Assembly (NCBI RefSeq): GCF_900142725.1
Contig: NZ_FRBW01000003.1
Location: 1-64,000, forward strand
Reading direction: 5' to 3'
Source: Roseibium suaedae
GTDB taxonomy: Bacteria; Pseudomonadota; Alphaproteobacteria; Rhizobiales; Stappiaceae
DNA: 64,000 nucleotides
In this document: piece after piece, positions 1 to 64,000 of the stretch
How positions within the stretch are numbered: the first letter of the stretch is position 1
Layout: the number at the start of each line of letters is the position of its first letter
The notes under the pieces: generated by a model
Told to the model about the DNA's origin: nothing
The model's database searches: none
Seen by the model: the letters and a program-made list of their open reading frames with translations, nothing else
Position numbers and translations under genes: made by a program

Positions 1-1
1 C

Positions 2-175
2 TTGATGAGCGCTTGTCTCGCTGGGTGCGCAAGCCCTGAGGGAAGTTTCTGCGAGGTGTCGCGCCCGATCTATCTGGATAGCATCGCAGGCAAGTCTGTC
101 GCGGAGAAGCGGGCGATCCAGTCGCACAACGAAAAAGGTGAGGCCCTTTGCGGCTGGGAGCCGGTTCATGACTGA
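2..175 (+). CDS. Phage Rz1-like spanin lipoprotein, 5' end possibly outside window
   Basis: This small open frame runs from the window edge to a TGA at 173. It contains a lipobox-like LAGC followed by ASPEGSFCEV, and ends in HNEKGEALCGWEP. Small prophage lysis lipoproteins of Rhizobiales phages have this layout: a lipobox, a conserved FC, then 'HNxxGxxLCGW'. The product would be an outer-membrane lipoprotein that helps disrupt the envelope at lysis. An ATG at position 5 could be the start, but it leaves almost no signal peptide, so the gene probably begins upstream. The stop overlaps the start of the next gene, as in a compact lysis cassette. The family assignment comes from recalled similarity and is moderate. 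Confidence 0.5.
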   Translation: MMSACLAGCASPEGSFCEVSRPIYLDSIAGKSVAEKRAIQSHNEKGEALCGWEPVHD

Positions 176-524
176 CACTGTGAATACGGCGCTGATGAAG
201 ATGATGGACGAGGGCTTCCGGGAAGTCCGTTCCATTCTGGCTTCGCAGCAGGAGACCGCCTCGGAAAGCCGCAGGCGCCTCTATGCAAAGCTGGAAGAAA
301 TGTCGGGCGAAATGCTGGCGCTCAAGAGCCGCGTTGATGCGGTAGAGCGGAGTATCGAGGCGTCTGGACCGACGCTTGCGGAAGTCCGCCAGTATCAGCT
401 TCAGGTGCAAGGGGCAGGGCGGCTGGGTCGATTCCTTTGGTGGGCGGGCGGCGGTCTCTTGACCATCGCATTTGCGCTTTACTCGTGGCGCCAGGTCATC
501 GCGGAGTTTCTCAGAAAATCCTAA
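168..524 (+). CDS. DUF1515-type prophage membrane protein
   Basis: The 118-residue product has an N-terminal charged, coiled-coil-like region (residues about 5-75, with EEMSGEMLALKSRVDAVE) and one membrane segment near the C-terminus (about 92-110, FLWWAGGGLLTIAFALYSW). DUF1515 proteins of Rhizobiales prophages share this layout and sit next to lysis genes. I chose the ATG at 168 because it overlaps the stop of the Rz1-like gene; an in-frame upstream start at 138 would add ten residues. The function is unknown; a holin-like or lysis accessory role is only inferred from position. No further phage genes follow directly. Confidence 0.55.
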   Translation: MTDTVNTALMKMMDEGFREVRSILASQQETASESRRRLYAKLEEMSGEMLALKSRVDAVERSIEASGPTLAEVRQYQLQVQGAGRLGRFLWWAGGGLLTIAFALYSWRQVIAEFLRKS

Positions 525-619
525 CAGTCATCCAATCATTGGCTAAACGATCAGACGTCGCGGCAAGGCCAGTTTACAGTATTTTCCCCATCCAAGTTAC
601 CTGCATTTGGTGCTTCATA

Positions 620-647
620 TTGACTTGGTGGTGATGGGGCATACTGT
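620..647 (+). promoter_or_regulatory. Candidate sigma-70 promoter for the riboswitch-nrdHIEF transcript
   Basis: TTGACT (620-625) and TACTGT (642-647) are separated by 16 bases. They lie just upstream of the first conserved cobalamin-riboswitch element, where the leader promoter would be expected. The match to the consensus is fair, and no transcript evidence is available. Confidence 0.4.
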
Positions 648-654
648 ATCTAGT

Positions 655-836
655 GTTCGAGGTCTGACGATTCTAATGAGTTGTCAGCTAAGAGGGAAGC
701 CGGTGCGCTTTGTCTTTGAGGCAAATCCGGCGCTGCCCCCGCAACTGTGAACGGTGAGCCGTTGTCCAAAAGCCACTGGGATATCCCGGGAAGGTGGATG
801 ACTTAGCTTTGACCCGTGAGCCAGGAGACCTGCCTT
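655..836 (+). ncRNA. Cobalamin (B12) riboswitch
   Basis: The conserved core elements appear in the right order: GGGAAGCCGGTG (694-705), GCTGCCCCCGCAACTGT (732-748), AGCCACTG (771-778) and the B12-box AGCCAGGAGACCTGCC (819-834). These are the hallmark blocks of the adenosylcobalamin riboswitch. It lies about 120 bases upstream of nrdH on the same strand. The likely logic is repression of the B12-independent ribonucleotide reductase when adenosylcobalamin is plentiful. I did not identify the expression platform between 837 and 953 with certainty. Confidence 0.95.
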
Positions 837-953
837 GGATGAAACACGTCAGCGGACGGTGGGTCCGGGCGACGCTTGAAGGTGTGTGCCTCACACATGC
901 TCTCTTGTCCCGCCTGCCGTTCAGATTTCGATATTCTTCGGGGTGCAAGAGAC

Positions 954-1175
954 ATGACCGTCATCGTTTACAGCAAGCCTTCCTGCGTTCAATGCAATGC
1001 GACCTACCGTGCGCTCGATCAGCGCGGCGTCGACTATACCGTCATCGATCTAAGTGAAGACACGGTTGCCTTCGAGCACGTGCAGTCGCTCGGCTACAGG
1101 CAGGTCCCGGTTGTCGAGGCACTGGGCGAGCACTGGGCTGGGTTCCGTCCGGACAAGATTGCAGCGCTGAGCTAG
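954..1175 (+). CDS. nrdH: Glutaredoxin-like protein NrdH
   Basis: This 73-residue thioredoxin-fold protein supplies electrons to the class Ib ribonucleotide reductase. The redox pair CVQC is at residues 11-14, and the family features [18 protein letters not shown] and WAGFRPDKI are visible. The start is the ATG at 954, giving the usual NrdH length; the frame stays open upstream but reads into the riboswitch leader. It is the first gene of nrdHIEF and ends 4 bases before nrdI. Confidence 0.95.
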
Positions 1176-1179
1176 GTTC

Positions 1180-1584
1180 TTGGCACAGCTCGTCTATTTT
1201 TCGAGCGCTTCGGGAAACACCCATCGGTTCATCGAAAAACTAGGAAGTCCGGCGTTCCGCATTCCGCGGCACAAGTCGGAAGCGCTTCCCTATGTCCGTG
1301 CGCCTTTTGTCCTGATCCTGCCGACTTACGCGGATGGAGAGGGCCGGGGAGCCGTGCACAGCCAGGTGATCCGGTTTCTGAACGATGCGCCGACGCGATC
1401 CTTCCTGAAAGGCGTCATTGCCTCCGGCAACCGCAATTTCGGGGCCTATTTTGCCCATGCAGGAGATGTTGTGTCGAAGAAATGCGGCGTTCCACTGCTC
1501 TACCGTTTTGAGCTTGCCGGAACCGACACCGATCTCCACCGCGTCCAACACGGGATGACAGAGTTTTGGAAACGACAGTCCTAG
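1180..1584 (+). CDS. nrdI: Ribonucleotide reductase flavodoxin NrdI
   Basis: The 134-residue protein begins [16 protein letters not shown], the flavodoxin phosphate-binding loop. It carries the family stretches LPTYADGEG and [16 protein letters not shown]. NrdI supplies the oxidant that assembles the Mn(III)2-tyrosyl radical cofactor in NrdF. The start is TTG at 1180, which yields the usual N-terminus. The 3' end overlaps nrdE by 19 bases, consistent with translational coupling. Confidence 0.95.
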
Positions 1585-3716
1585 ACCGTCCGGCAAGCCC
1601 GGCGGCAAACCTCGACTATCATGCGCTCAACGCGATGCTGAACCTCTATGACGCAAACGGCAGGATCCAGTTTGATGCCGACCGTCAGGCAGCGCGCCAG
1701 TATTTCCTCCAACACGTCAACCAGAACACGGTTTTCTTCCATTCCCTGGAGGAGAAGCTCGGCTATCTGGTGCGTGAGGGGTACTACGAAAACGAGGTGC
1801 TGGAACAATACGACGAGGCCTTCGTCAAGGCGATCTTCGAGGCGGCCTATGCGCGCAAGTTCCGCTTTCCGGCCTTCCTCGGCGCCTTCAAATATTACAC
1901 CAGCTACACGCTGAAGACCTTCGACGGAAAACGCTACCTGGAGCGCTTCGAGGACCGGGTGGTGATGGTTTCTCTGACACTGGCCGCCGGCGACGAGGAT
2001 CACGCCATGCGGCTGATGGACGAGATCATTTCCGGCCGGTTTCAGCCGGCGACGCCGACCTTCCTCAATGCTGGCAAGAAGCAGCGCGGCGAGCTGATCT
2101 CCTGCTTTCTGCTGCGTCTTGAAGACAACATGGAATCCATAGGGCGCGGTATCAATTCTGCACTCCAGCTTTCCAAGCGCGGCGGCGGCGTGGCGTTGCT
2201 CCTGACCAACATCCGCGAAGCGGGCGCGCCCATCAAAGGGATCGAGAACCAGTCATCCGGCGTCATTCCGGTGATGAAGCTTCTGGAGGACAGTTTCTCC
2301 TATGCCAACCAGCTCGGCGCGCGCCAGGGTGCAGGAGCAGTCTATCTCAACGCCCATCACCCGGACATCCTGCGCTTCCTCGACACCAAGCGCGAGAACG
2401 CGGACGAGAAGATCCGCATCAAGACCCTCTCACTCGGCGTCGTGATCCCGGACATCACCTTCGAACTCGCGAAGGAAGACGACGACATGTACCTGTTCTC
2501 GCCTCACGATGTGGAGCGGGTCTACGGCACGCCGTTTTCGCAGGTTTCGGTCACGGAAAAGTACCGTGAGATGGTCGATGATCCACGCATCCGCAAGAAG
2601 AAGATCCGGGCGCGCAGTTTCTTCCAGACCATCGCCGAGATCCAGTTTGAGAGCGGCTATCCTTACGTCCTGTTCGAGGACACCGCCAACCGGGCCAATC
2701 CGGTTGACGGGCGCATCAACATGTCGAACCTCTGCTCGGAGATCCTCCAGGTCAACGAAGCGTCAGAGTTCAACGACGACCTTTCTTACAGCTATCTCGG
2801 CACGGATATTTCCTGCAATCTCGGGTCGCTGAACATCGCCAAGGCAATGGATGGCGGCGACCTCGGTGCAACTGTCGAGACTGCGGTTCGCGCCCTGACC
2901 GCCGTCTCCGACATGAGCTCAATCGAGAGCGTTCCGTCCGTGCGCCGTGGCAATGACGAAAGCCATGCCATCGGTCTTGGCCAGATGAACCTGCATGGCT
3001 ACCTAGCCCGTGAACGCATCCATTATGGTTCGAAGGAGGGTGTCGACTTCACAAGCATGTATTTCTGCGCGGTCGCCTATCACTGCATCCGGGCTTCCAA
3101 TGCCCTGGCGCGCGAACGCGGCAGGAGCTTCAAGGGGTTCGAGAAAAGCAGATACGCCGACGGTTCCTTCTTTGACAAATACACCGAGCGCGGGTGGAAA
3201 CCGAAAACCGGTAGGGTAAGGGAACTGTTCGAGGAGGCGGGCATCGATCTTCCGACGCAGGCGGACTGGCTGGCGTTGAAGGAGGCCGTCATGGCGGACG
3301 GGCTCTACAACCGGAACCTCCAGGCCGTTCCGCCAACCGGCTCCATCAGCTACATCAACAACGCCACATCCTCGATCCACCCCATTGTCTCGAAGGTCGA
3401 GATCCGCAAGGAAGGCAAGATCGGCAGGGTCTATTATCCGGCCGCCTACATGACCAACGACAATCTGGAGTTCTACCGGGATGCCTACGAGATCGGACCG
3501 GAGAAGATCATCGATACTTACGCGGCTGCGACCGAGCATGTCGACCAGGGCCTGTCCCTGACGCTTTTCTTCCGCGACAGCGCGACGACACGGGATGTCA
3601 ACCGCGCCCAGATCTACGCCTGGAAGAAGGGCATCAAGACCATCTACTACATCCGCCTGCGCCAGATGGCCCTTGAGGGCACGGAAGTGCAGGGCTGCGT
3701 GTCCTGCTCGCTTTAG
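1566..3716 (+). CDS. nrdE: Class Ib ribonucleoside-diphosphate reductase, alpha subunit
   Basis: The 716-residue catalytic subunit reduces ribonucleoside diphosphates to deoxyribonucleotides. Visible signatures include Cys180 in [12 protein letters not shown], Cys390 in MSNLCSEI (the thiyl-radical motif), [10 protein letters not shown] just after it, [11 protein letters not shown] near the substrate site, and the C-terminal redox pair CVSCSL (Cys711, Cys714) that NrdH re-reduces. There is no N-terminal ATP-cone, as expected for class Ib. Translation probably begins at TTG 1566, inside nrdI. A stop-to-start gap of 12 bases leads into nrdF. Confidence 0.97.
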
Positions 3717-4718
<1,002 letters not shown>

Positions 4719-4897
4719 TGAGGCTTTTCTTCAATGCACTGATGATGGTGTCTTTGACGTCAGGCCGCGAAGTTTGATACCCGAACGAAGCCCTTACCTA
4801 GTCCGCTTAAGCAACATCAAACTTGCGTATCATGTTTGGGAACCGTGACAAAAAGGGTGTTCTGGAAGTTTCCAAGACCCAAAACCTGGAGATCTAA

Positions 4898-5320
4898 ATG
4901 ACGGCAAAGTCCCGACCGGCCCCTGATCAGGATGGCTCCCTGGCAAGTATGATTGAATGCCATGGCTTGATCTTGTTCACTGAGAATTATGAAGACTGCG
5001 TGTCTTTCTATCGTTTTAAACTAGGTCTGCCGCTGTGGTACGAGAAAGATGGTCTGACTTGCTTACATTTCGGTGATGGATACCTGATGATTGAGACGGG
5101 CGGGATCGCCCGCAAGTCTCGAAAAACCGTTTCCGAGAACCCGACTGCGATCCGATTTAACGTGCAGGACGTCAAGGCTGCGGCCCAGAGATTGGAAAAG
5201 CAGGGCGTCGACGTACGTATCAATGAGTATAGTTGGGGAACAACTGGCAGCTTCGTTGATCCAGATGGCAATGTTTGCAGTCTAAAGAACGCTGATGATC
5301 CTTACTTCAAAGTTAGCTAA
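4898..5320 (+). CDS. VOC-family (glyoxalase-fold) protein
   Basis: The 140-residue protein has one vicinal-oxygen-chelate module: ILFTENYEDCVSFYRFKLGLPLWYEK at the first strand-helix and SFVDPDGNVCSLKN at the C-terminal strand. The fold covers glyoxalases, dioxygenases and resistance proteins, and the substrate cannot be read from the sequence. It sits between nrdF and a truncated phage-type methyltransferase on what appears to be accessory DNA. Its stop lies only 8 bases before the methyltransferase remnant begins, which suggests a recombination joint at its 3' end. Confidence 0.8.
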   Translation: MTAKSRPAPDQDGSLASMIECHGLILFTENYEDCVSFYRFKLGLPLWYEKDGLTCLHFGDGYLMIETGGIARKSRKTVSENPTAIRFNVQDVKAAAQRLEKQGVDVRINEYSWGTTGSFVDPDGNVCSLKNADDPYFKVS

Positions 5321-5328
5321 AATATAAT

Positions 5329-5964
5329 CAGCCGTTCTCATCCTCCGGAAAGAGGCGGGGCAGGGATGACCCGCGCCATCTCTGGCCGGACGTCGCCAGG
5401 ATCATCAGAGAATGCGATCCCGAATGGGTCTTCTGCGAAAACGTCGAAGGACATCTGGACCGTGGATTTGAAGAGGTCGCCGGGGACTTTCAGGCAATGG
5501 GCTATAGCGTCAACGCGGGATTGTTCTCGGCGGTTGAAGTTGGCGCGGCCCACATCCGGAAGAGGCTCTTCATTCTGGCCCACGCCGACCATAAGCCTCT
5601 ACTGCTGCCGGACGGATGTCCTTATCGATCAGGGAGCGTTTCGTTTCCGGACGGCGACCGATCAGAAGGGCAGCCAGCATTCGATCGGGAATGCCGCAAG
5701 GGTATGGTCGGTGTTCTGGATGACTGCGCAGACCATGGGGCTGAAGCCCTCTCAGGCTCTGATCTCCCGATCTTCGCACCCGCTCCATGTGACCTTGATG
5801 CCTGGAACACGCACCTGTCCCGGGGACTGGACCTTCAACCCGAACTTTTCCGACTGGCTGATGGGCTGGCCAATCGGGTGGAGCGATCCAGGGCAGCCGG
5901 TAACGGGGTTGTCCCGCTGGCTGCAGCGCATGCGTGGCGAAATCTCAAGGCTGAGCATGTTTAG
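5329..5964 (+). pseudogene. N-terminally truncated phage-type C5 DNA methyltransferase
   Basis: The open frame begins QPFSSSGKRRGRDDPRHLWP, exactly where motif IV (PCQPFS) of a cytosine-5 DNA methyltransferase would be cut after its Cys. It continues with WVFCENVEGH (motif VI, ENV), VEVGAAHIRKRLFILA (motif VIII) and RVERSRAAGNGVVPLAAAHAW (motifs IX-X). Motifs I-III and the catalytic Cys are missing, and no start codon or RBS precedes the homologous part. About 210 codons of undisturbed frame remain, so the truncation looks recent or the remnant is untranslated. The combination of motifs resembles methyltransferases in alphaproteobacterial prophages. The product cannot be an active methyltransferase. 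Confidence 0.8.
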
Positions 5965-6188
5965 ATGCGGTAGCTGACGGCTCCTTGCTGCCGTTAAGAT
6001 CTTGGCTGACCCACTTCCGCCTAGCGTCGCCCACGCAGTCGTTTACCGGCTGATGCGGATTTCCTGAAAGCGGTCAGACCATTCGGCAGGAATTGATTCG
6101 GCGGCCACCTGCGTTGCTAGTCGAATCACAAGAAAACGTGCATAAGTTTCCAGTTTTTCGATCGGCTAAAGTAGATTCAGTAGACAAC

Positions 6189-7289
6189 ATGGCGAAGGCG
6201 AAAAAAAACAAATCGATCAGTGAAGAGGCGAAGCTTGCAGCGGAGCAGGCCGTCATCGCCATCTCGAGGCAGGTAAAATTCAACGTCGCGGAATATCCGG
6301 TATCGATGTACGTGAGCAGGTTCAAGGATGATGTTAGCGATCGATATTTCGTTCCGGAATACCAGCGCAATTTGGCCTGGAACGACGAGCAGAAGTCTCA
6401 GTTTGTGGAATCGTTGTTGGTCGGCCTCCCGATCCCGTTCATGTTTTTCTATCAGACCCCAGAAGGACGCATGGAAATCGTGGACGGTTCGCAGCGCATG
6501 CGCGCGATGCGTTCGTTTTTGAAGGAAGGTCTGCGGCTCAGCGATCTGGTATTGGTACCCGAACTCAATGGCTTTTCGTTTTCCGATCTACCTAGCGATC
6601 GGCAGAATAAGCTCGAAGATATCACGATCCGCACGATCCTACTTGATACGGACACCGATCCGGCGACACGCGCGGAGATGTTCGCGCGCATCAACAGGAC
6701 GGGTACGATGGCCAATGAGGCGGAGATACGCAGGGGCTCGCTCCCAGGTCCTGTTACTAGCCTGATCCAGGAGCTTGCCGAGTCGGCTCAGTTCGTTGAG
6801 GCCACACCTCTTACCGAAAAGGCTGTCGCGCAGCGCGAGCGTGAGGAACTGGTGACGCGGTTCTTCGCTTACCTCAACAGGAACGACACACCGGATGGCC
6901 GCTTTCCGGGATACCGCGACCGGCCGAAGAAATTCCTGTACGACTATCTAAAGGAGGCGAACACGGCAGCCACGGCCGATCCTACGATCGTACCCGCGAT
7001 GCGGGAGGAATTCGTACGAATGCTAAATTTGGTCTCGGCTTCTTTTCCGCTCGGCTTTCGCAAGACCAAGACCGCGAACACGGTGCCGCGCGTCCGGTTC
7101 GAAGCGATCGCTGTCGGCTCAGCACTTGCGTTGCGGCAAGACCCCGACGTAGTCGTCGCGCCAGAGGTGGTTGCGGACCGGATGGTCGCAGCAAACTTCG
7201 ACAAAATCGTCGTGTCCGATGGAGCGAACGTGCGCTCTAAACTCGAGGGGAGGATCGATCTCGGCCGGTCGCTCCTGATCGACGAATGA
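6189..7289 (+). CDS. DUF262 (ParB/GmrS-like) protein of a putative defence operon
   Basis: The 366-residue product carries the DUF262 signatures VPEYQRNLAWNDEQ (EYQRNLAW at 57-64) and EIVDGSQRMRAM (DGSQR at 99-103), then MFARINRTGT. DUF262 is the ParB-like nucleotide-binding/nuclease fold of the type IV restriction protein GmrSD, where the DGQQR-like motif is part of the active site. I chose the ATG at 189 bases past 6000 (MAKAKKNK); the frame extends further upstream but without a good start. Its stop overlaps the next gene's start in ATGA, so the three genes form one unit. The ParB-like fold suggests NTP-dependent DNA processing; the target is unknown. Confidence 0.82.
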   Translation: MAKAKKNKSISEEAKLAAEQAVIAISRQVKFNVAEYPVSMYVSRFKDDVSDRYFVPEYQRNLAWNDEQKSQFVESLLVGLPIPFMFFYQTPEGRMEIVDGSQRMRAMRSFLKEGLRLSDLVLVPELNGFSFSDLPSDRQNKLEDITIRTILLDTDTDPATRAEMFARINRTGTMANEAEIRRGSLPGPVTSLIQELAESAQFVEATPLTEKAVAQREREELVTRFFAYLNRNDTPDGRFPGYRDRPKKFLYDYLKEANTAATADPTIVPAMREEFVRMLNLVSASFPLGFRKTKTANTVPRVRFEAIAVGSALALRQDPDVVVAPEVVADRMVAANFDKIVVSDGANVRSKLEGRIDLGRSLLIDE

Positions 7290-7999
7290 CAGATCTACAT
7301 GCGACCCTTGCCGAACGTAGGCAGGAATTCGAGGGCCACCTTGCATTCGCGGCTGCACTCGACCGACGCCTGATTGAGGGGGACACAATCTCAATCGGCG
7401 AGATGGCCCTGTCGGCACGGCACCTCTTGACGATCAAGTCGGGCCTCATCGTCCATCTCTACAACGTTGTTGAAGCGACGATGACGAAGGTAATCGAAGA
7501 GATCGGCAAGGAAGTGTTAGCGGTTCCACCATCACAGTGGTCGCACATCACCGTCAAGGAATGGCTTCGTCACTATGCTGCGATCGGCGTGGATGGAAAC
7601 GAACACACGAGGCTTGAGGTCGTCCATGGAGCGGCATTAAAACTCCTTGCTAGGGAGCCAATCGAGCACTCTAAATTCAAGAAGCCCTCCGGCACCTGGT
7701 CCGACAAGGTCATCCTGGAGTTCTCTCGACGGCTTGGCGTGAACTTTCCGCTCAATGCGCAGATTGCACCGCGCATCCAGCCATCGCCGAAATACAGGGA
7801 TATGACGCCTTTGGAATTCCTCGCCGATCGAAGAAACGCTATCGCGCATGGGCGGCGTACGTTCGAGAACGGTGCGAACGACCTTACGCTGCCCGCGATT
7901 GCAGAGCTCGCTTCAGTGTCCCTCGACTATCTGGTGCTGGCGGTGACGGCGTTCGAAAACTATATTGTCCAGAAACAATTCAAAACAGCCGATGCATAA
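7286..7999 (+). CDS. MAE_28990/MAE_18760-type HEPN putative nuclease
   Basis: This 237-residue, mostly helical protein has the motif RRNAIAHG at 182-189, with R183 and H188 forming the R-x4-H site typical of HEPN ribonucleases. The N-terminus (LTIKSGLIVHLYNVVEATMTKVIEEI) matches the pattern I associate with MAE_28990/MAE_18760-type HEPN proteins, which comparative genomics links to DUF262 and restriction-modification genes. It overlaps the DUF262 gene by 4 bases and the methyltransferase by 8. The likely role is a toxic effector, perhaps RNA-cleaving, restrained or triggered by its partners. Family assignment is by motif and context; activity is inferred. Confidence 0.75.
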   Translation: MTDLHATLAERRQEFEGHLAFAAALDRRLIEGDTISIGEMALSARHLLTIKSGLIVHLYNVVEATMTKVIEEIGKEVLAVPPSQWSHITVKEWLRHYAAIGVDGNEHTRLEVVHGAALKLLAREPIEHSKFKKPSGTWSDKVILEFSRRLGVNFPLNAQIAPRIQPSPKYRDMTPLEFLADRRNAIAHGRRTFENGANDLTLPAIAELASVSLDYLVLAVTAFENYIVQKQFKTADA

Positions 8000-9074
8000 A
8001 GTAGAGCAACCAATAATTGTAGCGGTCGACCTCTTCTGCGGAGTAGGGGGGCTCACCTATGGCCTGCAATCGTCTGGCATCGCGGTGAAACTCGGCGTCG
8101 ATATTGATCCCGACTGCGCCTATGCCATAGAGCATAATTCCGGCGCGACTTTCCTGGAGGCCGACGTCGCTTCGCTTGATGAAGGGATCATTACCGGCGC
8201 GTTCGAGAACGCGGAAGTCAGTCTCCTGGCGGGATGTGCTCCATGTCAACCCTTCTCGACATATTCCCGCGCGGCGAAGCAGAAACACGGTGATGCGGCG
8301 GGAGAGAACCGCAGCAAGGATTGGCGCCTTGTGGAGCACTTCGCCAATCTTGTCGAGCGAGTCCAACCGGATCTGGTGACGATGGAGAACGTGCCTCCCT
8401 TGGCGCAGCAACCCGTTTTTGGGCTGCTCCTAGAGAAGCTTCAAGGGTATTGGGTGGATTGGCGGATCGTAGAGTGTCAGGCAATCGGCCTTCCTCAAAC
8501 TCGGAAGCGCCTCGTGCTTGTCGCGTCCCGGCTCGGGCCAATTGCCATTCCCGATTTCGAGAAACCTATCCTGACGGTCCGCGCTGTGATCTCAGAGCTT
8601 CCAGAACTGGAAGCCGGGGGACAGGATCCCAATGATCCGCTGCATCGCGCGAGCAAGCTGAGTGCCGTAAATCTGGCAAGAATACGCCACTCGAAGCCGG
8701 GGGGGACATGGCGCGACTGGCCGGAGGACCTAAGGTCCTCGTGTCATCTTAAAGAGACCGGAGCAACTTATCCGTCGGTGTATGGAAGGATGCAGTGGGA
8801 TAAGCCTGCGCCAACCATCACAACCCAGTGTTTCGGTTACGGCAACGGTCGATTTGGCCACCCAGAGCAGGATCGGGCTATCAGTCTGCGAGAAGCGTCG
8901 ATGCTCCAAGGCTTTCCCAAGGACTACTCGTTCCTACCGAACGAGAAAAGCGCAAGCTTCGACAAGCTCGGCCGTTTGATCGGCAATGCGGTTCCGGTCA
9001 AGCTTGGACAAGTCATTGGCGAATTGTTCTCGGACCATGTCGCTAAAATTCGCCTGCACAGGTTAAAGCATTGA
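7992..9074 (+). CDS. C5-cytosine DNA methyltransferase
   Basis: The 360-residue protein has the full motif set: VDLFCGVGGLTYGL (motif I, residues 12-25), PCQPFS with catalytic Cys85 (IV), MENVPPLA (VI, Glu132), PQTRKRLVLVAS (VIII) and GRLIGNAVPVKLG (X, GNAVP at 331-335). A target-recognition region of roughly 100 residues lies between VIII and IX. It should methylate cytosine in a specific DNA sequence that cannot be predicted here. The ATG at 7992 overlaps the HEPN stop; an in-frame TTG at 7965 would add nine residues. No separate restriction endonuclease gene is present, so DUF262/HEPN may provide the restricting activity. Confidence 0.92.
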   Translation: MHKVEQPIIVAVDLFCGVGGLTYGLQSSGIAVKLGVDIDPDCAYAIEHNSGATFLEADVASLDEGIITGAFENAEVSLLAGCAPCQPFSTYSRAAKQKHGDAAGENRSKDWRLVEHFANLVERVQPDLVTMENVPPLAQQPVFGLLLEKLQGYWVDWRIVECQAIGLPQTRKRLVLVASRLGPIAIPDFEKPILTVRAVISELPELEAGGQDPNDPLHRASKLSAVNLARIRHSKPGGTWRDWPEDLRSSCHLKETGATYPSVYGRMQWDKPAPTITTQCFGYGNGRFGHPEQDRAISLREASMLQGFPKDYSFLPNEKSASFDKLGRLIGNAVPVKLGQVIGELFSDHVAKIRLHRLKH

Positions 9075-9667
9075 CGTGGTGCCGCAGGCTCGTCCCATGG
9101 TCTTCAAGTCTGAGCTGCTTTTCCGTGTTTTACGTTTCCTTTATCTGAAAAGGAGTGGAAGATCCCCGAGCATGGGCCATGGCTAATAGCGAAAACACCG
9201 TTCACACCGTGCGCGGTTTCCAGGCCGCAAGCGCGTCAAAGATGTTCAAACGTATGCCACACACAAATTTCCTGACAGTCCCGCCAACCATGTTGTTAGT
9301 TCTTTCAAAGCCAGTTCACTAGACCCTGATTCCTTAGACCAGACAGTCTGCAAAAGGCCTCTTTCGGTAATTAGTTCCGACCACAGCGAACGTCCGCTCT
9401 CCGCCGTGTCTAGACCTTGGAGCAGAGCGTATCGAACGGTCGAATACGGAAGCTGAGGGCGCAAAGCAGCCGGATGATAGAGCTGGAAACCCAACTCTGC
9501 CTCTCAATGCTTTAGTTTGAAACTGGGTGCCAAGTGAAGTTGCGCGCTACACTTTGTGGCCCAGAATGTGACCCATTTTGTGACCCAGTGTGCAGATTTT
9601 TGAGCCTAAGGTGCAGGCGCTTTCTGCAAAAATCACTTTAAAATCAATAATTTAAAGGAAAAACGAG
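9075..9667. other. Non-coding junction between defence operon and tRNA-Ser
   Basis: I see no convincing gene in this stretch. An antisense open frame of 82 codons (9246-9494) has no recognisable domain or RBS. The last 110 bases hold three short direct repeats (listed separately) and an A/T-rich run just before the tRNA 3' end. No integrase could be traced in any frame. Confidence 0.6.
9555..9587. repeat. Three 9-bp direct repeats with 12-bp period
   Basis: TGTGGCCCA (9555), TGTGACCCA (9567) and TGTGACCCA (9579) are spaced exactly 12 bases apart, with the first copy differing at one base. They lie about 80 bases from the 3' end of tRNA-Ser, on the island side. Such repeats may be recombinase arm-type or protein-binding sites, but they could be the relic of an older coding sequence. 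Confidence 0.5.
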
Positions 9668-9757
9668 TGGCGGATGGGGTGGGATTCGAACCCACGGAAC
9701 GCTTCCACGCTCGGCGGTTTTCAAGACCGCTGCCTTAAACCACTCGGCCACCCATCC
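9668..9757 (-). tRNA. tRNA-Ser (anticodon UGA)
   Basis: Read on the minus strand, the sequence folds as a class II tRNA. The acceptor stem is GGATGGG/CCCATCC, the D-arm contains GCCGAGTGG, the anticodon loop is CTTGAAA with anticodon TGA, the variable arm is long, and the T-arm carries GGTTCGAATCC. The CCA end is encoded (TGG on the plus strand at 9668-9670). The long variable arm and UGA anticodon identify serine. Its 3' end faces the accessory DNA, the orientation usual for an integration site. Confidence 0.97.
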
Positions 9758-10491
9758 GTTGCCTTCCGTTTCATATCTTGTGAGCGGCTTGTCAAGCACT
9801 TGCGGGCAAAGAGCTGCAATTCCTGACAGAAATCCCCGGAAGGGCTGCCCAAAAGAAAACAGCTCCCGGGATCCTGGGCTGTGGATCCGGGGAGCTGAGC
9901 GAAGGCTGCTGGTTCCCATTCATGGTGGGCAGGGTTGAGAACCAGCAGCTCTAGCCGGTGTGGCCGGCGGTCTTCGGGAGTGGGCTGCCCCGTCGACAGA
10001 AACAACTCTAGGAGGCGGAGAGATTCTCGACTGTGACCTGCGTCACACCTTTGCGCCTTGTCAGTTTTGCCATGGCGTTTCCCGCTGCGGCGATCTGTCC
10101 CTGCCAGTGAAACGGGCGCCAAGGCACTTTCAGGTGAGGCTTGAAAGACCCGGAAAATGCGGAAATTCGTGCGGTTTTTCAGGTGGCTTGAGGGGAGGCG
10201 GGGGCAAAATCCTGCCGGGCGGTCAAAGGCCTCTCGACGGGATGTTCATGATGGGTTAATGAGTTTGATATCTACATGATTGCTGTGCGCTCTAGCGGGG
10301 GCTGGGTGCATTGCCAGTGTGGGATGTCCAAAGACATTTTCCGGAGCTTCCGGAGGTCAGATTCAGCAGTCGAGGCGCGTCACGGACGCGCGGCCTGACT
10401 GGGCAGGGATGTTCTGGTGTCTGGCAGCAGGAAGCATGTGTTTGAATGCGTGTGCATGGGGCCGCCAGCGCGTACGAGGTAGGACGGCAGA
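9758..10491. other. Long intergenic region upstream of rlpA
   Basis: About 730 bases lie between the tRNA and rlpA. Several short frames are open but lack recognisable domains and convincing RBSs. The tRNA-Ser promoter and the rlpA promoter must both lie here; I could not identify either with confidence. Confidence 0.5.
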
Positions 10492-11748
10492 ATGCAGGAT
10501 AGGAACGACCCGTTTGAGCTTCAGGCGAAGGCGCCTGAGATGCAGCAGGCAGGCAACGTTGTGTCCTCTTCTCCGTCACAGATAAAAACTGCGGGACCAG
10601 TGGCAGAAAAAACCAGATCCTCAGCAAATTCCAGTGTGTGGTCGATGCTCCGCACCGTGTCTTGCGTCATTGTCGCTGGCGGGATCGTCGCGGCTTGCGG
10701 CACCACCGAGCAGACCACTTCCAAGTTCAGCCCGAAGAAATACGGTGTGAAGGGCAGCCCGCGCGTCGTGGCTGATGGACAGCCCGTTCCCAAGGGCGGC
10801 GGACGCTCCATCGTCGGCAAGAAGTACAAGGTTGCGGGCAAGTGGTATTATCCGACCGAAGATCCGGACTATAAGGCAGTCGGCCTTGCTTCCTGGTATG
10901 GTCCGACGTTCCATGGCCGCCAGACCGCAAATGGTGAAGTCTTCGACAAGCGCGCGATCACCGCTGCGCACACCACCATGCCGCTGCCGTCCTATGCCCG
11001 CGTGACCAACATGAGCAATGGCCGCTCGATGATCGTGCGCGTCAATGATCGCGGCCCGTTCCATGGCAACCGCGTGATCGACCTGTCCGAGCGGGCAGCC
11101 AATCTTCTGGGCACCAAGGCAGCCGGTGTTGCCAAGGTGAAGGTCGAGTATGTCGGCCCGGCCCGCATGGATGGCCGCGACGAGCAGTATCTGCTGGCCT
11201 CCCTGTCCGGACCTGGTTCCGTGGCTCCGGGTGCGACCATGCCGGGAACCATGCTGGCACAGGCAACGCCGCCGGCTCCGGTGGCTCCAGAAGTGCCTGT
11301 TCTCAGCTATGGTTCGACGGCACCGGCTCCGGCACCGCGTCCTTACTTTGATGCGCTTGTGCAGGTGGCCTCCGCGACCCCGGCTCCCGCCTATTCTGCT
11401 GGCGCGTCCTATGACGTTGCCTATGATCCGGCGATTGCGTTTGAGGCAACGGCGACCAACGTTCAGGTTGCTTCCGCCAACACCTTCTCCGCGCCTGTCA
11501 TTTCCACCGGTTCGCCGGTCGTCGAAACGACTCCGGCCGCTTATGTCGAACCGACGGCTCCGGCCTCCGGCTCTCTCGGCGTGCTGCGGATGCCGGCAAA
11601 CGGCCAGATGTCGTCACTCATGACTGGCAGTGCCGTGTCTTCCTATCGGGCGGACAGCCGGATCAGTGCAGCCCATGAGGCGGCCGCGACCTTCAGTTCC
11701 GGTTCCATTCCGCTGGCACAGCTCGTGAAGCTGCAGCAGGGAAGCTGA
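10492..11748 (+). CDS. rlpA: RlpA-like septal lytic transglycosylase lipoprotein
   Basis: The 418-residue protein carries a double-psi beta-barrel RlpA domain (about residues 120-225): GLASWYGPTFHGRQTANGE, RVTNMSNGRSMIVRVNDRGPF and RVIDLSERAA. These are the RlpA signatures; the family cleaves naked glycan strands at the septum. A lipobox (VAAC) puts the lipidated residue at Cys69, unusually far from the ATG at 10492. An in-frame ATG at 10645 would give a normal signal peptide but has a weaker RBS. The C-terminal 190 residues are Ala/Pro-rich low complexity, without a recognisable SPOR domain. A terminator follows. Confidence 0.88.
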   Translation: MQDRNDPFELQAKAPEMQQAGNVVSSSPSQIKTAGPVAEKTRSSANSSVWSMLRTVSCVIVAGGIVAACGTTEQTTSKFSPKKYGVKGSPRVVADGQPVPKGGGRSIVGKKYKVAGKWYYPTEDPDYKAVGLASWYGPTFHGRQTANGEVFDKRAITAAHTTMPLPSYARVTNMSNGRSMIVRVNDRGPFHGNRVIDLSERAANLLGTKAAGVAKVKVEYVGPARMDGRDEQYLLASLSGPGSVAPGATMPGTMLAQATPPAPVAPEVPVLSYGSTAPAPAPRPYFDALVQVASATPAPAYSAGASYDVAYDPAIAFEATATNVQVASANTFSAPVISTGSPVVETTPAAYVEPTAPASGSLGVLRMPANGQMSSLMTGSAVSSYRADSRISAAHEAAATFSSGSIPLAQLVKLQQGS

Positions 11749-11772
11749 GACGGGCTGAAAGGCTGAAATCAG

Positions 11773-11805
11773 AAAGGCGGTCTGGATCCCTCCGGCCGCC
11801 TTTTC
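11773..11805 (+). terminator. Rho-independent terminator after rlpA
   Basis: AAAGGCGG (11773-11780) pairs with CCGCCTTT downstream, and the stem is followed by a short T-rich run (TTTTCTTGTTT). It begins 24 bases after the rlpA stop. Confidence 0.75.
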
Positions 11806-11867
11806 TTGTTTCTGGCCGGCAATCAGGTCTATTGTGCCGGCATCTTGTGGCAAGGTGGAGGAAGTGC

Positions 11868-13094
11868 GTGGGGGCTCTTCGCAAAAACGACCGCGGGTTA
11901 TTCGCCCGGTGCCGTCAAAAGGCCGGGACGTTGTTCAAAGGGGTGGCGGCCATGGCCGTCTTTGCAAGCGGCAGTCTGTCCGTGCAGGCAGAAACCCTTG
12001 GCACCCGTGCGCCCATTGCCTTTCTCTATGCGCCGGCGACCGACACAAGCCTCTATCTGAAGGATGCGGATACCGGGTTCGAGCCGGGCTCTCTCGTCAA
12101 GGTCATGACGGCGGCTACCGTGTTCGAGGCCTTGTCTTCGGGTGAAGTGACGCCCGAGACCACTTGCAAGGTTAGCGAACACGCCTGGCGCACGGGCGGT
12201 GCGCCTTCCCGCCGGGCGACGATGTTTGCGGCGATCAAGTCCGAGATCCCGGTGATGGATCTCCTGCGCGGCCTCCTGATTCACAATGCCAATGATGCGG
12301 CCATCGTCTTGGCCGAGTGTCTGGATGGCAGCGAGGAGGCCTTTGCCGGGCGCATGAACACGCTGGCGGCCGCCCTTGGGATGAAGGGCAGTCATTTCGT
12401 CAATCCGACCGGCTATGGCGAATTGGAAAATCCGGATGGCAAGGCCGAGGCAAACAGGACGACGGCGCGGGACATGGCGATGCTGGCCAAAATGATCCTG
12501 GACCAGCACAAGTCCTACTATCCGCTGTTCTCCGAACTCGAGTTTACCTGGAACAACATCTTCCAGCGCAACAAGAACCCGCTTCTGGGCGAGATTCGCG
12601 AGCTGGATGGTCTGGGGGCAGGGCAGGCCGCCAGCGGCTTCTCCGGGCTCGCCTCCGTGGAGCGCAATGGGCGCCGAGTGATCGCGGTTGTGGCGGGCCT
12701 CGCCGATGAAAAAGCCAGACTTGCCGCCATGAAGGAAGTGGTCGAAGGCGCCTGGGACTATTTCGCGGTTCAGCGAATCTTTGCCAGGGGCGAGACGGTG
12801 ACCGATGCCAAGGTCTTCGGTGGCACGGCGTCCTCGGTTCCCTTGCGTGCTGTTTCCGACGTGGATGTGCTGCTGCCTCGCGGCGGCACGCTGGACTATC
12901 GCCTGAGGGTTGTCTATTCGGGTCCTTTGAAGGCTCCCGTCAGGATGGGCACTCCGTCCGGCGAGATTCAGGTGCTCGGAAATGACGGCATCGTCTACCG
13001 CGCTCCGCTTGAAACAGCGGGTGAGGTTGATGAAGGCAGTCTCGAAGAACGGGCGCTTGGGGCGGTCAGTTATTATCTGTTCGGCTGGTTCTGA
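11868..13094 (+). CDS. D-alanyl-D-alanine carboxypeptidase-like (PBP5/DacF) protein with altered motifs
   Basis: This 408-residue peptidase S11 homologue has an N-terminal signal peptide (VAAMAVFASGSLSVQA, cleavage likely after VQA) and motif 1 SLVK (Ser75-Lys78). Motif 2, normally SxN, reads NAN (140-142), a form I recall from rhizobial DacF relatives. Motif 3, normally KTG, reads GAG (250-252) in LDGLGAGQAASG. The C-terminal beta domain (PBP5_C) is present. The start is GTG 11868, preceded by GGAGG at good spacing; a TTG at 11832 and an ATG at 11952 are also in frame. It precedes tmk in what looks like the usual alphaproteobacterial rlpA-dac-tmk-holB order. Loss of KTG makes normal carboxypeptidase activity doubtful. 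Confidence 0.85.
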   Translation: MGALRKNDRGLFARCRQKAGTLFKGVAAMAVFASGSLSVQAETLGTRAPIAFLYAPATDTSLYLKDADTGFEPGSLVKVMTAATVFEALSSGEVTPETTCKVSEHAWRTGGAPSRRATMFAAIKSEIPVMDLLRGLLIHNANDAAIVLAECLDGSEEAFAGRMNTLAAALGMKGSHFVNPTGYGELENPDGKAEANRTTARDMAMLAKMILDQHKSYYPLFSELEFTWNNIFQRNKNPLLGEIRELDGLGAGQAASGFSGLASVERNGRRVIAVVAGLADEKARLAAMKEVVEGAWDYFAVQRIFARGETVTDAKVFGGTASSVPLRAVSDVDVLLPRGGTLDYRLRVVYSGPLKAPVRMGTPSGEIQVLGNDGIVYRAPLETAGEVDEGSLEERALGAVSYYLFGWF

Positions 13095-13128
13095 GGGCGG
13101 AAAAGATCCCGCCCGGATAGGAGCCTGC

Positions 13129-13827
13129 TTGGAGCAGCACAGGATTGGGCAAGACGTGCAGGGACGGTTCATAACCTTTGAAGGCGGCGAAGGGGCAGGC
13201 AAGACCACCCAGATCAAGCGCCTGAAAAGCTATCTGGAAGACCGCGGCCACAAGACCATTGTCACCCGGGAGCCGGGCGGCTCGCCGGGTGCCGAGAAGA
13301 TCCGCGAGATGCTGCTTTCCGGTGCGGCCCGGGATCTGGGGCCGCGCGGCGAAGCCATGCTGTTTGCTGCGGCCCGTGCCGATCACGTTGATCATACGAT
13401 CCTTCCCGCGCTGGAGCGCGGCGAATGGGTGTTGTGCGACCGGTTTGCAGATTCCACCCGCGTCTATCAGGGTGAAGCCGGTGTGGATCCGGCCTATCTC
13501 GACCTTCTGGAGACGGCTGCAGTTGCAGGTGTCCGGCCGGATCTGACCATCCTCATCGATGTACCGCCGGAGATCGGTCTTCAGCGGGTGAATTCCCGGG
13601 CCGCGGAAACGGCTTCCGGAGGTCCGGACCGTTTCGAGGCGGATGATCTCAAGGTTCATGAGCGCCGCAGGGTGCTGTTTCTCGAACTCGCCAGAAGCCA
13701 TCCCCAGCGCTTTGCCGTGATTGACGGGCGGCAGGATGCGGACAAGGTAACAGGGGATATCCGGAAGGCAGTCGAAGCTCATTTCGCGCTGGAAATCGGG
13801 GAGGGTGCCCATGGCCCGCGCGACTGA
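13129..13827 (+). CDS. tmk: Thymidylate kinase
   Basis: The 232-residue enzyme phosphorylates dTMP to dTDP. The P-loop GGEGAGKTT is at residues 19-27, followed by VTREPGGSPGAEKIR, the DR motif LCDRFADSTRVYQG and the lid region SRAAETASGGPDRFE. I chose TTG 13129 because AGGAG precedes it by five bases; GTG 13156 would start nine residues later and is the alternative. The 3' end overlaps holB by 17 bases. Confidence 0.93.
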   Translation: MEQHRIGQDVQGRFITFEGGEGAGKTTQIKRLKSYLEDRGHKTIVTREPGGSPGAEKIREMLLSGAARDLGPRGEAMLFAAARADHVDHTILPALERGEWVLCDRFADSTRVYQGEAGVDPAYLDLLETAAVAGVRPDLTILIDVPPEIGLQRVNSRAAETASGGPDRFEADDLKVHERRRVLFLELARSHPQRFAVIDGRQDADKVTGDIRKAVEAHFALEIGEGAHGPRD

Positions 13828-14923
13828 AGTGATTGAAGCGCCGGAAGTCGATTCACTGCCCGGCATCCCCTTGCCCCGTGAGCGGGCCGTGCTGGTCGGC
13901 CACAGGGATACGGAGCAGGAGCTTCTGGACGCCTATCGATCGGAGCGCCTGCATCACGCCTGGATCCTGGGTGGCCCGAAAGGCATTGGCAAGGCGACGC
14001 TGGCCTATCGTTTTGCCCGGTTTGCCATCGCCAATCCGGACAGGTTTGGAGCGGCAGTGGCTGCGGCCCGTGATCTCAGCGTGCCGGAAAATCATCCGGT
14101 CTTCCGCCAGATTGCTCAGGGCGCCAATCCGAATCTTCTCCATCTGCGCCGCCCCTGGGACGAAAAGGGCAAACGGTTCAAGACGGAACTGCCGGTCGAC
14201 GAGATTCGCAAGACCGTTTCTTTCTTCGGCACGACCGCGTCTGCCTCCGCCTGGCGGATCTGCATCGTGGATGCGGCGGATGACATGAACATCAGCTCGG
14301 CCAATGCCTTGCTGAAGATTCTGGAAGAGCCGCCTGCACGCTGCCTGTTCCTCGTTCTCTCCCATGCGCCGGGGCGCCTTCTGCCAACGATCCGCTCCAG
14401 ATGCCGCCGGCTCGACATGTCGCCCTTGAGCGGCGATGAAATCGCTGAAGGTCTTAAAGGCCTGTGCCCGGAGGATTTGCCGGGTTCTGCGGAAATGGCC
14501 GACCTGATCCGGTTTGCCGATGGCAGCCTTCGGTCCGCGCTGACGCTTCTGTCCGGCGATGGTCTGGCGATCAACCGCGGGTTTGTTCAGCTTGCCGAAC
14601 AGGCGCCCAATGTGGACCAGGCCGCTCTTCACGGGTTGGCTGATCTGGTCAGTGCCCGAGGTCAGACAGACAACTGGGAAAGCTTCCTGCATATTGCCCG
14701 CCAGTGGCTGCACCAGCGCATGCGGGCTGGCGCTCAGACGGGGACGCCGCAAGGTGCTGGTGAGGGTAACCGGCAAGGCCTCGGGCGTCTTGTCAGCTGG
14801 GCCGACATGTGGGAAAAGATGAACCGCGCGGCGGCGGATGCCGACGCACTCAATCTCGACAGGAAACAGGTAGTTCTCGACGTGTTCCGGACCCTTTCCC
14901 AGGTCATGCGAATGCCCCGGTAA
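13811..14923 (+). CDS. holB: DNA polymerase III subunit delta'
   Basis: The 370-residue clamp-loader subunit shows LHHAWILGGPKGIGKATLAYRFARF (Walker-A-like, AAA+ fold), ENHPVFRQIAQGANPNLLHLRR, the sensor region and ANALLKILEEPPARCLFLVLSHAPGRLLPTIRSRCRRL in pieces typical of delta prime. The zinc-binding cysteines of the gamma/tau paralogue are absent. It directly follows tmk, a common pairing in alphaproteobacteria. The start is ATG 13811; an in-frame GTG lies six bases upstream. Confidence 0.92.
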   Translation: MARATEVIEAPEVDSLPGIPLPRERAVLVGHRDTEQELLDAYRSERLHHAWILGGPKGIGKATLAYRFARFAIANPDRFGAAVAAARDLSVPENHPVFRQIAQGANPNLLHLRRPWDEKGKRFKTELPVDEIRKTVSFFGTTASASAWRICIVDAADDMNISSANALLKILEEPPARCLFLVLSHAPGRLLPTIRSRCRRLDMSPLSGDEIAEGLKGLCPEDLPGSAEMADLIRFADGSLRSALTLLSGDGLAINRGFVQLAEQAPNVDQAALHGLADLVSARGQTDNWESFLHIARQWLHQRMRAGAQTGTPQGAGEGNRQGLGRLVSWADMWEKMNRAAADADALNLDRKQVVLDVFRTLSQVMRMPR

Positions 14924-15022
14924 GGGCACGAAGCGGAGCTGCCCCAAGAGCTCCCGAACCCTGTTTCCCGGACCTATCCGTCTTTCTTTTCAGGCGCCTG
15001 CGCCAGAACATTCAAGAGCGTC

Positions 15023-16582
15023 ATGACCGACCGACAGAGCTATTACATCACGACCGCCATTTCCTATCCGAACGGCGCCCCCCACATCGGCCATGCCTAT
15101 GAGGCGATTGCGACCGATGCCATGGCCCGTTTCCAGCGGCTCGACGGGAAGGACGTCTACTTCCTGACCGGCACGGATGTTCACGGCCAGAAGATGCTGC
15201 AGACCGCCCAGAAGGAAGGCATCACCGCCGCTGAACTGGCGAACCGCAATTCTGACCGGTTCCAGGCGATGGTCGAGGCGCTCGGCTGCACCAACAACGA
15301 CTTCATCCGCACCAGCCAGGAGCGGCATTACAAGTCGTGCCAGGAAATCTGGCGCCGCATGGCGGCCAATGGCGACATCTACAAGGACAGCTATTCCGGC
15401 TGGTACTCCGTCCGCGACGAGGCCTATTACCAGGAAGCGGAAACGGAAGTGCGCGAGGATGGCGTGCGCTACGGTCCGCAGGGCACTCCCGTCGAGTGGG
15501 TGGAGGAGGAAAGCTACTTCTTCAAGCTCTCTGAATATCAGGACCGTCTGCTTGCCCATTACGAGGCGCATCCGGACTTCATCGGTCCGTCCGAGCGCCG
15601 CAATGAAGTCATGAGCTTCGTCAAGGGCGGCCTCAAGGACCTGTCCGTATCGCGCACCACCTTTGACTGGGGCGTGCCGGTGCCGGGCGACGAAAAGCAC
15701 GTGATGTATGTCTGGGTGGATGCCCTGACCAATTACATCACCGGTGTTGGTTTCCCGGATGAGGAAACCCCGCTGTGGAAGCATTGGCCGGCTGATGCGC
15801 ATATTATCGGCAAGGACATTATCCGCTTCCATGCGGTCTACTGGCCTGCCTTCCTGATGTCCGCTGGTCTGCCGCTGCCCAAGCGCGTCTACGCCCATGG
15901 CTTCCTGTTCAACAAGGGCGAGAAGATGTCGAAGTCGGTCGGCAACGTGATCGACCCGTTCAATCTGATCGAAGCCTACGGACTGGACCAGACCCGGTAT
16001 TTCTTCCTGCGTGAAGTGCCCTTCGGCAAGGACGGCAACTATAGTCATGAAGCCATCGTCAACCGTATCAACGCGGATCTGGCCAATGACCTTGGCAACC
16101 TGGCGCAGCGCTCCCTGTCGATGATCTTCAAGAACTGTGACGGCAAGCTGCCGGCACCCGGAGCCTACAGTGCAGAAGACAAGGCGATCCTCGATCAGGC
16201 CGACGCCATGATCGCGACCTGCCGCGCGGCCTTCAACCGCCAGGAACTGCATCTGGGCCTTGCCTGCGTGTGGGACTGCGTTGCCGAAGCCAACCGCTAT
16301 TTCGCAGCACAGGAACCCTGGGCGCTGAAGAAGACCGATCCGGAACGCATGGGCACGGTGCTCTACACCACAGCCGAAGTGATCCGCCAGATCGGGATCC
16401 TGGCGCAACCGGTGACGCCGACAGCGGCAGGCAAGTTGCTGGACAACCTGTCTCTGGCTGAAGAAGACCGGGTCTTTGCCAAGCTTGGACCGGACAACCG
16501 GTTGACGCCAGGCGCAAGCATTCCCAAGCCAGAAGGCGCTTTCCCGCGCTATGTGGAGCCGGAAGCCGAAGCTGGCGCCTGA
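15023..16582 (+). CDS. metG: Methionyl-tRNA synthetase
   Basis: The 519-residue class I aminoacyl-tRNA synthetase has the HIGH-type motif ([11 protein letters not shown], around residues 15-22) and the KMSKS loop ([11 protein letters not shown], near residue 297). The anticodon-binding helical domain follows. The C-terminal tRNA-binding dimerisation domain is absent, which is normal for the shorter MetG form. It lies about 100 bases after holB and upstream of tatD. A short hairpin follows the stop codon but lacks a clear T-run. Confidence 0.96.
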
Positions 16583-16713
16583 TCGCCCTGGTCCTTTCGA
16601 ACAGGGACCAACTTGAGAAGACATTCCGGCCAAGCCCAGGCGGGCCGGGATGATCAACCGGACATCGCCATCCTCCCGGTGGCCCGCTTATCTGAACAAC
16701 GGCAAAGCCTCTC

Positions 16714-17514
16714 ATGATCGTAGACAGTCACTGCCACCTGGACTTCCCGGATTTTGATGGAGAGCGGGACGAGATCATCGCCCGCGCCCGGGAAGCCGGG
16801 GTCGAATTGATGGTGACCATCTGCACGCGGGTGCGGAAGTTCGATCAAATCCGGGCCATCGCCGAACAATATGACAAAGTCTATTGCTCCGTCGGCACCC
16901 ATCCGAACAATGCGACGGAAGAAAAGGGCATTCCGGCTTCGGAAATCCTGGAGCTGACGAAGCATCCCAAGGTGGTCGCCATCGGCGAGGCGGGGCTCGA
17001 TTATTTCTACGACTATGCCAAGCCTGAAGACCAGCAGGAAGGCCTTCGCACCCATATCGCTGTGGCGCGGGAGACCGGCCTGCCGCTGGTGATCCACTCC
17101 CGTGACGCGGATGCCGACATGGCCGCCATCCTGGAAGAGGAAATGGGGAATGGGGCCTTTCCGGCCATCCTGCACTGCTTCTCTTCCGGTCTGGATCTAG
17201 CTCTGAAGGGCGTCGAACTTGGCCTCTACGTGTCCTTCTCGGGTATCCTGACCTTCAAGCGGTCAGAGGAAATCCGCGACATTGCCCGCCAGTTGCCGCT
17301 CGACCGGCTGCTGGTGGAGACAGACGCTCCCTATCTTGCGCCCCAGCCCCGGCGCGGCAAGCGCAACGAGCCTGCCTATACCGCGATGACGGCTGCCGTC
17401 CTTGCAGAGACTTGCGGCCTCTCCTATGAGGCAATGGCACGCCAGACGAGCGAGAACTTCTTCCGGCTGTTCAAGAAAGTGCCGCGTCCTGCCGAATTTG
17501 CCGGGGTTATCTGA
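16714..17514 (+). CDS. tatD: TatD-family metal-dependent deoxyribonuclease
   Basis: The 266-residue TIM-barrel hydrolase has the metal-binding set VDSHCHLDFPDF at the N-terminus, GEAGLDYFYDYA, IHSRDADAD, ILHCFSSG and LLVETDAPYLAP. TatD/YcfH enzymes are 3'-5' exonucleases or D-aminoacyl-tRNA deacylase-like relatives. It is followed without a gap by the MBL-fold gene (stop TGA and start ATG share a base), so the two are probably co-translated. Confidence 0.92.
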   Translation: MIVDSHCHLDFPDFDGERDEIIARAREAGVELMVTICTRVRKFDQIRAIAEQYDKVYCSVGTHPNNATEEKGIPASEILELTKHPKVVAIGEAGLDYFYDYAKPEDQQEGLRTHIAVARETGLPLVIHSRDADADMAAILEEEMGNGAFPAILHCFSSGLDLALKGVELGLYVSFSGILTFKRSEEIRDIARQLPLDRLLVETDAPYLAPQPRRGKRNEPAYTAMTAAVLAETCGLSYEAMARQTSENFFRLFKKVPRPAEFAGVI

Positions 17515-18314
17515 TGCGTGATGGACTGACGATCACCATTCTCGGCTGCGGCTCCTCCGGCGGCGTGCCCCGGATCGGCAATGACTGGGGAGCCTGTGAT
17601 CCGAACAATCCCAAGAACCGGCGCCGCCGTTGTTCGATCCTGGTCGAGCGCCAGTCGGCCACCGGCAAGACCACGGTCCTGATCGATACCGGCCCGGATC
17701 TGCGCGAACAGATGCTGAGCGCCGATGTTCAGGCTCTGGATGCGGTGATTTATACCCATGCCCATGCGGATCATCTGCATGGCATTGACGACCTGCGCAT
17801 GTTTGCCATCCGAACCCACAAGCGGGTTCAGGCCTATATGGACGAGGCGACGCTGGCCCGGATCCACGAGGCCTTCGGCTATTGCTTCAGAACGCCCTAC
17901 GGGTCGTCCTATCCGCCGATCATGGAAGCCAATCTCATCGAGGCCAGAAAGACCGTGCGGATTGAAGGCGAGGGTGGTCCGATCGACTTCCTGCCCATCG
18001 AGGTGGTCCACGGCGATATCAATGCGCTCGGCTTCCGCATCAACGACCTCGCCTATCTACCGGATGTGTCGGATATTCCGGCAAGTTCCGCGCCCCATTT
18101 CAAGGGCCTGAAGATCTGGGTCCTGGATTGCCTGCGTCATGCGCCGCATCCGAGCCATTTCAATCTGGATGATGCCCTGCGCTGGATTGCGGACATGGCG
18201 CCCGAACAGGCGGTACTGACCAATCTGCACAATGACCTGGATTATCTGGCGCTCGCCAGCCAGCTGCCGGACAACATCACCCCGGCCTTTGACGGCATGG
18301 TGATCCAGGCCTGA
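17514..18314 (+). CDS. MBL-fold metallohydrolase (PhnP-like)
   Basis: The 266-residue metallo-beta-lactamase-fold protein has the metal motif THAHADHLHGIDD (HxHxDH), GCGSSGGVPRIGNDWGACD at the N-terminus (PhnP/RNase Z-type) and EVVHGDINALGFRI later. The conserved GSSGGVPRIG and the Cys in GACDP match the PhnP-like cyclic phosphodiesterase branch. The gene regularly follows tatD in alphaproteobacteria. The substrate is not established by the sequence. Confidence 0.87.
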   Translation: MRDGLTITILGCGSSGGVPRIGNDWGACDPNNPKNRRRRCSILVERQSATGKTTVLIDTGPDLREQMLSADVQALDAVIYTHAHADHLHGIDDLRMFAIRTHKRVQAYMDEATLARIHEAFGYCFRTPYGSSYPPIMEANLIEARKTVRIEGEGGPIDFLPIEVVHGDINALGFRINDLAYLPDVSDIPASSAPHFKGLKIWVLDCLRHAPHPSHFNLDDALRWIADMAPEQAVLTNLHNDLDYLALASQLPDNITPAFDGMVIQA

Positions 18315-18365
18315 TCAATCAGGCCTTCAACTGGGGTTCCGGAGCCCGGGTTTGCGAGTTGAGAC

Positions 18366-19007
18366 TCAGGCTTCCCGGTTGGTGCCATAGGCTGCCAGAA
18401 ACACGTCCACGGCCGAAGAGACGTGTCTTTCCATCTCTTCCCGTGCAGGTGCGCGCTCCACATTCAGGAGAATGCGGCGCAGGATCTGAGAGACGCAGAG
18501 GCTGAAAAACTGGCCAGCGGCCAATTCCAGATCGCATTCCTTGAGTTCGCCTTGCTCGATCCGGGACGTCAGGAAGGCGCACATCTTGGCTGTTCCCCGC
18601 TTGGGGCCAGCCTCATAAAGCATGGCTCCGAACTCGGGAAACTGATCGGCAGAGCCGACAACCATCCGGAAGGTGGAAACCCGCTCGGGCTTGACCATCT
18701 TGGTCACGTAGCCAAGGCCGATGGTCTGGAGAGCCTCACGGATCGGGCCGAGGTCCCGGCCAAGGTTCAGGCCGCTTTCGGCCTGATCGCTGCTTTCACA
18801 AAGGATCAGCGCCTTGAACAGTTCTTCCTTGTTCGGGAAATAGACATAGAGCGTGCCCTTGGAAACGCCGGCCTCCTTGGCGATCATTTCCATGCTGGCG
18901 CCTTCATAGCCGCGCGCGCGGAAAACCACCCTGGCTCCGTCGAGAATCTGCAGGCGTTTGGCCGGCTCAGGGGGGGAGGCTGGCTGTACGGCTTGCTCTT
19001 CACTCAT
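18366..19007 (-). CDS. TetR-family repressor of the adjacent efflux genes
   Basis: The 213-residue protein has an N-terminal helix-turn-helix (ILDGARVVFRARGYEGASMEMIAKEAGVSKGTLYVYFPNKEELF), the TetR consensus. The C-terminal half resembles the AefR-like ligand-binding domain. It is divergent from emrA and emrB, with a 21-base near-palindrome between them, so autoregulation and control of the efflux pump are likely. The start is ATG 19007; an in-frame GTG at 19028 is the alternative. Confidence 0.9.
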   Translation of the reverse strand: MSEEQAVQPASPPEPAKRLQILDGARVVFRARGYEGASMEMIAKEAGVSKGTLYVYFPNKEELFKALILCESSDQAESGLNLGRDLGPIREALQTIGLGYVTKMVKPERVSTFRMVVGSADQFPEFGAMLYEAGPKRGTAKMCAFLTSRIEQGELKECDLELAAGQFFSLCVSQILRRILLNVERAPAREEMERHVSSAVDVFLAAYGTNREA

Positions 19008-19157
19008 AGGCTCTTTTCGTCCCTTCACTTCGGGCTTTCATGCCGGGACATGTGTCCTGGCGCCGATGACTTTCCAATACCATCAAGGCGTATGGCAGCC
19101 ATGCATTTTTTGACTGCAAGTCAACTTGCACTGCCGAGTGTACATTGCTATATACGA

Positions 19158-19178
19158 TTGACCGAACCGTTCAGTCAA
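19158..19178. promoter_or_regulatory. Near-perfect palindrome, candidate TetR operator
   Basis: The left arm TTGACCGAAC and right arm GTTCAGTCAA flank one central base. The arms are reverse complements except for one pair. It lies in the divergent region between the TetR gene and emrA, about 80 bases upstream of the emrA start, where a repressor of both genes would bind. Confidence 0.6.
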
Positions 19179-19255
19179 TATTTTCTCATGACCGTCTCCC
19201 TCCCAAGCAGGCGGTGAGACAAACGGTTGAACGGCAGAATTATTGGGGCATTTCC

Positions 19256-20398
19256 GTGACCGAAAAGACCGAAGCACCGGCCGACGCGCCGCAGACCAAA
19301 TCCGTTGCAGCCGAACCTGCCAAGCCCAAGAGCGGCAAGGGCAAGAAGATCCTGACGCTCGTCCTGCTCGCAGGCGTCTGCTTTGCAGGGTTTGAAGGCT
19401 ATAACTGGTGGACTCATGGCCGCTTCGTCGAAGAGACCGATGATGCCTATGTGACCGCCGACATCACCACCGTCCTGTCCAAGGTTTCCGGCTACGTGTC
19501 TGAAATTGCGGTTTCGGACAATGAAGTCGTACGCCAGGGCGACGTGCTGCTGACCATCGAGGACGGCGACTACAAGCTGGCTGTTCAGGCCGCCAAGGAT
19601 GCGCTCAACAGCGCAAAGGTGACCGTGGAGCGCATCAGCGACCAGATCAAGGCTGGTGAGGCCTCGGTTCTGGAAGCGCAGGCCGGTGTCAAATCCGCAG
19701 AGGCTTCCCTCGAAGATTCCAACCTGACCTTCAAACGCCAGGAAAGTCTGACCAAGAGCCGGGTCGCCAGCCAGGCAACCCTCGATACGGCCCGCACTTC
19801 CCAGATGAGCGCGGAAGCCAAGCTGGAACAGGCCAAGGCAGCCGTTGAAATTGCCAAGGCGAACATATCTGTTCTGGAAGGCCAGAAGAAGGAAGCCGAG
19901 CAGGCCGTGAAGTCGGCACAGACCTCCCTTGAAAAGGCCGAGCGCGATCTCGAGTTCACCGTTGTGCGGGCAACCGTTGACGGCATCGTCGGCAACCGTG
20001 CGGCGCAGATCGGCTCCTTCCTGCAGGCCGGCAGCCGGATTGCAGCGATCGTTCCCTTGAGCGAAGCGCATATCTCCGCGAACTTCAAGGAAACCCAGCT
20101 TGGTGACATCCGCCAGGGAGCCAAGGTTAAGGTGTCCGTGGATGCCTATCCCGACGCGACCCTGACCGGCACCGTGGAGAGCATTTCCCCGGCCACCGGA
20201 TCTGTCTTCAGTCTGCTTCCCTCGGAAAACGCCACCGGCAACTTCACCAAGGTTGTCCAGCGCGTCCCGGTCAAGATTGTTGTGACGCCGGAAGAACTGG
20301 CAGCGCATCCGCTGCGGGCCGGAATGTCCGTGATTGTTGAAGTCGACACCCGGACGGGTGGCGAAGGCAAGCCTGCCGCGCTGGCCTTCAAGAACTGA
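19256..20398 (+). CDS. HlyD/EmrA-family membrane fusion protein
   Basis: The 380-residue periplasmic adaptor has one N-terminal membrane anchor (KILTLVLLAGVCFAGFEGY), the lipoyl-like half motifs ETDDAYVTADITTVLSKVSGYV and VVRATVDGIVGN, and a long alpha-helical hairpin rich in Ala, Glu and Lys (about residues 110-235). EmrA-type proteins link an inner-membrane MFS pump to an outer-membrane channel. The start is GTG 19256. The gene is followed after 33 bases by the MFS gene; no outer-membrane partner is present. Confidence 0.9.
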   Translation: MTEKTEAPADAPQTKSVAAEPAKPKSGKGKKILTLVLLAGVCFAGFEGYNWWTHGRFVEETDDAYVTADITTVLSKVSGYVSEIAVSDNEVVRQGDVLLTIEDGDYKLAVQAAKDALNSAKVTVERISDQIKAGEASVLEAQAGVKSAEASLEDSNLTFKRQESLTKSRVASQATLDTARTSQMSAEAKLEQAKAAVEIAKANISVLEGQKKEAEQAVKSAQTSLEKAERDLEFTVVRATVDGIVGNRAAQIGSFLQAGSRIAAIVPLSEAHISANFKETQLGDIRQGAKVKVSVDAYPDATLTGTVESISPATGSVFSLLPSENATGNFTKVVQRVPVKIVVTPEELAAHPLRAGMSVIVEVDTRTGGEGKPAALAFKN

Positions 20399-20431
20399 CT
20401 TTCAAACCGGCAGGCATCGAGAGCATAAGAA

Positions 20432-21988
20432 ATGTCCGCAGCGGCAGCCTCAGATACGATCGACAAACGGAAGCTTTTCACCTTCCTTTGCATGGTCTTC
20501 GGCATGTTCATGGCGATCCTGGACATCCAGATCGTCTCGGCTTCACTGCCCGAGATCCAGGCGGGCCTGGGCGCATCGCAAGATGACATCGCCTGGGTCC
20601 AGACAGCCTATCTGATCGCCGAAGTGATCATGATCCCGCTGTCGGGCTATCTCTCTCGCATGCTGTCGACCAGGTGGATGTTCACCCTGTCGGCTGCCGG
20701 TTTCACCCTGATGAGCCTGATGTGCTCCACCGCCACCACGATCAATGAAATGATCATCTGGCGGGCGCTGCAGGGCTTCCTCGGCGGCGGCATGATCCCG
20801 ACCGTGTTTGCCTCTGCCTATACGATCTTTCCGCGCAGCAAGTTCAGCATCATCTCTCCGATGATCGGGCTCGTCGCAACACTTGCTCCGACCATCGGGC
20901 CGACGCTTGGCGGTTATCTGACCGAGTTTGCCTCCTGGCACTGGCTCTTCATCATCAACGTCATTCCGGGGATCTTCGTCACGCTTGCCGCAGTGACCCT
21001 GATCGACTTCGACGAGCCGGATTTCAGCCTGTTCGACAAATTCGACTGGGTCGGCTTTGCGGCCATGGCAGTGTTTCTCGGCTCTCTGGAATTCGTTCTG
21101 GAGGAGGGGGCTTCCGATGACTGGTTCCGCAGCGAAGAGATCGTCTTCTTCACCATCCTCGCTTCCGTGGGGGCGCTGCTCTTCTTCTGGCGCAGCTTCA
21201 CGGCGGAAGAGCCGGTTGTCGACCTTCGCGCCTTCAGCGACAAGAACTTCGCCATGGGCAGCATCTTCAGCTTCACCATGGGGATCGGCCTCTACGGTCT
21301 GACCTATCTCTACCCGGTCTATCTGAGCGGCATCCGTGGCTATACCTCGCTGCAGATCGGTGAAACCATGTTCGTTTCCGGTCTCGCCATGTTCTTGGCC
21401 GCGCCTTTGGCTGGCCGCCTGATGACGGTCATGGACCCGCGGGTGATGATGGGCTTGGGTTTTGCCGGCTTCGGGCTGGGCACCTGGATGGTCACCGGAC
21501 TGACCCATGACTGGGATTTCTGGGAACTCTTCGTGCCGCAGATCCTGCGTGGCGTCTCCCTGATGATCTGCATGGTGCCGATCAACAACATCGCCCTTGG
21601 CATGCTGCCGCCGCACATGATCAAGAACGCGTCGGGCCTCTTCAACCTGACGAGAAACCTTGGCGGTGCGGTCGGTCTGGCGCTCATCGGGACGGCTCTG
21701 ACCAACCGTCAGGACTTCCACTATGCCCGTCTCGCGGAAAGTCTGAACTGGACCCGTCCGGTTGCGACCGAGACCCTGGACGCCATGACGAGAGCCTATT
21801 CCAGCCTTGGTTCGCTGTCGGAAACCGCGGCTCTCAAGGCCTTGTCCGGGATTGTCACGCGGGAAGCTTTTGTCATGTCCTTTGCGGATGTGTTCCTGGT
21901 TCTGACCGGCCTCTTCATCCTGTTGCTCTTTGCGCTGTTCTTCGTCGACAAGCCGAAGGCAGGTGCCAGCGGCGGGGGCGGGCACTGA
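20432..21988 (+). CDS. DHA2-family MFS multidrug efflux transporter (EmrB-like)
   Basis: The 518-residue protein has about 14 hydrophobic segments. DHA2 signatures include MAILDIQIVSASLPEIQAGLGAS in pieces at TM1, WVQTAYLIAEVIMIPLSGYLSR, LGGYLTEFASWHWLFIINV and the motif region around TM13-14. It exports drugs or small toxic compounds by proton antiport together with the EmrA-like partner upstream. The C-terminus ends in a glycine-rich GASGGGGH tail. Regulation is presumably by the divergent TetR protein. Confidence 0.92.
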   Translation: MSAAAASDTIDKRKLFTFLCMVFGMFMAILDIQIVSASLPEIQAGLGASQDDIAWVQTAYLIAEVIMIPLSGYLSRMLSTRWMFTLSAAGFTLMSLMCSTATTINEMIIWRALQGFLGGGMIPTVFASAYTIFPRSKFSIISPMIGLVATLAPTIGPTLGGYLTEFASWHWLFIINVIPGIFVTLAAVTLIDFDEPDFSLFDKFDWVGFAAMAVFLGSLEFVLEEGASDDWFRSEEIVFFTILASVGALLFFWRSFTAEEPVVDLRAFSDKNFAMGSIFSFTMGIGLYGLTYLYPVYLSGIRGYTSLQIGETMFVSGLAMFLAAPLAGRLMTVMDPRVMMGLGFAGFGLGTWMVTGLTHDWDFWELFVPQILRGVSLMICMVPINNIALGMLPPHMIKNASGLFNLTRNLGGAVGLALIGTALTNRQDFHYARLAESLNWTRPVATETLDAMTRAYSSLGSLSETAALKALSGIVTREAFVMSFADVFLVLTGLFILLLFALFFVDKPKAGASGGGGH

Positions 21989-22099
21989 TCCCTGTTTCAG
22001 GCGGTTTGGCGTCTCCATTTCGCAAGGTTCTCAGGCTCTTGTCCTGAAAACCTTGCGAATTTTCTTTGATTTGCGCCGTTTTTTCCGTAAATTCGCTTC

Positions 22100-22750
22100 A
22101 TGGAACAAGACGGGAACAAATTCTTCGGGTCTTTTGCGCTGACCGGAACTGGCAATGAACGCCCGCCAGAACCCAGCGATCGGCAGCCCTCCGGCCAGAA
22201 ATCCCAGAAGCCGCGCCAAAAGCGCCTCAAACTGCCGACGGAAGAGCGTTTGACCCGGTCCGCAATTCATTATCTCGACAGATATGGCTCGTCTTCGGAA
22301 AATCTGCGCCGTGTGCTGACCCGCAAGGTCGACCGGGCTGCCAGGTTTCATGACAAGGATCCTGCCGAATTTGCCGGTCTGATCGACGCTGTGGTCGACA
22401 AATGCATCCGCTCCGGAATGGTCGATGACCAGGCCTTTGCCGAGGCAAAGCTTGCTGCAGACAGGCGCCGCGGCCGGTCTCATAGACAGATCGCCATGCG
22501 TCTGAGGTCCAAGGGCGTGAATGCCGGAACCGTGGCAGAGGTGCTCGCTGGCGATGAGATGAGCGATCTGTCTGCGGCTCGGATTGCCGCGCGGAAAAAG
22601 CGCATCGGAGCCTGGCGGCCGGAAACCAAACGCAAGGACAACCGCGACCGGGATCTGGCCGCACTGTGCCGCGCCGGATTTTCCTATCAGATCGCACGCG
22701 CCGTGATCGACGAGGATCAAGACCAGAACGGCGACGATCAGGAGATCTGA
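22100..22750 (+). CDS. recX: RecX-family regulatory protein
   Basis: The 216-residue protein shows the three-helix repeats of RecX: AIHYLDRYGSSSENLRRVLTRKV, YVD-like IDAVVDKCIRSGMVDDQAFAEAKL, RGRSHRQIAMRLRSKGV and ALCRAGFSYQIARAVID near the end. RecX binds RecA filaments and limits recombination. It has a longer basic N-terminus (about 45 residues) than the E. coli protein. It is not next to recA here, which is usual in alphaproteobacteria. Confidence 0.88.
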   Translation: MEQDGNKFFGSFALTGTGNERPPEPSDRQPSGQKSQKPRQKRLKLPTEERLTRSAIHYLDRYGSSSENLRRVLTRKVDRAARFHDKDPAEFAGLIDAVVDKCIRSGMVDDQAFAEAKLAADRRRGRSHRQIAMRLRSKGVNAGTVAEVLAGDEMSDLSAARIAARKKRIGAWRPETKRKDNRDRDLAALCRAGFSYQIARAVIDEDQDQNGDDQEI

Positions 22751-23244
22751 GGCGGAAGCCTGACCGACCGTTCCAGTTCAGGCGGCCGTGTGGCAGGAAA
22801 ATGGTTTGGGTGTCTTGCCGGGGTGTTCAGTGGAGGCTGAGCATTCAGTTGGCCATGGCGGCGTTGTTGTCGACTGGCGGGCAGGATCGACCCTGGACAC
22901 AGGAGGCGCATTCCGGAGACGCCTCCAGGAGCAACTGGAAGAAGCCCCAAGGAAGCGTCAAGGAAACCCTCCGGGGACCGCGCCATTTCAGGTCAATCTA
23001 AGAGGTTCCATAATCTACATTATCCGACTTTTGTAATTGCTACGGGCGGAGCCACTCTGAACCCAGCATCCGTCCGCGCTGATGCTTTGACCACAAGGTT
23101 CATACGCCGTGCCACGGTGCCTTGAACGTTCATGCCGGCTTCTGGTGACCAGCCATCTGCATTCGCCTGCGCCGGTCATATGGGATTGACGCTTCGGACG
23201 GGATGGTCTGTGATCCGGGTCCATCCCAAGTCGGGTGTTTGCCG
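22751..23244. other. Intergenic region without recognised features
   Basis: About 490 bases separate recX from the next supported gene. Short frames are open but none shows a domain, a good RBS or codon use like the neighbours. No RNA family was recognised. Confidence 0.5.
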
Positions 23245-23853
23245 ATGATCGTACCCAGCCATATCACCCATTACTATTCTCGTGCTCAGGGACCGCTCCG
23301 CAACCTCAGCGATTTGAGCGAGGCACAAGCCGCAGACGTGATCGCGGATCTGGCGCAGCGGCGTCTGGAAGATCCAGCGTTCAAACGTGTCTTCGGCCGG
23401 ACCTATATGGAGCTTCGCCGTCGGACGGAAGACAGGTTGCGGGCTCTGTTTGTTTCCGGCGGCGGAAAACCGGAGCGCTCATCGCCTCATTATTTCGTGC
23501 TGGGTTCCTGCGATTGGTTCGCCGGTCTTTATCCTGATACGGGTGTTGTCAGCCTTGATTGGCGCGATCTACCGCAGGAAACCACCAGTTTCACCTATCC
23601 GGACAGTTTCATTTCCATGCGGCTTGGCGAGCCATATGGCCTGCCACCAGTTCCATTGCAGGACTATCACGAGAAGGTCTTCAGGCTCGAACAGCTTGAT
23701 GAGATGGTCGCTGCCCACGGCCTTCCGGAAGGTGGTCGTGACACTGGATATCAGGGCTATCACACCAGACCATTCGAGAAATACATTGAGGTTCAGATCT
23801 GGTCGGATGGGCCGGTTTCGGCGTATCTGGGAACCTCCGGCACCGGAATTTGA
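23245..23853 (+). CDS. Conserved-looking hypothetical protein
   Basis: The 202-residue product begins MIVPSHITHYYSRAQGPLRN and includes SLDWRDLPQETTSFTYPDS and KVFRLEQLDEMVAAHGLP. It has no signal peptide or membrane segment. I do not assign a function; the layout is of a small soluble cytoplasmic protein. The start is the ATG at 23245; the frame is open further upstream to another ATG at 23203, which lacks supporting sequence. A strong hairpin terminator follows its stop. Confidence 0.6.
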   Translation: MIVPSHITHYYSRAQGPLRNLSDLSEAQAADVIADLAQRRLEDPAFKRVFGRTYMELRRRTEDRLRALFVSGGGKPERSSPHYFVLGSCDWFAGLYPDTGVVSLDWRDLPQETTSFTYPDSFISMRLGEPYGLPPVPLQDYHEKVFRLEQLDEMVAAHGLPEGGRDTGYQGYHTRPFEKYIEVQIWSDGPVSAYLGTSGTGI

Positions 23854-23899
23854 GAGGCGCTTTGTGGCTCGTCTCAAGGCAGATCCGCAAGCTATTCAT

Positions 23900-23942
23900 G
23901 GGAAACCGGGAAGGGGACCCCTCCCCGGTTTCCCAGGTTTTC
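23900..23942 (+). terminator. Rho-independent terminator after the hypothetical gene
   Basis: GGGAAACCGGG (23900-23910) pairs with the complementary CCCGGTTTCCC (23924-23934), followed by AGGTTTTTC. The symmetric stem could also serve purC, which converges from the other side. Confidence 0.75.
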
Positions 23943-24001
23943 ATTCAGTTCCCTGTTTCAAAAATCTGCGCAAGTAACTGAAATAAAGGTGCTTTTCTCA
24001 G

Positions 24002-24964
24002 TCACTTGATCATGAAATACGGAGCCAGGTTGGCTCTTACGCGGGCCAGCGGTGTTTCGCCGGACATGTCAGGTACAAAGGTCTGGCCGGTGATCGCTTC
24101 GAAGGCGTTGACATAGACCTGTGCCGTCGCCTGGATCAGGTCGGCCGGGATCTCCGGGATCGGATCCTTGTAAGGGTCACAGCGGGCATCGACCCAGGCG
24201 CGGATGATGTCCTTGTCGAAAGACGGCGGACGGCTGCCTTCTTCAAAGGCCTTGGCATAGCCATCGGCCAGCCAGAAACGGGAACTGTCCGGAGTGTGAA
24301 TCTCGTCGGCGAGGATGATGTTGCCCTCCTCGTCGGTGCCGAATTCGTATTTCGTGTCAACAAGGATCAGGCCACGTTCGGCAGCCATCTTCTGACCGCG
24401 GGCAAAGAGAGCCAGGGCGATGCTGGACACCTTTTGCCACTGGTCTGCGCTCAGGATACCCTTCTCGACGATTTCCCCGGCTGTCATCGGCTCGTCATGG
24501 CCGCCATCGAATTCCTTGGAAGTCGGTGTGATGATCGGCTCCGGCAGAGCCTGATTGTCCCGCATGCCATCGGGGAAATCCAGGCCATACATCCGGCGCT
24601 CGCCCTTCTTGTAGCGGGTCAGGATCGAGGTGCTGGTGGTGCCAGCCAGATAGCCGCGCACGACCACTTCCACCGGCAGGATTGTCAGGCGCTTGCCGAT
24701 GACCACATTCGGATCCGGATAGCTGATCACGTGATTGGCGCAAATGTCCGCCGTGTTCTCGAACCAGAACCGGGCGGTCTGGGTCAGCACCTGTCCCTTG
24801 AACGGAATGGAAGCCAGGATCCGGTCGAACGCGGAAATGCGGTCGGAGGAAATCAGGATGCGGCTGTTGCCGGGCAGATCATAGCAGTCGCGGACCTTGC
24901 CGAAATAAGGGTTCGGAAGTTCGTCGATGCGGGCATGATCAAGGATGCGGTTTGGAACGGACAT
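24002..24964 (-). CDS. purC: Phosphoribosylaminoimidazole-succinocarboxamide synthase
   Basis: The 320-residue SAICAR synthase joins aspartate to CAIR in purine synthesis. Family blocks visible are [53 protein letters not shown] and [15 protein letters not shown]. It belongs to the longer PurC type (about 300 residues or more), related to fungal ADE1, distinct from the shorter PurC often found next to purS. Preferred start is ATG 24964, with a GAAGG upstream; ATG 24976 is four codons earlier. Confidence 0.95.
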
Positions 24965-25242
24965 CAGAGCCTTCATGTGGATGTGAGCGCAGACGGAGCC
25001 TTTTGAGCCGGCGCCACCTTAACGCATCAGGCCTCAGGTGCCGCGCAGAATATTGTGCGCGGCAGGAAGCTCAAGTGCCTTGTTGGCCCTTCCTGAGGCA
25101 ATGATGCCGGTTGTCCCCTTCCAATGCAGTCTTGAGGGACCGGTCAGGCCGTTGTGGCGGCCCGATCCCTGGCTTCATGTCCGGCCCCTACCCCTGCTCC
25201 CGGCCTATGCCCAACCGGTTGGCGCAGCGGACCAGCCGGTTC

Positions 25243-25902
25243 TCAGTTGGCCTTTGGCGCATCCTGCCGGCCGAGAAAGGCGGTTGCCCGCTCCAGGACC
25301 GACTTGGTGTCATTTTCCATCCAGACCGCCTGAGACATATCGGGCAGATGGTGGGCGATGCCCTTGTGGCAATCGATGCAGGTCTTCTCACCGGTGAAGA
25401 GGAAACGCTGATGCTGTTCTGCGGCGCGTCCGCTCTGCCGGGTGATGTCCATGCTGTCGGCGGAATGGCAGTTCCGGCATTCCAGCGAGTTGTTCGCCTT
25501 CAGGCGGGCCCACTCATGCTGGGCCAGCTCCAGGCGTTTCTCCAGGAATTTCTCGCGCGTGTTGATGGTGCCGAAGATCTTGCCCCAGACTTCCTTGGAG
25601 GCCTGCATCTTGCGGGCGATCTTGTCGGTCCATTCGTGGGGCACATGGCAATCCGGACAGGACGCGCGCACACCGGAGCGGTTGGAATAGTGGATGGTGC
25701 TCTTCAATTCGGCGAACACATTGTCCCGCATTTCATGGCAACCGGTGCAGAATTTCTCCGTGTTGGTCAGCTCCAGGGCGGTGTTGAAACCGCCCCAGAA
25801 AATGATGCCCATTAGGAAGCCGCCAAGGGTCAGAGCCCCGAGGCTGTAATGCACGCTGGGCCGCCGGATGGTGTTCCAGAGCCTCTTCAGAAAGGACAGC
25901 AT
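25243..25902 (-). CDS. napC: NapC tetrahaem c-type cytochrome (quinol dehydrogenase)
   Basis: The 219-residue membrane-anchored cytochrome has one N-terminal membrane segment and four haem-binding CxxCH motifs: CTGCH, CPDCH, CRNCH and CIDCH. NapC passes electrons from the quinol pool to NapAB in the periplasm. It is the last gene of the minus-strand napEFDABC operon, and its start codon overlaps the napB stop (TAATG). Confidence 0.95.
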
Positions 25903-26369
25903 TATTTCGTCCCCTCTTTCGACTTCACATAGTCAATCACCGCATCAACATCGATAAAGCCGTTTTCGACCAAGGGCTTAGCGTCTGTCTGCGGCACGTG
26001 GCACTGATTGCAGAAATAGCGGCGTGGGGTTACGGACGCGAGAAACTGGTTCTCTCGGTTCATGAAATGGGTGATCGACACCATGGGGGCCTGGCTGACT
26101 TCGACGGCGGTGCGCGAATGGCATGTCAGGCACTTGTTGGAGTTCTTGTCGATCTGGTAGCCCTCGATCGTATGGGGGATCAGGGGCGGCTGTTCCGGAT
26201 AGTTGCGCACCTGGCGCAGGTCCGAATTGACGGGCTTGGCCATGGGCGCAGGCGTGCCATTTTCAGCCAGCGGCGTATGCGGTCGCAGGGTGGCGATGTT
26301 GTCGGCTGCAAAAGCTGCGGCGCTCAGCAGGCTGACGGCGGCGAAAAGGCTCAGAACGATGCGTTTCAT
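25902..26369 (-). CDS. napB: NapB dihaem cytochrome c, nitrate reductase electron-transfer subunit
   Basis: The 155-residue periplasmic protein begins with a cleavable signal peptide ([21 protein letters not shown]). It carries two haem motifs, CLTCH and CNQCH, with the expected axial histidine in [12 protein letters not shown]. It delivers electrons from NapC to the catalytic subunit NapA. The start is ATG 26369; the frame extends upstream into napA antisense of a different register, which is not coding. It begins 8 bases after the napA stop. Confidence 0.94.
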
Positions 26370-26377
26370 GACACACC

Positions 26378-28876
26378 TCAAACAGCTTCGATGCGCACGG
26401 CGCATTTCTTGAAATCGGTCTGCTTTGAAAGCGGATCGGTTGCGTCCAGCGTCACCTTGTTGATGAGCTGGCGGGCGTCGAACCAGGGCACGAAGACCAG
26501 CCCCTTCGGCGGCCTGTTGCGGCCCCGGGTTTCCACCCGGGAGATGATCTCGCCCCGGCGCGACTTGATCCGGACTTCCACACCCCGGCGCAGGCCAAGG
26601 GCCTCCGCATCGTCCGGATGCATGAAACAGACCGCATCCGGCACGGCCTTGTAGAGTTCGGGCACGCGCTGGGTCATCGAGCCCGAATGCCAATGCTCCA
26701 GCACGCGGCCGGTCGAGAGCCAGAACGGGAATTCGTCATCCGGGCTTTCTGCAGGCGGCTCGTATGGCAGCGCGAAGACAACGGCCTTGCCGTCCGGCTT
26801 GCCGTAGAAGTCAAAGGGCGCGCCATTACGCACATAGGGATCGAACTTGCCGTTGTAGCGCCACTTGGTTTCCTTGCCGTCCACCACGGGCCAGCGCAGG
26901 CCGCGCACTTCGTGATAGGTGTCGAAGGCGCCAAGGTCATGGCCATGGCCGCGGCCGAACGTGGCATATTCCTCGAACAAGCCCTTCTGGATGTAGAAGC
27001 CGAAATCCTCGGCTTCATGGTTGCCGTAGCCTTCGGCGCGCTGCTCGTTCGGGAAGGCGTTGACGTTGCCGTTCTCGTACAGCACCTGATAGAGGGTCTT
27101 GCCCTTGTAGTCCGGATTTGCATCCAGGATTTCCGCCGGCCAGACCTCGTCCGTGGTGAAGCGCTTGGAGAATTCCACCAGCTGCCACAGATCCGACTTG
27201 GCCCCCTCCGGCGCCTCGACCAGCTGATGCCAGAACTGGGTCCGCCGTTCGGCATTGCCATAGGCGCCTTCCTTTTCCACCCACATGGCGGTGGGCAGAA
27301 CCAGATCGGCAGCTTCCGCGGTTACGGTCGGATAGGCATCGGAGACAACGATGAAGTTGTCCGGGTTGCGGTAGCCCGGCAACCCCTCCTCCATCATGTT
27401 CGGAGCGGCCTGCATGTTGTTGTTGACCTGCACCCAGTAGACGTTGATCTCGCCGTCCCGGAGCTTGCGGTTCTGGAGCACTGCATGGGCGCCGACCCAG
27501 TCCGGCACCGTGCCTGTCGGCAGTTTCCAGATGGTCTCGGCCGTTTCCCGGTGGGCCGGGTTGGTGACAACCAGATCGGCAGGCAGACGGTGGGCGAAGG
27601 TGCCGACCTCACGGGCGGTGCCGCAAGCCGAAGGCTGGCCGGTCAGAGAAAATGGCGAGTTACCCGGCTCGGCGATTTTGCCGGTGAGCAGGTGGATGTT
27701 GTAGAGCAGGTTGTTCATCCAGACGCCGCGGGTGTGCTGATTCACCCCCATGGTCCAGAGCGACATGACCTTGACCTTCGGGTCCGCATAGAGCTCGGCG
27801 ATCTGCTTGAGCGTTTCCTTCGGCACCCCGGACTTTTCAGCAGCAAACTCGAGCGTGAACGGCTTCACGAATTCCGCGAATTCTTCCAGCGTCATCGGCT
27901 CGCTGTCGCCGCTGCCGGCATTGGCGGCGGCCATTTCCAGCGGGTTGTCTGGACGCAGGCCATAGCCGATATCTTGCGCGCCCTTGCGGAAATTCACATG
28001 CTGGGACACGAAGTCCTGATTGACCGCGCCGGTCGAAATAATGTGGTTGGCGATGTAGTTCGCGATGATCAGGTCGGTCTGGGGCGTGAAGACCCCCGGA
28101 ATGTCGGCCAGATCGAAACTGCGGTGGGTATAGGTCGACAGCACCGCCACCTTCACATGGGGGTGGCTCAGGCGCCGGTCGGCAATCCGGGTCCAGAGGA
28201 TCGGATGCATTTCCGCCATGTTGGAGCCCCAGAGCACGAAGGCATCCGCATGCTCGAAGTCATCATAGCAGCCCATCGGCTCATCGATGCCGAAGGTCCG
28301 GATGAAACCGACCACGGCCGAAGCCATGCAGTGGCGGGCGTTGGGGTCGATGTTGTTTGAGCGGAAGCCGGCCTTCATCAGCTTGGAGGCGGCATAGCCT
28401 TCCCAAACGGTCCACTGGCCGGATCCGAACATACCGACGGCCTTGGGGCCCTTGGCCTTCAGCGTGGCTTTCCACTTCTCGGCCATGATGTCGAAGGCTT
28501 CGTCCCAGGACACAGGCTCGAAGTCGCCGTTCTTGTCGAATTTGCCGTTCTTCTTGCGCAGCAAGGGGGTGGTCAGCCGGTCCTTGCCATACATGATCTT
28601 GGACAGGAAATAGCCCTTCACGCAGTTGAGGCCACGGTTGACCTCTGCTTCCGCGTCACCATGGGTGGCAACCACCCTGCCCGCCTTGGTGGCGACCATG
28701 ATCGAACAGCCCGTGCCGCAAAACCGGCAAGGCGCCTTGGACCACTTGAGGTCCGTGAGGTTCGCGTCGGTGATCAGGTTCTGCGCGGAGGCCGGGACGG
28801 CAATTCCGGCCGCAGCTGCCGCAGCAGCGATGGCCTGAGCCTTGATGACATCGCGTCTGGTAATTCCACTCATCAT
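26378..28876 (-). CDS. napA: Periplasmic nitrate reductase catalytic subunit
   Basis: The 832-residue molybdopterin enzyme reduces nitrate to nitrite in the periplasm. A Tat signal ([10 protein letters not shown], twin Arg) starts the protein. The [4Fe-4S] motif is CRFCGTGC...GLNCVKG, followed by the bis-MGD region and the conserved C-terminal domain. Length and motifs match NapA. Start ATG 28876 is followed at once by a second ATG (28873); AGGAG lies just upstream. It is the fourth gene of the operon. Confidence 0.97.
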
Positions 28877-28883
28877 GGTCTCC

Positions 28884-29156
28884 TCAGTGTTCAGCAGTCA
28901 GGCTGGCCTGCCCGCTGTCCGCCTGGTGGTAAACTAGGGACGCGCTCACCACCCCGGTGAGCAGCTGAATGTTGGTCAGGGCATCGACGATCTCGGCTTC
29001 GCTTGCGGTTTCCAGCGTCACGATCAGGCGGCCCTGTTCATCGGAATGGGCAACCTCTGCCCCGCAGCCGAGACCCAGGATCCCGGCTTCGATTGCGGCC
29101 CGGTCCTGGGGATGAGCCTGCACAAGCAGGCTGGCGATATGGACGGTCTCGCTCAT
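28884..29156 (-). CDS. napD: NapD chaperone for NapA
   Basis: The 90-residue cytoplasmic protein has the NapD features [21 protein letters not shown] and [19 protein letters not shown], matching the ferredoxin-like fold that binds the Tat signal of NapA and guides maturation. The ATGA overlap with napF indicates translational coupling. It lies 7 bases before napA. Confidence 0.9.
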
Positions 29157-29668
29157 GCGGCTTCCCTGCCCTTGTTGCTGTGGGTGATGGCGATGACGTC
29201 TTGCGGACAGACCCCGAGGCAGGCGCCGCAGCCCGTGCAGGCATCCGCGGCGATCGTCAGACTGCCGAAGGGGCGCTTGGTGAGATCGACACGGATGGCT
29301 GAAGTCGGACAGCTGTCACGGCACAACTGGCAGCTGATGCCATGCTGCTGAAGACAGCCCTCGCCGATTCCTGCCTTGAGGTCCCAAGGAGCTGGCTGGT
29401 GCAGATCGAACACCGGCTCTTCGCAGGCTTCCGCACATTTTCCGCAAAAGGTGCATTCCCTTCCGTCGAAGACGACCATGGGTTTCTGGGTCTGATCCAG
29501 TTGCAGGATGGATTCCGGGCAGGCGCTTACACAGGCCTTGCATCCTGTGCAGCTGGCAGCAATCCGCCGCCCGTCCGTCCAGGGAGGTCTAAACGTAACG
29601 GTTTCCGGCTGGCTCCGAAGCTTCAGAAAGGCTCTGCGGCTTGCCGAGAAGTCTGGGTCTGGGGACAT
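29153..29668 (-). CDS. napF: NapF ferredoxin-type maturation protein
   Basis: The 171-residue protein has four cysteine clusters of the ferredoxin type: CTGCKACVSACPES, CTFCGKCAEACEE, CQLCRDSCPTSAI and CTGCGACLGVCPQD. NapF is a cytoplasmic iron-sulphur protein thought to assist [4Fe-4S] insertion into NapA. It follows napE in the operon and overlaps napD by 4 bases. Confidence 0.93.
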   Translation of the reverse strand: MSPDPDFSASRRAFLKLRSQPETVTFRPPWTDGRRIAASCTGCKACVSACPESILQLDQTQKPMVVFDGRECTFCGKCAEACEEPVFDLHQPAPWDLKAGIGEGCLQQHGISCQLCRDSCPTSAIRVDLTKRPFGSLTIAADACTGCGACLGVCPQDVIAITHSNKGREAA

Positions 29669-29683
29669 GGTGTGCCTGCGGTA

Positions 29684-29836
29684 TCAGCCTGTGGGGGGAC
29701 CGAGAACGAGCTGGGACATCCAGATGATGAACCCGTAGCCCCCGACAATCGCCACCGCCAATGCAGGGGCAAGCACAACCGCAAGAAGGACAAACGCAAT
29801 GCGCTCATCCCGCTTGGTATGAGTTACGTCTTCCAC
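29684..29836 (-). CDS. napE: NapE small membrane protein
   Basis: This 50-codon gene has a short charged N-terminus (MEDVTHTKRDER), one hydrophobic span (LLAVVLAPALAVAIVGGYGF in part) and ends SQLVLGPPTG. NapE proteins of Paracoccus and Rhodobacter-type nap operons are of this length, with the same FLAVVLAP...VGGYGFI...GPPG pattern. The start is GTG 29836, preceded by the purine-rich GAGGGAGAGC. Its function is unsettled; it is a membrane component of the nap operon. It stops 15 bases before napF. Confidence 0.88.
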   Translation of the reverse strand: MEDVTHTKRDERIAFVLLAVVLAPALAVAIVGGYGFIIWMSQLVLGPPTG

Positions 29837-29987
29837 CTTGAGCTCTCCCTCAAGCAGTCCGTAAAAGTATAAAAATCAGTCGTTTTGATTATTTTATAAG
29901 CATTTCCGGCAAGGGGCCAATTAAGGGGAAACACGCACCAGTTATGTTCATGAAAGTGAATTTATTGAGCGAAGTATCTTTGCCTGA

Positions 29988-30004
29988 AAATTTGCATCAA
30001 ATTT
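29988..30004. promoter_or_regulatory. Perfect palindrome upstream of the nap operon
   Basis: The arms AAATTTG and CAAATTT flank CAT. The site lies about 150 bases upstream of the napE start. It may bind a regulator or could arise by chance in this AT-rich stretch. The surrounding region 29837-30255 contains no supported gene. Confidence 0.3.
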
Positions 30005-30255
30005 CGCGCCGAAAGAACAGCGCCAATCCTGCTTCAATAAACTGTCGAGTTTACAGTCAAACGGCAGAAATACGCCGGATATCCTTGAGGGTTAGATTGC
30101 AATCGGCGGGATCCGCTTTCCCTATGGGAAGGACCGGAGGGCAGCTGGCTAAAAGACTGCAACCGACCTTTGCGCAGGGCAATTTGGAATATTGTCGGCT
30201 TAATCCAGACCTTGCCGCCTGTGGACAAGTTTACCATGGGGCAGAATGACCAAAC

Positions 30256-30283
30256 AAAACCCGCCCCGATTGCTCAGGGCGGG
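30256..30283 (-). terminator. Rho-independent terminator of the polyol operon
   Basis: On the minus strand, CCCGCCC pairs with GGGCGGG, and the stem is followed by TTTTG. It is the first strong hairpin downstream of the mannitol dehydrogenase stop at 30343. Confidence 0.75.
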
Positions 30284-30342
30284 CTCAAGTCATGCGGAGG
30301 AAGAATTATTCTTTTGGGAGAGTTTCGTCCGCGTCACGCCAG

Positions 30343-31899
30343 TCAGGAGGTCAGGCTCTGGCTGGAGAGGTAGCGCTGCAGAACGGCGCGTGCACCGTCC
30401 TGCCATAGCGCCTTGAGATGGGCGGAAAAGGCCGAGGAGAAGGCCTGGTCCTGCCCGAGATCCCCGAAGACATCGGTCAGGGAGAGGAAGGCCGCCGGAT
30501 CTTCCTTAGCGGCAAGGGCCGCGCTCTGGAGCTGATCGCGGCGCTCGTCTTCCAGCGGAATGCCCGAAGCTTCATCGGCCGTCAGGGCGCAATAGGCACA
30601 CCAGAAGGCGACTTCCAGGGCAAGGCCATTGACCGGCCGCCCTGCCCTGCGCGCATCGGCAATGCTTGGCAGGATGAACTTCGGCTGACGGTTGGAGCCG
30701 TCAAGGCAGAGCCGGGCAATGGTGTCGCCCACTGCGGGGTTGGCGAAACGTTCGGCGCAGGTATCCAGATAGGTCGCAAAGGAGATGCCGGGAATGACGG
30801 GCACGATCGGGATCACTTCGGTGCTGATCAGGTCCTTGAGCCAGGCCGCGATATCCGGATCTGCCATGGCCTCATGGACATAGGTGTGTCCGAGCAGTGC
30901 AGACGGATAGGCGATGGCCGCATGGCCGCCATTCAGGATCCGCAGCTTCATCAGCTCGTAAGGGGCAACGTCTTCCACGAACTCGACGCCGACCTCTTCA
31001 AGGCGCGGGCGGCCGAGCGGGAAATGATCTTCCATGACCCACTGGCGGAAAGGCTCACAGGCAACAGGCGCTGCATCAGCAATGCCGAAAGTGTCGCGGA
31101 CCAGCGCACGTTCCCGGTCGGAGGTCGCCGGTGTGATGCAGTCGACCATGGAGCTGGGAAACGCGACTTCATTCTCGATCCAGCCCGCCAGATCCGGGGC
31201 CATCAGTTTTGCAAGACCGACGACGGCCTGCCGCGCAACCTTGCCGTTTTCCGGCAGGTTGTCACAGGACAGGATCGTGAAGGGCGAAAGGCCGTTGTCC
31301 TTGCGCAGCCCCAGGGCGGCGATCAGGATGCCGAAAATCGTTTGCGGATCGCCAGTGCGGGCAACATCACCCTGAATGTCCGCATGATCGGCGTCAAACC
31401 CGCCGGTCTTGGCATTGACGTAATAGCCACCTTCCGTGATCGTCAGGGTCACGATCCGGATTTCCGGCTGGATCAGCGTCTTGATCAGGGCGGACGGATT
31501 GATGTCGGAAAAGCCGATCATCGAGCCGGTCACCCTTGCACTCAATCCATGCGGGTCGAGTTCGATGATGGTGGTCAGCCAGTCCTGGGCCTCCAGACGC
31601 TCGCGCATGGCCGCGTCATATGTCTTCACCCCTGCGCCGATCAGGGCCCAGTCAAGATCCAGCCCCTTGTTGAACAGCCGGTCCAGATAGACCGCCTGAT
31701 GAGCCCGATGAAAATTGCCGACGCCGATGTGAACGATGCCAGGAGACAGGTCTTCGCGGGAATAGGACGGCGTGGCAACGGAGCCGCCGAGATCCGGAAG
31801 GGTTTTGAGAGACAGTTGACGTGCCACTTTCGCCTCGTAGGTCATGGGTCCTCGGCCGGGAGCCTTGATGGGGGCCGGGACGGATACTGAATTTGTCAT
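30343..31899 (-). CDS. mtlK: Mannitol/polyol dehydrogenase (long-chain PSLDR family)
   Basis: The 518-residue NAD-dependent enzyme oxidises mannitol to fructose. Visible features: the nucleotide-binding start IVHIGVGNFHRAHQAVYLD, the catalytic KxxxxNxxH motif (MKLRILNGGHAAIAYPS) and the family stretch FPSSMVDCITPAT. Rhodobacter MtlK has the same layout. Start ATG 31899 lies 22 bases after the sorbitol dehydrogenase gene; ATG 31845, with GAGGA ahead of it, would give 500 residues. The gene is last in the smo operon. Confidence 0.9.
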   Translation of the reverse strand: MTNSVSVPAPIKAPGRGPMTYEAKVARQLSLKTLPDLGGSVATPSYSREDLSPGIVHIGVGNFHRAHQAVYLDRLFNKGLDLDWALIGAGVKTYDAAMRERLEAQDWLTTIIELDPHGLSARVTGSMIGFSDINPSALIKTLIQPEIRIVTLTITEGGYYVNAKTGGFDADHADIQGDVARTGDPQTIFGILIAALGLRKDNGLSPFTILSCDNLPENGKVARQAVVGLAKLMAPDLAGWIENEVAFPSSMVDCITPATSDRERALVRDTFGIADAAPVACEPFRQWVMEDHFPLGRPRLEEVGVEFVEDVAPYELMKLRILNGGHAAIAYPSALLGHTYVHEAMADPDIAAWLKDLISTEVIPIVPVIPGISFATYLDTCAERFANPAVGDTIARLCLDGSNRQPKFILPSIADARRAGRPVNGLALEVAFWCAYCALTADEASGIPLEDERRDQLQSAALAAKEDPAAFLSLTDVFGDLGQDQAFSSAFSAHLKALWQDGARAVLQRYLSSQSLTS

Positions 31900-31921
31900 G
31901 TCTTGAACCGGTGAGCTGACC

Positions 31922-32691
31922 TCAGCTCATCCAGTTGCCGCCATCCACGTTGTAGGTCTGGGCGAGGATGTAATCGGCGTCGGAACTCGCGAGAAACACG
32001 GCCATGCCGGTCAGGTCCTGTGCTGTGCCCATGCGCCCGAAGGGCACGGCTTCGCCGACCAGGCGCTTCTTTTCGCCAAGCGGACGGTTTTCGTGCTTTG
32101 CAAACAGCGCATCGACCCCGTCCCAATGTTCGCCGTCGACCACGCCGGGGGCGATGGCGTTGACGTTGATGCCGTATTTGATGAGGTCGAGCCCGGCAGA
32201 CTGGGTCAGGCTGATGACGGCTGCCTTGGTGGCGCAATAGACACCGACAAGGGCTTCCCCGCGGCGGCCTGCCTGGCTTGCCATATTGATGATCTTGCCG
32301 CCCTGCCCGCGTGCAATCATGGATTTTGCCACGGCCTGCAGCATGAACAGGGTGCCGGAAACGTTGATCGAAAACAGCCGGTCATAGCTTTCCCGGCTGA
32401 TCTCGACGATCGGGGCCAGATCAAACAGGGCGGCATTGTTGATCAGGATGTCGATGCCGCCGAAAGCGGTTTCGACTTCCGCCACAGCTGCATCGATGCT
32501 GTCCTGACGGGTCACGTCCAGATGGACCGCGATGCAGCCCTTGCCGATTTCCTCTGCGGTTGCGCGGGCGCGTTCAAGGTCAATGTCGGCGATGGCAACC
32601 CTTGCACCTTCGCGCACATAGGCTTCGGCAAAAGCCTTGCCGATGCCGCGCGCCGAACCCGTGATGATGGCCGTCTTGTTTTCCAGGCGCA

Positions 32692-32695
<4 letters not shown>
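31922..32695 (-). CDS. smoS: Sorbitol (L-iditol 2-) dehydrogenase, SDR family
   Basis: The 257-residue short-chain dehydrogenase has [19 protein letters not shown] (nucleotide-binding Gly motif), NNAALFD and the YxxxK active site ([10 protein letters not shown]). The C-terminus [12 protein letters not shown] is typical of the sorbitol dehydrogenase subgroup. Its place in the smo operon supports oxidation of sorbitol to fructose. The start ATG overlaps the stop of the ABC ATPase gene. Confidence 0.88.
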
Positions 32696-33705
<1,010 letters not shown>

Positions 33706-33715
33706 CGGTCCGGTC

Positions 33716-34546
33716 CTATTTCACTGCGCCGAAGGTGAGGCCGCGCACCAGCTGCTTCTGGCTGAACCAGCCGAGAACCAGGATGGGAGCGATGGCCAGC
33801 GTCGAGGCGGCAGAAAGCTTTGCGTAAAAGAGGCCTTCCGGGCTGGAATAGCTCGCGATGAAGGCGGTGAGCGGTGCGGCCTTGGCCGCAGTCAGGTTGA
33901 GGGTCCAGAAGGCTTCGTTCCAGGCCAGAATGACGTTCAGCAGCAGGGTCGAGGCAATCCCCGGAACCGCCATGGGCGTCAGCACGTGGATCACTTCTTC
34001 CCACAGGCCAGCCCCATCCATGCGGGCGGCCTCCAGGATTTCGCCGGGGATCTCCTTGAAGTAGGTGAAGAGCATCCAGACGATGATCGGCAGGTTGATC
34101 AGGGTCAGGACGATCACCAGACCGGTGCGGGTATCGAGCAGGCCGAAGTCCCGGAACAGCAGGTAGATCGGGATGAGCACACCCACGGGCGGAAGCATCT
34201 TGGTCGAGAGCATCCACATCAGCACGTCCTTGGTCCGCTTTGCCGGGACGAAGGCCATGGACCAGGCTGCTGGAATGGCGATCGCCAGACCCAGAAGCGT
34301 GGAGCCGAGGGAGATGATCACCGAGTTCATGAAATGCAGGAAATAGTCCGAGCGTTCATTGACTTCGGTGTAGTTCTCAAGGGTCCAGTCGAAGAAGACG
34401 AAGGACGGCGGCGAGGCAATGGCTTCGGCTTCGGTCTTGAAGCTGGTCAGCACGGTCCAGAGGATCGGGAAGAAGATCGCAATCCCGATGGCCCAGGCAA
34501 TCACCGTCACGAGAGCCTTGCGGCGGTTTGATACGCGTCTCGACAT
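33716..34546 (-). CDS. smoG: Polyol ABC transporter permease (SmoG-like)
   Basis: The 276-residue inner-membrane protein has six hydrophobic segments and the EAA loop [21 protein letters not shown]. It is the MalG-type partner of the CUT1 importer. It lies between smoF and smoK with gaps of 1 and 10 bases. Confidence 0.92.
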
Positions 34547-34547
34547 C

Positions 34548-35420
34548 TCACGCCTCCAGGTTCTTGCCGATCATCCGCATCAGGAAGACCGCAACGATGT
34601 TGGCGAGAATGACGGCGACGATGCCGCCAGCGGAGCCGCCGCCCACGTCGAACTGAAGCAGCGACTGGGCATAGACCAGATAGGTGATGTTGGTCGAAGA
34701 GGTTCCCGGCCCGCCGTTGGTCGTCACCAGAATCTCGGCGAAGACGGACAGGAGGAAGATGGTCTGGATCAGGATCACCACCGTGATCGCCCGGGACATG
34801 TGCGGCAGCACGATGTAGACGAACCGGTTGAGGAAATTCGCGCCATCCATTTCAGAGGCTTCCAGTTGCTCCTGGTCGAGGGACTGAAGCGCGGTCAGCA
34901 GAATGAGCGTCGCAAAGGGCAGCCACTGCCAGGCTACGATGACGATGATCGAGGCCAGCGGCGCATGGGCCAGGAAGTCGAAGGGCTGCAGGCCGAGCGC
35001 CTTGGCGAAATAGGCGAACAGGCCGTTGACCGGGTTCATGAACATGTTCTTCCACACCAGTGCGGACACGGTCGGCATGACGAAGAACGGGGCAATGACC
35101 AGGATGCGGACGATCCCCTGCCCCCAGAATGGCTGATCAAGCAGGAGGGCGAGCAAGGTTCCGCCGACAATGGTGATGACAAGCACACCGCCGACCAGAA
35201 GCAGCGTGTTGGCCAGTGCCGCGAAAAACGCGGGATCGGTCAGAAAGAACTCGTAGTTGGTGAAGCCGATGAATTCTTCCATTCCCGGCATGAGCAGATT
35301 GTAGCTCAGGAAGGAGAAATACACGGTCATCGACAGGGGCACGATCATCCAGCCGAGCAGCAGCAGCACGGCGGGGGAAATCATGAGCCTGGCCGCGGCA
35401 CGGGAATGTGCGGTCGCCAT
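34548..35420 (-). CDS. smoF: Polyol ABC transporter permease (SmoF-like)
   Basis: The 290-residue permease is of the MalF type, with about six membrane segments and the EAA loop EASEMDGANFLNRFVYIVLPH. It is separated from the binding-protein gene by 77 bases that hold a strong terminator-like hairpin. It is the first gene of the membrane part. Confidence 0.92.
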   Translation of the reverse strand: MATAHSRAAARLMISPAVLLLLGWMIVPLSMTVYFSFLSYNLLMPGMEEFIGFTNYEFFLTDPAFFAALANTLLLVGGVLVITIVGGTLLALLLDQPFWGQGIVRILVIAPFFVMPTVSALVWKNMFMNPVNGLFAYFAKALGLQPFDFLAHAPLASIIVIVAWQWLPFATLILLTALQSLDQEQLEASEMDGANFLNRFVYIVLPHMSRAITVVILIQTIFLLSVFAEILVTTNGGPGTSSTNITYLVYAQSLLQFDVGGGSAGGIVAVILANIVAVFLMRMIGKNLEA

Positions 35421-35455
35421 GGGTCAGCCAATCCGGTCAGAGGTGAAATAAAAGA

Positions 35456-35483
35456 GAGGCTGGCCCTGACACGGGCCAGCCTC
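35456..35483 (-). terminator. Intra-operon terminator between smoE and smoF
   Basis: On the minus strand GAGGCTGGCCC pairs with GGGCCAGCCTC around a 6-base loop, and the stem is followed by TCTTTTATTT. It lies 15 bases after the smoE stop. Partial termination here would favour binding-protein synthesis over the permease genes, a known arrangement in ABC importers. Confidence 0.8.
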
Positions 35484-35497
35484 GGAGTGTCGAAGGC

Positions 35498-36811
35498 TTA
35501 CTTGATGTAGCCAGCCTTCTTCATGGTGCGTTCGGTGATCGCCTGGGCGTTCGCCAGAGCGTTTTCCGCGCTCACGCTGCCGGCAAGAGCTGCCGAGAAG
35601 GCCTGACCGACGGCGGTGCCGATGCCCTGGAACTCAGGGATTGCGACGAACTGGACGCCGACATACGGAACGTCATCCACGGTCGGGTGCTGGGGATCGG
35701 CCGCATTGATGCTTTCCAGCGTCATCTTGGCGAAGGGAGCAGCTTCCTGGTACTTCGGGTTCTCATAGAGAGACGTGCGGGTTCCCGGAGGAACGTTCGC
35801 CCAGCCTTCCTTTTCGGCGACCAGATCGAGGTATTCCTTGGAAGTTGCCCAGGCCACGAACTTCTTCGCAGCTTCGGTCTTCTGGGAACCAGCCGGAATG
35901 GCCAGGTTCCAGGCCCACAGCCAGTTGCCGCGCTTGCCCAGACCCTTGTCCGGAGCCAGTGCAAAGCCGACCTTGTCCGCGACCGTGCTGTCCTTCGGGT
36001 TGGTCACGAAGGAAGCCGCCACAGTGGCGTCGATCCACATGCCGCACTTGCCGGTCTGGAACAGGGACAAGTTTTCGTTGAAGCCGTTGTTGGACGCGCC
36101 CGGAGGACCGTAGTTGGTCATCAGGTCGAGATAGTCGGTCAGGGTTGCCTTCCAGGCTTCCCCATCGAACTGGGGCTTCCAGTCCATGTCGAACCACTTG
36201 GCGCCATAAGAGTTGGCCATGGCGGACAGGAAGGCCATGTTCTCGCCCCAGCCGGCCTTGCCGCGCAGGCAGATGCCATAGACTTCGGCGTTCTTGTCGG
36301 TCATCGCGGCCGCAGCCTGCTTGATGAAGTCCCAGGTCGGAGCATCCGGCATTTCCAGACCGGCCTTCTCCATCAGGTCCTTGCGGTACATGACCATGGA
36401 GCTTTCGCCATAGAACGGCGCAGCGTAGAGCTTGCCCTCGACGGTCAGGCCGCCACGGATGGCCGGCAGCAGATCGTCGACGTCATAGTCTGCGCCCATG
36501 TCATCCAGCTCGACCAGCCAGCCCTGCTTCGCCCAGATCGGGGCTTCATAGGTGCCGATGGTCATGATGTCGTACTGGCCGCCCTTGGTGGCGATGTCGG
36601 TCGTGACGCGCTGACGCAGAACGTTCTCTTCCAGCGTGACCCATTCCAGCTCGATGTCCGGGTTCTTGGCCGTGAACGCATCGGTCAGCTTCTGCATGCG
36701 GATCATGTCGCCGTTGTTCACGGTCGCGATCGTCAGCTTCTCGGCAAGGGCCGGCGAAACAGCGAGCGTCAATGCGGTCGCGCCCAGAAGGACGCGTGCG
36801 AATTTGGTCAT
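35498..36811 (-). CDS. smoE: Polyol ABC transporter substrate-binding protein (SmoE-like)
   Basis: The 437-residue family 1 extracellular solute-binding protein begins with a signal peptide (MTKFARVLLGATALTLAVSPALA). Blocks such as QRVTTDIATKGGQYDIMTIGTYEAPIWAKQGWL are typical of sorbitol/mannitol-binding proteins. Start ATG 36811 follows GGGAGGAAATC at ideal spacing; the frame is open further upstream but that part is promoter DNA. It is the first gene of the transporter operon. Confidence 0.92.
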   Translation of the reverse strand: MTKFARVLLGATALTLAVSPALAEKLTIATVNNGDMIRMQKLTDAFTAKNPDIELEWVTLEENVLRQRVTTDIATKGGQYDIMTIGTYEAPIWAKQGWLVELDDMGADYDVDDLLPAIRGGLTVEGKLYAAPFYGESSMVMYRKDLMEKAGLEMPDAPTWDFIKQAAAAMTDKNAEVYGICLRGKAGWGENMAFLSAMANSYGAKWFDMDWKPQFDGEAWKATLTDYLDLMTNYGPPGASNNGFNENLSLFQTGKCGMWIDATVAASFVTNPKDSTVADKVGFALAPDKGLGKRGNWLWAWNLAIPAGSQKTEAAKKFVAWATSKEYLDLVAEKEGWANVPPGTRTSLYENPKYQEAAPFAKMTLESINAADPQHPTVDDVPYVGVQFVAIPEFQGIGTAVGQAFSAALAGSVSAENALANAQAITERTMKKAGYIK

Positions 36812-36849
36812 GATTTCCTCCCAAAGCTCACAGTGTGAACTCACTGTCT

Positions 36850-36880
36850 GAGCATTTGCTAATCTAGCGGGCAAATACTC
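36850..36880. promoter_or_regulatory. Candidate operator for the SorC-type regulator
   Basis: GAGCATTTGC (36850-36859) and GCAAATACTC (36871-36880) are reverse complements at nine of ten positions, separated by 11 bases. The site lies about 40 bases upstream of smoE. A second inverted repeat, ACAGTG at 36830 and CACTGT at 36842, lies immediately beside it. Both are plausible sites for the SorC-type protein encoded upstream. The rest of 36812-37234 contains no supported gene. Confidence 0.45.
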
Positions 36881-37234
36881 ACAAAACTCGGAACGAACGT
36901 CAAGACACACTGAGAAACCGCCACAAACTTTCGATGCTGCAGCGCGGAAACGAAAATATTTTCAGAGGGTTGGGAGGCCGGGTTTCGGGCGAAACTGTCC
37001 GGCAGGACCCAAAATGGTGGGATATGGCACCGGCAAATGTGCCCGATTCCGCGCCTTCGATCAGGCACGGAATGGAGGTGGTATCGGTCGATCGCACGCT
37101 AGGATTTTTGGCTGTTTAGGGGGGCAGGATCTGCGGTCATATCCTGGTTGAGCGCATAAGATCGCGTCCGGAGAGAGGGGGCTCTCCGCCACCAGATCTC
37201 ACAGACTGGTCTTCTGGGGACTGACCTGTCTGGC

Positions 37235-38191
37235 TTAGCGGGACAGAAGACGCTCGGCTGTGGCCTCGTTGGTGATGAGCCCGCTGATCAGGCGGCCGGT
37301 CAGAGCGCCATGGATGGCCTTGACCTTCATTTCACCGGCGGCAATGCCGATCACGGACCGGCCGACCGCCGGGTTGAGCGGCGCGCTGGCAACCCGGTCA
37401 TTGGTCAATCCGTCGACCAGCTGTCCGCCTGCATCGAACACCCAGCTGGTGATTTCGCCGACTGCTCCGGCTGCGGTCAGGTCATTCAGCTCCTGCCGGT
37501 TGATGAAGCCGTCCACATAGAGCGGCGCGGTCTCGTCCATGTTGCCGATGCCGACGAAGGTGACGTCCGCCTGTTTGGAAAGCTCCAGGATATTGTGCAC
37601 CGGCTCAAGGTTATGGAGCAGCGTGCGTTCTTCCGTCGATCTCGCAAAGACCGGCAGCGGCATCGGATAGTGCTTGGCGTTGACCCTGTCCGCCATGCGG
37701 ATGATGACGTTATAGGCCGAGGCCGAGCCGTCGAAATTCATGTTGCCGAGCAGCGACACGATCTTGTGCTGCGGACAGTCCATGGAAGGCAGCTGATCGA
37801 CAGAGGAACGCAGGGCGCGGCCGGTACCGAAGGCTATGATCTTGGGATCCGGGCACTTCAGATGCCGCTCCATTTCCACGGCGGCCGCCTGGGCAAGGCC
37901 GGTGATGGCGGAGGGATTGGCCGGATCGCTGGGCACTACCTCGCAAAGGTCGAGGGCGAACGCCGCTTTCATCTGCTCGGACAGTTCCATGCAGCGGGCA
38001 ATCGGGTGGTCGAGACGGACCTTGATCAGCCTTTCACTGACCGCCAGGGACACGAGCCGCTGGGCGGACTGGCGGGAAACCCCAAGCTTGCGGGCAATCT
38101 CGTCCTGGGTGTTTCCGGCGACATAGTAGAGCCATCCGGCGCGGGCCGCTTCGTCAAGACGAACCGTCTCATTGTCAGACTTTCCGGCCAT
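37235..38191 (-). CDS. SorC-family sugar-responsive transcriptional regulator
   Basis: The 318-residue protein has an N-terminal HTH (DEIARKLGVSRQSAQRLVSLA) and a sugar-binding SorC domain with FGTGRALRSSVDQLPSM and GIGNMDETAPLY. SorC-type regulators respond to phosphorylated or free sugars. It lies between a HAD phosphatase and smoE on the same strand, which suggests control of the polyol operon. Palindromes in front of smoE are candidate targets. Confidence 0.9.
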   Translation of the reverse strand: MAGKSDNETVRLDEAARAGWLYYVAGNTQDEIARKLGVSRQSAQRLVSLAVSERLIKVRLDHPIARCMELSEQMKAAFALDLCEVVPSDPANPSAITGLAQAAAVEMERHLKCPDPKIIAFGTGRALRSSVDQLPSMDCPQHKIVSLLGNMNFDGSASAYNVIIRMADRVNAKHYPMPLPVFARSTEERTLLHNLEPVHNILELSKQADVTFVGIGNMDETAPLYVDGFINRQELNDLTAAGAVGEITSWVFDAGGQLVDGLTNDRVASAPLNPAVGRSVIGIAAGEMKVKAIHGALTGRLISGLITNEATAERLLSR

Positions 38192-38207
38192 GCTCGGGCT
38201 CCCGCTC

Positions 38208-38933
38208 TCAGGTGTCGTGCGTTTTCAAATGAGGGGCCATATCAAAAAATATGTCCCAGGTCTCGAAAAACGGCACTGGCGGCGTCACAGGCGCCTTGGC
38301 AGCATCGGATGCGTCCAGATGGCTGCCGCCGACGAAATGAGCGACTTTCATGTTGGCAGCCTTGGCAGCGATGAGCCCCGGAATGCTGTCTTCGATGACC
38401 AGACAGGCTTCAGGCTCCACGCCGCAGACCTTGGCCGCATGAAGGAAAAGATCCGGAGCCGGCTTGCCGTTTTCTACCAGAGAGGCGGTGAAAACGGCAT
38501 CCGGAAAATATCTGTCCAACCCGGTCAGTTTGAGGGAATGGGCCGCTCTCGGCGGTGAGCTGCTGGTGGCAACGCAGGCCCGGCAATTGAGCTTCTCCAG
38601 AACGTCGAAGATGCCCGGTACCGGTCGCAGCTCCTGGTCAAAGGCTGCCAGCAAATTCTTGCGGTAATCGGCCTCGAAACTGTCCGGCAGTTTGACCTGA
38701 AAGTCCGAGCGCACGCTGGCTGCCACTTTCGGAAAGCTGCGGCCAAGGAAATTCGCCTTGAAATAGGGGAAATCCACGTCGACGCCCTGCTCTTTCAACG
38801 CCTGCATCAGCACACGGGCGCTGATGATTTCACTGTCGATCAGAACACCATCGCAATCGAAGATCACCAGCTCGATCGGGCCATCAAAGACCGGAGCAGC
38901 CGTGTCCCGGGACAGTAGCGGAGAGAATACCAT
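38208..38933 (-). CDS. HAD-superfamily sugar-phosphatase-like hydrolase
   Basis: The 241-residue protein has the HAD motifs I DCDGVLIDSE, II ATSSSPPR (Thr/Ser motif), III and IV in KPAPDLFLHAAKVCG and VIEDSIPG. The cap domain is of the beta-phosphoglucomutase type. It precedes the SorC regulator by 16 bases and likely dephosphorylates a sugar phosphate linked to polyol use; the substrate is inferred. ATG 38933 is preferred to an upstream TTG. Confidence 0.85.
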   Translation of the reverse strand: MVFSPLLSRDTAAPVFDGPIELVIFDCDGVLIDSEIISARVLMQALKEQGVDVDFPYFKANFLGRSFPKVAASVRSDFQVKLPDSFEADYRKNLLAAFDQELRPVPGIFDVLEKLNCRACVATSSSPPRAAHSLKLTGLDRYFPDAVFTASLVENGKPAPDLFLHAAKVCGVEPEACLVIEDSIPGLIAAKAANMKVAHFVGGSHLDASDAAKAPVTPPVPFFETWDIFFDMAPHLKTHDT

Positions 38934-39041
38934 GACAATCGGCCACAGGGTTGCGGGCAAAGCCCTAAGAGACGGAAATCTTATCTGAAAGGCGGATCTT
39001 GCGCCAAGAGCCTCTTGGATGTGAGGCGACGGCGCACTTGC

Positions 39042-40328
39042 TCAGGACAGTGCCTCTTCGACGGCCTTGGCGGCAGCAAGCAGGATGTCGTCTATGCCCC
39101 CTGCGCCAATCAACATGGCGCTTAGAACCTTGCCCTGGCTTTGGAACGGCAGAGCCACGCTGCAGCCATCAGCGCTGTTGGCAAGCGAGGGATTGCGCAG
39201 GGCAAGCAGGTTGAACCGTCCGAAAGCCTCGTCGTCCTGCAAGTCGCTCAGTGCAGGCGGCAGGATCGGAACGGTGGGCAGCAGAAGCAGATCATCGCCA
39301 AGCTCAGCAGCAAAGGCACGGACGAATTCGTAGTGTCGGTTCAGGCTCTGCCGGTAGGTGACTGCAGATATCTCGTCGGCTTTCGCCATTCTTGCATGAA
39401 CGCGCGGATCAAACTCGCTGGCTCTTGTCTGGAACTGGGTTTCGTAATGGGCACGCGATTCCACCGACGTCAGATGCCAGGCTGCGATCGCCTTGTGCAA
39501 TTCGATGGCTTCGATGGGTCTTTCGGTGATCTCGAACCCCGCCTGAATCAGTCTTTGCTTCAGGTCATCAAATCCGGCGGCGACCTCTGGGTCGAGAACG
39601 TCGAGACCGAAGTTCAGCGGCACGATCAGGCGCCGCGTCTGAGCCTTGACGGGCTCGGCGGGGCGTCCTGCCATGATCTGCCAGGCAAGTTCGCAGGCCG
39701 CAACGGTGCGGGCCATGGGGCCGAAACTGTCGAGCGTGTCGGACAGGGCATTGCCGCCTGCCATGGGCACGCTGGCTTGAGAGGGCTTGAACCCGGTAAT
39801 GCCGGTAAATGCGGCCGGAATGCGAAGGGAACCGCCGGTGTCGCTGCCAATGGCAATGTCGCACAGGCCGAGCGCCACGGCGACCGCGCCGCCGCTGGTG
39901 GAGCCACCGGGCGCGCAGCCTGGATAGGCCGGATTGTCCGGGGTGCCGTAATGCGGGTTGAGCCCAAGCCCGGAATAGGCAAATTCCGACATGTTGGTAA
40001 GGCCGGTGAACACCGCACCAGCGCTTCTGAGGCGGGCGATGCAGGGGGCATCTGCCTGTGCGGGCTCATTGGCGGTCATGACTTTGGCGGCCGAGCTTGT
40101 CACTTCTCCTGCAACATCGAACAGAGCCTTGATGCTGACAAGAGCGCCTGCAAGCGGCAACGCGTCACCAGCTTCTGCCACACTCACCGCCTGAGCTCGG
40201 GCCGTATCAGTAAACGCACTGATGTAGACGGACGCTGCCGAGGGATCGGACTTGATCCGGGCAAGAGCTGCCTCAAGACGCTCAGGCGCGGAAGCCGCTG
40301 CCCAGGAAAAATCCGTTCTCGAAGTCAT
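39042..40328 (-). CDS. Amidase-signature family protein
   Basis: The 428-residue hydrolase has the Ser-Ser-Lys triad elements: Lys in ALVSIKALFD, cis-Ser in GGSTSGGAVAVALG and nucleophile Ser in IGSDTGGSLRIPAAFTG. The family hydrolyses amides, ureas or similar. The start is ATG 40328 (MTSRTDF); an upstream extension is open but lies in the divergent promoter region. The substrate cannot be assigned, and the gene stands alone between the smo locus and gluconokinase. Confidence 0.85.
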   Translation of the reverse strand: MTSRTDFSWAAASAPERLEAALARIKSDPSAASVYISAFTDTARAQAVSVAEAGDALPLAGALVSIKALFDVAGEVTSSAAKVMTANEPAQADAPCIARLRSAGAVFTGLTNMSEFAYSGLGLNPHYGTPDNPAYPGCAPGGSTSGGAVAVALGLCDIAIGSDTGGSLRIPAAFTGITGFKPSQASVPMAGGNALSDTLDSFGPMARTVAACELAWQIMAGRPAEPVKAQTRRLIVPLNFGLDVLDPEVAAGFDDLKQRLIQAGFEITERPIEAIELHKAIAAWHLTSVESRAHYETQFQTRASEFDPRVHARMAKADEISAVTYRQSLNRHYEFVRAFAAELGDDLLLLPTVPILPPALSDLQDDEAFGRFNLLALRNPSLANSADGCSVALPFQSQGKVLSAMLIGAGGIDDILLAAAKAVEEALS

Positions 40329-40636
40329 TGCGCCCGCTCCCGCTTGCTCTGTCGTTCCACAATCCGGCTTAGCCGAAACGGCATGGCTCTTGTAGTCCAA
40401 AATGCAATCGCACCGCCTTGAACTGGCGATTGCACTTCCATCCCTAGCGGAGAAAGAAAGGTGCAGGATCTGTAAGCGCAATTCGGTCTCCGGGCCCTGT
40501 TTCACGGATTAATTTAGCTGGATAAATAACTCCGTGAAACATCATATGACAGCGGAAACGCTCGTCGTTTCTTGCCTTTAGGTCCCGGCCGCCTTAGACA
40601 GTTGCCACGCAGTTCGGCAGAATGGGGCGCTAAGAC
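40329..40636. other. Divergent intergenic region between amidase and gluconokinase
   Basis: About 300 bases should contain both promoters. The stretch 40505-40550 is AT-rich and includes TAAATAACTCC, but no clear operator was recognised. Confidence 0.5.
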
Positions 40637-41140
40637 ATGAAACAAATGGTCATCATCATGGGCGTTGCCGGTTGCGGCAAAACGACGGTAGGCGAGCGGC
40701 TCGGCGAAGCATTGGGCTGGTCCTTCCTGGATGGTGACAGCCTTCATCCTGCCGCCAATATCGAGAAAATGTCTGCAGGCACGCCCCTCACCGATGAGGA
40801 CCGCTGGCCCTGGCTGGACATTGTCGGGCAGGAGTTGGCGCGAAGTGCCGGATCCATGATCATCGGGTGTTCAGCGCTCAAGCGCAGCTACCGGGATTGT
40901 ATCCGCAAGGCTGCCGGTGGACCGGTCACTTTCGTGCATCTGGCCGGAAGCCGCGAGCTGATCGGCGCGCGCATGCAGTCCCGTCCTGGACACTTCATGC
41001 CGGTCTCCTTGCTTGAGAGCCAGTTTGCCGCGCTTGAAGCGCCTGCTGCGGACGAGGACGTGGTGACCGTCGATATCGCCGAAGATCTGGATACATCCAT
41101 CAGCCGGCTGAAGCAGCATTTCACGTCTTTAAAGGCTTGA
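40637..41140 (+). CDS. gntK: Gluconokinase
   Basis: The 167-residue kinase phosphorylates gluconate to 6-phosphogluconate for the Entner-Doudoroff or pentose phosphate pathway. The P-loop GVAGCGKTT is at residues 9-17; FLDGDSLHPAANIEKMSAGTPLTDEDRWPWL is the GntK signature region (shown in fragments here). Length matches GntK. No gluconate transporter is adjacent. It is followed by a VOC gene after 22 bases. Confidence 0.93.
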   Translation: MKQMVIIMGVAGCGKTTVGERLGEALGWSFLDGDSLHPAANIEKMSAGTPLTDEDRWPWLDIVGQELARSAGSMIIGCSALKRSYRDCIRKAAGGPVTFVHLAGSRELIGARMQSRPGHFMPVSLLESQFAALEAPAADEDVVTVDIAEDLDTSISRLKQHFTSLKA

Positions 41141-41162
41141 ACAATCCCTTGAGGATCCAGTC

Positions 41163-41585
41163 ATGAACCAGTCCCTGTGCCTCATGTCCCTCGTCGTTCG
41201 AGACTATGACGAGGCGATCGCGTTCTATACGGAGAAACTCGGTTTCGAACTGATCGAGGACACCTATCAGCCCGAGCAGGACAAGCGTTGGGTCACTGTG
41301 CGGCCGAAGGGACAAAGCGGGGCTTCGCTGCTTCTGGCAAAAGCCTCGAAGCCGGAACAGGAGCCCTTTGTCGGCAATCAGGCTGGCGGGCGCGTGTTCC
41401 TGTTTCTGCAGACCGATGATTTCTGGCGGGATTACAAGCTCTATCAGGACCGGGGCATCGAGTTCGTGCGGCCTCCCAACGAAGCAGACTACGGCACCGT
41501 CGCGGTGTTCAAGGACCTCTATGGCAATCTCTGGGATCTGGTGCAGTTCACCGGTCCGAGCCGTCTGGCGGGCGGTGCCGGATAA
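41163..41585 (+). CDS. VOC-family (glyoxalase-fold) protein
   Basis: The 140-residue protein has one VOC module: SLVVRDYDEAIAFYTEKLGF, GASLLLAKAS and FKDLYGNLWDLVQF. Function is not determined. It follows gluconokinase with a 22-base gap in the same direction. It shares only the general fold with the VOC protein near position 5000. Confidence 0.85.
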   Translation: MNQSLCLMSLVVRDYDEAIAFYTEKLGFELIEDTYQPEQDKRWVTVRPKGQSGASLLLAKASKPEQEPFVGNQAGGRVFLFLQTDDFWRDYKLYQDRGIEFVRPPNEADYGTVAVFKDLYGNLWDLVQFTGPSRLAGGAG

Positions 41586-41613
41586 GCGCGCCTGAAATCC
41601 CGGATCTGACGGT

Positions 41614-42246
41614 TCAGTCAAAAGCTCCGGAGCGGCCGCGCATCTTCTTGATTTCGCCGCGCTGCTTTTTTGTTTCCAGCCGGCGCTTCTTTGATCCAAG
41701 CGTCGGCTTGGTTGCCTTGCGTGGCTTGGGCCGTTCGCAGGCCTTTTCCAAAAGGGCCACCAGCCGTTCAAGCGCGTCTTCGCGGTTGCGCTCACGGGTG
41801 CGGAACCTATCGGCCTGGATCAGGATTTCACCGGAAAGGATCAGCCTGCTTCCGGCGAGCCGTCCTGCCCGCGCCTTCACGTCTTCCGGTAGCGTGTCGT
41901 TGCCGGCAAGATCGAAGCGAAGCTGGACGGCGGTGGAGACCTTGTTGACATTCTGGCCGCCCGGGCCCGAGGCGCGGACAAAATCCTCCGACAGGTCTTT
42001 TTCCGAAATGGCAAACCGGTCCGTCACTGCGATCCGTCGACGCCCAAGGCCACGGCTGGGAGGCCGGTTTGGCGCCTGATTTGTCGCAGGGGCCGTCGCC
42101 CTGCCCTGCGCCCGGTCAGCTGGTTGGCCCGAAACTTTGCCCGAACTTTTGCCTGAACCGTGGTCCTGAAATTGACCACTCTCTGTGCCGGGCACCGTTC
42201 CCGGCCCCCGGCCAGGATTGCCATTTTGCCCGTCATTGCCAGCCAT
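41614..42246 (-). CDS. arfB: ArfB-type peptidyl-tRNA hydrolase, ribosome rescue
   Basis: The catalytic GGQ motif is in ASGPGGQNVNKVST (GGQ at 96-98 from ATG 42246), followed by a class I release-factor-like domain and the basic tail KKRRLETKKQRGEIKKMRGRS needed for ribosome entry. ArfB rescues stalled ribosomes without a stop codon. The usual length is about 140 residues. From ATG 42246 the protein gains a Gly/Gln/Pro-rich N-terminus of some 75 residues. GTG 42027 would give 137 residues, the family norm. I list the longer version because the ATG has a fair purine-rich leader. Confidence 0.85.
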   Translation of the reverse strand: MAGNDGQNGNPGRGPGTVPGTESGQFQDHGSGKSSGKVSGQPADRAQGRATAPATNQAPNRPPSRGLGRRRIAVTDRFAISEKDLSEDFVRASGPGGQNVNKVSTAVQLRFDLAGNDTLPEDVKARAGRLAGSRLILSGEILIQADRFRTRERNREDALERLVALLEKACERPKPRKATKPTLGSKKRRLETKKQRGEIKKMRGRSGAFD

Positions 42247-42351
42247 TTCGTTCCCATTCCGCGCGTGTGAGTCGCTCCAAGGCTGCCTCAACTCGCAGGC
42301 ACGGTCAAAAGTACTGGAGAAAAAACGGTGCCCTGGACTTTCGTTTGTCCT

Positions 42352-43014
42352 TCAACGGTCCTTCGGAACCAGCCCGAGCCCGCTGAGCACCATGGCAATC
42401 ACGGCTTCTTCAGCCCCCTTGCGGAAGTCCGGATCCTGCAGGGTGCGGCCGGTCAGAACCTCGATCTGGGTCTGGAAATCCGCATAATGCTGGGTCATGG
42501 CCCAGATCAGGAAGATCAGATGCACCGGGTCTGTCTGGCGGATCTTGCCCGCGGCCATCCAGTGCCGGATGACCTCGGACTTCTCCGCGACCAAGCCTTT
42601 CAGATCTTCCTCCAGAACCCGCCGGATACGCGGCGCGCCCTGCATCACCTCATTGGCGAAAAGCCTCGATGCTTCAGGCCGTTCGGCGGACATCTGCAGC
42701 TTCTGCCGGATATAGGCGGAGAGTTCCGCCGCCGGATCCCCTTCCGGATCGAGACTGCGCAAGGGCGCCAGCCAGACGTCGAGAATATGTTCCAGAACCG
42801 CTTCGTAGATGTCCGGCTTCGACGCGAAATAATAGAGCAGATTGGACTTGGACATGCCCGCCTCGCCCGAGATTTTCTCGATCGTCGTGCCGGAATAGCC
42901 GTACCTGGAAAACTGGCCGAGGGCCGCATCCAGGATCTTGGCCCGGTTCATCTCCTGAATCCGGCTCAGTCCCTCCGGGCGCGGCTTCCTGGTCTGGCGT
43001 TTTGCCCCGCTCAT
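42352..43014 (-). CDS. rutR: RutR-type TetR regulator of pyrimidine catabolism
   Basis: The 220-residue TetR protein strongly resembles E. coli RutR: ILDAALGQFSRYGYSGTTIEKIS, SKSNLLYYFASKPDIYEAVLEHILDVWLAPL and LIFLIWAMTQHYADF. RutR senses uracil and releases operators of the type TTGACC-N4-GGTCAA. Its start overlaps the stop of an upstream TetR paralogue by ATGA, so both are co-translated. The transaminase and dihydropyrimidinase genes lie just across the divergent region. Confidence 0.88.
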   Translation of the reverse strand: MSGAKRQTRKPRPEGLSRIQEMNRAKILDAALGQFSRYGYSGTTIEKISGEAGMSKSNLLYYFASKPDIYEAVLEHILDVWLAPLRSLDPEGDPAAELSAYIRQKLQMSAERPEASRLFANEVMQGAPRIRRVLEEDLKGLVAEKSEVIRHWMAAGKIRQTDPVHLIFLIWAMTQHYADFQTQIEVLTGRTLQDPDFRKGAEEAVIAMVLSGLGLVPKDR

Positions 43015-43688
43015 GCCCCGCTCCCGTTCTTCTGCTTTCCAAGACCTGCCGGCCGGATGCCGACGCCTGCCAGAATGATTGCCACGACAGTTGCCTTGGC
43101 CGTCTCGAACTGGGCATCGCTCAGCGGCGCGCCATGGTTCAGCGTGTGGATCTGGTGGTTGAAATCCGCATAGTGCTGGGTGGTGGCCCAGATCATGTAA
43201 AGCAGACTGCGCGGATCGATCGGGGCCATCCGGCCTTCCGCGATCCAGCGCTTGATCACGGCAATTCGCGTGTCGGTCCAGTCTCCCAGGGTCGTCTCCA
43301 GATAGTCCTGGATGACGGGAGCCTTGTGCAGGATCTCGTTTGCCCAGACTTTGGACCCCATCGGGTGCTGACGGGAGATGTCCATCTTGGCGCTGATGTA
43401 GCGGGTCAGCGCCTCCTCCGGATCGTCGCAATCATCGAAGGTGTTGGCCGCATCCAGCCAGATCTGGAAGATGTTTTCCACCACCTGCCGGTAGAGCGAT
43501 TCCTTGGTCGAAAAATAGTAATGCAGGTTGGCCTTGGGGATGCCTGCCCTGTCGGCGATCTTGCCGGTGGTCGCGCCCTTGAAGCCGTATTCGGCAAACA
43601 CGTCTTCTGCCGCCTTCAGGATCAGGCGCTCCGTCTCGGCCCGCGCGAGAGAGCGCGGCGTCGGCAGGGCTGCGTCCTGGGCGGACAT
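43011..43688 (-). CDS. TetR-family paralogue of RutR
   Basis: The 225-residue protein shares the RutR layout (LILKAAEDVFAEYGFKGATTGKIADRAGIPKANLHYYF in part, and MIWATTQHYADFNHQI) but differs clearly from its neighbour in sequence. It is the first gene of a two-gene regulator operon. ATG 43688 is used here; a TTG at 43724 is in frame and preceded by GGGA. Two tandem RutR-type operators lie just upstream of its start, so the pair is probably autoregulated. A ligand related to pyrimidine breakdown is inferred. Confidence 0.83.
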   Translation of the reverse strand: MSAQDAALPTPRSLARAETERLILKAAEDVFAEYGFKGATTGKIADRAGIPKANLHYYFSTKESLYRQVVENIFQIWLDAANTFDDCDDPEEALTRYISAKMDISRQHPMGSKVWANEILHKAPVIQDYLETTLGDWTDTRIAVIKRWIAEGRMAPIDPRSLLYMIWATTQHYADFNHQIHTLNHGAPLSDAQFETAKATVVAIILAGVGIRPAGLGKQKNGSGA

Positions 43689-43770
43689 TGGGCTTGAAGC
43701 CGTGGATTGGGGCTTTTCGGGCAAGTTCGGTCCCTGATCAAGTTTTCAGCATGCCGATTGAATTATCATC

Positions 43771-43786
43771 TTGACCGTTTGGTCAA
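43771..43786. promoter_or_regulatory. RutR-type operator, copy 1
   Basis: TTGACCGTTTGGTCAA has perfect 6-base arms (TTGACC/GGTCAA) around GTTT. It matches the known RutR operator form TTGACC-N4-GGTCAA. It lies about 80 bases upstream of the regulator start. The stretch 43689-44160 holds no supported gene beyond the operators. Confidence 0.8.
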
Positions 43787-43803
43787 GTCTTCATAACGTC
43801 TTC

Positions 43804-43819
43804 TTGACCGTTTGGTCAG
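43804..43819. promoter_or_regulatory. RutR-type operator, copy 2
   Basis: TTGACCGTTTGGTCAG repeats the first copy with a single changed base in the outer arm. The two centres are 33 bases apart, close to three helical turns, so two repressor dimers could bind the same DNA face. Confidence 0.75.
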
Positions 43820-44160
43820 GTTTCGTCTGTCTCTCCGCAGCATTGCCGCGGATCTGTGGCGGCACCTGTCCGCTGACGGAAGAAGATACAAACAAAATGA
43901 CGGGATGCTGGAAAACAGCACCTGGGTGCCGGAACAATGGCACCGCTCCAGAGAATGTACCGGCGCTTCAAAAGGGGACTGGCAAGTCCCTTGGAAGATG
44001 TCACAGTGGGAACAGCCCGGGTGGCCAGCCTGTCGCGGGAGTCTGATCGGTAACCGGATCTGCCGGACCTGACAGCCTCGGACAGAGACAGGAAGCTTCT
44101 CCGCGCCCTTTAGAACCAGCAGATCCGGCCCGCAGACCCCGCGTGCCGCAAGGAGGACGT

Positions 44161-45489
44161 ATGTCGAATCCGACATCAGCCGCGACAAACAATCTGGAAG
44201 CATTCTGGATGCCGTTTACGGCAAACCGGCAGTTCAAGCAGGCGCCGCGCATGTTCGTTGGCGCCAAGGACATGCATTACACCACGTCCGATGGCCGCCA
44301 GGTGCTGGATGGCACGGCAGGCCTGTGGTGCTGCAACGCCGGCCACAGCCGTCCGAAGGTGGTGGAAGCGGTGCAGAAACAGATTGCCGAGCTGGACTAC
44401 GCACCGGCCTTCCAGATGGGGCACCCCAAGGCCTTCGAACTGGCTGCCCGCCTGGCAGCGATGATGCCGAGCCCGCTGAATCATGTGTTCTTCACCAATT
44501 CCGGCTCCGAGAGCGTCGACACGGCGCTGAAGATCGCCCTCGCCTACCAGCGGTCCATCGGTCAGGGCACCCGGACCCGTCTGATCGGCCGTGAGCGCGG
44601 CTATCACGGTGTCGGCTTCGGCGGCATTTCCGTTGGCGGTATCGTTTCCAACCGCAAGACTTTCGGCACCATGCTCACTGGCGTGGACCACATGCGCCAC
44701 ACCCATGATCCGGCACGCAACGCCTTTTCGCGCGGCATTCCGGAACATGGCGCGGAATATGTCGAGGACCTGATCCGCATCATCCAGCTGCACGACGCTT
44801 CCACCATCGCAGCCGTTATTGTTGAGCCGGTGGCCGGCTCCACCGGTGTTCTGCTGCCGCCGAAGGGCTATCTGGAACGTCTGCGCAAGATCTGTGACGA
44901 CAATGGCATCCTGCTGATTTTCGACGAAGTCATCACCGGCTTCGGCCGTCTTGGTGCGCCGTTTGCCACCGATTTCTTCGGCGTTACGCCGGATCTGGTC
45001 ACCACCGCCAAGGGCATCACATCGGGTGTGATCCCGATGGGTGCGGTCTTCTGCTCCTCCTCGATCTATGATGCCTTCATGAATGGTCCGGAGCACATGA
45101 TCGAGCTGTTCCACGGCTATACCTATTCGGCCCATCCGGTTGCCTGCGCCGCAGCCCTCGGCACCCTGGACACCTACGAGGAAGAGGGTCTGCTGACCCG
45201 TGCGTCCGAGCTGTCCCAGTACTGGGAAGACGGTCTGCACGGCCTCAAGGATTGCCCGCATGTCATCGACATCCGCAACCTCGGCCTGATCGGCGCGATC
45301 GAACTCGAGCCGATTGCGGGCGAACCGACCAAGCGTGCCTTCTCTGCCTTCCTCAAGGCCTATGATGACGGCATCCTTATCCGCACCACCGGCGACATCA
45401 TCGCCCTGTCCCCGCCGCTGATCATCTCGAAGGCTCAGATCGACGAGCTGTTCGACAAGCTGCGCAAGGTGCTTCACGCCATCGCTTAA
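44161..45489 (+). CDS. Omega-amino acid/beta-alanine--pyruvate transaminase (class III)
   Basis: The 442-residue PLP-dependent aminotransferase has the signatures IFDEVITGFGRLGAPFA and TTAKGITSGVIPMGAVF, whose Lys binds PLP. N-terminal FWMPFTANRQFKQAPR is typical of beta-alanine--pyruvate transaminases. It would convert beta-alanine, the final product of uracil breakdown, to malonate semialdehyde. An excellent RBS (AAGGAGG) precedes ATG 44161. Expression is likely controlled by the RutR pair. Confidence 0.9.
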   Translation: MSNPTSAATNNLEAFWMPFTANRQFKQAPRMFVGAKDMHYTTSDGRQVLDGTAGLWCCNAGHSRPKVVEAVQKQIAELDYAPAFQMGHPKAFELAARLAAMMPSPLNHVFFTNSGSESVDTALKIALAYQRSIGQGTRTRLIGRERGYHGVGFGGISVGGIVSNRKTFGTMLTGVDHMRHTHDPARNAFSRGIPEHGAEYVEDLIRIIQLHDASTIAAVIVEPVAGSTGVLLPPKGYLERLRKICDDNGILLIFDEVITGFGRLGAPFATDFFGVTPDLVTTAKGITSGVIPMGAVFCSSSIYDAFMNGPEHMIELFHGYTYSAHPVACAAALGTLDTYEEEGLLTRASELSQYWEDGLHGLKDCPHVIDIRNLGLIGAIELEPIAGEPTKRAFSAFLKAYDDGILIRTTGDIIALSPPLIISKAQIDELFDKLRKVLHAIA

Positions 45490-45498
45490 GGAAACAGA

Positions 45499-45528
45499 CG
45501 AGAGGCGGCGCTCTTTTGCTGCCTCTCG
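45499..45528 (+). other. Stable intercistronic hairpin after the transaminase gene
   Basis: CGAGAGGCGGC pairs with GCTGCCTCTCG around CTCTTTT (one imperfect pair), ten bases after the stop codon. No T-run follows, so it is more likely to protect the upstream mRNA or to slow readthrough than to terminate fully. Confidence 0.45.
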
Positions 45529-45589
45529 CTCGCCTTGAATGACGAAGCCTCAGCCTGACAGGAAACCATTTCCGGGAAGGATCCAGCAC

Positions 45590-45877
45590 GTGACCAGACC
45601 TCAAGCCACTGCAGAACTGCTGATCGATGATGCGCGCGTGCGGGTCACGCGGTTTGACTTCGCACCCGGCGCCGAGACCGGCTGGCACAGGCACGGCATG
45701 GACTATGTGATCACGACGCTGACCGAGTGCCGCATGGTGCTTGAGGAGCCGGATGGCACCTCCCGTGAAGCCCTCATTCCCGCCGGCACGGTTTACCGCC
45801 GTCATGAAGGCGTCGAACACAATGTAATCAACGGCGGGGACGTGCCCATGTCCTTCGTCGAGACCGAATTGAAATAG
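45590..45877 (+). CDS. Small cupin-domain protein
   Basis: The 95-residue product is a single cupin barrel with GAETGWHRHGMDYVI (two His of the first metal motif) and PAGTVYRRHEGVEHNVING (second motif). It could be a metal-dependent enzyme or a binding protein of the pyrimidine pathway; the function is not assigned. GTG 45590 has a GGAAGG ahead of it; ATG 45539, without RBS, would add 17 residues. It sits between transaminase and hydrolase in the pathway operon. Confidence 0.75.
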   Translation: MTRPQATAELLIDDARVRVTRFDFAPGAETGWHRHGMDYVITTLTECRMVLEEPDGTSREALIPAGTVYRRHEGVEHNVINGGDVPMSFVETELK

Positions 45878-45890
45878 GAGACTTTCCAAG

Positions 45891-47141
45891 ATGGCAGCCC
45901 CAGGCGAAAACCTTCGGATCAACGGCGACCGGCTGTGGGACAGCCTGATGGAAATGGCGCAGGTCGGACCAGGCATCGCGGGCGGCTGCAACCGGCAGAC
46001 CCTGACCGATGAGGATGCCGAAGGCCGCAAGCTGTTCCAGAAGTGGTGCGAAGACGCAGGCATGACCATGGGCGTCGACAAGATGGGCACCATGTTCATG
46101 ACCCGGCCCGGAACCGATCCGGATGCCCTGCCCGTCTATGTCGGCTCACACCTCGACACCCAGCCGACCGGCGGCAAATACGATGGCGTCCTCGGCGTTC
46201 TCGGCGCGCTGGAAGTCGTGCGCTCAATGAACGATCTCGGCATCAAGACCCGGCACCCGATCGTCGTCACCAACTGGGCCAACGAGGAAGGCGCGCGCTT
46301 TGCGCCTGCCATGCTCGCCTCCGGCGTCTTTGCCGGCGTTCACAGCCTCGAATACGGCTATGGCCGCAAGGATCTTGAGGGCAAGACCTATGGCGAGGAG
46401 TTGGAGCGGATCGGCTGGCTGGGCGACGAAGAAGTCGGTGCCCGCAAGATGCACGCCTATTACGAGCTTCACATCGAACAGGGCCCGATCCTGGAAGCCG
46501 AGGGCAAGGACATTGGTGTCGTCACCCATTGCCAGGGCCTGTGGTGGCTGGAATTCACCCTGACCGGCAAGGAAGCCCATACCGGCTCCACGCCCATGGC
46601 CCTGCGCGTCAACGCAGGTCTTGCCATGAGCCGTATCCTGGAAATGGTACAGGACGTCGCCATGAGCGAACAGCCGGGCGCGGTCGGCGGCGTTGGCCAG
46701 GTCAATTTCTCACCGAACTCCCGCAATGTCCTGCCGGGCAAGGTCGTCTTCACTGTCGATATCCGCACGCCCTCCCAGGAAAAGCTGGACCGCATGCGGG
46801 CGAAGATCGAGGCGGAGGCAGCCAGGATCTGCGAAGATCTCGGCGTTGGCTGTTCTGTCGAGGCGGTCGGCCATTTCGATCCGGTCACCTTTGACGAGGA
46901 ACTCGTCGGCAATGTGCGCAAGGCTGCCGAGCGTCTTGGCTATTCACACATGAACATCATCTCTGGCGCCGGACACGATGCCTGCTGGGCCGCCAAGGTG
47001 GCGCCTGCCACCATGGTCATGTGCCCCTGCGTCGACGGCCTCTCCCACAATGAAGCCGAGGAAATCTCCAAGGAATGGGCCAAGGCCGGAACGGACGTGC
47101 TGTTCCATGCTGTGCTGGAAACGGCGGGGATCGTGGAGTGA
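45891..47141 (+). CDS. Zn-dependent N-carbamoyl amidohydrolase (beta-ureidopropionase type)
   Basis: The 416-residue M20/peptidase-fold hydrolase shows the metal and substrate motifs GSHLDTQPTGGKYDGVLGVL (split), NEEGARFAP, HIEQGPILE and SGAGHDACWAAK. It belongs to the hydantoinase/carbamoylase (AmaB/PydC) family. Beside dihydropyrimidinase and a transaminase, it most likely hydrolyses N-carbamoyl-beta-alanine in uracil breakdown. Allantoate amidohydrolase is a close relative but is less likely from context. It lies 13 bases after the cupin stop. Confidence 0.88.
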   Translation: MAAPGENLRINGDRLWDSLMEMAQVGPGIAGGCNRQTLTDEDAEGRKLFQKWCEDAGMTMGVDKMGTMFMTRPGTDPDALPVYVGSHLDTQPTGGKYDGVLGVLGALEVVRSMNDLGIKTRHPIVVTNWANEEGARFAPAMLASGVFAGVHSLEYGYGRKDLEGKTYGEELERIGWLGDEEVGARKMHAYYELHIEQGPILEAEGKDIGVVTHCQGLWWLEFTLTGKEAHTGSTPMALRVNAGLAMSRILEMVQDVAMSEQPGAVGGVGQVNFSPNSRNVLPGKVVFTVDIRTPSQEKLDRMRAKIEAEAARICEDLGVGCSVEAVGHFDPVTFDEELVGNVRKAAERLGYSHMNIISGAGHDACWAAKVAPATMVMCPCVDGLSHNEAEEISKEWAKAGTDVLFHAVLETAGIVE

Positions 47142-47274
47142 GAAATAGACTTGCACGCCCCGGCGTCAGGTCGGGGCAGTACGGGATCAGGTCGCCAGCA
47201 TTGAAATCTAGCTTGGAGAACACTCCAAGAAGAGTGCAGATTTGTATGACCCTGAAAAACTACGGAGAACAGAT

Positions 47275-47730
47275 GTGGTCTTAACTAGAAAATCAATTGG
47301 CTACATTTCCGTTCTTTCTGCTCTGGCAGCAACTTTCGATGTGTCCCAATCGTTTGGAAGCGAAAGAACTTTCGCAAGCCTCAAAATTGGCGAGACTGCA
47401 TACGCTTGGATTGAAGACTTGTGCTCGGTCCCTACCGGCGGGGAAAAGGAATTCACGTCAGTATTGAAGTCGAACAACAAGGTGCGCTCGGAGCCTCCAC
47501 AAGGAGTTCCGTTCATGGTCGTCTACGGAGCAAAAGATGGAGCATTCCTGATGATACATGCTCCTGTCGGGTCGACCAATCCAAATGACGTTATCCTAGC
47601 CCACTCAAGAATTCATGCAGGAAAAGATCGGGGCTGTGTTCCGGACGATGGGCCGATTCCTGTGCTGTTTGGTTTGGATGGTTTTTCGAAGTTTGATGAA
47701 GATTTATCTGTTCTGGACGTCCCCAAGTAG
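47275..47730 (+). CDS. Unknown secreted-looking protein inserted in the pyrimidine operon
   Basis: The 151-residue product has a possible N-terminal signal segment (SIGYISVLSALAATFDVS) and two Cys residues; no domain was recognised. GTG 47275 is preceded by GGAG; TTG 47242 is an earlier alternative. Its codons are AT-richer than those of the flanking enzymes, and it fills the gap between hydrolase and dihydropyrimidinase genes. This suggests recent acquisition, though it may be transcribed with the operon. Confidence 0.5.
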   Translation: MVLTRKSIGYISVLSALAATFDVSQSFGSERTFASLKIGETAYAWIEDLCSVPTGGEKEFTSVLKSNNKVRSEPPQGVPFMVVYGAKDGAFLMIHAPVGSTNPNDVILAHSRIHAGKDRGCVPDDGPIPVLFGLDGFSKFDEDLSVLDVPK

Positions 47731-47781
47731 TCGCTTTTCCAAAGCGGGAAAACTGGGAACTGAACTATTCAGGAGCAAGAA

Positions 47782-49239
47782 ATGGCAACAAAGGTGATCA
47801 AGGGCGGGACGGTGGTAACAGCCGATCTGACCTATGCAGCGGATGTGAAGATCGAGAACGGCACCATCATCGAGATCGGGCCGAATCTGTCCGGTGACGA
47901 GACCCTGGATGCCACCGGTTGCTACATCCTGCCGGGCGGCATCGATCCCCACACCCATCTGGAGATGCCCTTCATGGGCACCTATTCCGCCGACAATTTC
48001 GACAGCGGCACCCGTGCTGCGCTGGCAGGCGGCACCACGATGGTGGTCGACTTCGCCCTGCCCTCGCCGAACCAGTCCCTGCTGGAAGCCCTGCAAATGT
48101 GGGACAACAAGTCCTCCATGGCTCATTGCGACTATTCCTTCCACATGGCGATCACCTGGTGGGGTGAACAGGTCTTCAACGAAATGGAGACCGTCGTCCG
48201 CGAGAAGGGCATCAACACCTTCAAGCATTTCATGGCCTACAAGGGGGCCCTGATGGTGCAGGACGACGAGATGTTTGCCTCGTTCCAGCGCTGTGCGGAA
48301 CTTGGTGCCATGCCGATGGTTCATGCGGAAAATGGCGATGTGGTTGCAGACCTTTCCGCCAAGCTGCTGGCAGAGGGCAATAACGGTCCGGAAGCCCACG
48401 CCTATTCCCGCCCCACCCAGGTGGAAGGCGAAGCCACCAACCGCGCCATCATGATCGCCGACATGGCGGGCGTGCCGCTTTATGTGGTTCACACCTCCTG
48501 CGAGGAAGCCCATGAGGCGATCCGCCGGGCCCGCCAGGCCGGCAAGCGCGTCTATGGCGAGCCGCTGATCCAGCACCTGACGCTGGACGACAGCGAATAC
48601 ATGAACAAGGACTGGGATCATGCTGCCCGCCGGGTGATGTCGCCGCCCTTCCGCAACAAGCAGCATCAGGACAGCCTGTGGGCGGGTCTTGCCAGCGGTT
48701 CCCTGCAGGTGGTCGCCACCGACCATTGCGCCTTCACCACGGACCAGAAGCGCTATGGAGCCGGTGATTTCACGAAGATCCCGAACGGCACCGGCGGCCT
48801 CGAAGACCGCATGCCGATGCTATGGACCTATGGGGTGAACACGGGCCGCCTGACCATGAACGAATTCGTGGCGGTGACTTCCACCAACATTGCCAAGATC
48901 ATGAATGTCTATCCGAAGAAGGGTGCGGTGCTGGTCGGCGCGGATGCGGATCTTGTGGTCTGGGATCCGGAAAAGACCAAGACGATCTCGGCCTCCAGCC
49001 AGCAGTCGGCCATCGACTACAACGTCTTCGAGGGCAAGACCGTCAAGGGCCTGCCGCGCTTCACGCTGACCAGGGGCCGCGTGGCGCTGGTCGACGGCGA
49101 GATCAAGCCCGCCCAGGGCCATGGCAAGTTCGTCAAGCGTGAGCCCTATCCGGCCGTCTCCAAGGCGTTGTCCACCTGGAAGGAACTGACGGCTCCCCGC
49201 AAGGTGGAGCGCAGCGGCATTCCCGCCAGCGGCGTGTGA
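47782..49239 (+). CDS. Dihydropyrimidinase/D-hydantoinase
   Basis: The 485-residue amidohydrolase has the bimetal-site motifs DPHTHLEMPF (HxH), FKHFMAYKGAL (carboxylated Lys), MVHAENGD, VVHTSCEEAH and VATDHCAF. It opens dihydrouracil or dihydrothymine to N-carbamoyl-beta-amino acids. With the upstream hydrolase and transaminase it forms the last three steps of the reductive pyrimidine pathway. The first enzyme, dihydropyrimidine dehydrogenase, is not in the window. Confidence 0.93.
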   Translation: MATKVIKGGTVVTADLTYAADVKIENGTIIEIGPNLSGDETLDATGCYILPGGIDPHTHLEMPFMGTYSADNFDSGTRAALAGGTTMVVDFALPSPNQSLLEALQMWDNKSSMAHCDYSFHMAITWWGEQVFNEMETVVREKGINTFKHFMAYKGALMVQDDEMFASFQRCAELGAMPMVHAENGDVVADLSAKLLAEGNNGPEAHAYSRPTQVEGEATNRAIMIADMAGVPLYVVHTSCEEAHEAIRRARQAGKRVYGEPLIQHLTLDDSEYMNKDWDHAARRVMSPPFRNKQHQDSLWAGLASGSLQVVATDHCAFTTDQKRYGAGDFTKIPNGTGGLEDRMPMLWTYGVNTGRLTMNEFVAVTSTNIAKIMNVYPKKGAVLVGADADLVVWDPEKTKTISASSQQSAIDYNVFEGKTVKGLPRFTLTRGRVALVDGEIKPAQGHGKFVKREPYPAVSKALSTWKELTAPRKVERSGIPASGV

Positions 49240-49278
49240 GGAGAGCAACCAGGTGCTGCAAGCTGCTAGATTAACGAG

Positions 49279-49734
49279 ATGAGTACGAACTCATCTGTAG
49301 ATCGGGCTTTACATGCTATCGCAACCTATGCCGAATTTTTGGGCTCGCTCCTGACCGACGAGCGCTTTCTTTTCGTCATAGTATTCGGTGTTATTGTCCC
49401 ATTTCTTGGAATTTGGGCAATTATCGCCATTCTTTCGCGATGGCTGCACCCATTTTGGGGGGCAGGCCTCGGTCTCCTGTCAGCGGTGGGCTGTGCCTAC
49501 TATGCGTATTCGGAAATCCAGTTTTGTAATGCACCACCAACACTAGTAAGCAATTCCGGAGATCCGAATGATCTAGGCATGGTCATCTTCAATTGTGATG
49601 CTCCTTGGGGACTATATATTGTGGTTTATGCCAATTTCCTGCTCCCAATTTTGTGCGTCGCTCTAGTAATTCTTACTATAATGCACTTTAGAAGCGGGTT
49701 GAAACAAACGCGAAGGGTTGGGGACAAGGCCTAA
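49279..49734 (+). CDS. Unknown membrane protein between dihydropyrimidinase and ABC genes
   Basis: The 151-residue protein has about three hydrophobic spans (FLFVIVFGVIVPFLGIWAII, AGLGLLSAVGCAYYAY, LYIVVYANFLLPILCVALVI) and a polar loop with two Cys. No family is recognised. Its stop TAA is followed at once by the ABC ATPase ATG, so translation could be coupled. Base composition is AT-richer than the neighbours. The start is ATG 49279. Confidence 0.55.
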   Translation: MSTNSSVDRALHAIATYAEFLGSLLTDERFLFVIVFGVIVPFLGIWAIIAILSRWLHPFWGAGLGLLSAVGCAYYAYSEIQFCNAPPTLVSNSGDPNDLGMVIFNCDAPWGLYIVVYANFLLPILCVALVILTIMHFRSGLKQTRRVGDKA

Positions 49735-50514
49735 ATGAGCAGCGTAATTGACATCGAAAAACTGTCGCTCACCTTCCAGACCAATGACGGCCCGGTGCAT
49801 GCGCTGTCCGAGATCGATCTGAAGATCGAGGAAGGCGACTTCGTCTCGTTTATCGGTCCGTCCGGTTGCGGCAAGACCACGCTTCTGCGTGTCATCGCCG
49901 ACCTGGAACAGCCAACCGACGGCACCATTTCCGTCAATGGCATGACGCCCAATCAGGCCCGTCTTGCAAGGGCTTATGGCTATGTGTTCCAGGCTGCGGC
50001 GCTCTACCCCTGGCGTACGATCGAGAACAACATTGCCCTGCCTCTGGAAATCATGGGCCTGTCCAGGGCCGAGCAGCGCGAGCGTATCAAGCGCAACATG
50101 GAGCTGGTGAACCTTTCCGGCTTTGAGAAGAAATACCCCTGGCAGCTCTCCGGCGGCATGCAGCAACGCGCTTCGATTGCCCGCGCCCTCGCCGTCGAGC
50201 CGGACCTTCTGCTCATGGACGAGCCTTTTGGCGCGCTGGATGAGATCGTCCGCGACCATCTCAACGACCAGCTTCATCAGCTTTGGGAGAAGACCAACAA
50301 GACCGTCGTCTTTGTGACCCATTCAATCCCGGAAGCAGTCTACCTCTCAACCAAGATCGTCGTGCTCTGCCCCCGCCCCGGCCGGATCTATGACGTGATC
50401 GAAAGCGACCTGCCCCGTTCGCGTACGCTGGACATTCGCGAAACCCCGGAATTCCTCAAGATCGCCCATCGTGTGCGTGAGGGGCTGAAGGCGGGGCACA
50501 GCTATGAGGATTGA
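49735..50514 (+). CDS. NitT/TauT-type ABC transporter ATP-binding protein
   Basis: The 259-residue ATPase has Walker A GPSGCGKTT, signature LSGGMQQR and Walker B LLLMDEPFGALDE, with the SsuB/TauB-like length and C-terminus. With the two permeases downstream it forms an importer, probably for pyrimidines or their breakdown products by context. Its stop overlaps the start of an unknown gene, which separates it from the permease genes. Confidence 0.9.
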   Translation: MSSVIDIEKLSLTFQTNDGPVHALSEIDLKIEEGDFVSFIGPSGCGKTTLLRVIADLEQPTDGTISVNGMTPNQARLARAYGYVFQAAALYPWRTIENNIALPLEIMGLSRAEQRERIKRNMELVNLSGFEKKYPWQLSGGMQQRASIARALAVEPDLLLMDEPFGALDEIVRDHLNDQLHQLWEKTNKTVVFVTHSIPEAVYLSTKIVVLCPRPGRIYDVIESDLPRSRTLDIRETPEFLKIAHRVREGLKAGHSYED

Positions 50515-51103
50515 GGCCTCTGAAGCGCTCGGGTTCGCCTCCAGTCCGGCAACAGTATCGGCACGCCTGACGAGAACAGACGTTGGGGAGCGCACGGAGT
50601 TCGAATTCGCGCAGCGTTGTCGTTGGTACGACTTGCTTGCAATTCCGTTGAGCATACTGATGGCTGGAATGTTGGTGTGGGATTATGCAACAGGGTTACC
50701 GCGGGCGCTCCCAACCTTTGAATGGCAGCACATCACGTTGGCAGCATTGTTCTTTCTCTTTACCATGTACTTGTACAGGTGGCTTTTGCTTTCCTTTCTG
50801 TGGGGTAAGTTTGGTGCAAGGGTCATCGAGGTTGGTGATCGCGTTGTGATGTCAAACAAGCTTTTCAACGTGAAGGTTAAATACAAGTCTTTCAGAATGG
50901 CGAAGGTTGTGAGTGCTGAAGTTTGCCATCGTGATGACGGGAAAACGGACGGGACAGCTGAAACCCCTGAACCTGGTCAGTATTTTGTCCGCCTCCGGTT
51001 CCCGAGCACAACTTTCATGATTACCGACTGGATAGAAAAATCAGAAGCAGCAGCGATTGCTGAAGGCATCAACCAGAGACTCCCGGATGGGAGGACTATT
51101 TAA
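50504..51103 (+). CDS. Unknown two-TM membrane protein inside the ABC operon
   Basis: The 199-residue protein has two adjacent membrane spans (WYDLLAIPLSILMAGMLVW and LAALFFLFTMYLYRWLLLSF) followed by a beta-rich soluble domain (RVIEVGDRVVMSNKLF, QYFVRLRFPSTTFMI) and a C-terminal helix EAAAIAEGINQRL. The layout resembles bacterial PH-like membrane proteins; this is my inference. ATG 50504 lies inside the ABC ATPase gene and its stop shares a base with the next ATG. Codon use is AT-richer than the transporter genes. Confidence 0.6.
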   Translation: MRIEASEALGFASSPATVSARLTRTDVGERTEFEFAQRCRWYDLLAIPLSILMAGMLVWDYATGLPRALPTFEWQHITLAALFFLFTMYLYRWLLLSFLWGKFGARVIEVGDRVVMSNKLFNVKVKYKSFRMAKVVSAEVCHRDDGKTDGTAETPEPGQYFVRLRFPSTTFMITDWIEKSEAAAIAEGINQRLPDGRTI

Positions 51104-52290
51104 TGGCGCGGACAGCCACCCAGACCGGGCAGGAAAAGGTTAAAGTAGATGCAGGCGTGGTATACGATCCAAATCACTCAGAGCGCCTGAGTTTTTCCTA
51201 TTTTAAGCGTTCGAAACGAGTGGAACTCAAAGGCTCCCTCGATGGTCCCGTGTTCATTTTTTTGACGCTCACCTACATAGCTCTCTCAACTGCCGTCATG
51301 GTCTATTTTTCACTGCCGCAATCATCGATATTGGCTTTTATAATTCTGTTCGCGTTCTGGGAATATTTAAATCGCACTAAATATCCGGTTTCGTTTTCTT
51401 TTATTATTACGAAATCGAACATCGATTTTATTCGAAGAAATTTCTTCTTGATGAAGCGCCGTGTTTTTCAAAGCGACGCGATCGAGCGAATAATTGTAGC
51501 GCCGGTTTCTGTAACCAGGCCAATTCCGGGCAGGCCTTATGCAAGAAAAAAATATCGCGTCGAACTTGAATACGCTGGAAAGCGAGAAGTTATCCTCTCA
51601 GGAGCCTGTCATGCGGAGGCGAATACTGTCGCGTTCGAAATCGTCAGATCCACACCGGTTGAGAATATTGAATTCTACGAAACAACCCCAGGCTTGCTTC
51701 CCTTGAGCATTCAGGGTCCCCTGGAAACTCAAAGCCAATTGCCCGTGATATCTGACGATTCCAATAGTGGCAAGGTTGAGTTTTGTCCTGACTCCGGCGA
51801 GGTAAAAATATACTCTAGGGTGAAATTCAGCCTGAATATGTTGAACGCATTTGTTGCCATGTTTTATTTTTTCCCAAAATTATTTTTTGACGATGTTGGA
51901 TTTGTAGATTTTATTGCCTATTTACTTATAATTTTCACTCCTTTTATTTTATTCGCCTGCATGCTTTTGCAAGACCTCACTTTTCGTGAGGTTGTCGCGG
52001 TCGACGGGGACGATTTGCGCAAATCATCCAGCTCATTATTTTCCTCGAAGGACGTTTTGTTTGAGAGATGCCTGATTTCGAATATATCCGTTTGTTCTGA
52101 AATTGATGAATACCTCTCCGAAGAGGATGTGAAGACCAAACCTGCGTTCAAGGTCAGATTTGACTACGGGCTTTCAACACACAGTGTTGGTCGCAACCTG
52201 ACGTATTCTGAAGCCAGGAAAGTTGAAGAAATTCTCATTCAAATGACTTCTGACAAGGGCCTCAGCATAACCGACAGGAGTGCCGCATGA
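51103..52290 (+). CDS. Unknown membrane protein with duplicated TM-TM-beta unit
   Basis: The 395-residue protein shows the same unit twice. Unit one has two TM spans (about 48-90), then a beta-rich segment from FSFIITKSNIDFIRRNF to EVILSGACHAEANTVAFEI. Unit two has a TM pair (about 245-290), then VVAVDGDDLRKSSS to the helix YSEARKVEEILIQM. Each unit resembles the whole upstream protein, suggesting a duplicated PH-like membrane family. TAATG joins it to the previous gene, and ATGA joins it to the permease. It is AT-rich, and no function is known. Confidence 0.6.
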   Translation: MARTATQTGQEKVKVDAGVVYDPNHSERLSFSYFKRSKRVELKGSLDGPVFIFLTLTYIALSTAVMVYFSLPQSSILAFIILFAFWEYLNRTKYPVSFSFIITKSNIDFIRRNFFLMKRRVFQSDAIERIIVAPVSVTRPIPGRPYARKKYRVELEYAGKREVILSGACHAEANTVAFEIVRSTPVENIEFYETTPGLLPLSIQGPLETQSQLPVISDDSNSGKVEFCPDSGEVKIYSRVKFSLNMLNAFVAMFYFFPKLFFDDVGFVDFIAYLLIIFTPFILFACMLLQDLTFREVVAVDGDDLRKSSSSLFSSKDVLFERCLISNISVCSEIDEYLSEEDVKTKPAFKVRFDYGLSTHSVGRNLTYSEARKVEEILIQMTSDKGLSITDRSAA

Positions 52291-53210
52291 CTGCTTCCAC
52301 CCTTCCCGCTTCCCGGAGCACAAATCCGTTTGCCGGGTTGATGCGTGGCACGACCGGCCCTGTGATCGTCGTGGTTCTGGCACTTCTTGCCATCTGGTAT
52401 GTGGCTGCGGTGGTGCTCAACACGCCATTCCAGCGCGACACCTATGCGCGGGCAAACCAGAGCGATGTGCCCTTCAGCCAGCTTGTCGGTGATACGCTGG
52501 CACAGGAGCGGCCCGTGCTGCCAGCGCCCCATCAGGTGATTGCCGAGATGTGGGACACGACGGTGAAAAAGGCTGTCACCTCCAAGCGCTCCCTCGTCTA
52601 TCACACCTGGATCACCCTCTCGACGACGCTCCTCGGCTTCCTCATTGGCACGTTGCTGGGCGTTCTGATTGCCATTGGCATCGTCCATTCAAGAGTGCTG
52701 GACAAGTCCCTGATGCCCTGGGTGATTTCTTCTCAGACCATTCCGATCCTGGCCATCGCACCCATGATCATCGTGGTGCTGAATGCGGTCGGCATTTCGG
52801 GTCTTCTGCCCAAGGCGATGATTTCCACCTACCTGTCGTTCTTCCCGGTGACGGTCGGCATGGTGAAGGGGCTGCGTTCGCCCGAAATCATCCATCTGGA
52901 CCTGATGCATACCTATAGTGCCTCGAAGCTTCAGGCCTTTTTGAAGCTGCGCCTGCCCTATGCGGTGCCCTATCTCTTCACGTCGATGAAGATCGGCATT
53001 GCCGCAAGCCTCGTCGGCGCCATCGTTGGTGAATTGCCGACTGGCGCCGTAGCAGGCCTTGGTGCCCGTCTTCTGGCCGGGTCCTACTATGGCCAGACCG
53101 TCCAGATCTGGTCTGCCCTGATCATGGCGGCGCTTCTCGCCGGATCTCTCGTCGGCCTGATTGGAATTGCGGAAAAGATCACGCTGAAACGGATGGGAAT
53201 GGCACAATGA
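52287..53210 (+). CDS. NitT/TauT-type ABC transporter permease 1
   Basis: The 307-residue permease has six hydrophobic spans in the TauC/SsuC pattern and the EAA-like loop MHTYSASKLQAFLKLRLPYAVPYL (in part). Overlaps on both sides (ATGA) tie it to the upstream unknown gene and to the second permease. The substrate is inferred to be a pyrimidine or related compound from neighbours. Confidence 0.9.
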   Translation: MTASTLPASRSTNPFAGLMRGTTGPVIVVVLALLAIWYVAAVVLNTPFQRDTYARANQSDVPFSQLVGDTLAQERPVLPAPHQVIAEMWDTTVKKAVTSKRSLVYHTWITLSTTLLGFLIGTLLGVLIAIGIVHSRVLDKSLMPWVISSQTIPILAIAPMIIVVLNAVGISGLLPKAMISTYLSFFPVTVGMVKGLRSPEIIHLDLMHTYSASKLQAFLKLRLPYAVPYLFTSMKIGIAASLVGAIVGELPTGAVAGLGARLLAGSYYGQTVQIWSALIMAALLAGSLVGLIGIAEKITLKRMGMAQ

Positions 53211-54346
53211 ACGAGTGTTTCCTGCGCCCGCGCGGCAATGCGCTGATCCTGTCGGCCGCCACCGGACTTCTCGCCCTTGCCTCGCTTCTGAGTAATGCGT
53301 TTGGCGATGATTTTCCGATCGTCTCCGTGCCGCGCCTGACGATTGCCGCGGTGCTTCTGGCCGTTCTGGGCTGTGCCTTTGCCCTCGGCTTCATCCGCCG
53401 CCTGCCCGGTGACATCGCCATTCTGTTCTCCTCGCTCTTCTCCGCTTATGCGTTGATTGAGACCGTCTCCGAGCACCCGGCGTCTTCCAGTGGCGGCTTC
53501 TGGCTTCTCACCTTGGCGGCCTGGACATGCGGCTGGCTCTTTGTCGAGCGGCTTGCCGCCTGGCAGGCCGTCGGACTTGGGGCAAAGCGGGTCATCAATC
53601 TTGCCATTCCGCTGCTTTTTGGCGTCTGGCTGCTGATCCTGTGGCAGATCGTCGTCACTGGCTTCGGCGTGCCGAAGGTTCTCCTTCCGGCGCCCTCTGA
53701 AATCTGGCTTCGGCTGACCGGATCGGTTCCCACGCTCTGGGCCGATTTCCAGCAGACGTTCCTGAAGGCCGTTCTCTTCGGCTATGCGGCGGGCTGCGGT
53801 GCCGGTTTCGTCATCGCAATCCTGGTCGACCGGGTGCCGTTCTTGCGGCGGGGGCTTTTGCCGATCGGCAATCTTGTGTCCGCTCTGCCGATCATCGGTG
53901 TCGCGCCGATCATGGTCATGTGGTTCGGCTTTGACTGGCCGTCCAAAGCCGCGGTCGTGATCATCATGACCTTCTTCCCCATGCTGGTGAACACGGTCTC
54001 CGGCTTAGCTGCCAGCGACGCCATGCAGAAAGACCTGATGCGCACCTATGCCGCCGGTTACTGGCAAACGCTGGTCAAGCTGCGCCTACCGATGGCCATG
54101 CCCTTCATCTTCAACGCGCTGAAGATCAACTCCACCCTGGCGCTGATCGGTGCCATCGTGGCGGAATTCTTCGGCACGCCGATCGTCGGCATGGGGTTCC
54201 GTATCTCAACGGAAGTGGGCCGCATGAATGTGGACATGGTCTGGGCGGAGATTGCTGTCGCAGCCCTCGCCGGGTCACTGTTCTACGGTCTTGTCGCACT
54301 TCTCGAAAAGCGTCTCACCTTCTGGCATCCGTCGCAGCGGGGATGA
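53207..54346 (+). CDS. NitT/TauT-type ABC transporter permease 2
   Basis: The 379-residue protein is longer than its partner because of an N-terminal block of extra membrane spans (residues 1-120). The core permease has the loop MRTYAAGYWQTLVKLRLPMAMPF (in part) and FDWPSKAAVVIIMTFFPML. The two permeases are different, so the importer is probably a heterodimer. It overlaps the next small gene by ATGA. Confidence 0.88.
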   Translation: MNECFLRPRGNALILSAATGLLALASLLSNAFGDDFPIVSVPRLTIAAVLLAVLGCAFALGFIRRLPGDIAILFSSLFSAYALIETVSEHPASSSGGFWLLTLAAWTCGWLFVERLAAWQAVGLGAKRVINLAIPLLFGVWLLILWQIVVTGFGVPKVLLPAPSEIWLRLTGSVPTLWADFQQTFLKAVLFGYAAGCGAGFVIAILVDRVPFLRRGLLPIGNLVSALPIIGVAPIMVMWFGFDWPSKAAVVIIMTFFPMLVNTVSGLAASDAMQKDLMRTYAAGYWQTLVKLRLPMAMPFIFNALKINSTLALIGAIVAEFFGTPIVGMGFRISTEVGRMNVDMVWAEIAVAALAGSLFYGLVALLEKRLTFWHPSQRG

Positions 54347-54636
54347 ACATCTGGAACCTCATCTCCGAGACCCTGGTTATTCCGGCGATAGCTATAGCGA
54401 TTGTTGGAAAGCTCACCTCGTATTGGAACAGGCGAACCGGTCCGTCGGATAACGGTGAAAGTCCTGGAAGGTTCAACAAACCCTTTCTGGCATTCACTGT
54501 CTTTTGCCTGCTGATCTATTACGGCTATTTTCTCGCAAGCTGGCTGTCCACAGCGCCTGATTCCGGAACGGCGATGGTTGATGTGGTTCCTTCAAGACCC
54601 TCATCAACCGAGGTGAGAAAATTGCTTGAGAAGTGA
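54343..54636 (+). CDS. Small unknown membrane protein at the end of the ABC operon
   Basis: The 97-residue protein has two hydrophobic stretches (LVIPAIAIAIVGKLT and FLAFTVFCLLIYYGYFLASWL). It overlaps the permease stop by ATGA and ends 43 bases before mazG. No family is recognised. It is the fifth unknown gene interleaved with the pyrimidine locus. Confidence 0.5.
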   Translation: MNIWNLISETLVIPAIAIAIVGKLTSYWNRRTGPSDNGESPGRFNKPFLAFTVFCLLIYYGYFLASWLSTAPDSGTAMVDVVPSRPSSTEVRKLLEK

Positions 54637-54679
54637 TAGACCCGCTCGGAATGACAAACTCAAGTCTCAAGGAAATCCG

Positions 54680-55501
54680 ATGAAACCGGCACGCGATGTC
54701 TCCCGTCTCGTTGAAATCATGGCGGCGCTCAGGACGCCGGTGACCGGCTGCCCCTGGGATCTGGAGCAAACCTTCGAGACCATCGTGCCCTATACGCTGG
54801 AAGAGGCTTACGAGGTCGCCGATGCGGTCCGCCAGGGCGACATGGACGATCTGCGCGAGGAACTGGGAGATCTTCTCCTGCAGGTGGTCTATCACGCCCG
54901 GATGGCTGAGGAGGAAGACCACTTCGACTTTGCCGATGTGGTGGAAGCGATCACGAAGAAGATGATCCGCCGTCATCCTCATGTTTTCGGGGATGAAGAC
55001 GCCCGGTCTTCCGGAATGGCCAAGGGCATGTGGGACCGGATCAAGGCAGAAGAAAAGGCCGAGCGCTCGGCCCGGCGCGAAGCGCTGGGATTGCCTGACA
55101 AGAAGAAGCGCTTTCTGGATGATGTCCCGGCGCTTTTTCCGGCCTTGGTCGAAGCGGAAAAGCTGCAGCGGCGGGCGTCAAAGGTCGGGTTCGACTGGGG
55201 CGATCCGGTGCCGGTTCTCGCCAAGATCCGTGAGGAAACCAGGGAGCTGGAAGCCGAGCTGACCAGCGGCAATCCGGACCGGGCGCGCATCGAGGATGAG
55301 TTGGGCGACACACTTTTTGCTCTCGCCAATCTTGCCCGTCATCTGGACATCGACCCGGAAGCGGCCCTCAAGCGCACCAATACCAAGTTCCGCACCCGCT
55401 TTGCCGCCATCGAGGATCATGCACAAGACACCGGCACAACGCTGGACGCGATGACCCTCGATGAGATGGAAGCCGTCTGGCAGGCCGCGAAGAAAAAATA
55501 G
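54680..55501 (+). CDS. mazG: Nucleoside triphosphate pyrophosphohydrolase MazG
   Basis: The 273-residue enzyme has two MazG domains. The first holds CPWDLEQTFETIVPYTLEEAYE and EELGDLLLQVVYHARMAEE (EExxE...ExxD metal motif); the second has EDELGDTLFALANLARHLDIDPE. MazG hydrolyses all NTPs and clears damaged nucleotides. ATG 54680 is preceded by AAGGAAA. The frame is open upstream from 54626 without a better start. Confidence 0.93.
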   Translation: MKPARDVSRLVEIMAALRTPVTGCPWDLEQTFETIVPYTLEEAYEVADAVRQGDMDDLREELGDLLLQVVYHARMAEEEDHFDFADVVEAITKKMIRRHPHVFGDEDARSSGMAKGMWDRIKAEEKAERSARREALGLPDKKKRFLDDVPALFPALVEAEKLQRRASKVGFDWGDPVPVLAKIREETRELEAELTSGNPDRARIEDELGDTLFALANLARHLDIDPEAALKRTNTKFRTRFAAIEDHAQDTGTTLDAMTLDEMEAVWQAAKKK

Positions 55502-55620
55502 AAGACGTGTGAGGACGGGCTCAAATCCCCTCACACAGGATTCCCCCAAGGGAGACGGGTGGTTGAGTGGGGTCATAAAGCGGCTGCGTGCAGGACAGAC
55601 CCGGATCGATTTAGCCTGCC

Positions 55621-55752
55621 GCCCATCCTTCGAGACGCAGCTGATGCTGCTCCTCAGGATGAGGATGTCGTGTTGAAACCGCGTAGAAACAGGGAAAATC
55701 CACACAACACCTCATCCTGAGGAACCGCGCAGCGGTGTCTCGAAGGATGGGC
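55621..55752. repeat. Inverted pair of rhizobial-type palindromic intergenic repeats
   Basis: The arm at 55621-55664 (GCCCATCCTTCGAGACGC then CCTCAGGATGAGG) is repeated in inverted orientation at 55710-55752 (CCTCATCCTGAGG then GTCTCGAAGGATGGGC). Each arm itself ends in a short palindrome. The CCTCATCCTGAGG...CGAAGGATGG form is a common intergenic repeat of Hyphomicrobiales genomes. It occupies the gap between mazG and the MarR gene (55502-55861); no gene lies there. Confidence 0.8.
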
Positions 55753-55861
55753 TTCTTGTCGAATTCCGTATTTTTCCAGCGGAAACGACCTTCCATGCTT
55801 CTTGTGGATACGCGCCACCTCTCCATCAGGGAGAAGCCGGGCTGCAGGTCCGGGTGACGGC

Positions 55862-56344
55862 TTATTTCCCCGAAAGGTCGCCCGCCGTCGTCAGGATCGG
55901 GGCGGCGTCCAGATCCTGAGCATTGAGCATTTCGGCGATTGCCTCGATTGAGGACACCAGAACCAGCCGCTGTTCATCGGACATCTGGTCGAATTTTCTG
56001 CCGAAATCCTCATGCAGGAGGCCCGGCACCTTGGCCATCACCTCCACGCCTCTATCTGTCAGAAAAGCATGCACGATCCGCCGGTCCGTGTCCGAGCGGT
56101 AGCGCCCGACAAGCTCCTTTTCCTCCAGCTTGTCCAGGATCGTTACCACCGTCGCGGAGGAGAGGTCGGCATGGTCGGACAGGGCCTTTGTCGTGACCTT
56201 GCCAAGGTCACGGATGGCCTGAAGGACAACGATCTGGGGGATGGTCAGACCGGACACTTTGGCCACCTCCCGCGAGCGCAGGTCGATGGCGCGGACAATG
56301 CGCCGGATCGCCTTGAACACGCGGGCGGGATTTTCGGTCTGCAT
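55862..56344 (-). CDS. MarR-family regulator beside the NAGGN genes
   Basis: The 160-residue winged-helix protein has the MarR core: VSGLTIPQIVVLQAIRDLGKVTTKALSDHADLSSATVVTILDKLEEKELVGRYRS (in parts) and DRRIVHAFLTDRGVEV (wing). It is divergent from the NAGGN synthesis genes, with 85 bases between the starts. Control of those genes is likely. MarR genes sit at this position in several NAGGN clusters. Confidence 0.87.
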   Translation of the reverse strand: MQTENPARVFKAIRRIVRAIDLRSREVAKVSGLTIPQIVVLQAIRDLGKVTTKALSDHADLSSATVVTILDKLEEKELVGRYRSDTDRRIVHAFLTDRGVEVMAKVPGLLHEDFGRKFDQMSDEQRLVLVSSIEAIAEMLNAQDLDAAPILTTAGDLSGK

Positions 56345-56429
56345 ATTTATAACTCTGATGATTTGAACTCGAACGATTAGGGCTCTATGTATCTAGCCGA
56401 TCGATAACAGACAAGGAAATTTGAAGCCT

Positions 56430-58205
56430 ATGTGTGGCATTTGCGGAGAAGTGGTGTTCAACGATGGTCTGGCCGACACGGCCCGCGTCGACCGGATGGC
56501 CAAGGCCATGGAAGCCCGGGGACCGGACGCCATGGGCGTGACCATGCGCGGGCGCGTCGCCTTCGGCCACCGCCGGCTGATGATCATCGACCTGTCTGAA
56601 AAGGGCACGCAGCCGATGACCGATGCGGGCCTGGGCCTTACCCTGGTCTTCAACGGCTGCATCTACAATTACAAGGAGTTGCGGACCGAACTGGTGGCCA
56701 AGGGGCATCTCTTTGCCTCCACCAGTGATACGGAAGTGATCCTCAAGGCCTTCTCTGAATGGGGCCGCGAGTGTTTCAGCCGCTTCCATGGCATGTTCGC
56801 TGTCGCCATTCACGAACATGACAGCGGACGTATTCACCTTGCCCGCGACCGGTTCGGCATCAAGCCGCTTTATTATTCCGAGAGCGGCAAGCGCCTTGCC
56901 TTTGCCTCTTCCCTGCCCGCGCTTTTGGCTGGTGGCAATGTCGACACGAGCATCGACCGGATCGCGCTCAACCACTATATGAGCTGGCATGCGGTGGTGC
57001 CTGCACCCCGGACAATTCTCAATGGCGTGCGCAAGCTGAATGCTGCAACAGTCCGCACCATCGAGGCAGACGGCTCCTCCCGGGACTTCACCTATTGGGA
57101 GCCGGCGTTCGAGAAGTCGTCTGAAGACATGAACCGCTCTGCGGAAGAATGGCGCGACATGGTGCTGGAAGGCCTGCGTACGGCTGTGCGTCGCCGCATG
57201 GTCGCAGACGTTCCCGTGGGCGTGCTGCTGTCGGGTGGTGTGGACTCCAGCCTGATCGTCGGCCTTCTGGCAGAACAGGGACAGAAGGATCTCGCGACCT
57301 TCTCTATCGGCTTTGAAGAGGCCAATGGCGAAAAGGGCGATGAATTCCAGTATTCCGACCTGATCGCCGAGCACTACGGCACGGATCACCGCAAGATCTT
57401 CATTCCCTCTTCGGAAATGCAGGAGAACCTGCCGGCGGCCATCAAGGCAATGTCGGAACCGATGGTGTCCTATGACAACATCGGCTTCTATCTCCTGTCG
57501 CGGGAGGTCTCCAAGCACATCCGGGTGGTGCAATCCGGTCAGGGGGCGGATGAAGTCTTTGCCGGATATCACTGGTATCCCAAGATGCAGGGCTCCAACG
57601 ATCCGGTGAACGATTACGCCAATGCCTTCTTCGACCGGTCCGAGGAAGCCATGATGGAGGCCCTGGCTCCCGCCTATCATACAGAGCGGGACGAAAGCCG
57701 GGCCTTCGTGGAGGCGCATTTCGCCCGTCCGGGGGCGGAAGATCCGGTCGACAAGGCGCTTCGACTCGACACGAATGTCATGCTGGTCGATGACCCGGTC
57801 AAGCGGGTGGACAACCATTCCATGGCCTGGAGCCTGGAAGCGCGCGTTCCCTTCCTTGATCATGAGCTGGTGGAACTAGCCGGCCGCATTCCGGCAGAGC
57901 ATAAGCTCGCTCAGGGTGGCAAGGGCGTCCTGAAGGAAGCTGCCCGCCTGGTGGTCCCTTCTGCCGTAATTGACCGGCCGAAAGGCTATTTCCCCGTGCC
58001 TGCGCTCAAATACATTCAGGGCGACACGCTGACCCTGGTGCGCGACGCGCTGACCAATGACAAGGCCCGCGAGCGCGGCCTATTCCGTCCCGAGTGGCTG
58101 GACAAGCTCTTTGCCGACCCGACCCGCTACATCACCAAGCTAAACGGGTCCGAGCTGTGGCAGGCAGCCTTGCTGGAAATGTGGCTTCAGGCCCAGGAGA
58201 TCTGA
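56430..58205 (+). CDS. N-acetylglutaminylglutamine amidotransferase (asparagine synthase family)
   Basis: The 591-residue protein begins MCGICGEVVF, with Cys2 as the class II glutaminase nucleophile. The PP-loop SGGVDSS is at 268-274 of the synthetase domain. It amidates N-acetylglutaminylglutamine in the osmoprotectant (NAGGN) pathway, as AsnO does in Sinorhizobium. The start is ATG 56430, because processing needs Met before Cys; an in-frame TTG at 56421 is disfavoured. The ligase gene follows after 2 bases. Confidence 0.92.
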   Translation: MCGICGEVVFNDGLADTARVDRMAKAMEARGPDAMGVTMRGRVAFGHRRLMIIDLSEKGTQPMTDAGLGLTLVFNGCIYNYKELRTELVAKGHLFASTSDTEVILKAFSEWGRECFSRFHGMFAVAIHEHDSGRIHLARDRFGIKPLYYSESGKRLAFASSLPALLAGGNVDTSIDRIALNHYMSWHAVVPAPRTILNGVRKLNAATVRTIEADGSSRDFTYWEPAFEKSSEDMNRSAEEWRDMVLEGLRTAVRRRMVADVPVGVLLSGGVDSSLIVGLLAEQGQKDLATFSIGFEEANGEKGDEFQYSDLIAEHYGTDHRKIFIPSSEMQENLPAAIKAMSEPMVSYDNIGFYLLSREVSKHIRVVQSGQGADEVFAGYHWYPKMQGSNDPVNDYANAFFDRSEEAMMEALAPAYHTERDESRAFVEAHFARPGAEDPVDKALRLDTNVMLVDDPVKRVDNHSMAWSLEARVPFLDHELVELAGRIPAEHKLAQGGKGVLKEAARLVVPSAVIDRPKGYFPVPALKYIQGDTLTLVRDALTNDKARERGLFRPEWLDKLFADPTRYITKLNGSELWQAALLEMWLQAQEI

Positions 58206-58207
58206 GC

Positions 58208-59992
58208 ATGGCACAAAGTGAAATTGCGCGCCCCCGCCGCAAGGCGCATGGCCAGCGGTTCCAGCGCATGAAGGATCAGGCCCTGGATCTTAAGGTGCGG
58301 CCGGATGCGCCTCTGGACCAGCAGAACCGCTTCGTGGACTGTGGCTGGGGCCGCCTGATCTTCGGTCACACTTTCCAGGAGCCTGCAGATCTGATCGAAA
58401 TGCTGCGCGAGGAAGGTCCGGACAGGCGGGACATTGCCTTTTATGTCCGTGATCCGCATGTGCTGCTGGGTCAGGCGCCTCAGGAACTGTTCCTGGATCC
58501 GTCCCACACGTTCCGTCTGAACCTTGCCACTTATCGCCCTGCCCGCAGCCGTAGGAAGGGCTTCACCGTGCGCCGGCTTGCCTCCCGGCGGGATGCGGAT
58601 GCAATCAATGTTCTATACGCCAGCCGGAAGATGGTGCCCGTATCGCCGGAGTTCTTCTGGAACGGAATGGACCAGCGGGAAATCACCATTCTTGTGGCCG
58701 AGGAAGACGAGACCGGCGCGATTGTGGGAACGGCCATGGGCGTCAACCACAATGCCGCGACCAACGGGGCCGATCCCGGATCGTCGCTCTGGTGCCTTGC
58801 GGTCTCGCCCCAGGCCCGGTTTCCGGGAATTGGCGAGGCATTGGTGCGCCGGCTGGCGGAGCAATATCGCGGTCTCGGCATCCCCTATCTCGACCTGTCC
58901 GTGCTCCATGACAATGACATGGCCATCGGGCTTTATGAGAAGCTCGGGTTCGAGCGGGTGCAGGTTTTTACGGTCAAGCGCAAGAACACCATCAACGAAG
59001 CGCTTTATGCGGGTCCCAGTGTCGAGGAACGGCTGAACCCCTATGCTGCCATCATCGTCAATGAGGCCCGCCGCCGGGGCATCAGGGCCGAGATCATGGA
59101 TGCGGACGGCGGCTTCTTCCGCCTGTCCTATGGCGGACGCTCCGTGCGCTGCCGGGAGTCCCTGTCCGAATTCACCAGCGGTGTTGCCATGTCCATCTGC
59201 GATGACAAGGCAGCAACCCACCGGATCGTTTCGAGTGCTGGCGTGAAGGTGCCGCAGCAGATCCTGGCTGGCGACGAAACGGGACTGAAGGCTTTTCTGG
59301 CCCAGCATGGCCAGGTGGTGGTGAAGCCCCTGCGTGGAGAGCAAGGAAAGGGCATTTCCATCGGCATAAGCACCATGGACGACCTGCAGGCCGCCATCAC
59401 CACCGCACGCACCTATTCCTCCGAGGTGCTGGTGGAGGAATTCGTTGAGGGCGACGATCTGCGGCTGGTTGTCATCGACTTCAAGGTCGTCGCTGCCGCG
59501 ATTCGTAAGCCTGCGGAAGTCATGGGCAATGGCAGGGCGACAGTTGGAGACCTGATCGAGGCCCAGTCGCGCAGGCGTGCCGCCGCCACCGGGGGCGAAT
59601 CCCGCATTCCGGTGGATGCGGAAACGATCCGCTGCCTGGCCGCCGCTGGCTGCGATCTTGAGACCGTGCTGGAGGAAGGCCGGGTCATCCGTGTGCGCAA
59701 GACTGCCAATCTTCACACTGGCGGCACGATCCATGACGTGACCGGCGAGACAAACCACGCCCTGATCGAGGCCGCGATCAGAGCTGCCCGGGCCATCGAC
59801 ATTCCCGTGACCGGCATCGACCTGATGGTGAAGTCGCCTCGCGAGGCGCAATACCATTTCATCGAGGCCAATGAGCGGCCGGGTCTTGCCAATCATGAGC
59901 CCCAGCCGACGGCTGAACGGTTTGTCGATTTCCTCTTTCCCCTGTCCGTGCCCCAGCCGGTGCGGGACGCCATCAGCCGGAGGCCCGCATGA
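58208..59992 (+). CDS. ngg: N-acetylglutaminylglutamine synthetase (GNAT-ATP-grasp fusion)
   Basis: The 594-residue enzyme joins a GNAT acetyltransferase domain (about 100-280: VSPQARFPGIGEALVRRLAEQY, LYEKLGFERVQVF) to an ATP-grasp ligase domain (about 290-590: KPLRGEQGKGISIGI, VEEFVEGDDLRLVV, GIDLMVKSPREAQYHFIEANERPGL in parts). This fusion is the diagnostic NAGGN synthetase. The start is ATG 58208; the frame upstream runs into the amidotransferase gene. It overlaps the peptidase by ATGA. Confidence 0.92.
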   Translation: MAQSEIARPRRKAHGQRFQRMKDQALDLKVRPDAPLDQQNRFVDCGWGRLIFGHTFQEPADLIEMLREEGPDRRDIAFYVRDPHVLLGQAPQELFLDPSHTFRLNLATYRPARSRRKGFTVRRLASRRDADAINVLYASRKMVPVSPEFFWNGMDQREITILVAEEDETGAIVGTAMGVNHNAATNGADPGSSLWCLAVSPQARFPGIGEALVRRLAEQYRGLGIPYLDLSVLHDNDMAIGLYEKLGFERVQVFTVKRKNTINEALYAGPSVEERLNPYAAIIVNEARRRGIRAEIMDADGGFFRLSYGGRSVRCRESLSEFTSGVAMSICDDKAATHRIVSSAGVKVPQQILAGDETGLKAFLAQHGQVVVKPLRGEQGKGISIGISTMDDLQAAITTARTYSSEVLVEEFVEGDDLRLVVIDFKVVAAAIRKPAEVMGNGRATVGDLIEAQSRRRAAATGGESRIPVDAETIRCLAAAGCDLETVLEEGRVIRVRKTANLHTGGTIHDVTGETNHALIEAAIRAARAIDIPVTGIDLMVKSPREAQYHFIEANERPGLANHEPQPTAERFVDFLFPLSVPQPVRDAISRRPA

Positions 59993-61158
59993 GCCTGGTC
60001 GCCATCGACATCGCCTATCTGGCGCGGGTGCTGCAGGACATTCTGGCGATCCCCAGCCCCACCGGATACACGGACGAGATCGCCCGGCATGTCTGCGAGG
60101 AGCTGGAACAGCTGGGGATCGAGTACGAATTGACCCGCCGCGGCGCGATCCGGGCGCGCATGAAGGGGCATTCGCCAAAGGCTGCCCGCGCGTTCGTTGC
60201 CCATGTGGACACGCTGGGAGCCCAGGTGAAATTCCTGAAGGACAATGGCCGTCTGGAACTGGTGCCGATCGGGCATTGGTCTTCCCGCTTTGCCGAAGGC
60301 GCAAGGGTGACCGTGTTCTCGGAAAAGGGCGCCTACCGCGGCACGATCCTGCCGCTCAAGGCGTCCGGCCACACGTTCAATGACGAAGTGGACACCCTGC
60401 CCGTCAGCTGGCGCACGGTGGAACTGCGCATCGACGCCTATGCGAAGTCAGCGGAGGATGTGAAGAAGCTCGGCATTGATATTGGCGACATTGTTGCGGT
60501 CGATCCCCAGCCCGAGTTTCTGGACAATGGGTTCATCGTGTCCCGGCATCTGGATGACAAGGCCGGGGTCGCCGTCATGCTGGCGACATTGAAGGCACTG
60601 ATTGCCTCGGGCGAAACGCCAATGGTCGACATCTACTGGCTCTTCACCATCGCCGAGGAAACCGGGCACGGGGCAACCTCGATCCTGCCGCCGGATGTGG
60701 CCTCCCTTGTCGCGATCGACAATGGCACAAGCGCTCCGGGGCAAGCGTCCGAGGAATTCGGCGTCACGATTGCGATGGCCGACCAGACCGGACCTTTCGA
60801 CTATCATCTCTCGCGCAAGCTGGCCCAGCTCTGCCGGGACCATGAGATCAAGCATCAGAAGGACGTGTTCCGCTATTACCGTTCGGATGCGGCAGCTGCC
60901 GTCGAGGCCGGGGCGGATGTGCGCACGGCCCTCATCACCTTCGGGATCGACGCCAGCCATGGCTATGAGCGCATCCACATGCATGCTCTGCGCTCTCTGG
61001 CGGAACTTGCCGCTGCCTATGCCCTGAGCCCGCTGGCCATCACCCGCGACACCCGCAATTTCAGCGGCCTCAAGGGTTTTACGCATCAGCAGGTCGAAGA
61101 GGCCGAACAGACCCTGGCGCCTGAGGTGGAGGAGCCGGAGCCCGAAGCGGAGGAATAA
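59989..61158 (+). CDS. M42-family peptidase of the NAGGN osmoprotectant system
   Basis: The 389-residue metallopeptidase has FVAHVDTLGAQV, SRHLDDKAGVAVML, TIAEETGHGATS, VAIDNGT and SHGYERIHMHAL as metal-binding and catalytic segments of the M42/glutamyl aminopeptidase type. In NAGGN clusters this peptidase is conserved third in order, probably for degrading or trimming the dipeptide. The C-terminus is acidic (EEPEPEAEE). No transporter gene follows in this window. Confidence 0.9.
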   Translation: MSLVAIDIAYLARVLQDILAIPSPTGYTDEIARHVCEELEQLGIEYELTRRGAIRARMKGHSPKAARAFVAHVDTLGAQVKFLKDNGRLELVPIGHWSSRFAEGARVTVFSEKGAYRGTILPLKASGHTFNDEVDTLPVSWRTVELRIDAYAKSAEDVKKLGIDIGDIVAVDPQPEFLDNGFIVSRHLDDKAGVAVMLATLKALIASGETPMVDIYWLFTIAEETGHGATSILPPDVASLVAIDNGTSAPGQASEEFGVTIAMADQTGPFDYHLSRKLAQLCRDHEIKHQKDVFRYYRSDAAAAVEAGADVRTALITFGIDASHGYERIHMHALRSLAELAAAYALSPLAITRDTRNFSGLKGFTHQQVEEAEQTLAPEVEEPEPEAEE

Positions 61159-61323
61159 GGCTGCATCAAGGTGTCGTGGCGTATCCGCTCCAGACACAGC
61201 ATGCCATGGCTAAACCCAACGTTGACCGGTTTAATTCCGGGACTTCATCAAAGATGATGAAATCTAAGCTTATTTCCGGCTCAAAGTTGGATGAGGCACG
61301 AAAGGCGTGCGGCATACACTCTT

Positions 61324-61468
61324 CTCCACCCTTGCGGGGGAGATGTCAGCGATAGCTGACAGAGGGGGGTAAGGCTTCGGCATATTCCGAATAAGTTGGA
61401 ATGTTCCGATGGGCTTATACCCCCCTCTGCCCCCAATTTTGGGGGCATCTCCCCCTCAAGGGGGGAGA
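61324..61468. repeat. Inverted pair of GC-rich palindromic intergenic elements
   Basis: The left arm (61324-61372: CTCCACCCTTGCGGGGGAGATG then CAGAGGGGGGTAAG, in parts) is repeated inverted in the right arm (61415-61468: ACCCCCCTCTG... then CATCTCCCCCTC...). Their centres differ: the left has TCAGCGATAGCTGA and the right has CCCCCAATTTTGGGGG. This is a REP/RIME-like mobile repeat of alphaproteobacteria. The gap 61159-61561 holds no gene. Confidence 0.75.
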
Positions 61469-61561
61469 TTGGAGCCTGCCGAACCGGCGTCCATCAACCA
61501 TAGTTGATTTTAAACCGGACAGCAGTGGGGCTGGCCTGAGCATGATCAGGCCCAGATCCAC

Positions 61562-62437
61562 TCAAAGCTTCAGAAGCGCGCGGGCGTTTTCCTTCAGGAT
61601 CAACGGGCGGACTTCGTCGCGGATGTCGATCTTCTCGAAATCGGCAAGCCAGCGGTCCGGGGTGATCGCGGGCCAATCCGAGCCGAAGAGCATCTTCTTC
61701 TTCAGGATCGTGTTGGCATACTGGATCAGGATCTGCGGGAAATACTTCGGCGACCAGCCGGACATGTCGATGTAGACGTTCGGCTTGTGGGTTGCGACTG
61801 ACAGCGCTTCTTCCTGCCAGGGGAAGGACGGATGGGCGAGGATAATCGGCATGGTCGGGAAGTCGGCCGCCACATCATCGAGATAGAGCGGATTGGAGTA
61901 TTTCAGCCGCATGCCCATACCGCCCGGCATGCCTGCGCCGACGCCGGTCTGGCCGGTGTGGAACAGGCTGATGGCGCCTTCCTCCGCAATGGCCTCGTAA
62001 AGAACATAGGCATTGCGGTCGTTGGGGTAGAAGCCCTGCATGGTTGGGTGGAACTTGAAGCCCCTGACACCGAATTCCCGCACCAGGCGGCGGGCTTCGC
62101 GGGCTCCAACCTTGCCCTTGGCCGGGTCGATGGAGGCAAAGGGGATCATGATATCCGCGTTTTCGGCAGCAATTTCCGCCACTTCCTCATTGGAATAGCG
62201 CCGGAAACCGGTTTCCCGCTCCGCATCCACCGGGAAGATCACGCAGGCGATCTTGCGTTCACGGTAATAGACAGCTGTTTCACGAACCGTCGGCAGCATG
62301 CCCTTTGCGCCGGCAGGGTTCCTGAAATATTTGGCCATTCCGGCCTGAAACTCGTCATAGCCATCGTCCCGGTGACCGCAGCACGGCTCTTCCGCATGGG
62401 TGTGGAAGTCGATGGCGATGATGTCGTCCATATTCAT
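61562..62437 (-). CDS. TIM-barrel amidohydrolase-family protein
   Basis: The 291-residue protein has an N-terminal metal motif DFHTHAEEP, GVRGFKFHPTMQGFYPN (Lys and His), ILAHPSFPWQEEA, and MLFGSDWPAI near the C-terminus. These match the amidohydrolase_2 group, which includes decarboxylases and hydrolases of aromatic acids. ATGA overlap with the MarR gene makes it the last gene of a three-gene operon. The substrate is not known; an aromatic or CoA-linked catabolite is inferred from the crotonase. Confidence 0.85.
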   Translation of the reverse strand: MNMDDIIAIDFHTHAEEPCCGHRDDGYDEFQAGMAKYFRNPAGAKGMLPTVRETAVYYRERKIACVIFPVDAERETGFRRYSNEEVAEIAAENADIMIPFASIDPAKGKVGAREARRLVREFGVRGFKFHPTMQGFYPNDRNAYVLYEAIAEEGAISLFHTGQTGVGAGMPGGMGMRLKYSNPLYLDDVAADFPTMPIILAHPSFPWQEEALSVATHKPNVYIDMSGWSPKYFPQILIQYANTILKKKMLFGSDWPAITPDRWLADFEKIDIRDEVRPLILKENARALLKL

Positions 62438-62913
62438 TGAACGCTCTCCCTCGAAATGCCTGAGAACTTTGCCAGAAGACGGATCAGCTCGCGGGTCTCC
62501 CCTTCATCGAGCGGACTGTCCAGGGACTGGATGTAGCCGAAGAAGTCCGGCTTGTGGCGGGCGACAAAGGCCTCGCCCTGTTCGGTCAGGGACAGTTCCA
62601 CCGAGCGGCGGTCCTCTTCCGGAATGCGGCGCTCGATGAAGCCATAGACCTCGAAGCTGCGGATCAGTTTGGTCATGTGAGCATTCTTGATCGCCAGGCT
62701 CTGGGCCAGTTGCCCCTGACGGATGCCCGGGTTGTGGCTGATCACCCAGAGCACGGAATATTCACCTGGCTTCAGGCCGATATGGCCAAGCTTTTCAAAG
62801 AAGTGGTCGAATACCTTCAACTGCGAGACACGCAGCAGAAAGCCGAGAGACTGTTCCAGTCCACCGAGATTGATCCCGTCGCGGACCTGCGGATCAAGCA
62901 TATCCAGGCTCAT
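62434..62913 (-). CDS. MarR-family regulator in a catabolic operon
   Basis: The 159-residue winged-helix protein has the HTH SVLWVISHNPGIRQGQLAQSLAIKNAHMTKLI (in part) and wing RRIPEEDRRSVELSLTEQG. It is flanked by ATGA overlaps on both sides, between crotonase and amidohydrolase. MarR proteins in hydroxycinnamate operons respond to CoA thioesters. Its operator may be the palindromes upstream of the crotonase gene. Confidence 0.88.
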   Translation of the reverse strand: MSLDMLDPQVRDGINLGGLEQSLGFLLRVSQLKVFDHFFEKLGHIGLKPGEYSVLWVISHNPGIRQGQLAQSLAIKNAHMTKLIRSFEVYGFIERRIPEEDRRSVELSLTEQGEAFVARHKPDFFGYIQSLDSPLDEGETRELIRLLAKFSGISRESVQ

Positions 62914-63710
62914 GCGTTGCCTCCATTGGGGTTGTGTACTTTTGCCGCCCGCTTTTCCAGGAAGGCCCTGAGGCGTTCCTTGGCTTCATCCGTGGTGGTG
63001 GTGAAGGAGGCGACGAAGGATTCGGTGAAGAGACCGTCTTCCCGGGCCATGTCATGAATGCGCGGCAGCGCATGGATCACGGCGTAGTTGGAAAGTTCTG
63101 CATTGGACGCGGCCTTCTTGGCCAGTTCGACGGCCTTTGCCCGGGCCTCTCCCGTCTCGACGACATATTGAACCAGATTGACGCGCTCGCCTTCCTCCGC
63201 ATTGAGGGAGCGGCCGGTCAGCATCAGATCCATCATGCGGGCAGTGCCCATCAGGCGCTGGATGCGCACGGAGCCGCCGCCGCCGACGAAAATGCCGCGC
63301 TGGCCCTCGGGCAGCGCGAAGAAGGCGCTCTTGTCGGCCACACGGATGTGGGTGGAAGCTGCAAGCTCGAGCCCGCCGCCAACGACAGCACCATGCAGTG
63401 CGGAGACCCAAGGGATCATGCCGAATTCGATCTTCGCGAAGACCGCATGCCATCCCCGGGAATTGCGGATACCCTCGATGGGGGTGCGCTCGGCATGTTC
63501 TGCCAGATCAAGCCCGGCGCAGAAGTGGTTTCCGGCGCCGAACAGAACGCCCGCCTTGGCTTCCCGGTCAGCCCGGTCGATGGCCGCAGACAGGGCGTCG
63601 ATCACCCGATCGCTGACTGCATTGCGTTTTTCCGGCCGGTTCAGCCCGATCAGGGCGATCCCCTCCGAAAGCTCATAGGTCACCAGAGGCTGTTGATCCG
63701 CTCGAGTCAT
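62910..63710 (-). CDS. Crotonase/enoyl-CoA hydratase family protein
   Basis: The 266-residue enzyme has the oxyanion and acyl-CoA motifs NRPEKRNAVSD, GAGNHFCAGLDLAEH, ALHGAVVGGGLELAA and ALPEGQRGIFVGGGGS (the catalytic Glu in PEG). The subgroup may be a hydratase/lyase acting on an aromatic or branched acyl-CoA. It is the first gene of the operon, followed by MarR and amidohydrolase genes. It is divergent from a gene cut by the window end. Confidence 0.88.
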   Translation of the reverse strand: MTRADQQPLVTYELSEGIALIGLNRPEKRNAVSDRVIDALSAAIDRADREAKAGVLFGAGNHFCAGLDLAEHAERTPIEGIRNSRGWHAVFAKIEFGMIPWVSALHGAVVGGGLELAASTHIRVADKSAFFALPEGQRGIFVGGGGSVRIQRLMGTARMMDLMLTGRSLNAEEGERVNLVQYVVETGEARAKAVELAKKAASNAELSNYAVIHALPRIHDMAREDGLFTESFVASFTTTTDEAKERLRAFLEKRAAKVHNPNGGNA

Positions 63711-63782
63711 TCCTCACCCATTCTTCTTGTCGCCGCGTCTTGTCCTGCACCGTTTCAGGAGCTTGAAAAAAGACTACACATA

Positions 63783-63818
63783 AAATGTTTACAAGGAAAC
63801 AATTATCATGCAAAGCAT
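63783..63818. promoter_or_regulatory. Two palindromes in the divergent region, candidate MarR operator
   Basis: AAATGTTTACA and AGGAAACAATT (63783-63804) form a near-palindrome with eight of eleven symmetric pairs. ATGCAAAGCAT (63808-63818) lies beside it. They are 70-110 bases upstream of the crotonase start and the same distance from the divergent gene. A MarR dimer site here would control both transcripts. Confidence 0.4.
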
Positions 63819-63901
63819 TTATAGGCGCACTTCTCGAGGAGGAGGAGTGTGCTGGCATATCCGCATTCGTGCGCGAAACCGCACATTCGGGAGGACGAGT
63901 G

Positions 63902-64000
63902 ATGGTCACGGCAGCACAGCCGGCAGGCAATGGATCACGGGCCGCGGGCAAGGTTTCGACCTGGACCCCCGAGATTCGCTGGGAAACAAGGGCAAATGGC
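63902..64000 (+). CDS. Partial CDS, N-terminus of unknown protein
   Basis: Only the first 33 residues are present (VTAAQPAGNGSRAAGKVS...WTPEIRWETRANG, from ATG 63902; GTG 63899 is in frame). GGGAGGAC precedes the start at good spacing. A CoA ligase would suit a crotonase operon, but the visible part is too short to decide. A second open frame begins at GTG 63847 after a purine-rich tract and overlaps this one in a different register. Confidence 0.55.
   Translation, partial: MVTAAQPAGNGSRAAGKVSTWTPEIRWETRANG

Follow-up and report, generated by a model that had tools for sequence, protein, structure and literature searches.

A DUF262-HEPN-C5 methyltransferase cassette of Roseibium suaedae as a candidate restriction-modification-like anti-phage system

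HEPN proteins of the MAE_28990 type were recorded as 'In operon with a ParB nuclease and DNA methylase genes' (Anantharaman 2013, PMC3710099, Table 1), and PD-T4-2, a two-gene system of a DUF262 and a HEPN protein, was proven to act against phage T4 (Vassallo 2022; PMC9519451 and PMC10952713, in their accessible parts). In Menshen, a DUF262 protein is paired with a predicted OLD nuclease, as the accessible part of PMC10952713 has it, and paraMORC restriction-modification (R-M) systems were the subject of Iyer 2008 (PMC2292703, available in part). Here we analysed a window of 64,000 nucleotides from Roseibium suaedae (contig NZ_FRBW01000003.1, positions 1 to 64,000), which carries three overlapping genes of the DUF262, HEPN and C5-cytosine DNA methyltransferase (MTase) families (Table 1). 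With a probability of roughly 0.57, we consider this cassette to be a compact, mobile, R-M-like anti-phage system.

Table 1. Positions of the cassette genes and neighbouring features in the window
Feature	Position	Strand	Description
DUF262 (GmrSD_N, ParB/Srx-like) gene	6189-7289	+	366 aa; predicted NTP-binding sensor/regulator, D99-G100-S101-Q102-R103
MAE_28990-type HEPN gene	7286-7999	+	237 aa; predicted ribonuclease effector, R183-x4-H188
C5-cytosine DNA methyltransferase gene	ATG 7992 to 9074	+	360 aa; one target-recognition region, conserved in the family, near residues 180-297
Cassette	6188-9047	+	Sole stretch of 4701-9800 DNA-alike to the triad locus of Rhizobium tumorigenes pTi932
Second C5 MTase remnant, two frames	5329-5964	+	PF00145 fragment 5329-5595; directly upstream of the cassette
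tRNA-Ser(tga)	9668-9757	-	Downstream of the cassette

The cassette compared with described systems

All three ORFs were intact and, as the preliminary description had claimed, ORF inspection gave an overlap of 4 bases (ATGA) between the DUF262 and HEPN genes and of 8 bases between the HEPN and MTase genes; the motifs named there were likewise present, i.e. EYQRN (residues 57-61) and DGSQR (residues 99-103) in the DUF262 protein and R-x4-H in the HEPN protein. The MTase carried PCQ with Cys85, MENV, QTRKR and GNAV. Of the tRNA and the phage remnants beside which the preliminary description had placed the genes, the tRNA-Ser(tga) and one broken second C5 MTase, possibly of phage origin, were found; no integrase was seen when the ORF list of window positions 1-16 kb was read by eye. 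When window positions 4701-9800 were compared with triad relatives by blastn (E up to 1e-3), 75% DNA similarity to the pTi932 triad locus was found over the stretch given in Table 1 and 74% to an Ensifer triad locus over 6222-9043, the likeness to the nearest triad relatives being confined to the three cassette genes. An MTase-remnant stretch (5872-5955) was common to the window and one relative, and homology with the nearest relative started at the 3' end of the tRNA-Ser(tga) (9666), adjacent to which that relative carries different cargo.

The HEPN protein matched PF18737 (E=1.7e-6, 28.8 bits versus a cut-off of 26.8), as did 43/43 HEPN family members; the DUF262 protein matched PF03235 of Pfam (E=1.4e-22), and the MTase matched PF00145 (E=2.6e-44) and the PADLOC profile DrmMII (PDLC02651, 2.4e-81). 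A PF18737 HEPN, a DUF262 protein as ParB-superfamily partner and a DNA methylase in one operon make, to all appearances, the same association as the MAE_28990 operon, and the triad, put forward earlier as a candidate under-described system, has already been given in that table entry. This is a single line in the part of the paper available; to it the present analysis adds a probably fixed target-recognition region (TRD), an MTase shared with other systems, a clade that lacks the MTase, and the distribution of the loci. We found no published account of a TRD better conserved than the catalytic core in this MTase, of its family beside both paraMORC-type ATPases and DISARM, or of the single clade of four MTase-less loci.

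Among the PADLOC profiles, NsnA, presumably the DUF262 protein of Menshen, was the best match of the window DUF262 protein (1.8e-53) and outscored PD-T4-2_A (2.1e-25), and each of the two matched 43/43 DUF262 members. While the cassette resembles Menshen in this NsnA-type protein, its partners are a HEPN protein and an MTase, and an AAA/OLD-type partner, such as the AAA-type one of a Menshen-type example on a Klebsiella plasmid, was not found in it. With PD-T4-2 it shares the DUF262 plus HEPN composition and the PD-T4-2_A match; however, the HEPN of PD-T4-2 belongs to PF18735 (PMC10952713, accessible part) and that of the cassette to PF18737. The PD-T4-2_B profile gave no match to the window HEPN at 0.1 or to the four HEPNs of MTase-less loci at 0.01, and matched 1/43 members (E 0.018), so PD-T4-2 was rejected as the family name.

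GmrSD and BrxU also possess the DUF262 domain and the DGxQR motif, and BrxU (E 4e-3) was the top structural neighbour of the DUF262 model (pLDDT 91.5), followed by ParB, with no PDB neighbour below 1e-3; the cassette differs from both systems in its HEPN partner and its self MTase. DISARM (DrmMII) and paraMORC R-M systems use the same C5 MTase family, with Vsr in several loci, but their effectors are a helicase complex or a GHKL ATPase versus DUF262-HEPN here. Neither DrmA nor DrmB was seen near the cassette when the 1-16 kb ORF list was read by eye. The longest ORF in this range, of 716 aa, resembles ribonucleotide reductase by eye.

In common with type II R-M systems, the cassette has a DNA methyltransferase with intact catalytic motifs. 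The earlier claim that a standard restriction endonuclease is absent agreed in part with our searches, in which the three proteins yielded no REase or HNH domain by Pfam, no REase family by Pfam or NCBIfam, and no DUF1524/HNH nuclease domain by Pfam up to E=1; the PADLOC profile named REase_II did match the DUF262 protein (4.1e-11) and 42/43 DUF262 members. This match, together with the name 'ParB nuclease' for the partner, would suit a two-tier R-M system, namely that DUF262 itself cuts unmethylated DNA and the HEPN is a PrrC-like reserve RNase used when the first tier is blocked. HEPN proteins in R-M loci have been argued to be a second line by analogy with PrrC (Anantharaman 2013, PMC3710099), and a nicking activity on single-stranded DNA, for which ATP is a negative switch, has been ascribed to the ParB/Srx superfamily (PMC12839542, accessible part, citing others). 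We nonetheless hold two tiers to be unlikely: GmrSD_N alone was above the Pfam cut-off in the DUF262 protein, the nuclease of GmrSD, BrxU and SspE is a separate DUF1524 domain (PMC10952713, accessible part) absent in the cassette, and the constant company of DUF262 and HEPN described below (171/171, MTase-less loci included) fits one machine better than an optional backup.

Linkage and spread of the three genes

The 171 related DUF262 loci span nine bacterial phyla, plasmids and phages. In 171/171 of them, eleven of which (plasmid and phage loci) match by construction because the profiles were made from these and the window, the other 160 not, the HEPN gene followed DUF262 in the same orientation at a distance of no more than about 130 bases, and this DUF262-HEPN linkage is far beyond chance. 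A family MTase adjoined the pair in 154/171 loci, another C5 MTase in 8 and a frameshifted one in 1; the contig ended in 4, and none was found in 4. The co-occurrence elsewhere on which the preliminary description had staked its reading was thus observed. The same gene order, which it had proposed to look for, held for the HEPN, always behind DUF262, but not for the MTase, which among 110 non-redundant triads was placed downstream on the same strand (38), downstream on the opposite strand (60) or upstream (12); therefore, the linkage survives rearrangement. Sequence identities of DUF262 correlated with those of HEPN at Pearson 0.91 and Spearman 0.78, and with those of the MTase at 0.59 and 0.34, respectively. 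Residues D99, G100, Q102 and R103 of DUF262 and Y59, E63, R183, H188 and G189 of HEPN (model pLDDT 92.1) were kept in 110/110 non-redundant triads, and triads were carried on phages, prophages and plasmids; these comparisons demonstrate linkage, motif conservation and mobility. A broken MTase in P24B2 was not accepted as a rule: the gene is split in the P24B2 record, yet full-length MTase genes are annotated at this site in E. coli 181.1 and 1002W03.

Given that triads are frequent on plasmids and prophages, and that HEPN enzymes are the toxins of HEPN-MNT modules, the cassette could also be an addiction module, with the DUF262-HEPN pair as toxin and the MTase, via host DNA methylation, as antidote, which would stabilise plasmids or prophages and have defence as a secondary role. 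Four MTase-less DUF262-HEPN pairs with intact R-x4-H and flanks present on both sides, and the frequent location of the MTase on the opposite strand, make this distinctly unlikely. Sequence alone hardly distinguishes addiction from R-M logic.

The four loci without a found MTase grouped as one clade in a midpoint-rooted tree, where they make up four rows, one long-branched; absence here means that neither the family profile nor visual inspection showed an MTase within 5-6 kb, a range in which a very distant or an N6 enzyme is possible. This tree leaves out one of the eight loci with another MTase (L098, alike to L096). The idea that MTase-less pairs occur only in Dcm+ hosts was dropped, the clade holding an Aquimarina locus and viral contigs of unassigned host. 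Such a clade would suit a type IV-like DUF262-HEPN pair that attacks foreign modified cytosines as GmrSD does, with the MTase as a passenger or anti-restriction gene of the mobile element, and PD-T4-2 stops T4, a phage whose cytosines are modified. Tested DUF262 relatives recognise modified cytosine (PMC10952713, accessible part); a passenger, however, would hardly be kept in 154/171 loci through three gene orders, nor replaced by other C5 MTases (8 loci), and we consider the type IV-like reading very improbable.

Target-recognition region and proposed function

The TRD, located between motifs VIII and IX, was better conserved than the catalytic core across the MTase family, so the DNA target of the MTase is probably fixed. 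A first control of 6 enzymes (15 pairs) gave 0.38 for the core and 0.26 for the TRD. In a larger one, from which 50/238 profile-matching ORFs (family and others) were dropped as unsplittable by the motif rule, and in which some of the 34 control enzymes belong to clades that were each retrieved with one query and keep the TRD within them, the TRD was above the core in 51% of 35 pairs at 45-55% core identity and in 61% of 108 pairs at 55-70%. The structure 3me5, a 482-aa cytosine MTase that we take to be Dcm, matched the family profile in its catalytic part only. As for the target itself, CCWGG was kept as a lead only: DISARM is said to modify CCWGG in a review (PMC11676413, accessible part), versus other motifs assigned to the two MTases of Serratia DISARM (PMC9142583, accessible part).

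For the R-M-like system, a plausible mechanism read from the protein sequences is that methylation marks self, DUF262 senses and HEPN cuts. The C5 MTase would write 5-methylcytosine on the host chromosome, an activity suggested by its intact motifs, and would do so at a fixed sequence, as its conserved TRD indicates. The ParB/Srx-like, NTP-binding DUF262 protein would scan DNA and be restrained by marked DNA; on meeting incoming DNA that is unmarked or wrongly modified, it would use NTP and activate its dedicated HEPN partner, which we infer because the two were never apart here and co-vary. The HEPN protein would then cut host or phage RNA, as its R-x4-H motif and known HEPN enzymes suggest, and phage growth would be stopped. 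If this reading is true, a table-line defence association becomes a defined, testable system with DUF262 as proposed sensor and HEPN as proposed effector, and a single methyltransferase, added or taken away, would make self/non-self discrimination by GmrS-like DUF262 proteins open to test.

The methyltransferase family beside other effectors

Non-triad loci were taken as the best matches to the window MTase, and of 18 such plasmid matches of at least 42% identity 11 were examined. Among the 12 non-triad loci read, the MTase family also adjoined paraMORC-like ATPases and, in two loci (L324 and L327), DISARM genes, so its occurrence beside other effectors is demonstrated by gene neighbourhood. 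Together with the fixed TRD, the presence of the MTase beside DUF262-HEPN, paraMORC and DISARM suggests a self-mark common to different immune systems. Tentatively, and at somewhat less than even odds, one conserved cytosine mark may be the self tag of these several unrelated effectors: a C5 MTase family of fixed specificity would be exchanged among them in both Bacteria and Archaea, and even within a single P2 prophage site, and the effectors would plug in as readers of a common mark, in contrast to the target-changing diversification of R-M systems, while the DUF262-HEPN lineage losing the MTase would have switched to another self/non-self discrimination. A shared self-mark, if true, predicts cross-protection between immune systems and would give phages and plasmids a reason to carry such MTases. 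A Vsr-like ORF, expected next to a lasting m5C mark, was found in 19/189 scanned loci, in 9 of them at most 206 bp from the MTase.

Linkage, conservation and rarity of the three genes

The three overlapping genes claimed by the preliminary description were borne out by the ORF coordinates (Table), all three being intact and the HEPN match exceeding the Pfam cut-off. In PADLOC, the DUF262 protein matched NsnA best (1.8e-53) and PD-T4-2_A second (2.1e-25), the methyltransferase (MTase) had DrmMII as top match (2.4e-81), and HEPN matched only RTasHEPN, weakly (0.0025). A PF00145 scan of the window's genome (5.14 Mb, 14 contigs) found no other intact C5 methyltransferase, the only further trace being a fragment at 5329-5595.

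Features of the triad and of the tRNA-Ser cargo site
Feature	Location	Strand	Evidence
DUF262 gene	window 6189-7289	+	intact ORF; Pfam GmrSD_N 1.4e-22
HEPN gene	window 7286-7999	+	intact ORF; Pfam MAE_28990 HEPN 1.7e-6
C5 methyltransferase gene	window 7992-9074	+	intact ORF; Pfam DNA_methylase 2.6e-44
Broken second C5 methyltransferase	window 5329-5964		
tRNA-Ser(tga)	window 9668-9757		
DarT/macrodomain cargo of nearest relative	L317:11361-13129		DarT = PF14487 1.4e-55

By using profiles made from 12 DUF262, 12 HEPN and 10 MTase sequences, 189 loci were scanned, of which 171 had been recruited through DUF262 similarity: 80 genome contigs (the top-scoring 80 of 232), 80 viral contigs (the top-scoring 80 of 96) and 11 loci examined out of 248 matching plasmid/phage records. 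The co-occurrence proposed as a check in the preliminary description was found there: HEPN lay downstream of DUF262 on the same strand in 171/171 loci, and the same MTase family adjoined the DUF262-HEPN pair in 154. The others had a C5 MTase of another kind (8 loci), a frameshifted MTase (one, L121), a contig edge (4) or no MTase found beside the pair (4). DUF262 and HEPN were not seen separated in any sampled locus. Triads on genome contigs are spread over nine phyla, going by the taxa listed with the tree (Pseudomonadota, Actinomycetota, Cyanobacteriota, Bacteroidota, Bacillota, Verrucomicrobiota, Planctomycetota, Acidobacteriota and Campylobacterota). Among 398 genomes drawn from the window's phylum, 32 matched the DUF262 profile at 1e-40; the triad family is rare, since only three, the window's own counted, scored >400 bits, with the next at 198.

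Reducing 149 loci plus the window at 90% DUF262 identity yielded 110 non-redundant triads, in which HEPN Y59, E63, R183, H188 and G189 and DUF262 P56, Y58-R60, D99, G100, Q102, R103, R167, N169 and E305 were invariant, while DUF262 S101 was variable. Median pairwise identities were 41% (DUF262), 24% (HEPN) and 53% (MTase), and DUF262 and HEPN co-varied tightly (Pearson 0.91, Spearman 0.78), with lower values against the MTase (DUF262 0.59/0.34, HEPN 0.65/0.44). The DUF262-HEPN pair is thus the quicker-evolving unit, and the MTase changes slowly.

A conserved target-recognition region and exchange of the methyltransferase

In C5 methyltransferases, DNA specificity resides in the segment bounded by motifs VIII and IX, the target-recognition region (TRD). 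In the triad MTases, this stretch exceeded the catalytic core in majority residue (74% versus 62%) and in median pairwise identity (0.65 versus 0.50), and TRD identity was above core identity in 96% of 900 sampled pairs. At 35-45% core identity, the triad pairs (n = 149) had a median TRD identity of 0.59, above core in all, versus 0.25, above core in none, for pairs (n = 235) from a control set of 34 other C5 methyltransferases. The control TRD reached 0.51 at 45-55% core identity (n = 35, about half above core) and 0.62 at 55-70% (n = 108, 61% above core), so isospecific clades retain their TRD. The telling contrast lies in the low core-identity range, where the triad MTases share one TRD type and the other enzymes have changed theirs, from which we infer that the triad MTases recognise one DNA target.

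No C5 methyltransferase was found in the fetched flanks of four DUF262-HEPN loci (L027, L102, L187 and L188), whose DUF262 proteins formed one supported group in the tree as drawn (SH-aLRT 97); L027, an E. coli plasmid, has insertion sequences behind the pair. Seven of the eight loci with other C5 MTases were placed on the tree and scattered over several positions, two replacing types requiring 2 (altB) and 3 (altC) changes; by eye, the TRD of altB enzymes resembled that of the triad family and that of altC enzymes did not. One loss and several replacements would be expected if the pair normally needs a cytosine mark and one lineage was freed from it, but the reverse order may apply, because the tree is rooted at its midpoint only.

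A complete pair occurred in eight E. coli plasmid records, and the two plasmids examined (L027/L296) had no annotated methyltransferase, adjoining insertion sequences and resistance genes aboard. In the viral contig L188, another short DUF262-like ORF (7842-8354) is oriented convergently to the MTase-less pair. Five loci (L086, L096, L098, L105 and L185) paired DUF262-HEPN with a very different C5 methyltransferase bearing a C-terminal extension. On the Sinorhizobium plasmid L328, a relative has a DEAD/DEAH helicase, Vsr and the mobile mystery proteins A and B as its neighbours.

Mobility and the tRNA-Ser site

Triads were carried by plasmids (conjugative, mobilizable and others), Moraxella phages and one P2-like phage. 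The P2-phage type of DUF262-HEPN pair was found in 7/5,426 E. coli genomes; the two of these seven that were read each lay in a P2-like prophage, in the interval between portal gene and replication endonuclease, and the annotation of both shows an MTase gene of full length. Across window 4701-9800, DNA likeness to the triad loci of Rhizobium tumorigenes pTi932 (6188-9047) and Ensifer (6222-9043) was confined to the triad; therefore, the three genes act as one cassette.

The window's cassette is located at tRNA-Ser(tga), where likeness to G029, the nearest relative at this place, starts at 9666 and continues onward; in place of the triad, G029 has genes for DarT and a DarG-like macrodomain protein, so that the tRNA resembles a cargo site in the genus. 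An ORF resembling a tyrosine recombinase by eye directly adjoins the same tRNA in another congener (G014, L318:2767-4107). The broken second MTase may be older than the cargo exchange, because an 84-base piece of its tail (5872-5955) is common to the window and G029.

Proposed order of action and known systems

Alongside the linkage, intact invariant motif residues, co-variation, mobility and conserved TRD seen in the sequences, the most likely order is mark, check and RNA cut, every biochemical step of which we infer: the MTase would mark host DNA at one fixed sequence, DUF262 would inspect DNA and be held back by the mark, and unmarked DNA would elicit NTP use by DUF262, turning on HEPN to cut RNA. 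Tested relatives point to conflicting modes: modified cytosine is the target of GmrSD and BrxU (PMC10952713), 5mC lowers the ATPase of DISARM (PMC9142583), and single-stranded DNA nicking is attributed to ParB/Srx proteins (PMC12839542).

The operon association of HEPN, ParB and methylase is already in print (PMC3710099, Table 1), and PD-T4-2 is described in PMC9519451 and PMC10952713 as an anti-T4 system. An experimental test of the triad was not found among the open-licence papers searched and may exist elsewhere; the triad was likewise not found in the available portion of the BREX paper PMC12839542, and the main text of the survey of Enterobacteria GmrSD clusters (PMC12373910) is without mention of HEPN or methyltransferase. 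Four validated HEPN systems, reported in the DefensePredictor study (PMC13092281) with their partners given in its figures, may overlap with the triad.

Klebsiella accounted for 84/227 plasmid records with a DUF262 match, two of which were examined; on one Klebsiella plasmid (L295:3827-5987) the partner of a DUF262 protein is an AAA_15/AAA_21 ATPase, an arrangement that looks Menshen-like. On a haloarchaeal plasmid (L323:1415-2675), a nucleotide cyclase and a Pycsar-type effector lie near a methyltransferase-ATPase pair.
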